This document shows positions 1-64,000 of a stretch of 64,000 bases of DNA, piece after piece. The notes below the pieces were generated by a model, which saw only the letters and a program-made list of their open reading frames with translations, was not told the DNA's origin and made no database searches. This DNA is from Pyropia yezoensis (lineage: Eukaryota; Rhodophyta; Bangiophyceae; Bangiales; Bangiaceae): positions 37,486,894 through 37,550,893 of the forward strand of contig CM020618.1 in NCBI GenBank assembly GCA_009829735.1, written 5' to 3'. Made by a program: the position numbers and the translations under genes. The first letter of the stretch is position 1; every line of letters begins with the position of its first letter.

Positions 1-342
1 GCCGTGCACGGCGGCGGGGCGGGGGGGGGGGGGGGAGACGGCGTACCGGCGGCGGCGCCCCTGCTGCGCTTGTCCCCAACGGGCGTCACCCGCCTGGCCG
101 CCGCCGCGTCGGTGGTGGTGCCGTCGACGACGGGGACGGCGGCAGCGTCGTCGGCGGCGGCGACGGCGACGGCGGCGGCGGCGGCGGGTGCGGCGGCGGC
201 GGCGACGGCGGCTGGCGGGGAGGGGGGGGGCGGGTGTTTGTGCTCCGCGGGGGGCGCCTCCCCCGGGGGGTGCCACCGGTAGCCGCCGCCGTCGCCGCCG
301 CGCGGGCGGCCGTTGGCGACGACCCGTGGGGGGGGGGGCGGC

Positions 343-375
<33 letters not shown>

Positions 376-1374
376 GGCCTCCGCGTGGCCACCCCCGGCG
401 GCGGCGCCCGCCGCCGGCCGGCGGGCCACCGCGGCGGTGGCCACGACGGCGGCGACGCCGCCGCCGCCGTCGGCGCCGACGGCGGCCGCGGCGGCCGCAG
501 CGGCGGCCGCCTACCTCTGCCCGCCGGCCGTGCTGCTCCTGTACGTGACGGGGGAGCCGCCCCGGCGGGCGGGCGCCGCCGCCGCCGCCGCCGCCGCGGC
601 TGCGTGCCGCCGCATTGACGGGGTGGCGGTGGTGGAGCGGCTGCGGCGGGCAGACGTGACGCACGGTCTGCTGCCACCTGGGGGGGGGCGGGGGGGGGGG
701 GCGTGGGGGGGGGGAGTGGGGCGGGCGGTGCCGCCGCCGCTGACGCCGCCGCTGCTGACGCCGCCGACGCGGCTCCCCCCAGCGGGGATGAGGGTGGGGG
801 GATGACGGCGGTGGGGGGGGGGGGACGGCTGTACACCGCTGCTGGGGAGGGCGTCCGCAGCGGTGCTGCCGACGCAGGCCGCAACGACAGCGACAGTGGC
901 GGCAGCGGGTGCGGCGGCAGCCACAGCGCCACCGACGACGACAACGACGACGATGTCGACGACGACGACGACGGCGACGGCGGCAGCGGCGGTAGGCGCG
1001 GCGGCAGCACCGCCGGCCGCCCCCTCCCCTGGCTGGGCGTCCGCCTCGTGTGGACGCACCCCCGCGCGCGGCGGCGCGGGGTGGCGGCGGCGCTCCTCGC
1101 CGCGGCCCGCGGGTGGGGGGTGCTGGGCGCCACCGTCCCGGCGCGGCGGGTGGCCTACACGTCGCCGACCGCGGCGGGGGCGGCGCTGGCCGCGGCGGTG
1201 GCGGGGCGGGAGGGGCAGGGGCTGTGGGTGTACGCGCCCAGAGGGGGTGGAGCGAGGGCGGGTGGAGCAAGGGCGGGTGGCGCGCGTGCGGGTGGAGCGA
1301 GTGCGGGTGGGGCGGGAGCGGGAGGCGGGCTGTCATCCTTGCCAATCCCTCCTCCCAGCACGGACGAGCTGTGA
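1..1374 (+). CDS. Eco1/ESCO-type cohesin N-acetyltransferase, 5' partial
   Basis: Homologues acetylate the Smc3 subunit of cohesin in the nucleus to establish sister-chromatid cohesion. The C-terminal part (about 1030-1240) reads LGVRLVWTHPRARRRGVAAA, then a VAYTSPTAAG segment and LWVYAP. This matches the Eco1 acetyl-CoA-binding motif, the F/YSxPTxxG motif and the terminal LVY motif. An upstream piece in another frame (about 535-660) has LLLYVTGEP and RRIDGVAVVERL, the start of the acetyltransferase fold. The first 130 bases may hold the segment before it. Frame 1, then 2, then 1 are used, with switches in G-rich homopolymers, so either short introns or indels are present. No start is visible, so the gene probably begins left of the window. 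A long acidic, Gly/Ala-rich insertion separates the conserved blocks. Family call fairly sure, gene model not. Confidence 0.6.
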
Positions 1375-1550
1375 AGGTGGGAGCCGTACCTAGTGGTGGT
1401 CACGGATGCCCATGACATGCGTCCCGGTGATCACTTCTGCCAAGTCTGCGCCCCCTCCCGCCTCTGCCCCCCCCCCGCCAGCCTCCTCCCCCGCCTCAAC
1501 AACAAAAATCCGCGGCGCCGCCCCCCCCCCCCCCCCGCCGTCCCCAGCCA

Positions 1551-1732
1551 TCAAATGTACTCGGCGTGGAGGACGCGCCCGACGGGTACGCCGGCGCCGA
1601 CGAGCGCGTCCCGGACGGGGGCGGCAAAGCCGACGGGCGCGGACGCGACCCAGTAGTCGGCACCCGCCAGGGCGGGGGGCCCCACCACCGCGGCGGGCAG
1701 GGCCGCCACGGCCGCCACGGCCATGACCGTCA

Positions 1733-1768
<36 letters not shown>

Positions 1769-2212
1769 AGCCGCTGCCGCCGCCGTCGTCGTCGCCGCCG
1801 CCACAGCCGCCACCGCCGGTGGAGGCGGCGGCGGTGGCGGCGGCGGCGGCGGCGGCAAGGTCCGTCTCAAAGAGCGCTGGGCGCGGCGCCGCCCCCCCCC
1901 CCCCAACGCGCACCCACACCACCCGCCGGCCGGCGGCGGCGGCGGCGAGCGCCAGCGCCACCACCTCCACCCCCCCTTCCTCTGACGCGATAAACACCGC
2001 CGCCGCCGCCGGCGTCGCCCCGCCGCCGCCGCCGCCGCCGCCGGTACGGGCGGCGGTGTAGGTGCCGCCCGGCGCCGTCACGCCCAGGCGGTCTCCCACG
2101 GCGAGGGTGGCCAGCCGGGAGCGCCCCCCGCCGTCGGCGTCCCCACCGCCGCCGCCGCCGCCGCTGCTGCTGCTGCTGCTGCTGCCGCTGCTGCCGCTGC
2201 CGCTGCCGCCGC

Positions 2213-2243
<31 letters not shown>

Positions 2244-2968
2244 AGCCGCGAGGCCCGTCACCAGCGTCACCCGCCAGGCGGAGGGGGCGGCGCCGTCGGG
2301 CGGCGCCACCGCCCCGGCCGACCCCGGCGGGGGGGAGGTCAGGTGGGCGGTCCGCCGCGTCGGGGGGGCCCCCTCCACGGCGGCGGGCAGCCGCAGGCCC
2401 ACGTACTGGCCAGGCTCCCAGTGGGGTGCCGCCGCCGCCTCCACCGCCGCCGCCTCCACCGCCGCCGCCGCCGCCGCCGTCGGTGCCCCCCCCCCGCCGC
2501 CGCCGCCGCTGCCGCCGTGGCCACCCCCGCCGCCGTCGGGCACCAGCCACAGCGACACGGCGGCGACGGTCGCGGCGGGCTCCACCACCCGGGCGGCCAC
2601 GACAAACGGGGCGTAGCCCGGCCACCCCCCCCCCCCCGCCCCCCCCGCGCCCCCTCCCCGCTGCCCCCCCCCGCCGCGGCGGCGCCGAGCTCCGCCTGCC
2701 GCGCCGCGAGCGCCCCCCCCAGCCACGCGTACGCCCCGTCCCACGCGTCGAGGACGGGCTGCGGGGCGGCGTCGCCGAGGACCTCCCCCACCGCCTGCAG
2801 CAGCGCGTCGCCGACGGGGGGGAAGAGCCCCCGGTGGATGTCCCGCCCGGCGTGGCGGGCGGCGATGCGGTCGAGCAGCGGGTGCAGCGTGGGCGGGTCG
2901 TCGGCCGCGTCGGCGGCGGCGAGGAAGGCCGCCACGAGGCGCGCGACCTGCCCCGCAACCGCCGCGCT

Positions 2969-3028
<60 letters not shown>

Positions 3029-3208
3029 GCCGAGGGCGGGAACATCAAAGTGGGCAGCCACGGCGGGGTACTGGGTGAAGAGGAGGTCGGCAAAGCGGTG
3101 GACGAGCGCCACCCCCGACGCGCGGAGGGCGGGGGTGGTCGCCCGGAGCAGCGCCACCTCGTCGGGGGTGGGGGGCGGGGGGGGGGGGCGGCGCGAGGGG
3201 GGGGCCAT
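1551..3208 (-). CDS. Flavohemoglobin-like protein (globin + FAD/NAD reductase), divergent active site
   Basis: Classical flavohemoglobins are cytosolic nitric oxide dioxygenases that turn NO into nitrate using O2 and NAD(P)H. The ATG at 3208 opens a globin domain (residues about 14-170). It has CD1 Phe54, E7 Gln87 and proximal His119 in AARHAGRD, with an 18-residue Gly-rich insert between F54 and Q87. The reductase half follows in another frame from about 2700 to 1551: GQYVGLRL, GDRLGVTAPGGTY, VFIASEEGG and a final APVGFAAPVRDAL. The frame switch lies in C-rich runs near 2620-2700, from a short intron or an indel. B10 Tyr is Ala (A40), the flavin RxYS motif is RTAH, and the CGPxGF motif is ASAPVGF, so canonical NO dioxygenase activity is doubtful. 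It converges on the acetyltransferase gene, with 176 bp between the two ends. Confidence 0.68.
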
Positions 3209-3704
3209 CGCGGGTGCCGGCGGGGAGGGGGAAAGGGAAGGGGGGGGAGGGGGGGGGCGGGGGGGATGGTACCGTTGCTTTGCTGCGCCTGCCGACGCCG
3301 CCCGAGTGGACAGGTTGACGTGGGGGGGAAGGCGGGCGCCGCCCGCGCTGGCCGTGCCCGCCGGCAGTGCGCGGTGAGGGTGGGCGGGGCAAAGGGTTTG
3401 TTCAAGTCACATACATATGTACAGTAGGTGCCGCCCCACACGGGTGTGCTGTATGACCTCTGATACAATACCGCCTTGCTGGCGGCTGCCATTCCCACCG
3501 GCGCTCGCGCGGGGGTCGCCGTGGCGCAACCTCCCTCTCGGGCTCCCCCTCGTTCCCCACACCCTATGCTCGCCGCACTGCGCACCCATGCAGAGGAGGG
3601 GCCACCCTTTCCCCTCACAGTCCTGCCCACCCCCACAACACCACGACCACGCCCCCCCCCCCCCCCCCCCTTTCTGCCGGCGCCTTGCGTATTCGTTGGT
3701 GCGT
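3209..3704. other. Intergenic stretch, no gene seen
   Basis: The first part, upstream of the flavohemoglobin-like gene, is G-rich with runs of eight or more G. The middle (3400-3560) is of ordinary composition. A C-run lies near 3651-3670. No conserved reading frame was found. Confidence 0.5.
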
Positions 3705-6002
3705 TTAGCGGCCGCCGCCAAAGTCGCCACGCTCCACCGCCGACGGCTTTGGCGAAAAGGTCAGGTAGACGGCGCCGTTGGTGACGGGCGACGCCACCAC
3801 CATGCGGCGGCCGGCGAGCTCCGTCCCCCAGTCCCGCCTGTGCTTGGCCGCGTCACCCCCACCGCCGCCGCCGCCGCCATCGCCACTCGCCACCACGTCC
3901 AGGATGGCCCGCGGCAGCGGGAGCACCCGCGAGCTAGACGAAGAAGAGTTGTCTGCCGCCGGACTCTGGCCGCAGCTGCCGCTGGCGTCGCGGCCACGGC
4001 GGCGGCCACGGTCGCGGTCGTGATCGCGGTCGCGGTCGCCGTCACGGCCGCAGCGACCGTGGCCGCCGGCGTCGTTGCGGTCGCCGCCGCCGCCGCCGCC
4101 AGCCCCCCCGAAGGCGGCAACCCCACCTGTCGCTCTGCCGCTCGCAAGGCGCAGTGGAAACGCCTCGCTGATTTCCACCGCCACCCCACCCCACGTGGGG
4201 GAGCTACCGGCCGCCTTGGCCTTGGCCGTCGCAGCCGCAGCCTCCACCGCCACCGCCGCGCCGGCATCGTCCCCCGGTCCGGCGGGGGAGCCCCGCTCCT
4301 GCAGCACCACCCGCCGCCAACCCGCCGCGTCAATGGGCACCCGCACATCCGGGGGCAGGTCCCACGCCGCCCACAAGGCGACCGCCCAGATGCCCAGCAG
4401 CACCACCACCAGGATGGTCAACGGGATTGCGTGGCGGAAGTTAAACTGGCCGCACTTGTCGTAGACTCGGACGGGCGCCACGCAAACAGATGAAACATCT
4501 TCAGCCTTGAGAGCAAAAAGGGCTCGCGCCAGGTCATTGGGGGTTATGGCGGCGAGCCGGCTGATGTTGGAGCCGACGTGCGACTGCACCGTCCCGGGCG
4601 AACTCATCTGCATAGTGCGCCACAATGAGGCGGCACGGGTCAAGTCTCTGTCCACCAGCCCGCTGCTGAGACAACTGAGGTTGTAGATGCGCGCCCGACT
4701 GGCGGTTACGGGTAGGTCCCACCTTGTGTTCCCCTCAGCAACCATTCGCATTCCTATCTGCACCTCCTCATCAGAAACCACCATCTCCAACGCGGCGGCC
4801 CAGATGCGCCTTGGCGGCTGCGGGGCTCCGCCCTCCATCCCGTTCGTGGCCAAGGAGGGGGGAAGAGAGGGGCGGCTGCCGGACGGCGGGTCCAGCGGCC
4901 AAAAGGCAAAGCCCACCCCCAAGGCCGTGTCGTGGGTGAAGTCGCCGTGGACAAAGCGGGCCTTGGCGCTGCTCTCCTGCCACTTTGCCAAGGATGAGTT
5001 GATGACATAGATGCCCCGCTGCCCTTCGCTCATCTCAAAGGTGATATTACCACAACCCCCAAAGACTTCTGTGCAGGGGCGCAGGGACACACGGCACGCG
5101 GCAGCCACCACCTTCGTGGGCAAAGGGTCGTCCACCGGGGGCGACCGCACCTCAACCGCGTTCATGTCCATGGACGCCCCCTCGGGCACGACCGTCCAAT
5201 CCGGGTCAGCCCATGGGATGCGGCTAGTGAGCAACGCGCTGGCAATCACGTCCGAGTCGCGGACGCCCTCCCAAGGCGAAGCGCAGATACCCCGTTGGGG
5301 AGTGACCACGTGCTGCGCGCAGCGGTTGCTCTCAGAGAGGCCGCCCTCGAGCACTAGCTCCGCGGGGATGAGCAGCAAGATGGAGACTAGCAGCGCGAAT
5401 GACCACGCCATTGTCACGCGGTACGAGGTTGAGTACGTGTAGCGGCTGGAAACGTCCGGGCGGGGCGAACCAGGCAAGTACTCGCTAGCAGCGTCCCCAA
5501 CGTTAGAGGTCAGCTCCAGGTCGGCGCCCTTCCCGCGGGCGTCGTCGTTGGCCCACCCGGGGCGACCTTGACCGGCACCCCGCACGCGCTGCCGCCAGAG
5601 GCGCCCTCCCATCATCCGGAGCCAGTGGCTGACGTGGACTTCGGACGAGTCGGTCGCAGCGGTGGCGCCCATCAAATGGAGTTGCACCTTGGCAGCCAGC
5701 AGGTATGTGTGTTCCATAGCGAGCACCACCACCCCGTGAATGACGATGAGAAGCGCGTTGAGCGCCGAGTTGAGCGCACCGACGCTGAGGGAGAGGGCCA
5801 CCAGCGCCATCACCATCGTGGCCTCCAACAACAGCCCCCACCCCGCGGGGAGGGCAGCGCCAGTGGGGGGAGGTGGGCACCACGAGCATGGGGGCGCTGC
5901 CGTGTCGCCAACGGGTGTCCCCAACCCACCGCGGTCCGCACCGCTGACCGGGTTCAGCCCAGAGGAAAGGGCACTGGCGATGCCGGGCCGGTGCGCGGGC
6001 AC
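3705..6002 (-). CDS. Large multipass membrane protein of unknown family
   Basis: I do not recognise a family. The open frame gives up to 765 residues (counted from base 6002). Hydrophobic segments sit at about residues 55-95 (probably two helices), 195-218 and 523-547. Between the last two is a loop of about 300 residues with several Cys (for example in RVSLRPCTEVFGGCGNITF) and N-glycosylation sequons (NITF, NSS, NLS, NIS), as expected of a lumenal or extracellular domain. The C-terminal 200 residues are low-complexity, with Ala-rich, Arg/Asp-rich (RDRDHDRDRGRRRGRD) and poly-Ser stretches. The frame has no ATG before residue 63 (base 5816), and the hydrophobic stretch starts before that Met. 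A 5' exon beyond base 6002 is therefore likely. Codon use matches the neighbouring host genes. Confidence 0.6.
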   Translation of the reverse strand: MPAHRPGIASALSSGLNPVSGADRGGLGTPVGDTAAPPCSWCPPPPTGAALPAGWGLLLEATMVMALVALSLSVGALNSALNALLIVIHGVVVLAMEHTYLLAAKVQLHLMGATAATDSSEVHVSHWLRMMGGRLWRQRVRGAGQGRPGWANDDARGKGADLELTSNVGDAASEYLPGSPRPDVSSRYTYSTSYRVTMAWSFALLVSILLLIPAELVLEGGLSESNRCAQHVVTPQRGICASPWEGVRDSDVIASALLTSRIPWADPDWTVVPEGASMDMNAVEVRSPPVDDPLPTKVVAAACRVSLRPCTEVFGGCGNITFEMSEGQRGIYVINSSLAKWQESSAKARFVHGDFTHDTALGVGFAFWPLDPPSGSRPSLPPSLATNGMEGGAPQPPRRIWAAALEMVVSDEEVQIGMRMVAEGNTRWDLPVTASRARIYNLSCLSSGLVDRDLTRAASLWRTMQMSSPGTVQSHVGSNISRLAAITPNDLARALFALKAEDVSSVCVAPVRVYDKCGQFNFRHAIPLTILVVVLLGIWAVALWAAWDLPPDVRVPIDAAGWRRVVLQERGSPAGPGDDAGAAVAVEAAAATAKAKAAGSSPTWGGVAVEISEAFPLRLASGRATGGVAAFGGAGGGGGGDRNDAGGHGRCGRDGDRDRDHDRDRGRRRGRDASGSCGQSPAADNSSSSSSRVLPLPRAILDVVASGDGGGGGGGGDAAKHRRDWGTELAGRRMVVASPVTNGAVYLTFSPKPSAVERGDFGGGR

Positions 6003-7316
6003 ATCCAGGACACGCCACAGCCGTCAAGGAGGAGATATGAAGGCTGGACGCCCGCGGCGGCGGCACATCCCGCCCACCTGCCCACCCACCCCAATCCGGG
6101 TCTTCAAAAACAGGGGTGCATGAAGAGACCCGATGTGCGATGCAAGGCACGTCGGCAAGGGCCAACGAGGCCACCTGCAACCATTGCCACTGCCGCTACC
6201 GCTGCCGCCGCCGGCCGGCACCATCCCGGGCGTCTCCGTCGCGCCGCCTGCCGCGCCCACCCCCCCCGCGCCTGCCCGGCGTCCTCCGCGGTTCCGCCCA
6301 CTCTCCTCGGTGGGGCGTCGCGAGCCCGGATCGTCAGCTAGGACTTTTTTCCGCTCAGACCCCGTATCGGCGTTTTTGATCGCAGTCTGCGCTCAGATGG
6401 CGGTTTTGATACGGTCTTTGATGCGCATCAGCTTTCGCTCCAAATAGATCTTGCGAGCGAGACACCCCAGTCACGAGTGTGGCGTGTGCGCCGCCATTTT
6501 ATTGGCTGCAGCTCGACTGCGATGGAGAATCTGATGACTGCGAGACAGTGGCCCTCAGGCACTGTAGAGCACCACGGCCTCGGGCGGCACCTCGGCCTCT
6601 GCAGGCGACTGTCTCGCAGCCCCAGCACCTCTCCTGGAAGCCTGCGGCCCGGGGCCTTGAGCTTGGCGGTGCCCACGCGAAGCAAGATAGGCGCTGTCTG
6701 CCAGTCGGCCGCCGCCCCCCCGCCCACCGCCGCAACTTGCTCCGCCTTTGTCACCCCCACGACCAAGGCCATCTCTTCTCCACCCCCCGCCAGCCCGACT
6801 GGCTCTGGTAGCCACCAGTGCCAACGTCCCTACAACGTCCAGGGGCGCTGAATATCTGGACACCCTCTATCCCTGCGGGCGGCGCCTCGGCACCGGCTCA
6901 GGCGACGACATCAAGTGGTGGAGCGCAACGGGACGGTTGTGCCGTCGGCGACGGCGGGAGTACAAGGAACTGGCGGCCTTCCGCACATAGCTGGGAGAGC
7001 CATGCGGTAAGTTGGGGTGTAGAGTGGTGGGAGGACGTGTGTCCACGCCGGGGGAGCAGGAGGAGGGAGAGGTGGTGGGGGGGGCGGGGGGGGGCGGGGG
7101 GATGAGCTGCCTTGGTAGTGCGTGCAGATGCTTCCCCACTTGAGCCCATATGCGCAACAAGCTGCGCCTTGTCGACGGCGCCGACCACCGCTGCGCTCCA
7201 GGTGTCTGAGGGCAGCGTGTGTGACTCGGGGGCGAAGGGGGAGGAGGCAGCCAGCTGTGGAGGCGATGACTGCTCTGCGCGCACCGAGGCAGGGTGGATG
7301 CATCATGCTTTGTTGC
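6003..7316. other. Region without a convincing gene
   Basis: GC falls and no conserved frame stands out. A frame at 6428-6772 (-) starts with ATG and gives 114 residues without recognisable motifs, so I treat it as unproven. A 12-bp perfect inverted repeat lies at 6538-6549 and 6608-6619. G-rich runs occur near 7075-7100. Confidence 0.4.
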
Positions 7317-7844
7317 TCATGTACTCAGTCTGAGTTGCCTCTGTCTCATGTGTTCTCTGTTGCTAGCTCTGACTTGGCCATCTGACTCCCTCTCTTTTCT
7401 GCATGCGCTGGGTCTGGTAAGGGTATCCACGTGGTCGCCGCGCTGCTGACGGTAGTGATTCACGGCGCTACGCTGCTGGTGGTAGAGGTTGGTGGCGCCG
7501 GCTGCTGGGGGTGCGTGGTGCAAGGCGTTGCGCTGGTGGCGACAGTGGTGGGCGGCGCCACTCCGTCGGCTGTGGTGGTGGGCGGCACCAACAGCGTGCG
7601 GGGGGCACGCTGCAGGCGAGGAGGGGGTGACAAGGGTAGTGAGGGCGCTGGTCTGCGGCTCGGACAGGGAAGATACGTCGAGGTCGCCGGCGGCCGTCAA
7701 GGCGAGGTGCAGCACGTCGAGCGGGGACCAGAGCGTGCGATCCGGGTGGTCGAGCAGGGACACGAGGCGGCGGTAGGTGGTGTCGTACGTGGCGGGGGAC
7801 GTGTACGCGGGGAGGATCGTCAAGAGGGTGATGCGCGCCTCCAT
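7317..7844 (-). CDS. Unassigned open frame with a protein-like N-terminus
   Basis: The ATG at 7844 opens 175 residues. The first 70 look like folded protein, with an alternating hydrophobic pattern around LVSLLDHPD and SPLDVLHLAL. This faintly recalls the start of a PUL (ARM-like) domain, but too little is present to claim it. The remainder is a His/Arg/Ala-rich imperfect repeat (AAHH, NHYRQQR units) that looks like a minisatellite read through. It could be a 5' exon, a decayed fragment or chance. Confidence 0.2.
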   Translation of the reverse strand: MEARITLLTILPAYTSPATYDTTYRRLVSLLDHPDRTLWSPLDVLHLALTAAGDLDVSSLSEPQTSALTTLVTPSSPAACPPHAVGAAHHHSRRSGAAHHCRHQRNALHHAPPAAGATNLYHQQRSAVNHYRQQRGDHVDTLTRPSACRKERESDGQVRASNREHMRQRQLRLST

Positions 7845-8395
7845 CGTGGGGGGGGGGGGGGGGAACGGATCGGGGAAGTGGGTGGGCCGGTGGGGTCGGC
7901 GGCTGGGCGAAGGATACGAGGAGTGCGGGTGTTGGCCGCTCTCGTCACACCAAGGCGCAGCGTCGGGGGTCCGCCGGGGTCGTGGGTCCGGGGCGATGGA
8001 TTCGAGGCGCCGGCGGCGCGTCACACCAAGGCGTCGGGCACAGCTATGCGATTCGCCGCCGATCGAGGGTACGAGGCACCCGGGTGGTGCGTCACGCCAG
8101 GTCCGAGGGAGAAGGAGCTAGAGGGGAAGCGAGCCACCTGTAGCGTTACCATGTCAATATGGAGAAGCGTGTTGTCTATCGTTGCCTCTCCTACGTCGGG
8201 TGTGGGCGGGCCGTCGTGCTGCCTTAAGTGCCCGTGTGCCTGTCGGTACACGTGGCGTGGCTGTGTCAGCCGACGTGGCAGTGGCCCGGGGTTGACAGTT
8301 GTAGCTTGGGGTGAGAGCGGTCGGGTCGGGCGGACGCACAGTGGCACTCTTTCAACAAGAGAAACCGTTTTCATTGGTTGAACAGCTCATGATCG

Positions 8396-8480
8396 GTCTC
8401 GCATCGCAGGATGCCGCGTCCCAACGCTCATCGCAGGATGCCGCATCACAACTCGTATCCCAGGATGCCGCATCAAGCGC
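8396..8480. repeat. Three-copy tandem repeat, about 29-bp unit
   Basis: Three imperfect units share the core CAGGATGCCGC, at about 8408, 8438 and 8463. They lie inside a 95-codon frame (8311-8598, +) that I do not consider a proven gene. Confidence 0.6.
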
Positions 8481-8776
8481 GCTCGGTTTCCCCTCAAACT
8501 TTGATCATGATACGGGTCAGCTCTCGCTCAAAATTCCGGTCTTGAGCGACAAAAAGTCCAAGCCGACAATGTCCCGTCACCTGCAGGAGCTCAAATAGGT
8601 AAATACGCAGGGCAACACCACTTATCGACAAGGGGTTGCCAAGCGTGCCACTTCCGGTCAAGCGCACGAGTATTAAGTGATTTAAAGGATCAGCGTACGC
8701 GACCTTGCAAACAAGGGACTCTGCTATCTAAACCTGCCTGACAGAGTGTACTTTCCTTGCGTATTTTTATTCTATG

Positions 8777-9440
8777 ATATTGCTGATTTCTTAGTTCTGT
8801 CCTAGTGGTCCGAGAACGACTATCCCAGACGGGCCCTCAGCCAACCAGATTCGCCGCTGGGACGGACTCCCAGGCCGATGTGCCCCCACAGGCTGGATTC
8901 GCCTCAACTTTTCTTCACATCTCCGGGGAAAAAATTGGTTTTGCTTACATCTCCCGAAAAGAAGCTTCTGACAGTAGAAATACTTAAGCTTCTGAGATGA
9001 AATGTGGCGGACGACTATAGAACCCTCATTTTATATGGCTTTTCACTTTTTGTGTTAGACAAACCGTCGAGACGAGCAGAACGAGATCTCTTTTATGTCG
9101 TAGAAATCGATCTGATCCGACCGGATGCGGCGGACTGATGGAGGGGCGAATATTGTTTAACATTGCGATGACTTTAGACAGGGGTGACTTTGGAACTTGC
9201 ACAATCTTCAAAGCACGCTATCTCCGTTCGACCGACCTCAAGAATAATTAGGTTTCTATCGTCGACCGCCACAAATAGTGAGAAACAGTTGTGGCCCTTT
9301 CTGGCCCGGCATACGACCATTTGATTGGGTCTTATAAAAAGCAGCGCTGTCCAGCCAATGCGGTGCCCGTAAAGTTGGAAAATTGACTCTGTTTCTCGGT
9401 CTCCGGCGACCGGGAAAGAGTTGAGCAAGCAACAATAGCT
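8777..9440. repeat. Dispersed repeat, copy A (split by about 290 extra bases)
   Basis: Two blocks (8777-9000 and 9291-9440) match blocks at 19874-20105 and 20118-20264 in the same order and orientation. Shared stretches include GCCGATGTGC, CCACAGGCTGGA, CACTTTTCTTCACA-like and CTCCGGGGAAA in block 1, and TTCTGGCCCGG, GCCAATNCGGTGCCC and GCAAGCAAC in block 2. Copy A carries about 290 bases between the blocks that copy B lacks. No reading frame longer than about 65 codons runs through it. The class is unassigned. Confidence 0.75.
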
Positions 9441-12270
9441 GGAAAGCGTACTGTAAAAAATAACGCATGTAACGTAGATACCGCAAGCGTACTTTTCCGA
9501 CAATTGGTCAGAACCAAGGCTCACAAAAGCTTCCTCAGTGCCATGAATTCCCCAATTGATCTTAATGCAGCTGCAGTCCGTCCGGGAAGTGATCGTTATC
9601 ACGCGATGGCCGTTGTGTTTTGCCCGACAGCGCACCTGGCAAGAAAACGTTCGCGCGTGATACTTTAGCGTACATTTTGCCCGCTAGAGCGCGCTTATGC
9701 GAACCAGACACATTCGGAGAGTTGTCAGAGCGTACGTGTAATACGCTAAAAGAATACGTTCGTAACCCGCTTATTTTGAGTACGCTTGGCAACCCCTCAT
9801 ATCGACCACCTCCGGCTTCACAATTGACATCGTTTCACCCTATGCACTACATGGTACAGTAAATGCAGTACATTTCGGCTGTCCCTGAATTATTCAGATA
9901 TGCTCAGAAGTTTAGTATAACAACGCATTCATTTACGAAACTGACTGTTCTCTTGGCTGTTTTTCGCAATATATTATGGTTCCTGACAAGGGTACTAAGA
10001 CTGACTCGCTCATACAGGCTCTCTGCCAATGAGAGTAGCCCCGAGGACTGTCTTTCCGACCGATGAGCCCCCACTCAATGGAATTCGCCATGATTCTACT
10101 CGGAAACCATGGAAATGAGTGGTCCTGCAGTGATATCCTCGAACGGATCTGAAGTCAGTGAAATAAACTCAGTTTCTACCATGTAGATTATTGTGTCGCT
10201 CTGTGGCCGTCCTAACGAAACAAGGATGAGTCGATTGAACAGCTGATAGCAGACTTAAACCAACAGGGTGCTTTAATAATCGTACCATTACTTCATCTCT
10301 CGGTCTTGGTCTTCCATAACAGAATTCAGCCAGCTCCAATAGTATATAGGTACCTGATGATCTGGGCCCCTCATCAGGTGTGGACTCGCCACGAGATCGA
10401 TCCCCCATTGCGCGCAATCTTTTCCTCTTCGCCAGGATACCTCCATGTTGCAGCACTTAACGTTGAGGCCTTCCCCGTCAAAGGTTATGTTGCCGCCGAC
10501 CGCCCATAATCCCAAGACAATGGTCAAATCGACTGGCAGGAAAGAAGTGTGTCGTGTACAGACTCCTGCGCCAGATGACGCCCCCACTTTTGACTTCATT
10601 TTCTTCATTGTAGGATTTTCCCTGTAAAAGTGTATCAGTTGCTCCCGCCATTTACCCGCGCTTAGTCAGATTGCTTTACTTCGACGTTCTCTGCACAGGG
10701 CACCAACGGAGGAAGCCGCTCATTGGTGTCTACGCTCGTGCGTTTCAATAATCCCAAACATTGGATCAAATCCTTTCCCAAAGTTCCGGATTCATTTTGC
10801 CGTCTTCCCTCATCTAAACTGTCATAGTCACTGGCCGCTGTTCATCTTGATGAGCTGACTTAGTCATGGGTACAGTACAGCCAGGTGTGAGCAGGTCTCG
10901 CCTCACGTAAGTGTAAGGCGGCTGCTTTCCCTTGTGCTCCACGCGGTCATTGCAGGCGCGTTCCAATACCGGAAGACGTGTGGTGTCCTCTGGCCTCTTT
11001 GCCCCCTACCACCAAACCAACTGATTCCAGGAGATTGGGCGCGTTCATCACGAAGACGATCCCTTCTCGGAGCTCCTACGGGCGTCCCCAAGTTCACTTA
11101 GTGGCCGCAGATTGCGGTAAACACAATTTCTACATCCTCGTGCAGAAATCTCAACCCACTTCCATTTCGTTGGACTGCGCTGCAAAATCACATGTGAGAC
11201 ACATTTCTCGCTATCTCCTGTGACTCGCAAGCACATGTCCACGCACGGCTCGCGTGGAACCCTTCCCCACATCAGTCTTCAAGGGTCTCACTAGAATGTT
11301 TCCTACTACAACCAGAATCTTCGGGTAGCATCGCTCTACCCGAGCTTACGTCCAAGGCCTTTTTGCGAGTTCACCGCTCTTCAAAACCCCACTGCCCTCC
11401 TACTTATTGAGGCTGTGTTTTTACCCTAACGGCGTCGCCTTGGTCGTCCGCTACAGCGCCATCCACGGCTGAACCTTTTGACAGGAGTTGTTGCACACTT
11501 CTCAGCCCGCTGCAACTGTGATGGCCCTCGTCCGGCTGTCTGGAGTCGGGGCGTTCACACGTACCACCTTCGGTCAAGCGGACAAGGACTGAATATGTGA
11601 AGATATAAGTGTACACGAACTAAAGGTAGATTCCATATGGCTAGGCCGGTCAGAAAAGCGGCATCAAACTGTCGCTAATGATCGTATCGGGCTGAAACTT
11701 TGCCACGGTACTCCTTGGTGTGTCTCGGGACTGTGATGATAAAGACAGCTCGTGAAAGCGTCATGAAGCGCTGGTATGGCAGACGTATTGCGCTTCGTGT
11801 ATTTCCTCTTGTTGCAGCTGCTCGGAATGCGGCGATCCGCCTCCCGAGTCGCATGACATTGAGAATGTCATGACAGTCACAGGGGGGCCACTCAAACAAT
11901 TGCCTGCGCGACTTCTGGGATTCGAATAGGAGGGGGCGCGGGGGGAAGCGGGATCTCGCGGCGATTGCAGCTGTGGGGTTCGGGGGAGGGCGGGGTGCGC
12001 GTGAACTGGCGGCGATTGCAGCTGTCGTGGGGGGGGGGGGGAGGGGGGTGGCGGTGCACATGCGGCGATCTGTGGCGGGGACGGAAATAGTGGGGGAGCG
12101 CAACACCTGTGGCGTCCTGCTGCCATGGTGAGGGGTGGGAGGTGGCTACCAGTACGCGTCCGTGGCCGAGCGGGGGGTGGGGTGGTTAGCCCCCGTGGCT
12201 TTGCTGGGCATAAAAAATTGGGAGCGTGCCTGCACGGACTTGCATAGGGGGGGGGGGGGCGAGGGAAAGG
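9441..12270. other. Gene-free, locally AT-richer stretch
   Basis: About 2.8 kb contain only short chance frames, and I recognised no conserved motif on either strand. Base composition differs sharply from the flanking GC-rich genes. This is compatible with decayed repeat DNA. G-runs appear from about 11930 onward. Confidence 0.5.
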
Positions 12271-12308
12271 AGTGACAATTGAAAATGAGAAGACTCTACC
12301 GGTAACCT

Positions 12309-13466
12309 TTATGAGCCCTCCTCCTCGTCCTCCATTCCATCCGAGCCTTCATCACTGGCCTCCCCATCCCCACTCTCGAAGCCCTCCGAGGCGGAGTTCA
12401 CATCGTCCGCCTCCACACTCTCAAGCTCTCGCTGACGCCCCTCCAGCTCCCCCTCCACCGCATCCCTAGCGGCAGCCAGACAGCGATAGAAGTCCTGCGT
12501 CTTGACTGCTTGGTCCTCCTACTTCGACCGTACCTCTGGCATGATCTCGTTGAGCTCCTTCTCCTCGAGCTCTCTCAGTGACGACAGTGTAAAGCTCGTG
12601 TTGCCGCGCTTCAGGGCCATCTTCACTGTCTCCCACACCATCTCAATCGGATTAAGATCGGGGTGGGCTACGGAGGAGATGAGCACAGAAACTCCAAACT
12701 TAGCCGCCAGTTCCTGGACCATAAACCCTGGAGTATCCTTATTGGCGTCCGCAACAGCCTTCATTTCAGCTTTGGTCCGAGACTGCTGCCAGCCCGCTTC
12801 CCAATCCGCCGATACAACATCGCGGGAGACCAGCCACTCCGCCAATTCGGCTTTCTGCAGCTTGTAGCCCGCCGGGGTAGTCTCAGGAGTACGGATGAGG
12901 TGGTAGGGGGCCCGGTCGACGACCAAGAATCCGTCAGAGATCTTAGGGAATACCGCCTCCTCGAGCCAGTTCAGCCAGACGTTGGAGCACATTTCCCTGT
13001 GGTAGTCCCTCTTTCCTTTCTTCTGAACGCATGCAAGCGCCGCATCCACCACAAGACCGGTCTCTCGTGGGCCCACGTGGACAACAATCAACCGCCCACC
13101 CTTGCCCGATGAGACTGGCCCACGGGTCCGTAGGGTCCCATCTGTCCAGCTTCTGTAAACAGACAAATTCTCGTTCGCCCACGTCTTGTCAGTGTGGTAG
13201 ATGGTACGGCCGCTATCCCGGTACTGCTTCACCGTGGAGAGGTAGGAGTCTCGCTGGGCGACGATTGAGGGCTCTTCACGGGCCACCTCGTAGTGATTGG
13301 GGCCACGTGTGAAGCTGAACTCAAAGTCTTGCAGAGCACCCAAAAGGGTAGTGCGCGTCCACGTGATCGTGGAGGGGGCGGGGGTCCAGGACACGACGAC
13401 GGCCTCCGTTGGGAGGTACGCCAGTGTGGAATCTGTGGTGGTTATCTGGGCGTAAGCCCACACCAA
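12309..13466 (-). pseudogene. DDE transposase of the Tc1/mariner superfamily, N-truncated, one in-frame stop
   Basis: Plain DNA transposon gene. The DDE catalytic domain is clear: YHTDKTWANEN (first Asp), GKGGRLIVVHVG, FLVVDRAPYH (second Asp) and HPDLNPIEMVWETVK (Glu). These are the hallmarks of IS630/Tc1/mariner-type transposases. No ATG precedes the domain in this frame, since a stop lies at 13476-13478, and the helix-turn-helix N-terminus is missing or out of frame. After 315 sense codons there is a TAG (12519-12521). The same frame then stays open for 69 more codons to a TAA at 12309, encoding an acidic tail rich in Glu, Asp and Ser. A single nonsense change near the end of an otherwise longer protein is the simplest reading. 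No terminal inverted repeats were found by eye. Confidence 0.8.
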
Positions 13467-13479
13467 CGGGGTACCTTAT

Positions 13480-14620
13480 CCTCCTTGAGGAGATGGTGGG
13501 GAACCCGGGGTATAAACCCTGGAGTCAGAACCGCCGGAACGTAGAGCTCCACGCGAAGGTGGAAGCGTCCGGGACGCGGAACACGAGGGTAACGCAAGGT
13601 TGATTTTTTGTGAGGGGGAAGCAACGGGCACAGCCCCACGCGCAGATATCCCTCTTTAGCCCGCCGGTCCAGGGCCCGCTGTGGGACCCCGGAGTGCGGG
13701 CCAACACTCCCTACACTAAACACCCAATCAAAGCACCCAGAACCCTCCAACACATCTCTCCACGCAAAACACGCTCAGTGGAGGGATCTCACTAAATCTC
13801 GGCCAGAGTGGGGCGGAAGTAGCCCGCCCTAGGTAACTTCCCATCACTGGCCAGAAGGCCAATTCCAATCGGGCGGGCGCAATCGCTCTACCCGATATTA
13901 TCTTATCTCCCCCCCCCCATTCATAGGGGGATCCAGCGAGGATGACGTGGCGCGCCCCTCCCGAGGGAGAAGCGACCCCCTCCTGCCCCCGATTGGTCAG
14001 GGGCAGAGGTCGCCACGATCCGCCTCTCCCTGAAGGGGGATGCCCCTAGTCCGAAAGGTGCGGTAAACCCCCACACTCCCCACGCCTTAAGGCCACGCGT
14101 CCCGTGTGGCATATGCCGACGCTGACGAGGAGGGGTCATGTGACGCACCCCTCAAAGGGGGTGGCGCCTTGGGACGGCCATCGCACCCCCTCCCCGCCCT
14201 GGGCAACCCCCTTCAGGAGGGTGCCCTCAGACGGAGCGCACGGGGGGTGCACACACGCACCCCCTGCTTGCCCCTCTTCACCCGGGGTGGCAAACCCAAG
14301 TGCGTCCATACGGGGGCGCCTGGCCTGCACGGATCGGGTGCGACCCGGTTTCTCCCGGGCGTTTCCGCTGACCGCACCCTCATACGAGGGTGCAACCGCG
14401 GGGTCCTTGGGGAGAAAAAGTGTCCCCCGTCTTCTCCTCGTCGACCTCGTTCTTGGCGCCACCATACGGTGGAGCCGCCGGCTTTCTTGTGGTAGCCCAC
14501 CGTTTCCCGGTGGGGCACCTTGAGCCGTCGCGGTGCTCGCCCCCCCCCTTTAAAGGGGGGCCTCCGTTGTGAGGACGCCGGCCATCTGGGCGGCTGCCAT
14601 CGTCTCCTCTGCGCAGCCGC
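13480..14620. other. Flank of the transposase, no assigned gene
   Basis: Short frames on both strands with no motif I recognise. It may hold the lost 5' part and the end of the transposon at 12.3-13.5 kb. A C-run sits at 13911-13919. Confidence 0.35.
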
Positions 14621-14624
14621 CGCT

Positions 14625-15075
14625 GTGGGCGCGCACCTCTTCCTCGGCGCGCCGCTGCTGGGGGCGGGCACCGTTGCTGTCTTCCGGCCGCTGTGAGTTG
14701 GCGTGGTCGCGGCCGCGCCGTCACTGCGGGCGCGCGGCTTTGCTGTTGCCCGGCCGCTGTGGGCCGGCGTTGTCGTCCTTCTTGCGGCGCCGCTGTGAGC
14801 GGTCGCAGTTGTGTTTGTCCCGCCGGTGCGGGCCGGCGCTGTTGTCGTGGCTGCCCCGCCGTTGTCGGCGAACCTCTTCCTCCGCGTCGCGCCGCCACTA
14901 AGGGCGGGCGCTTTTGCCGTCGTCGTTCTTGCGCGACCGCTGTGGGCGATCGCCCTCTTGTTGGGCGCGTCGCCCCTGTGGGCGGGCGCCTTTCTTCTTG
15001 CCGCGCCGCCCTCCTGGGCAGGCGCCATCGTCTTCGGCCCGACCCTACTTCGGGCGGGCGTCATCCTTCGCGTCC
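14625..15075. repeat. Minisatellite, 36-bp degenerate unit, about 12-13 copies
   Basis: Degenerate units resembling CCGCTGTGGGCGGGCGCC follow one another, mostly every 36 bp, with a few 33-bp or 42-bp variants. Because the period is a multiple of three, both strands stay open. The plus strand reads hydrophobic 12-residue units of the type PLWAGAFLLAAP. The minus strand reads basic units of the type PAHSGGAARRKA, inside a 283-codon frame at 14213-15064. Neither is recognised as a protein family. Confidence 0.75.
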
Positions 15076-15465
15076 CACAAGGGGGCGACGTCTACCGGGG
15101 CGCACCGCTCGTCCCAATGGACGAGGATCGGTACGACTGCACCAAGGGCAAGTGCGAGCGGTCGTTGTTGCCACCGTCAAGGGCGGCAACTGTGGGAGGG
15201 TCTTATGACCCTCTCCCGTCACTCTGCTTGCACGCCCTGTGCCTGTGCACCCCCATGGGGGTGACGACGGCCACGTGCCAAGCCACGCACACGTCTAAAC
15301 GTACGCGTCTACCATTCCCTTCTGGCGGGTGAGTTGGCCAAGTGGTACCACGGTACCAGTGTGAACGGCCGTCGGGGCGTACGCCATCGACGCCGTTAGC
15401 AAGGCGACCCGATACGGGGTCGACGCAATTGGTTTTGGCGACGACGACGGCGTCCGCCATCGTCG

Positions 15466-16626
15466 TCAGCCGTGCTCTTCCTCACTAAGGTGATAGCCTC
15501 GCGGGGAAGGTCGACGACCGATGCCGTCCACCTGAACCCACAACCTTGTGGTCGTGAGTGAAACATTTTCCCACAATGCTAGCGCAGAGTGGTCGTGCGC
15601 GGTGAGGTGCTCCTTGTATTCTTGATGGCAAGCGGCCGCCATCCGCCGCGGCATCGACTCCACCAACCGAGTAAGTATGCGTCTAGGCTGGCGTCCCAAG
15701 CAGACGAGAGGGCCACAAAAAGGTCATCCTTCGTCCGGGGGGCGGGTGCGAGCGCCCGTACAGCCCGGTTGATGTTGTCTCAAGCGTTCTCAATGGGATT
15801 GAGGTCCGGGCTCTGCGCGAGCCACGCCATCGTTCGTATGCTCAGCTCCGCCCGGGCTGTCCGGCAGACGAGAGCCGTGTGGGGGTGGGGCGGTGTTCTT
15901 CTGAAGAAGACAGGCATCCGTAGACCCAATGAACACTTGAATCTCGGAGTATACGGTGCCAATAAGGAGGTCCGCGTACTTGGCCCCTGTGATGCCCCCC
16001 TCAAACCGCACCAGCTTCGTCCGCCCTGCCGCACAAAAACCGCCCCAAACCATCACAGTGTCGCGGCCAAACTTGAAGGAAGGCTTGAGGCACTCGGGTA
16101 GCCAGCGCTCGCTCCTGGAGCGCCACATGCGGGCGTGCTTGTCCACTCCGTGTTCTTACGAGCTCTCGTTCTTCAAAAGGACGCTCGACCACTCGTCCTT
16201 CCACCCTTGCCGCGCGCGCGCCCACCTGAGCCGCTTGATATGGTTGGCACGCCCGACGAGCGGCTTGACCATCGGCCTGAATGAGGAAGCCCCCAGCGCG
16301 CGAATGACTCGTCGTACAGTAGAAACAAAGACGGGCTTATTCACTCCCTGATTGTACTCGCGCGTCAGGTCCGCCGCAGAAGCAAAGCGCGCACTCCGCA
16401 ACAGAAGCCCTAAGCGCGGACAAGCCTTGTCGTCCAGGAGGGGGGCCCGGCCGGGGCGATGGGGGCGGCCGGCGTGCCCTTGGCGGCGGACGCGAGCAGC
16501 CACCTTGGCCACAGTCCACTTGCTGATGCCCAGATGGCCCGCCATGGCGCCATTGCTATGCCCTTGGAGAGTCAGCTGCTCCACCGCGGTCCGCTGGTCG
16601 TCCGTAAGGGTCTTGTAGCGCCCCAT
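15466..16626 (-). pseudogene. Decayed Tc1-like transposase
   Basis: The ATG at 16626 opens a Tc1-type DNA-binding region: MGRYKTLTDDQR, GHLGISKWTVAKV and ADLTREYN, then a VSTVRRVIRALG helix-turn-helix. The catalytic region follows but is broken. An in-frame TAA lies at 16156-16158. The frame changes after the QKNTAPPPH segment (near 15890), and again after SPDLNPIENA (15780). The C-terminal LVESMPRRMAAA (about 15640) is the usual Tc1 ending. Two catalytic Asp positions read Asn: KNES where FSDES is usual, and QKNTAPPPH where QQDNAPVH is usual. The element is therefore both disrupted and catalytically dead. Plain DNA transposon; ends not located. Confidence 0.8.
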
Positions 16627-16769
16627 GGTGGCATTGGGGAGCGGGAAGGGGGGGAAACAGAGACGGGTGATCGGCGGGAAGGGCAAGACGTGGGGAAGAG
16701 GGGGGGGCCGGAATGGGTCGGAAACGCTACGGTTTTGGACTTCGTCGTGATCCGCTTGCCCCAAGTCCG

Positions 16770-19700
16770 CCGCTGAAAGGGGTGGGGAAAGTTTTTGGGT
16801 ACGAACTGTACATCCGCGACCGCGTTCGGCTTAAGGTACGAGATACTCCCCCCGGAGACGGTGTCTTTGTCATCCTCGGGTACACGCCTTGGGAGATGCA
16901 AAGAGGGTGCAAATGAAAACTGGTAGTGCGGAAATCCTGTCAGAGTCGCCCGGCACAAAAGGAAATGGCTGTTGACAGCATGGCGTTCATAGCGACGTTT
17001 CTTTTTGGTCCTTCAATGTCGGCTCTTCCAATCATTGTGCGAAGCAGAATTCGCCAAGTGTTGGATCGTTCACCCACTAATCGGGAGCGTGAGCTGGGCT
17101 AAGTTAACAGGCGTCCACTTGCGTCAACCTTTCGTAAGTTGGACGCGCAGTATTTCTAAAAGAAGGTAAGAACGCGGTGCTGGCACGCGCGCACCTGAAG
17201 GAGGGCCAGGTCTGCACCTTGGCTATCCTTCGAGCAAGACCGGACGCCTCGCCTGGGTAAAGTTTTGGTCCCTTATGACCCCGCCGTGGCGGCCAAGACC
17301 CGTCGTCGAAGCCAGATGCATCCCCACGCAGAGCCCAGCACATGAAAGGGTAGGATGCAGGGGCCCCAGTCGTTCTATAGTCTAGTTCACTGCAGCTACA
17401 ATAGATGTGTGGGCAATACAATTTGCGCCTACGTATGACACGTTTAGCCACGTGCTGAGTTGAATTCAACCTCTCCTCTGAGCGGCTATTGGGCATTCAA
17501 TCAGGCTTTGCCAAGTTGGCTTTGATTGAATGACGTCATCGCAACCCTGCTCTGGGGGGGGGGGGGGTCTGGTCCCTGGGTTCCTGCGTTTGAAGGCATA
17601 GCGCAGTGAGCGGCAACCATGGTAGTGGACACGTGCTCAGAGGTTTTGGAGCGCCAGCATCTCACACGTACCATACATCGACTTCTATGCGGCGTAACAT
17701 TTCCCCCGAGGGACGTGCACTGGAGTACAAATGTTGCTCTGAACGGGCCAGCGCCGCTGGCGTGCTGAGCAGACGAAAATGTTCAACATCGCACAAGCTG
17801 GCAGGTGTCTTACAAAGTCGTCGTGCAACATCGTGCGCGCAACACCCGTTTTCGATTTTGGTAAGACGGGCAGCCACCCTGCTTTATATGATAATGCAGG
17901 GCTTGTCGCCCTCATCATGGTTCTGGAGGATAAAAAAAAACCAGCGCATGGTCCCAGGTCGTAGCGCCGCTTGGCGCACTGTTGCGTGGGGAAGTCTTCC
18001 ATCACAGGCCCCAGGGGCGACCCCTGCAAAGGCGTGCACGCGCGATTGGGCCGAATGCGCGGGATTTAAGGTACCGGGTTTTAGACTCACTGCGCTGATG
18101 CCCGTGAAGGCCAATTTCGTCGCAGATGATGTGCTCAGGCGTGCCCACGAGCTGAGGATATAGTTGTTTGTCGCTTTTTCTGGATCATATCGATGAGCAC
18201 GTCACGGTCGTTCTGGTCAAGTAACAAGTGTAGCTCGCGGTTATATCCCTACGAAAAGAGACATATCTTAACAGCGTTTGATACTTTCTGTGCAACAAAG
18301 AACGTGCTGGTCAGAACATCTTTTGTGCGTCCCCTCATGCATTGTCCAAGGTTGTTTAGCGAGCTCCTTGCGTGCCAGTGCATCGATGCACAGATCGCCT
18401 TTCTCAACAGCGTCAAAGAGATGCAAAAACTGATGCTTCGCCAGCTTGGTCCCTCCTGCGTGTGAGCTGGTCCCCGGCTACGATGTTGGCGACCGTAGGG
18501 AAGTCCGTGGCCGGTGCTGAGCATCGGTCGCGCAAAGCTTCTCTGCATTTTAGAGTTTCCACCGCGCATCATACATGACTGCTCCACGCAAGCCTGTGTC
18601 CATTCATGCAATGCTGGCAGCACGTTTTTTTTTTTGTTTGTCAGCGACAAAAGTACGACAAATTGACGGTACCTGGCTTTGTCTTTAGATGGGATCAACA
18701 ATCTTCACGTCTATCCAGGAAGCTGAAGTCAGCTCCTGACGGCTTTTCAACGAGCGCGCTGCGCACAAGAATGATCAGGCCTTGTCTCGAAAAAATACGA
18801 ACGGCGAAAACATCGTTGAACTATATATAATACTACCCGCTTCTGACATGGAGAAGAAGTTAAGGATGGAAGAGAGACATACGACTAGGCTTGATACGTA
18901 CGAGAACTATTCGAGCGACGCAGCCCAGACTCACCTTTAAGTCCCTCTCTTTGACGACCTAATGGTGTTTCTGGGACTCAAAAACAATGGAGTAGTTCAA
19001 TTGGCACGTCCACCGGTTTCTCGATAAGAACTTCACGGCGCCACCTTCCCTGCCCCATTCGCAAGGGCCCACGTTCTAACGTAGCTGCGAATACTTTGAC
19101 GTCGGTCGGACCAAAAAAAGGGTCCACTTTTCTGACATGTTATGTTCAATTTGCAGGAGATGCTGCTGTCGCGGTGGAATTAGCGCACTCGACAGGTCTT
19201 GATCCGGCCATGCGGCCCGCCCAACAGTGTTGAGAGCCAGAGAAATTTAGCAGTCTAGCGTCAGACAATACATTTACATCCTAACTGTCCGCCAAGTCAA
19301 AACACTACTTTTTTTCGATCATAATATGACTTTTGATGGTAGTCCTGAAAAGTACGCGCTCAGCAAGTCGCGTGGACCGGGCCAGTGGGCTGTTTCTTGA
19401 CCGTAAGATGGACAGGAAACCGACTTTGTATAGGTTAACGCAGGCCATTTTACTGCGTATTTTCTTTTTTTCAACTACTTTGGCGCTGATTCACAACAAT
19501 AGCTGACTCACAGCGTTTCAGCCAATCAATTTTGAGAAACGCCTGAGAACGACGCAGTAACCGCTTGGGAAGCTTCTACCACTCTTTTTGCTTAGCAAGA
19601 AGCACCGATGCAAGACCGCCAGTGGCCGAAGGAGCTATATCTGAGGCACGCCATTGGTCATCCACTGTTTTACTCTTGTCTTTGAGCAGACCGTCAAAAT

Positions 19701-19870
19701 TGGGACGACTGCTCTAATTCTTTCATAATTACGACGGTCATCGGAGTAGCACGAAGACCGAAGGATGCGCGACAAACGTATAGCACTGTTTGCAGTTTGC
19801 TGGGCTCAAAAGTGATCATTCTCTTGGAACACAAGTTGAGTTTCTGAGACGAGCATTTGGATCAACTAGT
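16770..19870. other. Gene-free, AT-richer stretch
   Basis: About 3.1 kb without a convincing gene. Bases 18840-19860 contain no frame of 60 codons or more on either strand. Frames at 17606-18163 (+) and 17685-18114 (-) show no motif I can name. The low GC and lack of long frames suggest old repeat DNA. Confidence 0.5.
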
Positions 19871-19873
19871 TGA

Positions 19874-20264
19874 CTATTGCTGATTTCTGGATTCGGCCCT
19901 GAGGGACCGAGACTTGCTCACTCAGACTAGCTCTCATCCAATCAGACACGCCTGTGGGACCGACTCCGGGGCCGATGTGCCTCCACAGGCTGGAATCGCC
20001 TCCACTTTTCTTCACAACTCCGGGGAAACAAGTGGTTCTGCCAAGATATCTAGACATATTTCTCCTGGCAGAAGAACATATCAAGCTCATGAGGAGAAGT
20101 TATGATAAACAAATACGGCTCCTTCTGGCCCGGAGCACGACCACATGATTAGGTGTCAAGCAGCTGATTGCGCTTCTCAGCCAATACGGTGCCCTTGATT
20201 CTCAGAAGTTTACTCTATGTCTTTGTCTCAGGCTACCAAGACAGAATTCAGCAAGCAACGAAAG
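19874..20264. repeat. Dispersed repeat, copy B
   Basis: Same two blocks as copy A at 8777-9440, here adjacent with only about a dozen bases between them. Alignment by eye shows roughly two thirds to three quarters identity with small gaps, so the copies are old. No coding capacity was recognised. Confidence 0.75.
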
Positions 20265-22125
20265 GTACGTCAAGAATGGAGCCGCAGAGCCGTGGGAACA
20301 TCGAAGAGCAATATATTTCCCGGCGCGCCCTCTCGTATCAAGTCGCAAGCAAGAGGGTGTACATCGCCACGTTTGTCACGATTGCGGGGGCATCGCTGCT
20401 GGAGAAGTTCTTGCATAATGCAGGTGCGTCAGGTAAAATCGAACAGGAGTCGTGGGGTTGGCCAATGTGGGCCGTCGACTTGAGAGAGTGACCAAGCCTG
20501 CAACAGCGCGCTTTTCCCCCGCGATTTTATTTCTACAATGGAAACGATCGGAATCCCCCCCTCGGTTGTGTTCTTGTTGTTGTTCTTATTGTTGTCCGGA
20601 TCGGTCAAATTTCGGGAGAACTGCGGTTTGACATTATGTGACATAATATGTACAACGTAAGTAAAGAGGGCGAAGGCATCAATAGCGGCGGGAGCAGCTG
20701 CTTGGGTGGCGACCGCCCCAGCGGCGGCAGCGGCCGTAGCGGCGGGCGCCGGAGCAAAGGCGATGAATGCACTGTGACATGACTGTACCAGTCCCAAAGG
20801 TTGGAAGAGCTCACAGCGCTGCACAGGTTGCTTGCAGGGTCGATAAGAAAGGCACTGCTTGGTTGCCTGAGTATAAGCCGAACGCCCGGTAGCGGCCGCT
20901 GAAGACCATGCAGCGGAAGACCTGCCATCCCTTCTCATGCTGTGCCTGGTAATAATTTGACTCAGAGAACGGCAGCTCTGTGCTGGTTTGGTGGCACTTC
21001 ATAGCCGTCTGGGGCGCCAGCACGAAGTGCTGACGTGCTCAGGACCTGGAATCAACGTTGTGTCGGCGGTCAAATCGCTCGTCGCTCGATACGGATCTGG
21101 TCATTTGAAATGACAATGCACCTGAAAGGAAGCCCCCAGATGTGCGCTAGCACGAGAATAAATTAATTTTTGTTAACAAACTGCTCTACGATTGGGAAGG
21201 TGGGCAATGCGACGGCCAAAAATGTACGCGGTGCCCTCATGAGACGTATTTCGACCAAAACGGTGGCACTTGACGAGGCTGCAGCGTGACGCCGGCTGTC
21301 TCAGTGTCTCTGCAGTTGGCCGACACTCAGGGAGGCCTTGCTGGGTTGTTTTCCTCCCGTACGGCCCGTAGAAGACCACCCCATGGTACATGCGGGAGCT
21401 GTGTCGATTGCCTTCTCCACGAGCGTGCTTGAATTATCAGGCTCTGCTGCAAGCTGCGTGGGGAGGTGGGTGTGGAAGATGGGTGTGGGAGGGGGTGGGT
21501 GACGGGGGGGAGGGCACTCGCTTTCCTGCAGATGCTGTGCCGCGACCGCCCCTTTTTCCGAAGGGAACCCCAGTGCTGTTGCGTCGTGGGGCTGCTCAGT
21601 CGCGTCGGTGGCCCCACGCACTCGCATCGATGACGAGCCAGCTCGTTGGATGCGTGCGCAGCGTATGTATCCCAAGTGCGGAAACCCAAGCATCGAGAAA
21701 AAGAAAAATAACGACAGCGAGAGACTACCCATAGCGCACGTTCAGCTCTCTGGCGCAATATATACAATGAAGACACCTATCCTCTCTGACGTCGCCCCAA
21801 ACCGCATGCTGCGGTCTGCAGCGCGCACACACATCCGGCAGAGACGTCGCGCAGCAGATAGTGGCCACATACACACGGCAGACGTCGCGCAGCTGATAGT
21901 GGCGTCGCCCAACGGCATGGACGTGGCTCCGAAGGCGGACCGTCGCTTGGCGTGAGATGATGCCGCTGGGTAACCTGCACTTGTCCAACGCTCGACTGCT
22001 GTCGTGCACCAAACCGCACCCACCGACGCCGCTCACCTTCCGTTGTTGCCATCACAGCTCCGAGAATTACATGGCAGCTCGCTTTGGTGCCACAACCATA
22101 GCACCCGGCACCACACAACCGAAAG
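20265..22125. other. No assigned gene; small tandem duplication near 21837-21910
   Basis: Only chance-like frames. Within it a segment with the core GACGTCGCGCAGC, followed by GATAGTGGC, occurs twice about 42 bp apart (21837-21910). The transcribed flank of the secreted-protein gene at 22126-22551 (-) probably ends in this area. Confidence 0.4.
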
Positions 22126-22551
22126 TCATGGAGCGCTCACTTCCACAATCACCACTTCTTGCCGTTGGGGGTACAGCGGCGAGGGTGGCCCCCAACCGCC
22201 GCCATACTCGCCCCGGTCCACGACCAGCGGCGGGACCTCAACGGCGGACCGAGCCGTCTGTTGTGCCCACGGACGGGCGGGGTGGGCGGCTGTCTTGGCG
22301 GCGGCGGCGCTGCCAGGCGTACGCCACCGGACCGCAGGAGCATGAGTTGCAGAAGAGGCAGTCGTGGCAGTGGTGCGGGCGGAGACGGCGTCATCAGCCA
22401 CACGCATACGCACGGGGACGGCCACAGGTGCGGCTTCTACCTCCAGTGATGGGCTCAGCAGCAGCAGCGTGGCGGAGGTGAGGAGCGCAGCAGCGACAGC
22501 CAGAGACAGGAGCGGTCGCCGCCACGGGCCATTCGAAAGAGGAAGAGCCAT
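22126..22551 (-). CDS. Small secreted protein, unknown family
   Basis: The ATG at 22551 gives 141 residues. The N-terminus is a good signal peptide: basic residues in NGPWRR, a hydrophobic core LLSLAVAAALLTSATLLLL, and a likely cleavage site after VEA near residue 40. The mature part is Ala/Thr/Arg-rich and without cysteine, and ends in a Gly/Pro/Tyr segment (EYGGGWGPPSPLYPQ) and a short hydrophobic tail (VVIVEV). I know no family for it; a cell-surface or matrix role is only a guess. A TATA-like element lies about 110 nt upstream. The frame continues open beyond the ATG, but that extension has no signal-peptide logic, so I prefer this start. Confidence 0.45.
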   Translation of the reverse strand: MALPLSNGPWRRPLLSLAVAAALLTSATLLLLSPSLEVEAAPVAVPVRMRVADDAVSARTTATTASSATHAPAVRWRTPGSAAAAKTAAHPARPWAQQTARSAVEVPPLVVDRGEYGGGWGPPSPLYPQRQEVVIVEVSAP

Positions 22552-22659
22552 CACGCCGACAAGAAGTGTGAGAGTGGAGGATGTGGGACAGTGCCGAGGA
22601 CGAGAGGGAGAGTGTGGACTCGCAGACGGCGTCATGTCCGATGAGCGACCCTCCAGCTT

Positions 22660-22667
22660 CATATACC
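22660..22667 (-). promoter_or_regulatory. TATA-like box of the secreted-protein gene
   Basis: The minus strand reads GGTATATG about 110 nt upstream of the ATG at 22551. This distance fits a short 5' leader. Position and sequence are the only evidence. Confidence 0.3.
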
Positions 22668-23520
22668 TTCCGCGCCACACAGCGACTCCCCCCAGTCTCT
22701 GGCTGGCTGGCGTAGGGAGAGGCGGGGACTTGGGCACTGGCTTGCATAGAGGGTACAGGGGGCGTGGGGAGAATTTGCCTCTGGCGGGGGGGGGGCAGGG
22801 AGCAAGATCGGCCACAACGAGGAGTGTCGTGGCCTGGTGGGCTGTCGAGGTCGCCTGCCTGGCGGAAGGGGGCCACCGCCTGGCAGCGCGTGCAAGGCGA
22901 TGCCGTCGAGGAGGGGGGAATCTGAGCCACAAGAAAAGATCTCAGGGTCACCGTGGTGCCACAGACGCACTATCAGTGCACGCGGCGCCGGCTAACAGCG
23001 CCAAGGCGATCCGCAGGGGGGCACACCAGGGTCGCGGAACGGTCGCGGCACGCGAACAGCACCCGCGACCTTGCGAGCGCCTCAAACCGACAGCCGCCGA
23101 GGTGGCGGTTGCGGACGGATGGAGAGAGTGGTGGGCACGCTGACATTCTGCCCTCCATCCCCCAGGCTCCCCCATTGGCACGTTTAGGCCACCTCAAGTC
23201 CGCGGAGAACGAGAAGGAGGTCTCTGGCGTTTGCTGTTGGGGACTCCCGCCAGACCAGAATGGATTGCCTTTACCGAGGTGGCGTTGTGTTCAAGGTCTC
23301 GGGAGAGACAGCGCAGTAGCCTCATCGCCCTGTCCCGACAGGTTCCACGGTGCAGCAGGCCTGCTGCGGCCAACAGAAAACGGAAGAGTCCTGAATGTAA
23401 CAGCAGAATTCATTCATCATCGCGTGCCGAGTGACACATGTCTCCTACAGCCATATTGTAACAGGTGTTGCCCTGCTCTATGGGTTCCATTTCCATGGTT
23501 GGTGAGTAAGGATGGCATTT

Positions 23521-24310
23521 GAGTATACTTAAATACGGAAATCGTTAACGAGTTAACGATCGTTTGACGGATTTAACGATGTCGTTGAACGACTTTAACG
23601 GCCCTTGTTACAGGCGTACTTACATTGCATGCAGAGTACAACTTCGTCAACTGCACTCAATCGCCCCACTCCTCACAATCCTGCGACCACCCGTTGAAGA
23701 GCCACCTCGTCAGTCGCAGGCCGCGCCGACGACCCTGACCCAGCACGAGAGGTCCGATGCGTCAAAGACGCAGTGCCACCTCCGCTCCGTGCGCCCCTGT
23801 CGAAAGCCTGCTAGTAGAAAGGCCACTTCCGCAGGTGAGGGACCATCTTGTCTCTGCGGCCGTTCCCCGGCGCGGCGGATGGAAAGACTAGAAGATTGCA
23901 GATGGTGGCCTCTTCCGCGTCGCAAGCGTCTACGTCGCACAGCCACTGCTCGTGGGCCTCGCAAGCATGGTAAACGGTAATACAAGTTTGTCACCTTCCC
24001 ATCGCCGTCCAGCACGTGGTCGCTAGCTGTTCTAAAGGCACACCACAGGTCCCTCTAGGTGCTAATATCCGGCCGGAAATGACCAAGAGGAAGAGCAGTC
24101 GCGCGCCGGCAAAGGGAGCAATCCGAACCGTGATTTCTTGTTCTATGCGCACAAGTGGCGCTGTCTTCCAGAATTGCATTGCCCGACAAGTAAGCACGCC
24201 AGACCCTGAACTTAACGACTTCAACGAGTTCTCGGCCGCGTGGCTTAACGATTTCACGATCTCTTTAACGACCGTTTAAATACTTTTCTTTTAAGGACTT
24301 TTCTTAACGA
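23521..24310. mobile_element. MITE-like element with TTAACG-rich ends
   Basis: The left end (23523 on) reads GTATACTTAAATACGG, then ATCGTTAACGAG. The reverse complement of the right end (to about 24285) reads GTATTTAAACGG, then TCGTTAAAGAG, an imperfect inverted repeat. The hexamer TTAACG recurs about four times in the 80 bp at each end and was not noticed in the middle. Terminal inverted repeats with clustered subterminal motifs are typical of short non-autonomous DNA transposons, including hAT-like ones. Length is about 760-790 bp. No transposase frame lies inside, and target-site duplication was not resolved. Confidence 0.55.
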
Positions 24311-25200
24311 CTGACAACCTTATCAGCAGCACGGCAGTAGCAGCTGATGCACTGCCTGACCGTTTTGAGGACCTGTCAGAGCCGCCAGATGAACGAGCGT
24401 GGGACACGTTGAGGTGCCGCGGGTCAGTCATCGTAGACCGGCGCCGCGCGGCGGCAACCAGTGAGCTTCCTCCGCATATGTGCATAATCACTCACAGCAA
24501 TGCAGGACAGCTCCGCATTTGTGTCCAGAGAGGTCCTGAGAAAGGGCTGTACCGTACAGAGCCAGAAGGGAGCTTCCATCGCCAGGCTCCAGGTGAGTTA
24601 AAGGTCTATTCCATATAGCTAGTCACCTGAGATGACCCGACTTCTCGCCTTTCGCATGCCTCAGTACGTGCCGGGAGCGACCACTTTACGTTTTTTATCG
24701 AGCACAGTACTCATAGGTACGAGATAGCGCCGTTTTCTTGTATTTTCAGGGATGAACTCATGCGCTCAAAAAGATGTCACTCTGTTTGTAGCCAGGACAG
24801 CGGTGTGACTCTTTCGTAAAAATCGGCAACTCCTCCGTTTTTCTCACTTTTGAGCTTCTTCTACGCGGTGCATTGTGCTTCAGTACTCTAGAGGTCCAGG
24901 ACTAGCTCTTTCTCCCCTGTTCCACGCTATATTGCTTCCTCGCCGTGCCAGAGAAGAACAGAGGTTGTTGTTCCTGACCGCCGATCGGTCGTAAACAACG
25001 GATACGGGGGCTACCTTAGAAGTACAATGACATAAAAAACAAGTAGCTTGGACTGAACTCTGTCAGGCTGAAGCGCCGCCAGACATGCCTCTTCCCTTCA
25101 CCCCAACTCGTCACTGCTTGCACCGCCGTTGCACCTGGCACTCTCCCCTACCACCTGCCTCCCCCTAACGCCCCGTGCGCGCTCAGGCTCGGCTTGCCAC
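24311..25200. other. No gene seen
   Basis: AT-richer sequence with no frame beyond 69 codons and no motif recognised. Confidence 0.4.
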
Positions 25201-25201
25201 T

Positions 25202-25432
25202 ATGTCGCCCTCGCGCCAGATTGCTTCTGGTGGTGGCCCCTCGCGTCGGCGTCGCGCTTTCTACCGACTGACGAAGGAGACGGCTGTCCTAGTGGATAAC
25301 GTGCGTCGATTTTTTGAGGGGGAGCGCGCGTCCGGCCGGACGCACTTCTTGAGTGGTTGTTGTCTTGCGGCCAAGGCAATGGCGACACGCACTGCAATCG
25401 CCCGCGCCTTGGACGCGACGACGGGATTATAA
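25202..25432 (+). pseudogene. Possible N-terminal fragment of a DDE transposase
   Basis: The ATG at 25202 gives 76 residues. The segment KETAVLVDNVRRFFEGER, followed by a gap and MATRTAIARALDA, resembles the N-terminal helix-turn-helix of the transposase family seen at 12.3-13.5 kb. Those transposases usually begin with a helix of this sort followed by a ...A...G.S..T...I.. motif. No catalytic domain follows. Resemblance is weak. Confidence 0.25.
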
Positions 25433-28388
25433 TCGGCTGCGACTGTGTCCTCAAATTCGGCGGGATTACGAAGTTGGCGCAGCGCGCACTGTGTAAACCT
25501 ACTACTGTGAGGAATGGGTCAGCATGTAACCCCCGTTCGTGCACACACAAAACCCGCCATTTTGATCTCGATCGGCATTCGGGCAAGACGGGCATGTCAG
25601 GTCCGCCCCACATGGGCGGGAGGACCTTCCGTGCTGTTCAGGCGTGCACTCCGGCGCAAGAACACGGTTTCAGGTCCTGTCTTTTTTACCACAGGCCCGG
25701 AGCGCGATGCTGATCAGGTCTACCTAGTTTGAGCCGTAGCCGACCAGAAGCGCATAAATGAAAACTCTTTACTCAAGTGACTAGCTATATGGACTAGACC
25801 TTTAGTGTACTATATTTCTTGCAGACGTAATGATGTGTTGGTAAGTCTATCCGAACAACGTGGGATTCGGAAACCCGAATTACGCCGTGCTTGCCAAACG
25901 GTGGAGTGATTCGGGCATAACGAAACAACCCCATTTGGGGACTGCTGGGCGAACTCATAGTCACAAGTACGCGTGATTTGATTTAGAACGAAAGTATGTA
26001 TTAGTCAGAGCCTTTGTGGAACGCAAGACTATTTCAATTTGTTCGTTGTGCGGGACGGCCAGCCAAACGGCAGTGCATCGAGGTGGAAGGCAGACACGTC
26101 TGGAAGAAATGGATCTGCGCAATGATGAATGTCGAGATGGCGGCGAGGAGAGGACAAGGCGCCCCTTTCTCTCGTGCCCACAGAGATTTCTTGAACCGGG
26201 AACGTGGAGTCGCACTGGCCATTCGTTCACTCTCGGGCGAGGGCTGTAGTCGGAGAAGTGCCGTGGGAGACCCTAAAAGAGGAAGACGACGTTCTGGGTC
26301 GGGACCAATGTCTCGAGTGCAGGTGACGTGGCGACGGTTCGGTGGCACAGTTCTTGATGCTTTTTTAAAATTACCTGGGAGGGTGTCTGCCTGAAGGCCT
26401 TGTGTGGTACTTATATCGTGATGAGTAATTGCGAGTTTGATTATTCGCTGACAGATTGCCCCCCAATCGCGCAAATGTGCCCAGCTGGTGCGAGCGGGCC
26501 CTGTGGCTTCATCAAGCCCTTGATGCACCCCCCCCCCTCAAATCATCCCTGTGGTCCGGGCATGATCTCGGCTGACCGCAGATCCGTGGGCCCTTGCCTC
26601 GATTGGCTGGGTGGACGCGCCCCGCTTGACCACGTGGTGAGGCTGACGCGAGTGCGGCCCATCTCCATTCACTGCGTGCTACACCTCCAAGGGAAGGCGT
26701 CGGGAAGGCGTCGGGAAGTACCTCCTCCTCCACAACGAGGATGTCTTCTGAACATGGCAGCTGCAGTGATCCCTAAATCTCTTCTACATATAGGCAGACA
26801 GACGTGGCGGCCCTGCCACCACACGGACGGAACCACCCGGAGACGATCTGCACTTCTAACCTCTCTCAGAGCGCGTGCTGACGTAGCTCTTGGCTACGCG
26901 CCACCCCTTTTATCCTGATATTGCCCCTTTTTGTTGCAGACGGTGCCTCTGCTTGCAGGGCGGGGGCTCAAGCTCAGATGACCCCAACCCCTTGGGTGTG
27001 TTTAACGGATAGTTGTCTCAAGCTGCATATCTCGTGGGGCGTGGCACGCTACGATGCGCGGCATGTACAGAGGCGCGGCACGCCACCCGGCGCGGCACGC
27101 CGACAGGAGGGGGGTCACGTCGTGGACAGGCCATAGCGGATGCCCTCGGACCAGATATCCCGGGCCACAGACACAAGGCAGCCCTCCTGCCTTGTAAGCG
27201 CGCACGTCTGGAGATGCATGTCTGTCCCTTTACGCCCGCGCCTCGTGCCACCCCCCCCCCCCCCCCCGTGTAGGTCAAACCGGGTCGGCGTGGGGGAGAA
27301 ACTCACCAGAACTCACCGCGGCTGCTCTGAGGTGGCGCGCGGTTCGCCCCCCCCCCCTGGCTCTGCCGAATGGGGAGAGCGGACGGCAGCCGAGGTTGAC
27401 CGCCAAGGGGTTGAAGACTGGGCATGCCGGTGATGATGAGGATAACTGCCGCCCGGCTCGTCCCGCCGCGCGCCCAGGCGGGCGTGCGGCGGCCCGAGCA
27501 CCGCAGGCACGCCGGTGGCTGTCGCCTTTTGGGCCGTCGGATGGGTGGTGCGGGTGAGCGCCGTGGTGCTACTGGCCCCACCTCGGGCATGCCCCCGACC
27601 ACGTGGGTGACGCGGCAGCCGCCCATAGGCCGTACCGGGCGCCTCGCCTCGGCCGGCGGGCCAACCCCTCGTGGACGCCCAGTCGGCCCGGTCCCCCCCG
27701 GGGTGACCACCGACCGGCCACGCGGTAGGCAGCGAGGTCCACCCCGCCGCACGCAGGCAAGAGGTGAGGGCAGGGGAGAGGGCACGCCGCCCGAAGGCCT
27801 GATGTGATGGCACGGGTGAGGGACTAGTCGACTGGCGGTAGCCTCGTCACGGTTTGCGAGAGTAGGCGCACCCCGCTCGGACGTGCGTCCCAGCCAGTCA
27901 GGCGGACGCACCCCCTCCCCCCGTGCGGGAGCGCAGGGGGATGCGCGGCGGTGGCGGGCGGGGTCTGTACGCCACACCCCCGTGTCTGGATGGGGGGAAT
28001 GGGCTTTCCCCTGTAGGGGTGTTGGTGCTCCCTGCACAGCTACGCCACGGTGCGGCCACGCGGCACTGAGCAACGGCAAGCAAGCGCCCCACAGAGGGAG
28101 GGGTGCGGCCGTGGCCGTTTGGGCAGGAGTGAGTGGGCGCCCTGTGCTGTCGTTGGCTGCGGTTCTTTTTTTTTTCTTAACGGCCACCCCCCCCCCGGTC
28201 ATCGTATCCTCTCCGCTCCCCAGCGCTCATCTGCCGACCGTGTCGTGTTGCCCTCCTCCTTCGCCCCCTCCCCGTCAGTGTCGCGGTGCGTGGCGCCGTC
28301 CCCTTCGCCCGGTCCCTCCCCCCCTTTCCCCCCCCCCCTCCCCCTCCCCCCTTCTGCTGTCATCTCCCGGAGGTGGCACGCGCCCGTC
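25433..28388. other. No assigned gene
   Basis: Mixed composition. Bases 25.7-27.0 kb are AT-richer with no convincing frame, and 27.2-28.38 kb are GC-rich. A 299-codon ATG frame at 27303-28202 (-) consists almost wholly of Pro, Arg, Gly and Ala, without motifs, and is probably chance. C-runs lie at 27249-27267 and 28325-28340, just upstream of the RRM gene. Confidence 0.4.
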
Positions 28389-29163
28389 ATGGCCGCCCCC
28401 GGCACCCGTCTCTTCATCGGCAACCTCAGCTGGAATACCACCGATGAGAGCCTGCGGACGGCGTTTGAGGATGGGGTGGGGGGGGGGGCCGGTTCCGTCA
28501 CTGACGCCAAGGTCATTACCGACCGCTACACGGGGCGCAGCCGGTACGTGCGGTGGAGGGGCAAGCTCGTAACACGATTGGCAACTGCGCGGGAAGAAAG
28601 TGGGACAGCACGGAAGAGGAACGGAAGAGATGTGGATGTGGGGAGAGAGTCAGGTGAGAGGGAGGTAGGGGGGAGCGGTGGATAAGAGGGGCACCGAGGC
28701 TGCCGCCACGACGGTGGAGGGCGCCCCCCGGAGGGAGCGTCCGTACCACCATATCATTCCTTGCCACCGCCCGAGCTGACCCACCGATGCTCGCCGCTCA
28801 CGCGGCGCCTTGCCTCCCTGCCCGGCTCTCTACTCCCTCTCCTCCCCCCACCCCCAATCCCCGGCCCCTCGCTCCCGCATTCACTGTTCCCTGTGCTGCT
28901 GCCCACCCCGCCCACCACCACGCCGCCCGCCCCCTCCCTTTGGCCCTTCATCCCCCTCGCCCACCTCCCCCCCCCCCTCCCCCTGTGCCCGACTGCTGCT
29001 TGCCCCTCCCCGCCACCTTGCTGCTGCTTGCCCGCGCAGCGGCTTTGGGTTTCTCACACTCGCGACGGCCGAGCTGGCCGAAGCCGCCATTGCGCGGATG
29101 AACAACGCCGACGTGGACGGGCGGCAGGTGCGGGTGGACGTGGCGTCGTCACGACAGAACTGA
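28389..29163 (+). CDS. Small single-RRM RNA-binding protein, one intron
   Basis: A 92-residue protein from exons 28389-28543 and 29040-29163. The intron (28544-29039, 496 nt) begins GTACGTG and ends CGCGCAG, and the phases fit exactly: CG plus C makes the Arg codon in the RNP1 motif. Exon 1 carries RNP2 as LFIGNLSW (residues about 8-15) and DAKVITDRYTGRSR. Exon 2 supplies RNP1 as RGFGFLTL, then the last helix and strand (AIARMNNADVDGRQVRVDV). The protein is essentially one RNA-recognition motif, like the small glycine-rich, cold-inducible or organellar RRM proteins, but without a Gly-rich tail. It binds RNA; its target and compartment cannot be read from the sequence. A GGGGGG run in exon 1 encodes a Gly bulge in the first loop. 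Confidence 0.88.
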
Positions 29164-30085
29164 CGGGGGTGGTGGGAGGTTGATGGGGTGAGACCGAACC
29201 CGAGTAGCACCTATGGGGTGAGTGAGGGTTGGGGACGGGGGGGTGGAAGGGGGGGGGGCGGGAAGGAATAGCGCGACGGGGAGAGAGGGGGGTGGGGGGG
29301 GAAGGGGATATAGGTGGAGGAAGTGGGGGGGTTTCGAATGCTGTTGCGTCTTGTCGTCATCTCTGCAACCTGGGTACGCTATGTGTCGAGGGGGGGGGAC
29401 GGGGGGGAAGGAGCGGTGGCGGGGAAAGGGAGGCGATGCACACAGGTCAGCCCAGACTGTCCCGCCGCAGCAGGTGGCGGTGCGCGGCCTCTCGCGCCTT
29501 GTCGCCGCCCGCCCCTGCCGTATGGTTGCCACGGGGCTGAGCGGTGGCTCACGGGCGGCGGCAGGGGTAGGGAGGCGGGGGGTGGCGCCACAGGCACACG
29601 GAAGAAGAGGAGGGGTAGGGGGCAACACGCCGCGACGCGATTGACGGCGGCAATGGCGGCGGCAATGGCTGCGGCGCGCCGCCGCACCCCGCGTGGTGAG
29701 TACCGACGCCGCCGCAACCCAAAAGAGCGGCCGCAACCAACAAGAAAAAGAGAAAAAGGGGGAGAAAAGTGAGCGGGAGGGAGAGCAGCTTCCTCACGAA
29801 GGGAGGAAACAAAAAAAAAAAAAAAAGAGGGCGAGCGCACCCGTCCAAACGCCCACCGGCGCTACGAGGGACGAGCTGACCCTGTCAATGAGGCGGCGCC
29901 TCCCCCCCCCAGCCTCACAAGCGGCGGCTGTCCCCCGCACGGCCACCGTCTGCAACGCAAGTGCACGACACCGCTGCGTCTGGCAGGGCCAGGGGCAGCT
30001 GTCCAACCCCCAGCGGCTACCCCCCCCCCCCCCCCCGCCCTTGCCCCCCCCCCCCCGCCCCCCCACCCCACACGCCTTCATCCCC
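29164..30085. other. Convergent 3' intergenic region
   Basis: Lies between the 3' ends of the RRM gene (+) and the Mpv17-family gene (-). It has G-rich runs at 29230-29330 and 29390-29410, an A-run at 29811-29826 and C-runs at 30020-30060. No conserved frame. Confidence 0.5.
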
Positions 30086-31105
30086 TCACGCATGCGCCAC
30101 ACACGATAGCAGGACGGTCCACACAAGGGCCACCCCATTCACGTACGGCACCCGCCACACGAGGGGCACAAGCCCGAAGTTGACCACCTGTGCCGGCACC
30201 CACACCGCCACGCTCTTGCGCCACACGCCCGCCCAGCCAGAGCGCGCCTTGGCCGCCACCTCCCGCGGCGCACCCCCCTCCATCAGGCCCGTCGCAAAGA
30301 GGTAGACGCCATTGACAATGGGCGCAAAGAGGCCCTGGTCCGCTACCACCGACCCCGCGACCGCCGCCGAGCCGCCGCCGGGGAAGACCCGGCCGAGCGT
30401 CTCGTACCAGCCGTGCAGGGCGGGCCCCGTAAAGGCAAAGCCCAGGGCCGTCACCGCCGCGGCGCGGCGGGCGTCGAGGCGAAAGGGCGGGCGGTAGGGG
30501 CAGCCCGCGGGGACCGCCGCGAGCGCCTGCCGGTGGCCCACCACCTGCGCGATCAGGTCGCCCAGCAGGCCAATGACGGCGGTCGAGAGGGCTTTGGACA
30601 GGATGGGCCGCCGCGCCAGGTTGTACGTCCACACGCGGGCGGCCCAGGCGAGGAGGTCCCCGGGGCCCGACGGGCCCCCGCCGCCATCCCCGCCGTCCCC
30701 GTCCCCTCTTCCCCCACCTCCGCCGCCGGCACCACCCCCCCCACCGCCACCACCCTCGCCATCATCGTCGTCATCTTCATCGTCCTCGTACGGGTTGACG
30801 GCGGGGACCTTGTCAAACGCCAGCACCGACTGGACCGAGGCGGCGGCGGCCGCGCGGGGGGTGCGCCCCCCCCCTGCCGGCCGGCGCGTCCAGCGGGCAC
30901 CCCCGCCGAGCCCCCCCGCGGGCGCTGCCAGGGAGCACCCCACCACCCCCACCCGCGGTGACGACGCCGACCAGTGCCGCGGCGGCCGCGGCAGCGCCCG
31001 CAGCAGCAGCGGCGGCGGCGAGCGGCAGTGCGGCACCGACGGCGTCGCGGGAGCGGCCAAGCCGCCGCCGACAGGGGCAGCGGGCGCGACAAACGCGACA
31101 GCCAT
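30086..31105 (-). CDS. Mpv17/PMP22/Sym1-family membrane protein, probably plastid-targeted
   Basis: Members are small four-helix membrane proteins of the inner mitochondrial membrane, peroxisome or plastid, thought to form or regulate channels. The family signature runs through residues about 155-335. It starts with WTYNLARRPILSKALSTAV and GDLIAQ, continues with RRAAAVTALGFAFTGPALHGWY and DQGLFAPI, then VWVPAQVVNFGLVPLVWRVP, and ends in WTVLLS. The first 150 residues are an extension not found in yeast Sym1: MAVAFVAPAAP, then Arg/Ser/Ala-rich sequence like a red-algal transit peptide, then an acidic and poly-Gly linker (EDDEDDDDDGEGG). I chose the ATG at 31105 because it opens the transit-like peptide. 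The frame is open further upstream but only as low-complexity sequence. 339 residues. Confidence 0.8.
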   Translation of the reverse strand: MAVAFVAPAAPVGGGLAAPATPSVPHCRSPPPLLLRALPRPPRHWSASSPRVGVVGCSLAAPAGGLGGGARWTRRPAGGGRTPRAAAAASVQSVLAFDKVPAVNPYEDDEDDDDDGEGGGGGGGGAGGGGGGRGDGDGGDGGGGPSGPGDLLAWAARVWTYNLARRPILSKALSTAVIGLLGDLIAQVVGHRQALAAVPAGCPYRPPFRLDARRAAAVTALGFAFTGPALHGWYETLGRVFPGGGSAAVAGSVVADQGLFAPIVNGVYLFATGLMEGGAPREVAAKARSGWAGVWRKSVAVWVPAQVVNFGLVPLVWRVPYVNGVALVWTVLLSCVAHA

Positions 31106-32399
31106 GGCCCGCCGGACGGGAGAGACCGGGTCGGAGTGGGTGGGGGGGGGGCGGGAGTGGGGAGAGGCGGGAGGAAGGGGCGGGAGGGAAGCGGGAGGTG
31201 CCGGGGGGGCGGAAGGGGGAGGGGGGGGGGGGGGAAAGTGCTGCTGCCCCGTGGGCGCGTGGGCAGAGTATGTAACGCCAGCGGAGGGCACTGCCGGGAT
31301 AGCCGTGCGCGATGGACGGCGCCGCGCGCTGCGGGGCGATACGCCACGACCAACACGACAGTCGCGCCGAGGGCGGTGGCTGGCAGTCGCCCGCGGGCAG
31401 CAGGAAGTGTCAGGCGGCACCAGACCACGGTGGGCGGGGGGGGGGGGGGACCTGGGCGGTGGCCAGATCCCGCGCGCCCTCGCCGGCCCAACGTCACACG
31501 CTACTCGCGGAGAGCCGCCACAACCAATGGGCGGGCGCAGAGCGGGCGACGGTTCCGGGTCGAGCAGGAGGTGTTGTTGGGCGGGGTGGTGGCGGATACG
31601 GGAGTTGGCAATGGAAAAAGGCCCTCCATCATGCAGTGCAGTACACTTGTACAGTACACAATCATTTAAAGTACACCAAGGCCACGCACCGAGTTAATAC
31701 ATTGGCAAGTCCGCCAAACAGTATATACATGCCGAGAATAACCTGGAAAACCTCCCGGCCCAGATGCCTCGCCACCCGCAGGCCATGCGAAACTTGGCTT
31801 TGGTCTGCAGACTGCGTCGCAGTCTCAATGCACATGAGTGCGCCCTCCAGTCTAATCATCGTCCTGTGCGCAACTGTGGGGCGACCGCTGAGACTTAAGT
31901 CTTTTCACTTATTAGTACCTCTGGGCGACGCGCAACTTCGGCCCGTCGTTGCATTGCCGTGGAGTGCCAGTGGAAGACCTTTGTACCCTCGCCTTGTATT
32001 TAGCTCAAGCTACATACTTTCTAAAGCACTCAAGCTCGTGTCCTACAACTCATGTGAAGGCACGAAAAGAACGCGTTCCGCGAATGTCGCCGTGCTATTT
32101 CGGCTACGAATCCTCATTGCCTCGAACACCTTGTCACAGAAATGACCTCTGTGGAGGTGGCGCGGACTGCAGTCGTGTATTATTTCATAGAAGAGACAAT
32201 TTTTTGCTGTTCCGGGTCAAAACCGAAACCGAAACCGATTCACCCGCCTCGAAACCTGTCTTGATCCCGTCTGTTCTGTTGCTGTGAGCTGTCTATGCTA
32301 ATAGCAAGAGCTAAAGACTTGAGCTCGAGGTCCCTTGATCCTCTTTGATTTTTCCCCTTTCTCTGTGGCGCCCTCTTTCGTCTCAGGCCCGTTCCCAGA
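31106..32399. other. Upstream region of the Mpv17-family gene and gene-free sequence
   Basis: GC-rich with G-runs (31140-31230, 31435-31450) up to about 31560, then AT-richer. No convincing frame. The change in composition near 31.6 kb marks a repeat-rich island. Confidence 0.4.
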
Positions 32400-32758
32400 T
32401 CGCATAAACATAACGCCGATATAACGCCTACAGCGCTGCGAAAGGAAGCATGCCCGCAAGATATGGTACATGGGCGGAAGTACATATTTGAAGCGGACTG
32501 TCACTGCGGTCCTGCAAGGTCTGATGCTCTCGTGTGGCAGTCGGTGTCGTCAGGGACAGTCATGGCTCGTGAAAGGTGCTGTCACGAGGGCCGAAAGTCC
32601 AACGGGGGGAGAAAGTTTATCGAGTTGTACGTTAATGAACTCTCGGACGTGAGCGGCGTTATAACGTTATAGCATACGCGAGCCGCTCGCGTATGTTGTA
32701 ACGTTCTAACGCCCGTATAACGTGCTCGACCAATCAGAGCCGCGTTATGTTTATGCGA
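32400..32758. mobile_element. Short MITE-like element with 17-bp perfect inverted ends
   Basis: The left end (32400-32416) reads TCGCATAAACATAACGC, and the right end (32742-32758) is its exact reverse complement. The element is 359 bp, with no coding capacity recognised, and contains a long hairpin at 32663-32705. The right end is followed by a 27-bp tandem duplication that repeats it. These features fit a non-autonomous DNA transposon. The target-site duplication is not clear. Confidence 0.6.
32663..32705. repeat. 20-bp-arm hairpin, 3-nt loop
   Basis: Arms 32663-32682 and 32686-32705 pair at 18 of 20 positions, and as RNA the other two pairs are G-U. The inner ten pairs (CATACGCGAG with CTCGCGTATG) are perfect. 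A further GGCGTTA-type match extends the symmetry outward. Confidence 0.8.
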
Positions 32759-32796
32759 AGCGGGGCTGCTGTTATGTTTATGCGAAGCGGGGCTGC
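32744..32796. repeat. 27-bp tandem duplication
   Basis: The unit GTTATGTTTATGCGAAGCGG plus GGCTGCT occurs twice in direct tandem (32744-32770 and 32771-32796, 26 bases shared). It duplicates the right end of the adjacent MITE-like element. Confidence 0.85.
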
Positions 32797-33443
32797 GAAC
32801 GGGCCTCAAGGAGCCAACGCAAGCAACCTGTCGGCAGGGAGACAACGTCAACCCACAAGGCAACGTACCACTAAGGTCTTATATCTTTGCCCTGCAGTCA
32901 GCACACCTTCGCGTGAACTTGAATGTGGGTCTTTCGAGCCCGGGCGCCGCGCAACCCCATCCTGATTGTATCTAGATCTATTGTCACTTCGACTTTGTTT
33001 TTCTCATTCATCACTTTTGTGGCTGTTGTAAATATGTAGACAGGCGCGGGGGGACGGGGTGGGGGATGAGCGACTGCTGTTGGCTATGCTCTATCACACG
33101 CCCACAACATCCGCGACGAGCTCAAAGTGCTGGGAAGCGAAGGGACACTTTATGGGGGTACGACGCAGCGACACCAACACCCAAGCACCCACAAAGAACC
33201 AAATGACAACATGCGTCGCAGGCGGGCCCGCCACGCAGCGAGCAATGGGTGTACTGTACACACCCCTGCTCTTCAACAGAAGGAAACGGCGCTATGGTAG
33301 GGGGAGGGGTGCAAGGGAAGGGCAGTCCGCAGGGCCTGGCCCGCCCTCCTCATCCTCCCCTCCCCTCCCCCTCCCTCCCCGTCCCCTCTACCCGGTAGAG
33401 CAGGGCAGGTTGGGGCAGGGAAAAGTCAGACGCAGTCACTGCC
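32797..33443. other. No gene seen
   Basis: Downstream flank of the cysteine-module gene. Mixed composition with short frames only. C/T-rich near 33340-33390. Confidence 0.4.
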
Positions 33444-33998
33444 TCAATGGCGCGGGTAGCGGAAGCACTTGCGCTTGATGATGCACCGCACGCGGCGGCA
33501 CCGGTACCGCCGGTAGTGGCGGGGGCCGCGGGCGCGGCTGGCAGTCTCCAGGGCCCCCACTGCGGCCCCGTCCGAGACCTCCCCCTCCTCCTCGTCGCCG
33601 GCCTCAAGGCCTTCGTCGTCCACCCCCTCAACGGCGGTGCGGTGGGTGTAGCGGTGGCCACGGCACGGGCGGCGGCGGTACACGATACGGATCTTGCAAA
33701 TCTTGATAACCTTGCAGCGGGGGCGGTACGGGTGGCGCGGCGGGTGGCGCCGTGCGCGGGAAGTAACGGCCACGTCGGCGGCGCTCTCGTCGGCACCCTC
33801 CTCCTCCTCGTGGGACGCCTCAATGGGGACAAGACCGTCCATGGGGGCGGCAGCCGCCCCATCGGCGGGCGCGGCGCCCAGCGCCTGGGGCGCAGACTCC
33901 GCCGCCGCCACCGTCGATGCCCCGGTGGTCGCCGCGCTCACGGTCAGGAGCACCAGGCCGGCGAGCGCCGCCACCAGCACCTGCTTGAAAGACCCCAT
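33444..33998 (-). CDS. Secreted precursor with two basic three-cysteine modules
   Basis: 184 residues from the ATG at 33998. Residues 1-25 are a signal peptide (FKQVLVAALAGLVLLTVSAA). Residues 26-79 are Ala-rich and acidic (HEEEEGADESAAD). Residues 81-120 form a strongly basic module with Cys95, Cys101 and Cys112 (RCKVIKICKIRIVYRRRPC). Residues 123-153 form a second acidic spacer. Residues 155-184 form a second basic module with Cys167, Cys172 and Cys178 (RCRRVRCIIKRKCF) ending the protein. Alternating acidic pro-parts and basic cysteine modules, each preceded by Arg-rich sites (RARR, RARG), resemble precursors of cationic host-defence peptides. A polyanion-binding cell-wall protein would look similar. 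No known family recognised. A TATA-like box lies upstream. Confidence 0.6.
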   Translation of the reverse strand: MGSFKQVLVAALAGLVLLTVSAATTGASTVAAAESAPQALGAAPADGAAAAPMDGLVPIEASHEEEEGADESAADVAVTSRARRHPPRHPYRPRCKVIKICKIRIVYRRRPCRGHRYTHRTAVEGVDDEGLEAGDEEEGEVSDGAAVGALETASRARGPRHYRRYRCRRVRCIIKRKCFRYPRH

Positions 33999-34176
33999 GG
34001 CAGCGGCCCCCGTGGGAGAGGGCAGGTAGGTGGGACGGGAGGGGGGGGGCGGGGAGGGGGCGGCGCCTTGACGAGGGGGCTGTCGTTGTGGAGGGGGCTG
34101 GAGGTGGGCGGTGTGTGGGCAGGCGGGTGGGTTGGGATGGACGTGCCAGCTCGCCATTGGGACCGCAGCTTGCGCC

Positions 34177-34186
34177 CTATTTATGC
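34177..34186 (-). promoter_or_regulatory. TATA-like box of the cysteine-module gene
   Basis: The minus strand reads GCATAAATAG in otherwise GC-rich DNA, 179-188 nt upstream of the ATG at 33998. It is the only AT-rich patch there and suits a core promoter with a leader of about 150 nt. Confidence 0.4.
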
Positions 34187-34189
34187 CCG

Positions 34190-37140
34190 CCGCGTGCGGC
34201 CTCCGCCGCCGCGGCCGCCGCGGCCGCCACCCCGTGCCCCTCCCCCTCCCGCTCAGAGGCAAAGGCTCGGAATGGGACACCCACTGCATCTGCGCTCACC
34301 CGTGGGTGCATCGCAGCTGCTCGCCGTTCATCGGGCAGACGCACGAAATGGAATGGCAAGGGGAGTAGGGGAGACCCTCCATGCAAAGACAACACCGACA
34401 CAACGGGCTCGACTGCCGTACGCCACCATACACACAGCGCCATCGCGCCCGAGTGGAGCCCCGCAGAGGCGTTCGCTGTCTGGGGCTCTGGTGCGTCCGA
34501 GCCCGGCGCTGTGTAGGTAGAGTGTCAGGAGCCGCTCTCCACGAGGCGGAAGGGCGGGCGTGGGGAGTGGCCTACATGCATCCACCCATGCATGCCTACC
34601 CGACCCGTTTTGGCGCAACGTCTCGGTGGCCAAGCGGCTGAGCCTCCCCTGCCAAGCGCACGGGCGCTCGAGGGAGCATGCACACCTACGGACCGCCGCG
34701 GTGTCTGACATTGTATGTTTCTCGTGTGGTGGGACCCAATGGGAGCGGCCACACGACGCGAATGGCCGGTGCAGCTGAAGGGGCGGCGGTCACCCGCCAC
34801 GAGCGGGTAGCAGCTGCCGGCCCTGACCGCACGGTCGGGCGGCCTCGCGGCGCAGAGCGAAAGTCGCGGTGGCGCCTCCCAGGCAACAACAACGCAGCAG
34901 ACAGATCGCGACCCCCCCGGCCCCTTCAATAGAGTCCAGACGCCACCCCCCCTCCGCTCATCCGCAATTCCCCACTATCCCGTTGCGGTTGCTGCCCCGT
35001 GGTATACCCAGACCGAGGGACCGCCGCAACGATGCCCCGGGGCGAGATCGCACCACCCACGAGGTGTCTGGCGCGCCAGCCGAGCGGATGCGGCACTACG
35101 TTCCACCTCGTTGGGGCGAATCCGTGGGAGGTTTGCGGGAGCAGACTGTCGAGTAGCCACCATCCTCGGGGGGGGGGAGGTTACCGTCAGGGGTGTCGGG
35201 GAGGGCCCCTGCGCTTGGTTGCACGCGGGGGAGTAGGGCTTGCAAGCATGGCTGGCCCCGCGGACGGTGCATCCACAGGAGAAGGCGCTATGTCTTGCCA
35301 GCACACCGAGATATAGTCCCAGGTTCGTCCAGGACCATGCACGGGTGCCCGCAAATGATGTCAAGGCACGCAGACCCTCTACGGATGACCTCTTGGCGCG
35401 CACTCCATGGACAGTTACAGTGTGGCGAGGCGCCAGGGACACCTCGCTTCGAAGACACGTCCCTGAGGGTCTCGTATCACCTGGGCGGACGCATCGGTGG
35501 GGGCGCAGACCTCCCAAATCCCGCACGGACTCGCTCGAGGGAGCTGCCACGCCGCCGCGGAACCGCGCCGAGCGCGGCAGACAACTGTCAGAGCTTGACA
35601 CCTACGCCGCTTCTTCTCCGCACCCCCTCCCCGTTTCGGATCCTCCCCACTTGCTGTCTGCGTCGTGATTTCCGTGGTTCCGCGTGAGCTGGCGAATCGG
35701 GCGGCACGGCGGCCGCACAGAGAGATCGATCCGCTGGCCAATCGCCGGGGGGCGCTTTGCAGCCGAGGAACTGTGCATGTAGGCGCGTCGCGCGGGCCTT
35801 GAGGACGTCCCCGTTTCGTGCGAGGCGTCGACATCAAGACATCAGCAAGGCGTCGCCACGATGGCGGTCGTCAGTCGACACAACACACCTGGGGTTGACG
35901 CACGACTGGCGAGGGGACTTTGGTCGAGGGTGGCGGGGACACCATCGCCAAATGAAGGGACCACCCACCTCCAGGGATATGATTATGTCGTCCCGAGGCT
36001 CGTGCACATACATCCTGGGCATTGCAGGCTGGGGTGGGATGCATGATCCCTCGCCACGGACACACCAGAGGGGTTCCGACTCCCCGTGCATCACCAACAG
36101 GACTCGGGGAGAAGATCCAGCCATGCACCTAAGATGCTCATGTGCGGTGTGGTGGGTCGTGGGCGCGATGGAAGGCGCTGTGCAACTCACAATCGCCTAT
36201 GGTTGAGGAGGTAAGTCGGCATGCAAACCATAACTGCGGAGTCGCATGGCTATGTCAAAGGCTGATGCCCGTGGAAACATTGGGGTGAAGCACCACCAGT
36301 GGAGGACGGGCGGCCTGACTGCATGCACTCATTTTGCGGGCTTGGAGACGCTCGTCTGAGGGGGTGCATGTACGGGGGACACCGTCTCATCGAAGACCAC
36401 ACCACGGTCGTGGCGTGCGGGTCAGGGTGCCACAGCTCGCCTCCGTCTTGTCGGTCCGCCTTTGGGCGCACACGAGTGCGGGGGCCTCACCAGGAGGACC
36501 CGTCTGAAACAAGTTCGTCCTTTGTACTGTCCTGTACGGTACGATGCTGCTTCCTGATCGATCCTGGTCCTGGCTGCGCGAAACAAAGGGCTGACTGCGA
36601 GTCGATTGATTTCCATGCGCGCAACGCAGCGGAGGGTGGGAAATAGAGAAGGGAGAGAAAAGCTCCTCACCCACCGTCGGCGCAGTGGCGGCCCCGCCGC
36701 GACTGTGGCATTCTGCCCCTCCCGTGGCACTCTGCCCCCAGGGCCGCCCTGCCCCTCCACCCGCCCGTCGTGCCACCGAGAAAGCACGTGAGAGCATGCA
36801 AGAGCGGCCTGTATGTAGTGCTTCAACGTGCCCCTGACCACGGACGCCGCCGCGCTCCCCCAAACCCGCCGGTGGGGCCAAAAGAGCAAGGACAGAGACA
36901 GGAGCCTCCCGCCGCCCCTGAGCGGCATACGTGCAGACGCGACCCAGTGGCGTATGCGTATGGAGGCGGAATGGCGCACCAATAACGCGAGACAAACGGG
37001 CGGAACCACAAGCCAAGAAGGTGCCAGCAGCAAAAACAAAAAATAGAAGAGGCGAGCACTCTCGCCACCCGCCTACACCTACCGCCCGCTCCGCGCCGCT
37101 CCCACCTCGGCTCACCACACGCACCCTCCCCCCCCTCTCT
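34190..37140. other. Long stretch without an assigned gene
   Basis: About 3 kb with many medium-length frames on all strands but no motif I recognise. Composition is intermediate. The longest candidate (36387-37124, -, 245 codons) has no conserved feature. Spliced or non-coding transcripts cannot be excluded by eye. Confidence 0.35.
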
Positions 37141-37263
37141 CCTCAAACCATTCTCCCATGCCTCGCACCTCCCTTCCCCCGCCACCATTCCCCCACCCCC
37201 CCCAACCCCCTCAACTCCCCGCCACCCCTCCCATACCCAACAAAAAAAAGAGAGGGCAGGCGG

Positions 37264-39550
37264 TCAAAACGACAGCGCCTCGATGCCGTACCGCTCGTCC
37301 GCCCCCCCCCGCGCGACGGGCCGCTCGGTGAGGTGGGCGGCGACCGCCGCGACGGCTGCGGTCGCGTCGGCCGCCGCCCGCGCGGCGGCCACGGCCGACA
37401 GCAGCCGCGCAGCGGCGGCGGCGCCGTCGGCCGACAGCGCCAGCGCCGCCACGTGCACGTCAACGAGGACGGCCGCCCAGGCGGTGGCGCCCGCCGCGGC
37501 GGCAGTGCCCGCGGCGGCGGCGCCGGCGGCGGCGCCGGCCGGGGGGTGCCACCCGGCGGGGGCGGCGTCCAGCCACGAGTGGCGGCCGCGGTAGGTGGAT
37601 GGGGGGGGGGAGGGGGGGCGGGGGGCCGGCCCCCTCGGGGCGGGGCGGGGTGCCCACCGCATCGGGGGGGGGGGGCGGGGGCAGGGGCCGCGGGGAGGAG
37701 GGCCGCCGACGCTCCCGACCGCCTCTTGGACGCGCCGGTCTTGCCGCCGCGGCCCCCACCACCGCCACTGTCCGTGCCGGCTCCGCCACCCGCGTCCACG
37801 TCGGCGTCGGCGTCGGCCACGACCATGCCGTCGGTAATCTCGGCGGCGAGTGAGTCCATGAGGCCCACCACCTCCCGCATGGGGAGGCGCGCAAAGCAGG
37901 CGCCCAGCTCCGCCTCGTCCACAGCCACGCCCAGCGCACGGCGAAGCAGCCGCCGGCCCGACGCCATGTCCCGGGGGCCGTCCCCGCCCCGCGCGCTCCG
38001 CGCCGCGCCCGCCGCCGTCGTGCCGGCACGCGCCAGCGCGCCCCCGTACAGCGCCGCCCGCACCACGTCGGCGGTGGGCACGTCGGCCACCGCGGCGAGC
38101 ACCGCCTCGGCGGCGGGCAGGCGCGAGCGGGACAGGAGGGGCGGCAGCAGGCCCCCCGGTCCACCACCGCCACCGCCACTGCCTCCGCCACCACCGCCAG
38201 CCGCGGCAATCGCCACCGCCGCCGCCGATGCCGACACCACCCCCGTCGACAAGATGTCCACCAGGGGCACCAGGTACGCCTCGGCCGCAGTGTCGCCGCC
38301 GTCGTACGACCCCCCCGTCGAAGTGCGGGAGGCGGTGGCGGCGGCGGCGGCAGCGGCAGCGGCAGCGGCAGCGGCGGCGGCGGCGGCCTTGGCCGACCGC
38401 CTCGCCGGCGGCGGGGCGGCGGCGGTGCCCCCCCCGCGGTCGGCCCGCCGCAGCTCTGAGACGCACCGCGCCACAACGGCCGACGCAAAGCGCTCTGACG
38501 GCAGCGCCGCCGGTGACACGCCCCGCGACCACTGGGACGCCGCCGCCGCCGCCGCCGTAGACGTACAGGGCGCGGCCGTGTAGGGCTCCAGCAGCGACCG
38601 CAGGGCGGCGGCCGACGGGGTGGCGGCGCCGTCCAGGGCGGCGCGGAAGCGGGCCACGTCGTCGGCGTCGGCGGCGGCCAGCGCGCGGGCGTAGATGCGG
38701 GTGCCCTCGGCGGCGGCCGCGGCAGCCGCGGGGTCATCCGCGGCCGGCGGGTAAAGGGCGGGCGCGGCGGCGGCGGGGACGGCAGACGACGGGCCGCCAC
38801 CGCCACTACCGCTACCGCCGCCGCCGCCGCCGCCGCCTGGGAGGCCGGCGGCGGCGTCTCCTGGAGCCGCGGGGTCCCCCCCCGCCGCGGCGGCCGCCGC
38901 CGCGGCGGCCGCACCCCCCCCGGCCACCCCGACGACCGACACGGTCGGCGCGTCGGTGGCGACCGCGTCGGCCAGCGCCGCGGCCGCGGCGGCGGCGAGG
39001 GGCATGGCGCCCAGCGGGGGCGCCGTCGGCACCGCCGCCACCGCCGCCACCGACGGCGGCACCGCGCTGGCCACCGCCAACGACACGGGCCCGCGGGGCA
39101 CCCCCGTCAGCCGCAGCAGGGCCACCGCGGGGGCGGCGGCACTGCCGCCACCGCCGCCGCCACCGCCGACGGCGGGGCGGCCCCCAGCGGCCGTGACGGC
39201 AACGAGCAGCGCGGTGGGGGGCGGCACCCCAGTGTCCCCGTCGACGGCGGCCGCCGCGAGGGACGGCGGCGGCAGCGGCGGCGGCGGCGGCGGCGTCATG
39301 GCCGCCAGGGCGGTCACCCCCCGGCCGGCGCCGCCGCCCACCGCCGGCGGCACCGCCGCCGCCGCGTGGGCCACCCCAAACGCCGTATCCCACACCGACA
39401 CCACCCGCCCAAAGGCGGCGGCGAGGAGGCCCGGCGCAAAGGCGACGAGGCTCCCTGCCGGGGGGGGCCGCCGCCCCCCCGCCCCGGGCCCCGCAAGCAG
39501 CTGCCGCGCCGACAGGGGCGTCAGCGAACGCAGCGCCGCCGAGGCGCCCG

Positions 39551-39587
<37 letters not shown>

Positions 39588-39963
39588 AGCGACGCCGCCA
39601 CACAAGGTGGGGTAGAGCTGGAGGGTGCCGTCACCCCACAGGGCGGCCATCCCCACGTCCGTCACAGCCACGGCGGCCACCGCCGGGGCGGCGGCAGCGG
39701 CGGCGGTGGCGGCAGCCGGTCCGCCAGCCGCACCCCCCCTCGACGAGCGGGGCGGCACGGCCAGGGCGCCGACGCCGACGCACACGGGCGGCCCCGCCAC
39801 GGCGGGGGGCACCTCGTAGCGGGCCACCCCCCCCCCGGCGGTGGCCACCACCACCGTCACGGGCGGGGCACGGTGGCCCGCCCCCCCGCCACCCACCGCC
39901 GCCGCCACAACGGGGCCGCCCAGGCCCGCCGGGGGGGCGGCGACCGCCACCACCGGCGGCCGA

Positions 39964-39995
<32 letters not shown>

Positions 39996-40709
39996 CCCAC
40001 CACCCCCACCCCCACCGGCAGCCGCCCAGTCGGCGGTGCCAATGACGCGGCCGACCGACCCGTCGGCGTAGACCACAAACGGGCCCCCGCCGCCACCATC
40101 CCGTGCCGCCAGCAGCCGTACAGGGGCGGCGGCGGCGCCGCCGCCATTCCCCACACGGCCCAGCCGCACGGGCGGCCCGGCGTCGGCCGCCGCCACCAGC
40201 ACCGGCGCGTCCCCCGCCCCCCCATCCCCCCCCCCTAAGATCATGACGGTAACACCCGCCGCGGCGTCATGGGCAGCGGCCAGTACCGACCCGCCGACGG
40301 CGTCGCCGCCGCCCGCCGTCGCCGTCGCCGCCGCCGCCACCGCCGCCCCCAGCCGCACCGCCGCCGCCGACCGCGGCGGCGGCGGCGGCAGCCGGGGCCC
40401 CGCGCCGACGCCGGCGGCGGCGGCGGCACCGGCCGCCGCCTCGGCAGCCGCCGCCGCTACCGCCGCGGGCCATAGCCACACGCCCCGGTCGGCGGGGGCG
40501 GGGAGCGGCGGCCGCCCGCCGCCGGCGGCAGCCCCCCCAGCGGTCGCCGCCGCCGCCGTTGCCGTTCCAGTCGCGGCAGCCGCTGCCGCCGCCGCCGCCG
40601 CCGCAGGGGAGGATGGCAGCAGCAGCACGCCGCCGTCGGAGGTGGCGCCCAACGCCAGTGCCCCATCCGCAGCGTCGGCTGCCAGGCCAGGCACCCAGCT
40701 CAATTCCAT
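37264..40709 (-). CDS. NOL11-like nucleolar protein (t-UTP type)
   Basis: Human NOL11 is a t-UTP-associated nucleolar protein of the small-subunit processome, needed for rDNA transcription and early pre-rRNA processing. The ATG at 40709 (MELSWVPG) opens a long beta-propeller-like region padded with Ala/Gly tracts. A recognisable blade reads LVAFAPGLLAAAFGRVVSVW, then DTAFG, aligning with the ...LSVWNIKFQTL part of NOL11. An alpha-helical region follows (LLSRSRLPAAEAVLAAVADV; LPMREVVGLMDSLAAEI). The last part, in another frame, has WAAVLVDVHVAALALS and ends RYGIEALSF. It aligns with NOL11's WICLLLDANFTVVVM and its terminal SIEVLELF. The frame change falls between about 37850 and 37595, in C/G-rich runs; a small intron or an indel is possible. 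Homopolymeric Ala and Gly tracts make it roughly 1.5 times the human length. Confidence 0.6.
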
Positions 40710-40733
40710 GGCCCAACAGAGGAGGAGAACGGG

Positions 40734-40765
40734 TTGGGGGGGGGGGGGGGGGGGGGGGGGGGGAA

Positions 40766-40796
<31 letters not shown>

Positions 40797-40864
40797 CACG
40801 AAGGCAGGGGCGGGGGGGGGGGGGGGGGGAGGGGGGGAGGGGGGGGGGGGGGGGGGGGGGGGGG
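40734..40864 (+). repeat. Very long poly-G tract between two divergent genes
   Basis: About 130 bases in which almost every base is G, including uninterrupted runs of more than 20. It lies just upstream of the NOL11-like ATG (40709, -) and 340 bp upstream of the zinc-finger gene (41206, +). Such DNA can form stacked G-quadruplexes or a poly-G:poly-C triplex, and is also error-prone in sequencing. Confidence 0.9.
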
Positions 40865-41205
40865 TGGACGGCCGGCCGCCGGAGCGGGGATGGGCAAGTT
40901 GGGCACGGCGGTGGCGGTGCGTTTGGCAGCCCGGACGCCGGCGGCGGCGTCTTGGCACAAATCCAAGCCCCACGGTTGTGTGCAGTACCACATCAGATGC
41001 AATTTGTGACCTGTTTTCGAGCGTTGATCCCCACGCAAGATCCCTCCTCCACGCCTTCGTCGCTGCGGCCTGGCGCGCCCCCCCTCCTTTGCCACCACCG
41101 TGGTGGCGTGGGCACCCCAGGCCCTTCCTCCGCACGGCGCCCTTCCCCAGCCCGGCCGGGCCCTTTGCTCACCTCAACCCACCCCCCCACCCTCCACCTG
41201 TCGCT

Positions 41206-41766
41206 ATGGCGTTTGTACCCGCCAGTGTGACCGCGACCAGCCGTCGGTGCGCCCCTGCCGACGCCGCCTTGGCGGACCGCCGCCGCCGCCGCCGCCGCGT
41301 GCGTGCCGCCGGCGGCTTTCCGACCCGTCGCCCGCGGGTGGCGGGGGTGGTGGTGCCCCGCGCACAGCAGCAGCCGCCGCCCCCACCGCCGCCGCCGGCG
41401 CCGCCGTCGCCGCTGGGGGGTGGGGGGGGGGACGCCAGCGGCGGCGCGGCTGCGGAGGCGTCAGCCGCATCAGCAGCCGCGACAGCGGCAGCGACCGCAG
41501 CGGCAGCGTCGGCAGCGTCGGCGGCGTCGGCGGTGGCGGCGGCGGCGGCGTCGGCGGCGGCGGCGACAGGCGCTGGAGAGGGCCCCTCTGGCACACCGCC
41601 CCCCCCTGCGGTGGCGGGCGGCGGCGGCAAGCCGCCGCCGGGGGCACCCCCGCCGCGGCGGGCGCTGCACGACGCCACATTTGTGGCGGGCCTCGCGGCA
41701 CTGGTGGAGGAGCTCGACGCCGCCGCCGACACGGCCGACGTTGATGCCGCCGCCGACGCTGACACT

Positions 41767-41802
<36 letters not shown>

Positions 41803-41988
41803 GACGCCGCGCTCTGGGCGTCCTGCGACGCGTGTGCAAACTCGGGCTTTACCCCCTGCACCGACTGTGGGGGGGAAGGCAAGGTGCGCATGGCGGGGAG
41901 TGTGTACGTGTCGTTTTGTGGCACCTGTGTAGGCCACGGCAAGGTTCGGTGCGCGGTATGTGGGGGTCGGTGTTACATGTGCGTCTGA
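41206..41988 (+). CDS. Plastid DnaJ-type zinc-finger protein (BSD2/PSA2-like)
   Basis: 260 residues from the ATG at 41206. The C-terminal 55 residues hold four CxxC pairs in DnaJ-like spacing: CDACANSG (207), CTDCGGEG (218), CGTCVGHG (238) and CAVCGGRC (249), followed by CYMC. Free-standing DnaJ zinc fingers of this sort in plastids (BSD2, LQY1, PSA2 families) act as thiol-dependent holdases in Rubisco or photosystem assembly. The N-terminus MAFVPASVTATSRRC fits a red-algal transit peptide with Phe at position 3. The middle is a Ser/Ala repeat and then an acidic (DA)n stretch coded by a GACGCC microsatellite. The frame is open upstream of this ATG only through the antisense of the NOL11-like gene. 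Which plastid complex it serves cannot be told. Confidence 0.75.
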
Positions 41989-42481
41989 GGCAAGGGGGGG
42001 GGGGGGCGCGGAGGGGTTTCGGGTCGGGAACAGAGGGGATCGAGGTCGTGAGTGGAGGGGTTGCAAGTGGGCAGAAGATGGGAAAGGCTGGCAGCAGAGG
42101 GGGTGGCTGGGGTGCAGACGGGAGGGAAGCGTGGGTGGGGTGCGGAGAGGGTGGAAGACTGGGTGAAAAGCAGAGTGTGGAGTGGGCCGGGTCAGCCGTC
42201 CTCAGAGCCCCTCCAGGGACACGGTGGCAAGAGAATAAGAGGCTGGGTGACACACAAGCGGCACCCCGCCGCCTGGCTCTAGCAGCAGCGCGACAGTCCT
42301 ACCCACACAACCAACTGAACAACAATCAGCAAACACATTGGGAAAAACAACACCGAAAGGGGGGCCGCCGTCGCGAGACGGACAGCCAACATGTATGAAC
42401 AAGGGCACCCGCATCCAGTCAACAAACATAGGAGCCAGGTGTCATACGCAACAACCGCAAACCTACGCGGTACTCAGTCGC
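41989..42481. other. Convergent 3' intergenic region
   Basis: Between the zinc-finger gene (+) and the Alba gene (-). G-rich at first (42000-42180), then of average composition. No gene seen. Confidence 0.5.
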
Positions 42482-44494
42482 CTATGGCGCTGCCGCCGCT
42501 GAAGCCGGCGCCGCTGAAGCCGGCACCGCAGGCGCCGCAGAAGGCGCCGCAGAAGGCGTGGAGGCCGCCGCGGGCGCAGGCGACGCCCCCACAGAAGCGG
42601 CCGCAGGTGCGCCGGGCTCGCCTCCGCCTTCTGCTCCGGCTGCCCCACCCACAGAACTGCCTCCACGCCCTGCACCCCTGCCACGACCGCGGCCACCAAG
42701 CCCACCGCGGCGACGGCGCGGGCCTCGCGTCCGACTACCACCCTCGCCCCCAACCACGCCTTCCCCACCTTCCGCGGGAGGAGCGGCCGCACCCCCACCA
42801 TCCGCAGGCGCAGCCGAACCGCCGCCACCAGACTCGGCTACCCCCTTTGGCGCCTCCCCAGCTGGCACATCGGCCCTCCCTTCGACCGCTGGCACCCCCG
42901 CGGCAGCGGCAGCGCCCCCACGACGAGCGCCTGTACCCCTCCGGCGGCGGCCACGACCACGGCCAGCCATGGCCTCTCCCCCGCCACCTTCCACATTGTC
43001 AGCCAAGTCGCCGCCGCCGACGGAGGCAGCGCCCGCCACTGCAGCGCCGTCAACAGCGCCCACAGCGCTCGTCTCCCCACCATTCACGACATCGGTCTCA
43101 GCGGCAACTGCCCGGGCGCCAGCACGACCCCCCCGGCGGCTCGCACCGCCCCTGCCGCGGCCACGGCCGCGCGCCCTCCCACGCCAGGGGGTGCCGTCAG
43201 GGCCCAGCCGCGGGGCGCCGTCAACCGCCTCCCCAGGCCCCGCCCCTTCGGCCTCGGCGGCCGGCCCCGCTTCGCCGTCAGCGACCGGCCCCCCTTCGCC
43301 ACCGTCACTGCCACCTGCGGCGGCCGCCGCAGCCCGCACCGCCTTACGACTGCCCGCAGCACCTCCCCGCCCACGCCCTCGTCCCCGACCCCGCGCCGAC
43401 GGTGGGTCGCTCTCTGCCTCTGGCAAACCGTCACCGTCATCAACAGCGCTTTGCACAGCAGGTGGTTCTGCTGCCCCTTCGATATCAGCCGCAGCAGCAG
43501 CGCTGCCGCGACCACCGCGAGCGCCTCGCGTGCCGCCCCTGCCGCGCCCAGCGCCACGCCCACCACGCCCCCCACCACGTGTGCCGTCCGCCGCACGCGT
43601 CCGGTTGCGCGTCGGCCGGGGATCCCCGTCCATGGCCTGGAGAGTGTCGACCCCAATGGAAACCCCCCCACCAGCAACACCATATCCAACCGCCTTAGGG
43701 TTCAGGCCACGCCCGACAAGCAGAATAACAGAAACGGCGGGCGAGACAACCTGGATGTTGTCCAGACCCGCCTCGGCTTCGCGGGGAGTGTACGTAGACG
43801 TCAGATTGAGGGTCGCGGGCACGGTGATGCACGAGAGGGGGGGCTTTCCAGACTCCTCCTCCGCAGCAGCGGAGCTGGCTGAGGGGAGGTCCTTGGCTTC
43901 GGCTGTGGCGGCGGCGGCGGGAGCTTCATCACCCGCCGGAGCCGGGGTCGTCTCCTCACCCGACTCGGTGCTGGCGGACGCCACGGTTGTAGCAGAGGCG
44001 CCCGAAGGACGGTTGAGCAGGGCCTGAACGATGGTGACAGCCTTCGCAATCTGCGTCGTACTGGCAACAAGCGTCACAGTACCGGATGGTGACGACTCCT
44101 ACGGAGATGAACGAAAGAAGAGAAAACGCAATAAGGTCAACCGCGAACAGAAAAAAGCATGCAGAGCACAGCCAAATAGAGCACCAAGGGGAATTCGGGG
44201 AATGTCAGCCAGTCCGATGTGACCAAGCTGCCTAACAAAAGTGTCTTCAGTGCGACAGCCGGCAACGCGGAAAACATGAACAGACGACGACCGACCCAGA
44301 AAGGATGCTCATCAAAGCCTCAAAATACTTACCAGCTCATCAAGCACCGTCGCAACGCCCTGCGAGATACTAATGCCGTGCCACACCTTGATCAGCTTGC
44401 CCGTGGCGACGGTCCCTGCGCCCGCGCGCTCAAGAACGGCCGCTACCTGTGCCTCGTCCAACCCCCCCGTTGAAAGCTGCCGGTACTTCTCCAT
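42482..44494 (-). CDS. Alba-domain RNA/DNA-binding protein with RGG-rich tail, one intron
   Basis: 592 residues from exons 44494-44333 and 44098-42482. The intron (44332-44099, 234 nt) starts GTAAGT and ends TAG, and both exons join in phase 0. The Alba fold spans residues about 33-190. GKLIKVWHGISISQGVATVL aligns with the EIRVTxxGRMRNYVTYATxL strand-helix of plant Albas. TVTLVASTTQIAKAVTIVQA aligns with IVLKAMGRAINKTVTIVELL. After an acidic insert come LTSTYTPREAEAGLDNIQVV and SVILLVGRG, matching TDITDTWEPLEEGL...VSMITITLS. The C-terminal 360 residues carry many RGG/RG clusters (GRGRGRGRGG, RGRGRRRRG) in Ala/Glu-rich sequence, as in the long RGG-type Albas that bind RNA and R-loops. Nuclear and cytoplasmic roles are both known for the family. 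It is divergent from the Pol III subunit gene. Confidence 0.82.
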
Positions 44495-45191
44495 AGCGTC
44501 CGGCACCAAGACACCCGATCGGCAAACCACGTATTCAGGTAGACAGACGCCCGCGCTGGAACGATGAGGAAACAAACAGCAACAAACGCTGGCCAGAGCA
44601 AGAGGCAGACAAGTGCACAGGCAATCACAAACAGCAACCACAAACAGCAGCGGCACGCACGATGAGGACCAGAGCGCCGTCCAAGCCGGTGTTGATGGTG
44701 GAAGGGAGGCTGGATGAGTCGGCGGCTCGGAGACGGACGAACAGGTGCGCGAAGGACTGTCAGGCAACCGACCGCCGGTCAGCGGGGAGTGGCGACGCGG
44801 TTGGTCGTGGGGCCGTAGCCACGTGTTCCCACGAGGGGGCTCTGGTCGCACAGTTTTCCGACAGCGTGGTCAGGACCAAATTGAACGGGTTGTGCGCACC
44901 AAGATGAAGGCCACGTGGCATGCAGATGACGAACTTCTTCATACTTCTTGCTTGGTAAAGACCAAGAATTGATTTGGAAACTGTGGCTGTTAGCGTACTT
45001 GTCCTCGTCCATTGTCGACCGAGGACGACCGAGCATCGTCGTCCCGGCGCCCAAGCCGTCTGTCTTTCCCGACACCCCCTTTTCGCCGTCTCTCTGCCCC
45101 GGCGTCATCCTTGACCAAGACCCACCTCCTCGGCCCCCCGTTCACCCCTTCAGGCGACAGCTAACCTCCTCCCCCCCCCCATCCCCTTGAA
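44495..45191. other. Divergent promoter region, Alba (-) and RPC7-like (+)
   Basis: 697 bp between two start codons. No TATA box is obvious, and composition is lower in GC than the genes on either side, especially around 44900-45010. No gene seen. Confidence 0.5.
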
Positions 45192-46565
45192 ATGCCCCCT
45201 CGACGGGGCGGCCGCGGCTTTCGCGGCCGCGCGGCGTCACCCATCCGCAACCAGCTCGCCGCCCTCGCCGCCTCTTCTGGCGGCGACGCCTCGCGGGCAC
45301 GGACGCCACCGTCGACGTCTGGCGCCGTCGCGGCTGGTACCGGCGGAGGTGGTGGCAGCGGCGCTGGTGGGGGCAGCAGCGGCCGTTCCCGCCCGCTCGT
45401 CTGTGACGAGTCGTCCCGCCGGGCGCTCTTCCCCGACCGGTCGGCGCGGCTCGAGGCGTTTGCGCCGGCCCGCAAGGGCGAGCCCCGGATGATTGCCGAC
45501 CTCCGCGCCCAGCTGGTCGTCATGCGAGGGGCGCCCACATGGAGTGGGTCGACACGGGGGGGGCGCGCCGGGGGGCGGGGGGGGGTGGCCGCCTTTGGCG
45601 CGGGCGTCCGCGCGGCGGCCACCAGTGGGAGCGGTGGCAGCGGTGGTGCCGGCGCCGCCGAAGCCGGCAGCGCTGGTGCCGCCCCTGGCGCTGTGGTCGC
45701 TGGCGCTGGGGCAGCGGCGGGTGCTGGCCGACCTGGCGCCCCCCCACCCGACCTGTGGGCGCTCGGCGCCGGCGCGTGGATCACACCCGTGCTCATCCCC
45801 GACGAGCTGGCCCCTCCCGCGGTGGTGGCGGCCAAGGTTGCCCTCTGGGGCGCCGCCCGCCCCCGCCACCGCACCCCGTCGTCGCCGTCGCCGGATGCTC
45901 CTGGCGGGTGGGGGGCCGCCGCCGGCCGCCGCGGGTCGGTCACTCCCGTCGGAGGATCCCGGCCTCCACGGGGGAGCGTCGACGCCATGAATGGGGGCGG
46001 CGTGTTGGGCGGCGGCGGGCGGCCGCGCAAGCGCCCCCGTGTGGGGGGCTTGGAAGCGGAGGAGGCCGCTGTCGGTGATGGGGAGGAGGAGGAAGAAGAG
46101 GACGGCGACCAGTTCCTTGCCGCCGCCCTTGCCGAGGCGGCCGCGTCGGAAGCCCGCGGTGGCGACGGCGACGGTGACAGCGACCGGGAGGACGACGACG
46201 AACTTGGCGGTGGCGACGGGCTGGCAGGCGAGACAGGGCCGGCGTCGCGGCAGGTCGCCGCAGCCGCGGCTGCAGCCGGACGGGTGCGGGTGCGGGCGGT
46301 CAAGGGCGGCGGGGCGGGCGCGGCGGGCGCCGATGGGGGGGGCCGAGAGGGTGGCGCCGGCGCGGCAGGTGCCGCTGGCGCATCGGGCGCCGCCGGTGAC
46401 GGCGACGGCGACGGCGACGACGATGGGAACGAGGACGTGGACGCACGGCTGGCCGTAGCGGACGAAGAAGAGGACCTAGAGGGGGATTACGATACGGGCT
46501 TCCACGTCGATGACGATGAGGGGTACGTGGAGAATGACAGCGGAAATGATGAGGCGACGTACTAG
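45192..46565 (+). CDS. RNA polymerase III subunit RPC7/Rpc31-like
   Basis: 457 residues from the ATG at 45192, about twice the usual 220. RPC7 belongs to the RPC3-RPC6-RPC7 subcomplex that recruits TFIIIB for initiation. The N-terminus has the Arg/Gly start of the family (PPRRGGRGFRGR). Residues 74-117 read RRALFPDRSARLEAFAPARK, then a helix RMIADLRAQLVVMRGAPTW, aligning with PPPLFPDTDYKPVPLKTGEG and YMLALKQELRETMKRMPY of human RPC7. The C-terminus is strongly acidic and closes with EGDYDTGFHVDDDEGYVEND, then DEATY, the family's terminal acidic box ending in DEA(T/I)Y. Between are Gly/Ala-rich expansions and a basic nuclear-localisation-like RPRKRPR. No intron needed. Confidence 0.8.
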   Translation: MPPRRGGRGFRGRAASPIRNQLAALAASSGGDASRARTPPSTSGAVAAGTGGGGGSGAGGGSSGRSRPLVCDESSRRALFPDRSARLEAFAPARKGEPRMIADLRAQLVVMRGAPTWSGSTRGGRAGGRGGVAAFGAGVRAAATSGSGGSGGAGAAEAGSAGAAPGAVVAGAGAAAGAGRPGAPPPDLWALGAGAWITPVLIPDELAPPAVVAAKVALWGAARPRHRTPSSPSPDAPGGWGAAAGRRGSVTPVGGSRPPRGSVDAMNGGGVLGGGGRPRKRPRVGGLEAEEAAVGDGEEEEEEDGDQFLAAALAEAAASEARGGDGDGDSDREDDDELGGGDGLAGETGPASRQVAAAAAAAGRVRVRAVKGGGAGAAGADGGGREGGAGAAGAAGASGAAGDGDGDGDDDGNEDVDARLAVADEEEDLEGDYDTGFHVDDDEGYVENDSGNDEATY

Positions 46566-46680
46566 AACATATTGGGATGGGAAGCGGGGGGGGGATGGGG
46601 ATGCTTGAGAACTATAGAGTTTAGGGGTGACGGTGGCGGTAGCGGTCGTCACGGTTCCGGATGCGGCGATAGTAAAACAC

Positions 46681-46760
46681 TGGGGGAAGCGGTGGTGGCG
46701 GCGGCAGCGGCGGCGGCGGCAGCGGCGGCGGCGGCAGCGGCGGCGGCACGGAGAAAGCGA
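46681..46760. repeat. GGC/AGC trinucleotide repeat
   Basis: A (GGCGGC AGC)n-type microsatellite of about 70 bp, in the convergent interval between the RPC7-like gene (+) and the Vti1 gene (-). Confidence 0.7.
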
Positions 46761-46880
46761 AAGGCCCTGGCTCGCCCCACACAGTGTCTCATGCAAGGGG
46801 GGTGCTTACGACCTCCCAGTTGGGGTGGCCAAGAAACAATATCAAAAAGGTTCCCTGGGCAAGCTTCCCCGGCCACCATC

Positions 46881-48612
46881 CTATTGGGACGGTGGTGAGG
46901 GTGAGCCCCCTCGCCCACCAAACAGCCGCATGTATACGATGAAGAGGAGGACCAGGCCAATGATGCCACCAATGGCGTAAAGCGCCAGACGGTTGACCAG
47001 GGCCGTGCGGCTCATGGTAGCAAGGAGGCCCCGCGACTGAGTGAGCCCATCGTCGACGCCCGTCAACTGGGGGGGGGGTGTCGGGGAACGGAAGCGAAGC
47101 GCACAATGCGGCAGCATCGCATGTGAGTGCGACACAGGAGGGGGGAGAGGGGGGGGGGGGGGGGGAAGGCCGGACACAAAAGGAAAACAGGCCCACGACG
47201 ACGGCCGTCGCAGCCATGTGAATCACCTAGCAGGGCGCGCGAGCGCGCACGGGGGCCCGTTAGTCAAGCGACTCGACGCCTCGTCATACCTCCCATCGTC
47301 TGGCCGAATCCGCCCAGCAGGATGTGCACACCACCGGGGGTCGCTCGCTCGACCGCCGGGAGGCCCCGCCCACCCCGCGCGCCCGCGTCACCCCATCTCA
47401 TGCCCTGGCAAGAGAGCGAGAAAGAGTTGAAGAACAACGACAACACCTCATGCCCACCACGCATGCCCCGCGCCCAGCCAACGCAGCGGTGGGTGCCGGC
47501 CACCCCCTCAACTCCCTCCCTTCCTCCCCCAGCATACATTGTCTCGTGCGTTGCCCAGCGTCCGCCGCTGGGAGGCCAAGTCGGCCAGGATGCCCACACC
47601 CACTGCCTCCGTCTCGGCCATCCGCGCACGGCTGTCAGCAATACGCGCCGACGACGCGGCGAGGATGTCCGTGGTGGCCAGGAGAGCCGACCTCTGGTCC
47701 ATGGAGCCTGCCACACGGCCAGAAGAGAGCACACGCACACACAAAAGCACAAGCACAGCAGCGCACACAGCGGGGTCGGCGGGGGTACGTCAGCGTGGGC
47801 CGTCTGCCGATGGCGGGGGTACGTCAGCGTGGGCCGTCTGCCGATGGCGGGGCGGTCACCTCCCCCCCCCCGGAAGAGGCGCGGCCCCTGTCGGGGTGGG
47901 TCGACACTCAGGCAGCTCGTACCAGCTACTCACCGAACCGCTGCTCCAGCTTCGCAACAACACAGCAAGCACTGGACACCCTGCTCAAGGCGCCCGTCCC
48001 CGTGCGCCGGAAAGCGGTACTCACCAACTCACGCAACTGTCCTCACACGCCCGCCCGCCCCACAACCCACTACCACCACGCACACGACCCAGTCCGCAAG
48101 GTGCGCCCCAGCCCCCAACTCCACCCCCACCCCGCCCCCCGCCCCCCGCCCTCCCCTTTTCGACCAACAAACGTACTCGAATCGTCCCCAGCGCCTCCCC
48201 CCCTCGCCCCCCCCACCAGCTCTTCCCGCCCCGACGCGTAGGACGCCTCGGACGCGGCGGCCCGCGCGGCCCGCAGCTCCCCCTTCAGCCGCAGTAGGTC
48301 CGCGGCAGCCGCGTCGACACGGCGGGAAAGCCCCCCCCCCCCTCGTCCGCCGCCGCCGCCACCACCCCCCCCCGACCGTGCGTCCAGCCGCATGGACGCA
48401 ACGCACTCCTCCGCCTCGGCCACCTCGGCGGCGGCGGCGGTGAGGAGGCGCTTCCGCGCGGACGCGTCGGCCTCGCCCCGGGAGGTGGCCAGGCCACGGC
48501 TCGCGGCCGCGACGGCGGCGTGGAAGGTGCGCTCGGTGTGGGTAAAGACCGAGTCGGGTTCGTCACCGTCGGGGTCTCCCATGGGGAGGACCGTGGGCGG
48601 GAGGTAGGCCAT
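46881..48612 (-). CDS. Vti1-type Qb-SNARE, two introns
   Basis: 263 residues from exons 48612-48177, 47707-47538 and 47066-46881. Introns are 48176-47708 (GTACGT...CAG) and 47537-47067 (GTATGC...CAG). Phases fit; the first junction splits a Ser codon. The N-terminal Vti1 helical bundle includes FTHTERTFHAAVAAA and EVAEAEECVASMRLDAR. The SNARE helix begins at DQRSALLATTDILAASSARI and runs through ETEAVGVGILADLASQRRTL, with the zero-layer Gln in SQR, to LTQSRGLLATM. A C-terminal anchor (LALYAIGGIIGLVLLFIVYM) follows, then a short tail. Vti1 works in fusion at Golgi, endosome and vacuole. The protein is 30-45 residues longer than usual because of a poly-Gly loop and a Gly/Asp linker before the SNARE helix. 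Confidence 0.9.
47781..47848. repeat. 34-bp perfect tandem duplication inside a Vti1 intron
   Basis: The unit starting GGGGGTACGTCAGCGTGGGC and ending CGATGGC occurs twice without difference, within the first intron of the Vti1 gene. Confidence 0.85.
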
Positions 48613-49329
48613 TACCGCTGGCGTCCGGGCGGGGAATGAGGGGGAGGAGAGAAGAAGAGGCGACGGCGAAAGGGAGGAAGAAGGGGGAGGCAGCCTGAGC
48701 GAGTTCGTCTAGCCGTCGATACGACCGGGCAGGGGGGGCGCCCGCCGGGTGACAGTCACCCGGGCGGGACCCGCGGGTGAGACGGGTCCAGGAGGGAGTT
48801 GCGTTCTTGAGAAAAGCGACAGGGAGAACACAATACGCCGACCGTCCAGTGACCGCGACAAGCGTGCGGCACTTGCGGGGAGACTGGTTACTCGGCAACG
48901 ACGAAAGAGCGGATGGGGAGGGAGGGAGGAGGTCGGGGATGATGCAGACACCTGCTCGTGCCGGTCGCAGTGCGCGGGCTGGCGCTGTCAGGCCCGTCCA
49001 AGCACGCAGGCGCGGAGTGCTCGCAGACCTTCGGACAGGACCGATTACAATTAGAGGGCAGTTCGACACTTACTATGTACTCCTGATACCATATTTGTCG
49101 AACTGTAATTTTCGTGCGAGAGCTGGCTGCGCACCTCCCTTGCATGTGGCCACAAGCTCTTTCGAGCTCGAGCGAACCACACAAGCTCTTTCGAGCTCGA
49201 GCAACCCACCCATGACCATGCTCGACCACACAGCCCCCAACGACACGCTTTCTCGTAACAGCCCACCGTACTGCTGCTGGCGTTTGAAATCCTTCTTCTT
49301 CTTCTTTGGCTGCCGCTTCTGCGCTCTCC
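48613..49329. other. Divergent promoter region, Vti1 (-) and DUF1995 gene (+)
   Basis: 717 bp. It contains a 29-bp-period duplication (49151-49202, core CTCTTTCGAGCTCGAGC) and a small inverted repeat (arms CAGTTCGACA and TGTCGAACTG near 49060-49106). CTTCTTCTTCTT pyrimidine sequence leads to the ATG at 49330. No gene seen. Confidence 0.5.
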
Positions 49330-50508
49330 ATGGCTGCCTTTGCGCCGCCGTCGGGCGGGCTGGTGTCCCTTCTTGGCGGCCCTGCTGGTGCCGCTGCCCC
49401 GACCAGCCGCCGCCCAGGCAGCACGAGGCGGCTGACGCGGGTGTCACCGGCGGGCTGTGTCGGCCGTGGCGCCGTCGCCCTGGGGGGGTTCCGGCAGCGG
49501 CTGCGACTGTGGCAAGTCGGCCCTGCGGGCGCGCCGCCGTCCATGGCAACAGAAACTCTTGGCAGCAGCAACGGCGACGACGGCGACGACGGAGGTGGCG
49601 GCCAAGACAGTGGCGGCGGCAACAGCCTCCCAGCCATGTACGAAGCCTGGTTTGCACCTTCTGGCGCCGCCCCCGTCGAGGGCGGCGAGCTGGCCGCCCG
49701 CGCCCGCCGCGCCATCACCCGTGCCCTCGACGCGGGCGTCACCCGCCTGGAGGTGTGCTTCCCGTGCGTTCCCAATGTGGAGGAGCTCGCCTACGGGACG
49801 GCGTTGAACCAGGCGTTTGGCTACCAAGTCGCCGATACGCTCGGCATGCGCGACGACGGGCGGTCGTACCGGCTGGTCAAGACGTACTTGCAGTCGTTTG
49901 CCAACGTTTACTGGGTGTGCGCGCTGGCGCCAGCGCTGCTACGAAAGGGGGGAGACGGCGGCGGCTTGGGCGATGGCGGAGGTAGTGGTGGCATCGTCCA
50001 CGCCCTCACCACCGACTCAGTGGGCAAGGACCGGGCGGCTGCGGCGGCGGCCGCGGCGGGGGTGCGGGTTTCCAGTCTGCGCGCGCGGGCATCGCTGGCG
50101 GTCGGCCCCGCCGACGCGGTAGTGGTGGTGGACCCGCGGGCCACCGACACGTGGCGCACCGCCGCGGCGGTGGTGCCACCCGGCGACGCCACCCCGCTCG
50201 TGGCCCTCAACGCCTCCTTTACCGAAACGTACGGCCTGGGCGGGCCGCTACCAGAGGTGTTTGAGCCCGCCTTTTATCTCAAGCGCGTCTCCAAGGGGTG
50301 GATCCTTCGGGAGTATCCCGGCCCTTGGGAGGTCTGGCTGGAGACACCGCCCACCGCCGCGTCCCCCTCGGGGGGGGTGGAGATGCTCTCAGCGACGGCC
50401 GCCAAGCCCCGCCTGGGAGACGTGTCCAAGGCGCTGCGGGGTGTGAGCTTAAATCGGTTTGGCATCTTCAACGACCGGTGGGCGCCGGGCTTTGGCGGCC
50501 GCCTCTGA
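49330..50508 (+). CDS. DUF1995-domain plastid protein
   Basis: 392 residues from the ATG at 49330 (MAAFAPPSGG), chosen because it starts a red-algal-like transit peptide with Phe at position 4. Residues about 85-340 fit DUF1995, a domain found in plastid proteins of algae and plants, including the LPA3 photosystem II assembly factor. The segment LAARARRAITRALDAGVTRL starts it. VVVVDPRATDTW, LVALNASF and the diagnostic ILREYPGPWEVWLE (325-338) follow. Biochemical function is unknown for the family, and a thylakoid or stromal assembly role is inferred. A low-complexity GDDGDDGGGG linker separates transit peptide and domain. The same strand continues with the urea amidolyase 1.6 kb downstream. 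Confidence 0.72.
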   Translation: MAAFAPPSGGLVSLLGGPAGAAAPTSRRPGSTRRLTRVSPAGCVGRGAVALGGFRQRLRLWQVGPAGAPPSMATETLGSSNGDDGDDGGGGQDSGGGNSLPAMYEAWFAPSGAAPVEGGELAARARRAITRALDAGVTRLEVCFPCVPNVEELAYGTALNQAFGYQVADTLGMRDDGRSYRLVKTYLQSFANVYWVCALAPALLRKGGDGGGLGDGGGSGGIVHALTTDSVGKDRAAAAAAAAGVRVSSLRARASLAVGPADAVVVVDPRATDTWRTAAAVVPPGDATPLVALNASFTETYGLGGPLPEVFEPAFYLKRVSKGWILREYPGPWEVWLETPPTAASPSGGVEMLSATAAKPRLGDVSKALRGVSLNRFGIFNDRWAPGFGGRL

Positions 50509-52076
50509 CAGCTGCCGCCGCCGCCGCACCGCACTAGCAACGCCGGAGCCGCCACTCCACGACCGGTGATGCTGGAGCGGTCGCTTACACACGGTGGTGG
50601 TGTGGGCGCGTGGCGGAAGAAGAGGGGACGAGCACACAATCTTCTTTCCACGACGTCGGCCAAACTCCCCAGCACGGAATGACCATTTTCATCCCATGTG
50701 CGTGACCATTTCTCTCCCAATCGTATGATATTTTACGGTGCAAACCTGCTGAATCCGCTGTGCCCTGCCGTGCAAGGTCGTTTGGGCTGCGCGCGCCCGC
50801 CCAATGCTAATGCGCGGCGGTGGCGCTGCCCCGGCTCGAGCCGCTCCGATTGAGGACAAGACCGGCAGCCGTCTGGCCGGTCGGAGCAACCCAACCTCCC
50901 GCGCGGGGCCTCCGCCTCGCGCAGCGCCCGCGGCAGCAACGTCGCAGAGGCGCCCGGCCGTCTGGGCATGGCGAGACTGGCCCAGAAGGTCGCCCAGTGG
51001 GCGGCGACGCCCACGCACCCGCCCACACCCCCCCCCCCGGATCCCCTTGCAGAGGGATCCAAAGCCAGCGGTGCCCGTCGTGCCGCTAGACGCACCCTCC
51101 CGTCGGGGTTGGCGGTTGATCCCTCTATTCTTGACGCACTGCCGCTCCGTCACGGAGTATCATGTGCGGTCACGTGTCATTGTACAAGCACAGGGAATTT
51201 GGGGAGGCCAGGGGATTGGCGGCGGAATCATGAGGGGCTTGAAGAAAAGCTCCATTGGGTTGGGTCCGTACCTGTCCGGGCCATTTTTGTATTTGTACGC
51301 GGGTCCACACAGGCTATTCCAATTCGGAGAGCCCCGCAACGCACGGTGCAGGCGGGGTAGGCTCCAAATGGGTAACGAATATGTGTATCCGTTCTCGCAC
51401 CCGTGACCACCAAGGAAGGCTGATTTCCGTCATGCACCACCACCCCCATGCCCCTTCTCGTCGTCACCCCGATTGGCCTTGCCAGACACGTGCTGTGGCC
51501 GGCATGGCCGCTCATCTCCTGGGGCCTCGAGTCAGGGAGGTCTCCCTCTCCTCTCCACCGACTGGGCGGGGGCGCCCCACTCGCCCCGCGCACCCGTGGG
51601 GTGGTATTTACAAACGCGGCCACCTGCGGCTGCCTCCTCGCCGCACCAATCTCCTCCCCCCGGTGCGCCTTCTATGGCGTCAGTGGCAGCGCCCCACAAG
51701 GGCCTATGTGGCCGCCCCTTCGCTGTTTGGTTGACGGCCCCTGCGTTGGCGCACCGATGGCGCCCAGGCTCCCCAGGTGTGGATGGCCTTCCTGTGCTTT
51801 GCTTGGTTGATGTATCAAACACCCCCCCGCTGACGAGCGCCTGTACCACGCGGCCCGGCGGTAGTCACCTGGCTCTCTGTCGTAGAGTACCGTCGTGGAG
51901 CACCCTTCCTCCCCCGCGCCCGCGTGGCTGCCCCGTGCCGCCGTCGCTGTTCCCCCTGTCCAGCTCACCCCCCCCCCGAGTAGAGCTCGACGTTGTGGTG
52001 CGACGCCACCGCGCTGCCCCCTTTGGTCGACGTCCGCGGTCCCACATCCGTACGGGTCTCCTCTGTCACCGACGCC
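50509..52076. other. Intergenic, upstream of the urea amidolyase
   Basis: 1.57 kb of mixed composition without a motif-bearing frame. It probably holds the terminator of the DUF1995 gene and the promoter of the urea amidolyase. Immediately upstream of the ATG the sequence is pyrimidine-rich. Confidence 0.45.
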
Positions 52077-55000
52077 ATGCCCCCCCCCCCCCACGATATG
52101 GCTGCGGCGGGGACGCCCCCCGCCTCGGCCGGCGCCGCCACCCCCCCCCCCTCTGCGGCGGCCTCCCCCCCCTGGGGCCCCATCCTCGTGGCCAACCGCG
52201 GGGAGATTGCGGTGCGCATCATCCGCGCGGCGCGGTCGCTGGGCCTCCCCACCATCGCCGTCTACACCGCGACCGACGCGTCGTCGGGCCACGTGGCCGC
52301 CGCGGACACGGCCGTCTGCCTCGGCGACGCGTCGGCCGCCTACACGGACGTGGCCGCGCTTGTCGCGGCCGGCACCGCCGCGGGGGCCGTGGCCGTCCAC
52401 CCGGGCTATGGTTTTGTCGCGGAAAACGCGGCCGCCGCCGACGCGTTTGAGGCGGCGGGCATTGCCTGGGTGGGGCCCACCCCCGACACCATCCGCGTGT
52501 TTGGGTCCAAGCACGGCGCCCGCGCCGAGGCGGTCGCCGCTGGCGTCCCCGTCCTCCCCGCCTCGGCGCTCGTTGCCGACGCGGCCGCGGCGGTGGCGGC
52601 GGCCGACGCGGTCGGCTACCCGGTGCTGCTCAAGGCCACCGCGGGGGGGGGCGGCATGGGGCAGGTCCCCGCCCACTCGGCGGCGGGCGTCGCCGCTGCG
52701 TTTGCCGCCGCGTCGTCGGCGGGGGCGTCGCTCTTTGGCGACGGCCGGCTGTACGTGGAGAAGCTGGTCGCCGCCGCGCGGCACGTGGAGGTGCAGGTGT
52801 TTGGCGACGGCCACGGGGGGGTGGTGGCGCTCGGCGACCGGGACTGCTCGGTGCAGCGGCGGCGGCAAAAGGTGGTGGAGGAGGCCCCCGCGCCGCGCCT
52901 CTCCGACGCCGTCCGGAGGGAGATGGCCGCGGCGGCCGCCGCCCTCACCGCCCGCGGGCGGTACCGGTCGGCGGGGACTGTCGAGTTTTTGGTCGACTCC
53001 GCGAGCGGTGCCTTCTTCTTCCTTGAAGTCAACACGCGCATCCAGGTGGAGGCGGGGGTGACCGAGACGGTGACGGGGGTGGACCTGGTGGGGGGGATGC
53101 TGCGCCTCGCCCGGCGGGACCCCATTGCCGACTGGTTCCCGGCGCTGGCCGCTGCGGGTGCCGCCGCGGGTGCCGCCGCCGCCACCCAGGGCGGCGCGCC
53201 CGCCGACGGGTGCGCCGGCGCAACGGCGGGCGAGGCGGGCGCAACTGCCACGGCCGCGGCGCCCGCCCGCCTGCCGCCCGTCACGACCGTGCCGATGCGC
53301 GGGGCGGCGATTGAGGCGCGGGTGTACGCCGAGTCGCCCCTCCACGGCTACCGCCCGTCGCCCGGCACGCTCACGGCCATGACGTGGCCGCCCGAGTCGC
53401 CGACGGTGCGGGTGGACACGTGGGCCGCCACCGGCTGCACCGTCTCCCCCGACTTTGACCCCCTCCTTGGCAAGATCATCGCGTCGGGGCCGACGCGGGC
53501 GGCGGCGCTGGCGACGCTCGCGGCGGCGCTTGCCGCCACCACCGTCCGCGGGGTGGCGAGCAACGTGGAGCTCCTGTCAACGGTGGTGACGCACGAGGCG
53601 TTTGTGGCGGGCGTCTACACCACCGCCCTCCTAGACGGTGTCACCCCGACGGCGTGTGCGGTCGAGGTGCTGTCGCCGGGCGTGCAGTCGTCGCTGCAAG
53701 ACCACCCGGGCCGCGTCGGGCTGTGGCGGGTGGGCGTCAGCCCGTCGGGCGCCCTCGACGCGCACGCGCTGGTGGCGGGGAATGGGCTCCTCGGCAACGA
53801 GCCGGGGGCGGTGGCCCTCGAGATGACCGTCCGCGGGCCGACGCTCCGCTTCCACGTGGCCACCACGGTGGTGCTGTCGGGCGCCCGGCTCGCCGCGTCG
53901 ATGGACGATGGCCCGCCGCTGCCGTGGTGGACCCCCATCCCCGTGCCCGCGGGGGCGGTTCTGACCATTGGGGGGCTCTACCGCCCGGCCGCGGCGGTTA
54001 CCGCGGCCGCTGCCGCTGCCGCCGCTGCCGCCGCGGCGGTCGTGTGGGAGGAGGAGGGGGAGGCCGACGCGCCGCCCGCGGGGGCGGGGGTGGCCACGCC
54101 GGGCGCGACGGCGCCCGCCATCGGCGCCGCGCTCGCCTGCCTCGACCCGGCCGCTGTGGGCGGCGGCGTCGACGGCGGCGCGCTCTCCCCCGCGGCGGGC
54201 GCCCATGATGGCGCGGACGGGGTGGAGGGCGAGGCCGCCGAGGGGGGTGGTAAGGTCGCCTACCTCACCGTCCGCGGCGGCTTTGACGCGCCCCACTACC
54301 TGGGCAGCGCGTCAACCTTCCCGATTGGCCACTTTGGCGGCCACGCGGGAACCTTTTTGGCTGCGGGGGACCTGCTGCCCCTGTGTCCCGCCGTCGTGTC
54401 GACCCCCACCCCGTGGGGCACGACGCCCCTCCCCCGGGCGCTCCGCCCTGTCTATGCGCCCTCGTCTTGGACGGTGGCGGTGCTGGTCGGCCCTCACGGC
54501 TCGGACGACATCTTCACCCCCACCTCGCTGGCTGCCCTCTTCACCGCCGACTACCATGTGCAGACCGCGACCAACCGGCTGGGCGTGCGGCTGACAGGCC
54601 CGACGCCCGAGTGGGCGCGCCCGTCGGGCGGCGACGCGGGCCTCCACCCGTCCAACATGCACGACTACCCCTACGCGGTGGGGGCGGTCAACTTTAGTGG
54701 CAACACCCCGATTGTGCTCATGGCCGACGGGCCGTCGCTGGGCGGGTTTGTGTGCCCCATGACCGTCGCGAGCGCGGACCTGTGGAAGGTGGCCGCCGCG
54801 CGGCCGGGCGACAGGATCCGCTTCAAGCCCGTCGCGCCGACCGACGCCGCCGCCGCGGCGGCGGCGCAGCGGCGGACGTGGGCGGCCATCCCGCGCGGGC
54901 CCGCGGCGGTCGCCGCCCTGGGCGGGCCCCACACCGCCGCAGCGGCCCGCGCCGCCGGCGAACCGGCCGACAGCGGCTGGTGGGACCCCGCGTGGGTTGA

Positions 55001-57929
55001 CAGCGCGGCGGTGAGCGCGGCGCCCGCCATCTTGGCGACCATGACCACCCCCACCCCGGGTGCGGGCGACGTGGCCGTCGCCCTGCGCGCGTCGGGCGAC
55101 ACGCACGTGTTGGTGGAGGTGGGCGCGTGCGAGCTGGACCTCCTCTACCGCTTCCTCGTGCACGAGCTGGCGGCCGCCCTGGAGGGCGGCGACGGCATTG
55201 GCGAACTCTGCCCCGGCGTCCGGTCGCTGCTCGTCGAGTTTGCGCCCGCGGTGGCCCCGCTGGCCGCCGTCGTCGCCCGCATCGCCGAGCTGGCCGCGGG
55301 CCTCGGCGCCCGCCTGGCCGCCGCTGCGGGGACGGTGCCGAGCCGGGTGGTGCACCTGCCGCTGGCGTTTGGGGACCGCTGGACGGCGGCAGAGCTGACC
55401 CGCTACGCCCGCTCTGTCCGTGCCGAGGCGCCCTACCTGCCGTCCAACGTGGAGTTTGTGCGCCGCATCAATGGGCTGCCGTCCATTGAGGCGGTCGGCG
55501 AGGTGCTGGCGTCGGCCCAGTACCTGGTCCTGGGCCTCGGGGACGTGTACCTGGGCGCCCCCTGCGCGGTGCCCGTCGACCCCCGCCACCGGCTAGTGAC
55601 GTCCAAGTTTAACCCGGCCCGCACGCACACCCCCGAGGGCGCCGTCGGCATTGGGGGTGCCTACATGTGCATATACGGGACGGAGAGCCCGGGGGGGTAC
55701 CAGCTGGTCGGCCGCACGCTCCCCATCTGGGACACGTACGGCAAGGTGCCCGAGTCGGCGAGAGGCGCGCCGCCCAGTGTGCCGTGGCTGCTGCGCTTCT
55801 TTGACCGCGTCGTCTTTGACCTTGTGAGTGACGAGGAGCTGGTCGAGGCGCGTCGCCAGTACGCCCGCGGTGACCTCAAGCTGACCATTGAGGACGGCCC
55901 TGATGCGGTTTTTTCCTACTCTGATCACGCGCGCTTCCTCGAGGAGAATGCCGAGTCGATTGCTGCCTTTTCATCGTCCCAGCGGGCCGCCTATGACGCC
56001 GAGGCGGCGCGGTGGGCGGCGGCTGGTGAGGGCGCCAACAACGACGCGGGCGCGGCGGCGGCCGCCGCCGCGGCAGGGGCGGCTGCCAATGGCGGTAGCG
56101 AAGACGCCGCGGGCTCGCCGGGCGCCACAGGCCCCGACGGGGACGGGGGCGCCTCTCCCGCCAAGGCGGGTGTGGCAAAGGTGCCGGCGGCGGCCGACGA
56201 GGACCCCCCCGCGCCCCACTCGGTGGCGGTGACGGCCGGCGTGGCGGCGTCGGTGTGGACGGTCCTTGTCTCGGACGGGGAGGCGGTGACGGCGGGCCAG
56301 GCGCTGGTCACCCTCGAGTCGATGAAGGTGGAGCTGACCATCGAGGCGCCTATGGACGGCATCGTCCGCCGGCTGCGTGCCGCGCCCGGCGACCGCGTCG
56401 CCGCTGAGACCCGCCTGTGCGACGTGGCCGCGCCGTCGCTGGCGGCCGCGCTGGGCGACGGCTCCCTCCCGCACACCCGCTCGATGCTGCGGCTGGGCGT
56501 CCTGTCGGCCGACGGGGTGGTGGCGGCGGCGCACGCGGCGGCACGCGCGGCGGGGCCCTCGGTCTTTGTTACCGTCACCCCGGCTGCGGTGCTGCGGGAG
56601 CGCCTGGCGGCGCTGGCGGCCACCCCCGGCGGCGGCCGGGCGCTCCCCCTCTACGGCATCCCCTTTGCGGTCAAGGACAACATTGACGTGGCGGGCCTGC
56701 CCACCACCGCCGCCTGCCCCGCGTTTGCCTACACCCCGTCGGTGTCGGCGGCGGCGGTGGTGCGCCTGGAAGCCGCTGGGGCCGTGTGCATTGGCAAGAC
56801 CAACATGGACCAGTTTGCAACGGGCCTCACAGGCACGCGGTCGCCCTACGGGGTGCCGCTCAACGTGGCGGCGCCCGACTACATCCCAGGGGGCTCCTCG
56901 TCGGGGTCGGCCGCGGCGGTGGCCGGCCGCGTCGTGCCGCTTGCGCTCGGCACCGACACGGCCGGGTCGGGGCGGGTGCCCGCGGCCATGACGGGGCTGG
57001 TGGGCCTCAAGCCGACCAAGGGGCTCGTCTCCACCCGGGGGGTGGTGCCGGCGTGCCGCAGCCTGGACGTGGTCAGCGTCTTTGCGCGCTCCGTCGCAGA
57101 CGCCGAGGCGGTCCTGGACGTGCTCGCCGCCTATGACGCGGCCGACCCCTACTCGCGGGTGCCCCCCGCGGCGGCCGCCCCGCGGGTGGCCGACGGCGGG
57201 GGTGGCGACAGCGTCGCCGGCGGGCGCCTCCCCGCCACGCCCGGCGCCTTTACGTTTGGCGTGCCCGCGGCGCCGCACCTGACCTTTGACGGCGACGAGG
57301 CGTCGGCGGCGGCGTTTGCCGCCGCCGTCGACGCGGCCGTCCGCCGTGGCGGCACCGCCGTGGAGGTGGACATGGCGCCGCTGGCGGCGGCGGCGGCGCT
57401 CCTCTACGGCGGGCCCTTTGTGGCCGAGCGCGCCGCCGCGGTCGGCGCCTTCCTCGCTGCCCACCCGTCGACGGCGGAGCCGGCGGGCACCAATGGGGAC
57501 GCCGGCGCCTACGACGCGGCCGGCATTGACGACACGGTCCGCGGGGTGATTACGCGGGGCGGCGACGGGCGGGCGCACTCGGCGGCCGACGCGTACGCGG
57601 CGGCGGCGGCGCTGGCCGCCCACGTGCGGCTGGCCGACGCGACGATCTGGTCCCGCGTGGACGTGCTGCTGTTGCCGTCCATCCCGCGGCCGGTGCGGGT
57701 GGCCGAGGCGCGGGCGGACGTGCTGGCGGCCAACGCGCTGCTCGGCACGTACACCAACTTTGTCAACCTGGCCGACCTGGCGGCGCTCGCCCTGCCGGCG
57801 GGCGCTGGCGCCGACGGTGTGCCGCGGGGGGTGACGCTCGTGGCACCCGCGTGGACAGAGGCGCTGCTGCTGGGCATTGGGCGCCGGTGGGAGGCGGCGG
57901 CGGGGGCGGAAGCGGGGGCGGAAAAGTAG
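52077..57929 (+). CDS. Urea amidolyase, fused urea carboxylase then allophanate hydrolase
   Basis: 1950 residues, one exon. It converts urea to allophanate (ATP, biotin, bicarbonate) and allophanate to ammonium and CO2. Domains in order: biotin carboxylase 35-490 (ILVANRGEIAVRIIRAAR, AVHPGYGFVAEN, KATAGGGGMG, FLEVNTRIQVE); AHS2-type carboxyltransferase half 525-945 (EVLSPGVQSSLQDHPGR); AHS1-type half 1000-1240 (GELCPGVRSLLVEF, KFNPARTHTPEGAVGIGG); biotinyl domain 1375-1450, biotin Lys1417 in ESMK; amidase 1490-1945 with Lys1533, cis-Ser1607 (GGSSSGS) and nucleophile Ser1631 (GTDTAGSGR). The 74- and 24-residue spacings equal those of bacterial allophanate hydrolase. It stops right after the amidase core, so the C-terminal domain seen in AtzF and yeast is absent. 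I prefer the ATG at 52077; one at 52098 is possible. No plastid-type N-terminus, so probably cytosolic. Confidence 0.93.
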   Translation: MPPPPHDMAAAGTPPASAGAATPPPSAAASPPWGPILVANRGEIAVRIIRAARSLGLPTIAVYTATDASSGHVAAADTAVCLGDASAAYTDVAALVAAGTAAGAVAVHPGYGFVAENAAAADAFEAAGIAWVGPTPDTIRVFGSKHGARAEAVAAGVPVLPASALVADAAAAVAAADAVGYPVLLKATAGGGGMGQVPAHSAAGVAAAFAAASSAGASLFGDGRLYVEKLVAAARHVEVQVFGDGHGGVVALGDRDCSVQRRRQKVVEEAPAPRLSDAVRREMAAAAAALTARGRYRSAGTVEFLVDSASGAFFFLEVNTRIQVEAGVTETVTGVDLVGGMLRLARRDPIADWFPALAAAGAAAGAAAATQGGAPADGCAGATAGEAGATATAAAPARLPPVTTVPMRGAAIEARVYAESPLHGYRPSPGTLTAMTWPPESPTVRVDTWAATGCTVSPDFDPLLGKIIASGPTRAAALATLAAALAATTVRGVASNVELLSTVVTHEAFVAGVYTTALLDGVTPTACAVEVLSPGVQSSLQDHPGRVGLWRVGVSPSGALDAHALVAGNGLLGNEPGAVALEMTVRGPTLRFHVATTVVLSGARLAASMDDGPPLPWWTPIPVPAGAVLTIGGLYRPAAAVTAAAAAAAAAAAAVVWEEEGEADAPPAGAGVATPGATAPAIGAALACLDPAAVGGGVDGGALSPAAGAHDGADGVEGEAAEGGGKVAYLTVRGGFDAPHYLGSASTFPIGHFGGHAGTFLAAGDLLPLCPAVVSTPTPWGTTPLPRALRPVYAPSSWTVAVLVGPHGSDDIFTPTSLAALFTADYHVQTATNRLGVRLTGPTPEWARPSGGDAGLHPSNMHDYPYAVGAVNFSGNTPIVLMADGPSLGGFVCPMTVASADLWKVAAARPGDRIRFKPVAPTDAAAAAAAQRRTWAAIPRGPAAVAALGGPHTAAAARAAGEPADSGWWDPAWVDSAAVSAAPAILATMTTPTPGAGDVAVALRASGDTHVLVEVGACELDLLYRFLVHELAAALEGGDGIGELCPGVRSLLVEFAPAVAPLAAVVARIAELAAGLGARLAAAAGTVPSRVVHLPLAFGDRWTAAELTRYARSVRAEAPYLPSNVEFVRRINGLPSIEAVGEVLASAQYLVLGLGDVYLGAPCAVPVDPRHRLVTSKFNPARTHTPEGAVGIGGAYMCIYGTESPGGYQLVGRTLPIWDTYGKVPESARGAPPSVPWLLRFFDRVVFDLVSDEELVEARRQYARGDLKLTIEDGPDAVFSYSDHARFLEENAESIAAFSSSQRAAYDAEAARWAAAGEGANNDAGAAAAAAAAGAAANGGSEDAAGSPGATGPDGDGGASPAKAGVAKVPAAADEDPPAPHSVAVTAGVAASVWTVLVSDGEAVTAGQALVTLESMKVELTIEAPMDGIVRRLRAAPGDRVAAETRLCDVAAPSLAAALGDGSLPHTRSMLRLGVLSADGVVAAAHAAARAAGPSVFVTVTPAAVLRERLAALAATPGGGRALPLYGIPFAVKDNIDVAGLPTTAACPAFAYTPSVSAAAVVRLEAAGAVCIGKTNMDQFATGLTGTRSPYGVPLNVAAPDYIPGGSSSGSAAAVAGRVVPLALGTDTAGSGRVPAAMTGLVGLKPTKGLVSTRGVVPACRSLDVVSVFARSVADAEAVLDVLAAYDAADPYSRVPPAAAAPRVADGGGGDSVAGGRLPATPGAFTFGVPAAPHLTFDGDEASAAAFAAAVDAAVRRGGTAVEVDMAPLAAAAALLYGGPFVAERAAAVGAFLAAHPSTAEPAGTNGDAGAYDAAGIDDTVRGVITRGGDGRAHSAADAYAAAAALAAHVRLADATIWSRVDVLLLPSIPRPVRVAEARADVLAANALLGTYTNFVNLADLAALALPAGAGADGVPRGVTLVAPAWTEALLLGIGRRWEAAAGAEAGAEK

Positions 57930-58706
57930 GGGGGGGGGCGTAGAGGGAGGGGTACGAGGCACTCACTGGGAGGGGAGGGCAGGGGTCGATGATGTTGGTG
58001 TAGTGTGCGTGTGTGGGGTGAAACAAGGTTGGACGAGGGGAATCATTGAATTGCTCGGCTTCAGGTTCTTCCGTCTCATGCACACCTCGTGCGGCTGCGG
58101 TCGTCCGCGGGGGGGGGGGGGACACAGCGGCGTGTCCTGTTGGGGGGACAGCCCGCGGCGCAGCCGCCTGCGACCACCCGCCCCGGGGCGCGGGGAGCGC
58201 GTCGCGCCGACTGAAAAGAAAAGCCCGCCCACGGGTGGAAGGGAGCGGCGCCGGCGGCAGGGGAAAACCATTACGGCCACTTGCAGCGGCCCACGGGCTT
58301 GCAGGCCGTCCCGGCCCGTGCAGCCTGTCCACCCCACCGCCCCTGGCGGGAGGGCCCCTCGCCCGTCGCGGGCGGAAACCGCCGCGCGTCGCTGCCAGCC
58401 GTCAGCGCTGGCCGCCGTCAGCCGCCGCCGCGTCCCTAGCACCACCCACGAACGTCACGGCCGGCGCCACCGTCGGTGCGCGCGGTACCCCCGAGGCGGA
58501 TGCCGTCGGCGGGACACCCCCCAGGTCAGGGGCTCAGGCAGGAGAGGACTCCCTCCACCCTCCTCACCCCCCTCCCCCCCCGCCTCGACAACTCCGCCAA
58601 GGCCGCCTGCACAACCCCTACCCCCCACCCCAACCCTACCCCTCCCTCCACCGCCCCAGCATGCACAAGGAACAACAGCGCCGAAGTGGGGCGGTCGCGC
58701 CAGCCC
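57930..58706. other. Convergent 3' intergenic region
   Basis: 777 bp between the urea amidolyase (+) and the PWWP gene (-). G-run at 58110-58122. No gene seen; long frames here are chance. Confidence 0.45.
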
Positions 58707-60763
58707 CTAGCTGCACCGTCTGTACGCAGTGCCCCCCTCACCGCCGCCACGACCAGAGCCACCGCCGCTGCTGCCAGATGGGCCCGCCGAAACGCCCCGT
58801 GGCAGACGCTCCGTATCGGCCGGTGACGGCCGCGTGGCCTTGTCCCCGGCGCCGCTCGGCGCCGGGGACAGCGACGACGACGGCGGCTGCGGCTGCGACG
58901 GTGGCGGCGGCAGCGGCGCCCCCTCCTCGTCTGGCGCGGAGTGGGCCGAGATGAACGTCATCCACTCATCAATGAGCAGCGAGCAGAGGACATCCACCGC
59001 GAGGGAGGACGACCGGTAGCGCTGCAGGACGACGCGTACCGGCTTGCCCGCCTTGGCCTCCACCAGCTGCGCCAGCGTCACCTTCATTACAATGGCCCGC
59101 CGGATGGCCACCTCAAACGCCCGCTCCGCGGCGTCCCGCTCGGCGCCGAGGGCGGCCCACTCGCGAAAGTGGCGCGCAAAGGTGGTCAAGTGCGCTGCCT
59201 CGGCCTCCCCAGCGGCGGCGCTCGCGCGCTCGCCGGCGGGGGTGCCGTCGCCGGCCGCCGCCCCGCCCGCAGCCGACGGCGGCGGCGGCGCCGCCGCCGC
59301 CAACGCGGACGAGGCTACGCCCAGGGGGATGGCGTCAAGAGCAACCTGGAAGGTGGCCCGCTGCTGTTCCACGGCGGCCACCGCGACGCCGAGGCGCTTG
59401 GCCGCATCGGTGATGCCAGCTACGGCGGCACAAAGCTCCGCCGTCGATGCGGGCACGGACATACGCTCCCCCTTGGGCACCCAGTACCGCCGCGCAGCGT
59501 CGCCCGTGTGGCTGACGAACCGCCGCTCGCCGACCTCCTCCTCCCCGTTCCCCGCTGACGCCGCCGACTCCCCCCCCGCTGACGGTGCCCCGCCGGGCTG
59601 CGGTGGCAGGGGTGGCGGCGGCGCCAGGCCGCCGGTCAGGTGGAAGCCCTTTAGCGCCGCCTTGACGTCCTCCCACGACAGCGGCCTCGCGGCGGCGGCC
59701 GCCCGCGCCGCCGCCTCGGCCTCTGCGGTGGCCAGGCGGGCGCGGCACACTGCCAGCTCCGCCTGCGCGGCGACGACGGCGGCGGCCAGGCCGCGGCGGG
59801 AAGTGCCGCTCGGCCGGCGGCTGCTGCCCCCGCGGGTAGTCGGCGCGTCGGCGCCAGGCCGGCCCGCCGCGGCCGACGTCTTGGACCGCTTGCGGGGTGG
59901 CCCCGTCCCGCCGTCGGCGCCGTCGCCAACGCCGGTACCGCCCACCGCTGGCGTCACGGGGGTGCCGTTGGGGGCGGGCGTAGCCGCCCGGGCGCCCCCC
60001 CCGCGCGAGGCCACCGTCGCGGTGGCGGCGGCCGTCGTGGCGGACGCCCCGCCCCCCTGGCCGGTGGACCCCCCCCGGTCGCGCCCGTCGGCCGGCCCGG
60101 TGGCGTTGGCGGCCTCGGCGAGCGCCTGCGCCAACGCAATGTCCACGTCCGTGCGCTTGCGGTGGCTGGCCTTGACACGCAGCGCGGCGGTGTTGACCTC
60201 GGTGAGCAGCCGCAGGCCAGACGCGGGGAGCCACGCGCCCTTTTCGTCATTGAAGAACTGGACCCTGACGCGCACGGGGAGGAAGGAAGGGGATGGCGGG
60301 GGCGCATGCGGTGAAAGCATTGAAAGAAAAGGGAACAGGGAGGACCAGCACAGTCACGAGCGAGCCGGGAAGCCAGGTCAACAAGGCCGTTTCTGCCGCG
60401 AGGGTGGCGCAGCCGCGGGTACCACCGGAGGCCCACGCCACCTCTGACGGAGCTCACCGTGGCCTCCACTGTTTGTCACCAGCACCCCCGCCACGATGAA
60501 CGAACAGTCCCCCCCACTCCCCCCCCATTCCCCCCCCATTCCCCCCCACCAGGCGGCCTCCACAGTGTGGGGGACCCGCCAGCAGCCGCCAGCACGTACC
60601 AGTGGTCCGTCTCGCGCTTGCGCTTCTTGGGTGGCCCCGGCGGCACGGCGCGGACGGTGGCGGGCCACCAGGGGAAGCCCGGAAGGCGCGCCCACACAAT
60701 CGCCCCGTCGCGCACCTTGAGCGCCTCCTCCGCGGGGGTCGTCGGCGGCAGGGGGGGGGTCAT
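58707..60763 (-). CDS. PWWP-domain chromatin protein with C-terminal helical (IBD/TFIIS-N-like) domain
   Basis: 573 residues from exons 60763-60600 and 60264-58707. The intron (60599-60265, 335 nt) runs GTACGT to CAG and splits a Trp codon. The PWWP domain lies at residues 15-95. It starts with VRDGAIVWARLPGFPWWPATV, then HWVQFFNDEKGAW across the intron, then LPASGLRLLTEV. PWWP domains read methylated H3K36 on nucleosomal DNA. Basic and Ala-rich linkers follow. About 380-495 is helical (FAVAIRRA-like IMKVTLAQLVEAKAGKPVRV, then SLAVDVLCSLLIDEWMTFIS), resembling the TFIIS-N/LEDGF integrase-binding bundle in which a LxxWxxL helix closes the fold. This suggests an HDGF/LEDGF-like reader that recruits elongation factors. 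A possible extra acceptor (CCCGCAG near 60785) hints at a 5' leader exon. Confidence 0.75.
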
Positions 60764-61273
60764 TGTGTCGTCACCAAAGGTGGCTGCGGGAGGGTGAGAC
60801 GGGGAAAGAAAAGGAAACGGACACCAGAGGGAGCAGAGGGGGGCGGGGGAGGAGGCGGAGCGGGGGACAAACGACGCCAGCCGGCTGTTGTCGGGCAGTT
60901 GTGGACGACCAGCCTGTCGAGGGCAGGGGCGAGCGTTGAGGGCGAGCGGCGGAGGGGAGGGCGGTCCACGCAAGCGCCGCTGTGGACCTCATTCGTGGAA
61001 CACAGGCAGCAGAAGGGGGCTACTTGAGGATACACAAAAGACTAGCGCTCTCAACGCTACGCGCCCTTCGCGAGCAACGAGACAAGTGAAGGGGATCCCT
61101 CTCGTCACCGCCCCCGCGTGCGCGGCCGTCGTCTCGTCTCACCTTGGCGCCTGGCGTGGCGGCCCTGTGCTTGACGGCTTCCCTCATCCACTCCACCCCT
61201 CTCCCACCCCCCCGTTCCACTTTCCCTCCCCCCCCCCCCCCCCCCCTGTACCCGCCTCGGGCTGGTGTCGCCA
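60764..61273. other. Divergent promoter region, PWWP gene (-) and APC10 (+)
   Basis: About 510 bp with no gene seen. It may hold a non-coding first exon of the PWWP gene. C-runs occur at 61226-61246. Confidence 0.45.
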
Positions 61274-61485
61274 ATGGCGTGGCGCCGCAGCCCCGGCCTG
61301 ACCACCCCCTTCACCCCCCCCCCCGCTCCCGGGGGAGCGCCCACGTGCCACCGCCGCCGCCACGCACCCCCCCGGCGGCCCACACCTCCGCCTCTGGCGG
61401 CGGTACCAGCGGCGGTGGCGGTCGCTGGCGTGGCGCCGCCGCCGGTGGCGCCGCCGGTGGTCGCGGCCGCGCCGGCCGCGGGCGG

Positions 61486-61531
<46 letters not shown>

Positions 61532-62484
61532 GCGGCGGCCGAGGCGGCGGTTGGGGGGAGGAGAGCCCACCGTCGTCGGACGGGTCAACGTCGGTCGACT
61601 CGTTTGCGTTTGCGGCGGAGCTCGACGCGCCGCCGCCGCGGTCGCCCCCCCACACGGGCCGACTGCCATTCCCGCCCGGCAGCGGCGGCGGCGGCGGCGG
61701 GACGGCGGGCCGCCGCGGGGGCGGCGGGCGGTCTGGCGGGCGCTACACGCCCGCCGACGCGGCGGCCGCCGCGGGGGTGGTCACCCCCCTCCTGGGCTCG
61801 GCGTCTGCCGCCGCCTACACGCCCGTGTATGGCAGTGGCGGCGGCGGCGGCGGCGGCGGCGGGGATGGCGGGTGGTCTGACCCGCCGTCGGGGGCGTCGA
61901 CCCCCCCCGGCCCGCCGTCCCCGCCGGCGCCGCCCACCCCCGACGCGGGCGCGTCGCTCGAGGCGGCGGTCGCGCGCGCCTCCCGTGGGGCTGCCATCAC
62001 CCCCAACGCGGCGGCGGTGAGCGTCTTTTACGACGCCACCGGGGGGGTGCTGCGGGACCTGACCCGCGGGTGCTCGTGGGTGGTGTCGTCGGCCAAGCCC
62101 GGCGCGGGGGTGGCCCGCATGGTCGACGCCCGCGCCGACACCTACTGGCAGAGCGACGGCCCGCAGCCCCACACCATCACGGGGGTGTCGCCAGTGGCGG
62201 CGCGGCTGTGCCAGCTGCGGCTGCTGTGCGATTACGGGGCGGATGAGAGCTACACCCCGGCGCTGCTGTCGGTCGCGGCGGGCAGCCACTGGGCGGACCT
62301 CCAGCCGGTGCGGTCGGTGGTGAGCCTCGTCGAGCCGGTGGGGTGGGTGGTCATTGACCTGGCGCCCCCTGAGGGGTGGGGCGAGAGCGACGATGAGGAG
62401 GTGGACGTGACGCCCGCGGCGCTCGCCGCCACGGGCGCCGACGCCGGGGGGGGGGGCGCCCCCGCTGGTGGCGGTGGCGGTGGC

Positions 62485-62521
<37 letters not shown>

Positions 62522-62871
62522 TCGCGCCGGCGCGCCGCCAACGTGCCAGCCGCCGTCGGCGGCAGGGCGTGGCGCGGCCGCCCTCCGTAGACTACATCCG
62601 CGCGTCCATGGTGCAGGTGACCATCCGGAGCAACCACCAGAACGGGCGGGACAGCCACGTGCGACAAATCCGGCTGCTGGGGCCGGCCGACGATGGGGCG
62701 GGGGGGGCGGCCGGGGGGCCCGTTGCCGGCGTCGCTGGGATGGTGGGGAGGGGGATTGCCGCCATTGACGCTGGTGTTGGTGGACGGAGGGGGTGGGGAG
62801 CAGGGGTGGGGGGGGGCGGCGGCGTCCGCTTTACCACCCCGACGATGCGGAACAACGCGGTCATCCGGTAG
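61274..62871 (+). CDS. APC10/DOC1 subunit of the anaphase-promoting complex, N-extended
   Basis: APC10 helps the anaphase-promoting complex bind D-box substrates. The DOC domain is unmistakable: WVVSSAKPGAGVARMVDARA, DTYWQSDGPQPHTI, LLCDYGADESYTPALLSV, LVEPVGWVVIDL, and after an insert VTIRSNHQNGRDSHVRQIRL. The protein ends NNAVIR, keeping the Ile-Arg tail that docks on the TPR subunit APC3. Human APC10 has 185 residues. Here about 300 low-complexity residues precede the domain, and an acidic/poly-Gly insert of about 75 residues splits it. The conserved frame has no ATG before the domain. An ATG at 61274 lies in another frame, with C- and G-runs between, so a homopolymer indel or unseen 5' exon is needed. 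The start given is provisional. Confidence 0.8.
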
Positions 62872-64000
62872 GAAACGGAGGGGGGGGGGGGGGGGGGGGG
62901 GGAGAGGGCGGACCCGTCATCTTCTCCATGGCGGCGGGCGTGGCCGATGGGAGGTGTGGCGGCTTGGGTGTGGCCCGCCGTGACGGTGGGTGGCGGACGG
63001 TGGCGGCGGGGGGGGGGGGGTGGAGAGGCATCCCCTTTTCCGCCGGGTCATTGTCTGGGGCTGTTGTGTTGGCGGTACCCGGCAGGCGGGGGCGGGACCG
63101 CCGCACGGGCAGGGGCGCCGGCGGGTGACGCCGGCGGGGGGCGATGCCACGGCAGCCGCCACAGCCGGCGTCGGCGGCGGCTGGCCGCCGACCTCGTGGC
63201 GGCCGGCGGCAGAGGCGGCTGCGAGGCGGCCGGCCGGCGGCGCCCACAGCCGCGGCTGCAGCTCTGTGCGCGCGGCGGCTCTCGTTTTTTTGTTTTTTTT
63301 TGTCCCCACACTTCGCCGGGTCCCCTCTCCTGACCTCCCCCTCCCCTCTTTTGGGCTGTTGTTGATGTTGTGTTTCTTGGTCGCCGCTCCGCCCACCCCG
63401 CACCGGCGTGGGGCGGCGGCCGCTGCCGCTGGCGGGGTGGCTGCGCCAGACGCCCAGCTGGTAGAGCAGCGCGAGCCGCACCGTGTCGCCTACGTAGTCT
63501 AGCCCCTTTTTGTGAACCCGCCGCAGCGGCACGAGGCGCGCGGCCGTGTGGGTAAAAGGGGCCGTCGCGCCGCATCGGTCTCCCGGTCAACCGCATCCCA
63601 CCCCTGTCCCGCTCGTGTCGCGCCTTTCCCTCCCTCTTCCCCCCCCCCCCCCCCTCCCAGGCAACGAGGCCGCGGCGGGCCAGCCCTCCCCACCGCCCCC
63701 GTCCTCTGGCCCCGAGGGCGCTCACGCCGACACCGCCGCCGCCGCCGCCGCCGCCGCGGCGCACCAGGAGTCGCCTCCAATCGGGAAGCCAGTACCCCCG
63801 CGGTGTCCTGGGGGCGGCCAGACAGCAGACGCCCCTCGGGGAGCCCCCGCCGCTCCCCGCCGCTCCCCGTCGCTGGGCGTACAGTGCAGTCGCCCCCCTC
63901 CCCCTCCTGCCGTGGCAGCCACCCCCCCCCCTCCCACCGTGGCTGCTGCCGCAGTGGCGGCGGTGGCGGGCGGCTGAGCAGCGGGGCGCCACGCCTGCGC
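62872..64000. other. Right end of the window; possible minus-strand exon
   Basis: G-runs at 62880-62902. On the minus strand, 63532 down to about 63420 reads VHKKGLDYVGDTVRLALLYQ, then LGVWRS, which looks like true protein within an open frame (62861-63532). It is followed by low-complexity sequence and has no ATG, so it may be an internal exon of a gene entering from the right. Product not recognised. The C-rich 63636-63655 tract could be its upstream intron. Confidence 0.25.

Follow-up and report, generated by a model that had tools for sequence, protein, structure and literature searches.

Does the red alga Pyropia yezoensis carry a urea amidolyase that is fused in the opposite order to that of fungi, and from what could such a fusion have come? 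The question is raised by one open reading frame in the 64,000-nucleotide stretch of contig CM020618.1 that we analysed (the window). The gene represents a novel form of a known enzyme, urea amidolyase. From its sequence we think it probable that it encodes a red-algal urea amidolyase in which urea carboxylase (UC) precedes the N-domain of allophanate hydrolase (AH), that the C-domain step takes place in trans or spontaneously, and that the fusion arose separately from the fungal one, out of a UC-then-AH gene pair.

The gene sits on a contig of 43.6 Mb, in a genome that totals 107.5 Mb. Its frame runs from an ATG at 52077 to a stop codon that ends at 57929 and has 0 internal stops over 1950 codons, which upholds the single frame described in the initial annotation. 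Its features in the window are as follows.

52077..57929, plus strand: fused UC-AH N-domain gene, an open frame of 1950 codons (Pfam and NCBIfam)
52182..53636, plus strand: biotin carboxylase (BC) domain, residues 36-520, made up of Biotin_carb_N (36-139), CPSase_L_D2 (147-347) and Biotin_carb_C (413-520) (Pfam)
53730..54830, plus strand: CT_A_B / AHS2, subdomains A and B of the carboxyltransferase (CT), best stretch residues 724-918
55083..55742, plus strand: CT_C_D / AHS1, CT subdomains C and D, residues 1003-1222 (Pfam)
56238..56420, plus strand: biotinyl (BCCP) domain, Biotin_lipoyl residues 1388-1448 (Pfam)
56421..56483, plus strand: fusion junction, a linker of 21 codons from the end of the biotinyl match (residue 1448) to the start of the AH match (residue 1470)
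56565..57872, plus strand: amidase (AH N-domain), residues 1497-1932, with Lys1533, a GGSSSGS stretch and Ser1631, followed by no AH C-domain

The Pfam matches follow one another as biotin carboxylase, CT_A_B (AHS2), CT_C_D (AHS1), biotinyl and amidase, exactly as had been claimed. Their E-values across the protein range from 1.4e-84 to 8e-13, and the matches are far beyond chance despite a G+C content of 76%. The urea carboxylase model TIGR02712 (urea_carbox) scored 1343 bits against a cut-off of 1303.85, and the AH model NF006043 scored 507.7 against a cut-off of 487. CT_A_B is present as two stretches with an alanine-rich insert between them, and the fused gene is the single CT_C_D match reported in the whole genome. 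By position, residue 1417 in the motif ESMKVE is presumably the biotin lysine. In the amidase, Lys1533 lies within VKDNID and is taken here to be catalytic, and Ser1631 corresponds in the alignment to the position occupied by Ala in K. lactis S177A (4ist). Elsewhere on the same chromosome, far from the urea gene, a frame of 202 codons gives another partial CT_A_B match (C1:11550680-11550922) that exceeds the family cut-off with 39.2 bits.

From the open frame alone we infer a single exon and a single transcript. The 21 codons between the domain matches are too short a space for two eukaryotic genes, and G+C at the three codon positions is similar in the two halves (0.761/0.608/0.911 versus 0.786/0.616/0.925). 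DUF1995, which we take to be a plant and algal domain, is found in the upstream neighbour (E 6.4e-14). The downstream neighbour (58707-60320, minus strand) is an alanine-rich open reading frame of 537 aa with a sub-cut-off PWWP match (E 0.0052). Contamination was rejected on the position of the gene within the 43.6 Mb contig, its alanine-rich inserts and its eukaryotic-looking neighbours.

The diagnostic residues of the carboxylase bear on its substrate. According to excerpts of PMC11410670, guanidine carboxylases require an Asp at K. lactis position 1584, and an Asp at position 1330 separates them from urea carboxylases; an extract of a review (PMC12186494) gives Asn as the residue of urea carboxylases at the discriminating position. 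The algal protein has an Asn at K. lactis position 1330 (its residue 872, in CT_A_B) and an Asp at 1584 (in CT_C_D). Across 80 aligned rows (78 bacterial, K. lactis and the alga), position 1330 is Asp in 69 and Asn in 11. Thus, the algal carboxylase is of the urea type as judged by this residue. Urease alpha was not found in the algal genome by a search that was positive in 4 of 14 control genomes and that was done exon by exon, so that a strongly split gene could escape it. Taken together, the urea-type Asn and the failure to find urease alpha make urea amidolyase, with EC 6.3.4.6 and 3.5.1.54 on one chain, the likely function of the algal gene. The chain holds a UC with BC, CT and biotinyl domains and, after it, an AH amidase with its Ser and Lys; it does not hold the AH C-domain that the K. 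lactis chain has. For the SSS transporter family, which we take to include DUR3, the algal genome gave six matches in three places, all under the cut-off. A PyDUR3.3 of Pyropia yezoensis is named in a cited reference, to go by its title.

Part of the amidase end has been duplicated, as follows.

56927..59679, strand not assigned: duplicated stretch that recurs on C3 (L163, C3:19245674 ff.)

The two copies are 94.6% identical over 56927-58373 and 96.9% identical over 58625-59679, and the 251 bases between these blocks are unmatched. The copy on C3 is truncated: it starts about a quarter into the amidase, so that it has the larger 3' portion of that domain, and it also takes in a piece of the downstream gene. 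The 332 codons common to both copies give a dN of 0.022 and a dS of 0.076, values that are consistent with constraint on the full gene. On its upstream side, the copy includes what looks by eye like a gag-like reading frame. No second complete gene was found in the algal genome; the next AH-like match is this recent truncated duplicate, and three further amidase-like matches score 178, 134 and 45 bits.

How does the order of the algal enzyme compare with that of its relatives? In the alignment of K. lactis urea amidolyase, the AH part spans residues 63-450 and the carboxylase part begins at 619. The alga has UC first and K. lactis has AH first, so that the proposed reversal relative to yeast is real and the AH-then-UC order of the fungal DUR1,2 lineage is absent from the alga. 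A scan of bacterial and archaeal genomes yielded 465 relatives, the best 80 of which were kept as loci. Among these best 80, UC precedes AH on one strand in 74, AH precedes UC in 3, the strands are opposite in 1 and the locus is incomplete in 2. The members of 35 of the 74 UC-then-AH pairs lie within 10 bases of each other, counted by first start codon. None of the best 80 loci contains a UC-AH fusion. The initial annotation was therefore right that many bacteria encode the two enzymes as adjacent, separate genes.

Other surveys also gave no fusion. Among 396 Actinomycetota genomes, where the best candidates alone were scored, 8 UC genes over the cut-off had frames of 1206-1478 aa and none was fused. 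Surveys based on AH_C, which are blind to fusions without a C-domain, found this domain in 43 out of 369 genomes from the class of Xenorhabdus (longest frame 1483 aa; the piece read was AH without UC) and in 65 out of 385 from the class of Hyphomicrobium (longest frame 958 aa); in both surveys every frame was too short for a fusion. Two long frames from 14 locus-derived genomes, of 1770 and 1606 aa, were rejected as fusions; they correspond to loci L072 and L050, where UC and AH are read in separate frames. No fused relative was present among the matches listed from viral contigs (3 loci) or phages (5 out of 24 records at E 1e-30).

Excerpts of Strope et al. (2011; PMC3073912) describe fused AH-UC in fungi and in Pantoea ananatis and restrict urea amidolyase among eukaryotes to the fungi; that paper nowhere uses the term red alga. 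In our data, AH and UC adjoin yet are separate at a Pantoea agglomerans plasmid locus, and a P. ananatis plasmid stretch has an Asp-type UC gene with no AH in that stretch. No red-algal urea amidolyase appeared in titles or abstract openings among the matches listed from CC-licensed PubMed Central papers, and the gene may well already carry automatic annotations. In the main text of the P. yezoensis genome paper, the words urea and urease are absent (PMC7423979).

The AH half is incomplete: its C-terminal domain is absent from the fused chain. TIGR02713 covers only model positions 2-419 of 563 and scores 483.9, under its cut-off of 511.05. The initial annotation had taken the AH half as whole, and on this point it has to be corrected. 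No AH_C match lies downstream of the gene within the window, and all four AH_C matches of the genome are elsewhere. Two free-standing frames, on two chromosomes other than that of the fused gene, account for the matches over the cut-off.

C2:29323260-29323706 (L002): free AH_C frame, AH_C over the cut-off
C3:5633639-5634115 (L003), in two pieces: free AH_C frame, AH_C over the cut-off

Besides these frames, the algal genome has one weak AH_C match under the cut-off. Counted from the chosen Met start, the two proteins have 156 and 168 residues. They match PF21986 with 93.6 and 95.7 bits and no other Pfam family, and they share 64% identity. The predicted structure of one of them has a mean pLDDT of 86.3, and a structure search with this model ranked K. 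lactis AH at the top (E 3.5e-12, TM-score 0.67), followed by urea amidolyase and then by 5c5z.

A single histidine sets these proteins beside the C-domains of AH. Both free algal proteins have it, and so do K. lactis, 4gyr and 76 of 76 bacterial AH C-domains. All five bacterial free-standing relatives, of which one is a piece of 39 residues, have Ala or Leu at that place instead. The same pattern was seen in a first set with 22 bacterial AH rows. In K. lactis AH, a C-domain histidine is reported to be catalytic. The structure-model alignment had been chosen by the motif that contains the histidine and hence was not counted for it; the count of 76 of 76 comes from a recount made without that choice. 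By eye, the free algal proteins also keep AH-type stretches around a Pro-Leu and a C-terminal Gly-Trp. The C-domain tree is compatible with the algal proteins being either split-off AH domains or members of the bacterial free-standing family: holding them with the latter gave a log-likelihood that was higher by 1.15 (AU p 0.524). Four bacterial free-standing AH_C proteins (L155, L156, L157 and L158) lack the AH-type histidine, and the genomes of L155, L156 and L158 also have an AH_C inside an AH-length frame. A further bacterial AH_C-like frame without the histidine, L168, looks broken.

There are precedents for an AH whose C-domain is separate or missing. The C-domain is present in 76 of 80 bacterial AH open reading frames; of the four that lack it, L029 and L046 are at contig ends, L034 is a broken record and the last is L025. 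The L034 record (4756-10073, from a Bacteroides MAG) has UC and AH matches scattered over several frames and the C-domain in the next frame, as in broken genes or a poor assembly. In L025 (12198-13628), a Lachnospiraceae AH of 477 aa, the C-domain is absent from both the open reading frame and its flanks. At L145 (78-1884, class of Xenorhabdus), the AH N- and C-domains occupy two adjoining frames, and the second is preceded by a purine-rich stretch, AAAAGGAG, and an ATG, likely its own ribosome site. Among the short bacterial AH_C frames that we read further, only L145 looks like a true split. L167 and L168 were rejected because both look like frameshifts, and L169 was rejected because its frame ends at the contig end.

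As given in an excerpt of PMC3944691, AtzF cut at residue 467 has biuret activity equal to that of the full-length enzyme and an altered oligomer state, which suggests that AH can work without its C-domain. Dicarboxyammonia is described as unstable in an excerpt of PMC6219798, and the N- and C-domains of K. lactis AH act sequentially according to an excerpt of PMC5770610. Together with the split and the absent C-domains in bacteria, these reports suggest that a free C-domain would be workable and is perhaps dispensable.

Phylogenetic trees gave a mosaic picture. Within them, K. lactis is the sole fungal sequence, and the alga studied here is the sole red or green alga. The amidase half joins Actinomycetota with bootstrap/SH-aLRT support of 99/93 and 94/95 in two trees, and a tree constrained to put it with the fungus and its relatives is worse by 10.6-15.9 log-likelihood units (AU p 0.053-0.142). 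The UC half as a whole has no stable position, and the log-likelihood rises by 8.0 and 15.4 when this half is held in the fungal clade (AU p 0.715 and 0.944). Taken alone, the CT domain falls in one clade (98/99) with K. lactis, Pantoea, Xenorhabdus and two Bacteroidota; this clade holds unfused bacteria with the AH-then-UC order, and each of its five non-algal members has the urea-type Asn. The BC domain stands together with the full set of eight Actinomycetota rows, apart from the 20 others (97/95), the fungus and its four bacterial kin form a separate group in the BC tree (100/99), and forcing BC to the fungal grouping gave AU p 0.119. With six-state recoding, BC, amidase and whole UC were placed with Actinomycetota and CT alone with the fungus; from these recoded trees positions were used and support labels set aside.

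Separate trees of the halves had been suggested as the way to judge the origin, and they were divided: amidase and BC go with Actinomycetota, CT falls in the fungal clade, and the fungal grouping is not rejected at 0.05. As the alga is a long branch with an unusual composition, the mosaic may be true chimerism or noise, and it neither confirms nor refutes a separate origin. What stands of the independent fusion proposed in the initial annotation is its plausibility, which comes from the reversed order and the commonness of UC-then-AH pairs; the trees give no proof of it. These two points, together with a different junction (biotinyl to amidase) and the missing C-domain, make a fusion separate from the fungal one plausible.

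Several other explanations have to be weighed against this one. It is extremely improbable that UC and AH are two genes joined by the assembly or by a hidden intron, with no fused protein. The close spacing of nearly half of the bacterial UC-then-AH pairs might prompt this idea, but the stop-free frame, the short linker, the matching codon-position G+C and the eukaryotic-looking neighbours all speak for one gene. A guanidine carboxylase fused to AH is very improbable as well: most of the relatives found are of the guanidine type, with the Asp seen in 69 of 80 rows, but the alga has Asn at that position, and we rejected the guanidine identity on this residue. More has to be said about the free AH_C proteins, which could be unrelated to urea use (GGCT-like housekeeping proteins), with an algal AH that works without any C-domain. 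This would fit the reported biuret activity of C-domain-less AtzF, the reported instability of dicarboxyammonia, the short AH_C frames that bacteria have apart from AH and the AU p of 0.524. It is nevertheless somewhat unlikely, for both algal copies have the AH-type histidine and, by eye, AH-type stretches, and they form a pair at 64% identity.

The fusion itself could also descend from a permuted fungal-type AH-UC fusion or from a bacterial AH-UC ancestor, for instance through tandem duplication followed by losses at the ends. If the downstream loss fell ahead of the AH C-domain, such a permutation would also account for the missing C-domain. The strongly supported grouping of CT with K. lactis and unfused AH-then-UC bacteria, the gain in likelihood when the whole UC is forced into that clade, and the Asn in all five of its non-algal members are in keeping with this route. 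Yet BC and amidase join Actinomycetota with good support, after recoding CT is the one part that stays with the fungus, and a fused ancestor is unnecessary because the clade's bacterial members are unfused. We therefore regard permutation as unlikely.

Based on these data, we propose a model for the algal enzyme. The BC domain would use ATP and bicarbonate to carboxylate the biotin on the BCCP domain, and the CT domain would then move the carboxyl group onto urea to give allophanate. The amidase, which is tethered directly after BCCP, would take ammonia off allophanate. The last step, which belongs to the AH C-domain in K. lactis, would most likely be carried out in trans by the two free C-domain proteins, or would be spontaneous. 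We propose that the algal fusion was most likely separate from the fungal one and came out of a UC-then-AH gene pair. The activity, the trans action of the free C-domains and the separate origin are what we infer from sequence comparison. A more specific version can be put forward tentatively, as a possibility that we do not favour outright: a two-component enzyme in which UC and AH N are fused opposite to fungi and the C-domain was freed into two trans-acting paralogues, with a mosaic make-up of a CT from the urea clade shared with fungi and a BC and amidase that are Actinomycetota-like.

The split C-domain is the stronger novelty of this system, and what that domain does could be studied through the freed C-domains as a natural experiment. 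A urea enzyme of this kind was perhaps assembled more than once. If so, opposite fusions in unrelated eukaryotes would suggest selection for physical linkage of UC and AH. A single chain is held to be the more efficient enzyme in an excerpt of PMC5770610, whereas Lin et al. (2016), as cited in an excerpt of PMC6737895, found that a single chain is not necessarily more active; two opposite fusions, if real, would bear on this disagreement. For a seaweed crop (nori) in whose genome urease alpha was not found, the enzyme would provide a nickel-free route to urea.

The algal enzyme resembles several known systems, but differs from each. Bacterial pairs of UC or guanidine carboxylase with AH (uca, atzF) have the same domains, mostly in the same UC-then-AH order. 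However, they are two genes, and their AH usually has a C-domain (76 of 80 open reading frames). Free-standing AH_C proteins (for example PDB 5c5z, c4763) are like the two algal proteins in size and fold, but they lack (five of five) the histidine common to the algal proteins and AH C-domains. Green algae such as Chlamydomonas likewise use urea through both activities, and no urease was present in the four green-algal genomes examined; their UC and AH genes are separate (with 588-6236 bp between them in three of these genomes; PMC3073912), whereas those of the red alga are fused. Fungal DUR1,2 (K. lactis 5i8i), like the alga, carries BC, CT, biotinyl and AH amidase domains on one chain with the urea-type Asn, and fungal urea amidolyase genes have few or no introns according to an excerpt of PMC3073912. 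The algal gene differs from DUR1,2 in its reversed order, in the absence of the AH C-domain from its chain and in belonging to a red alga rather than a fungus.
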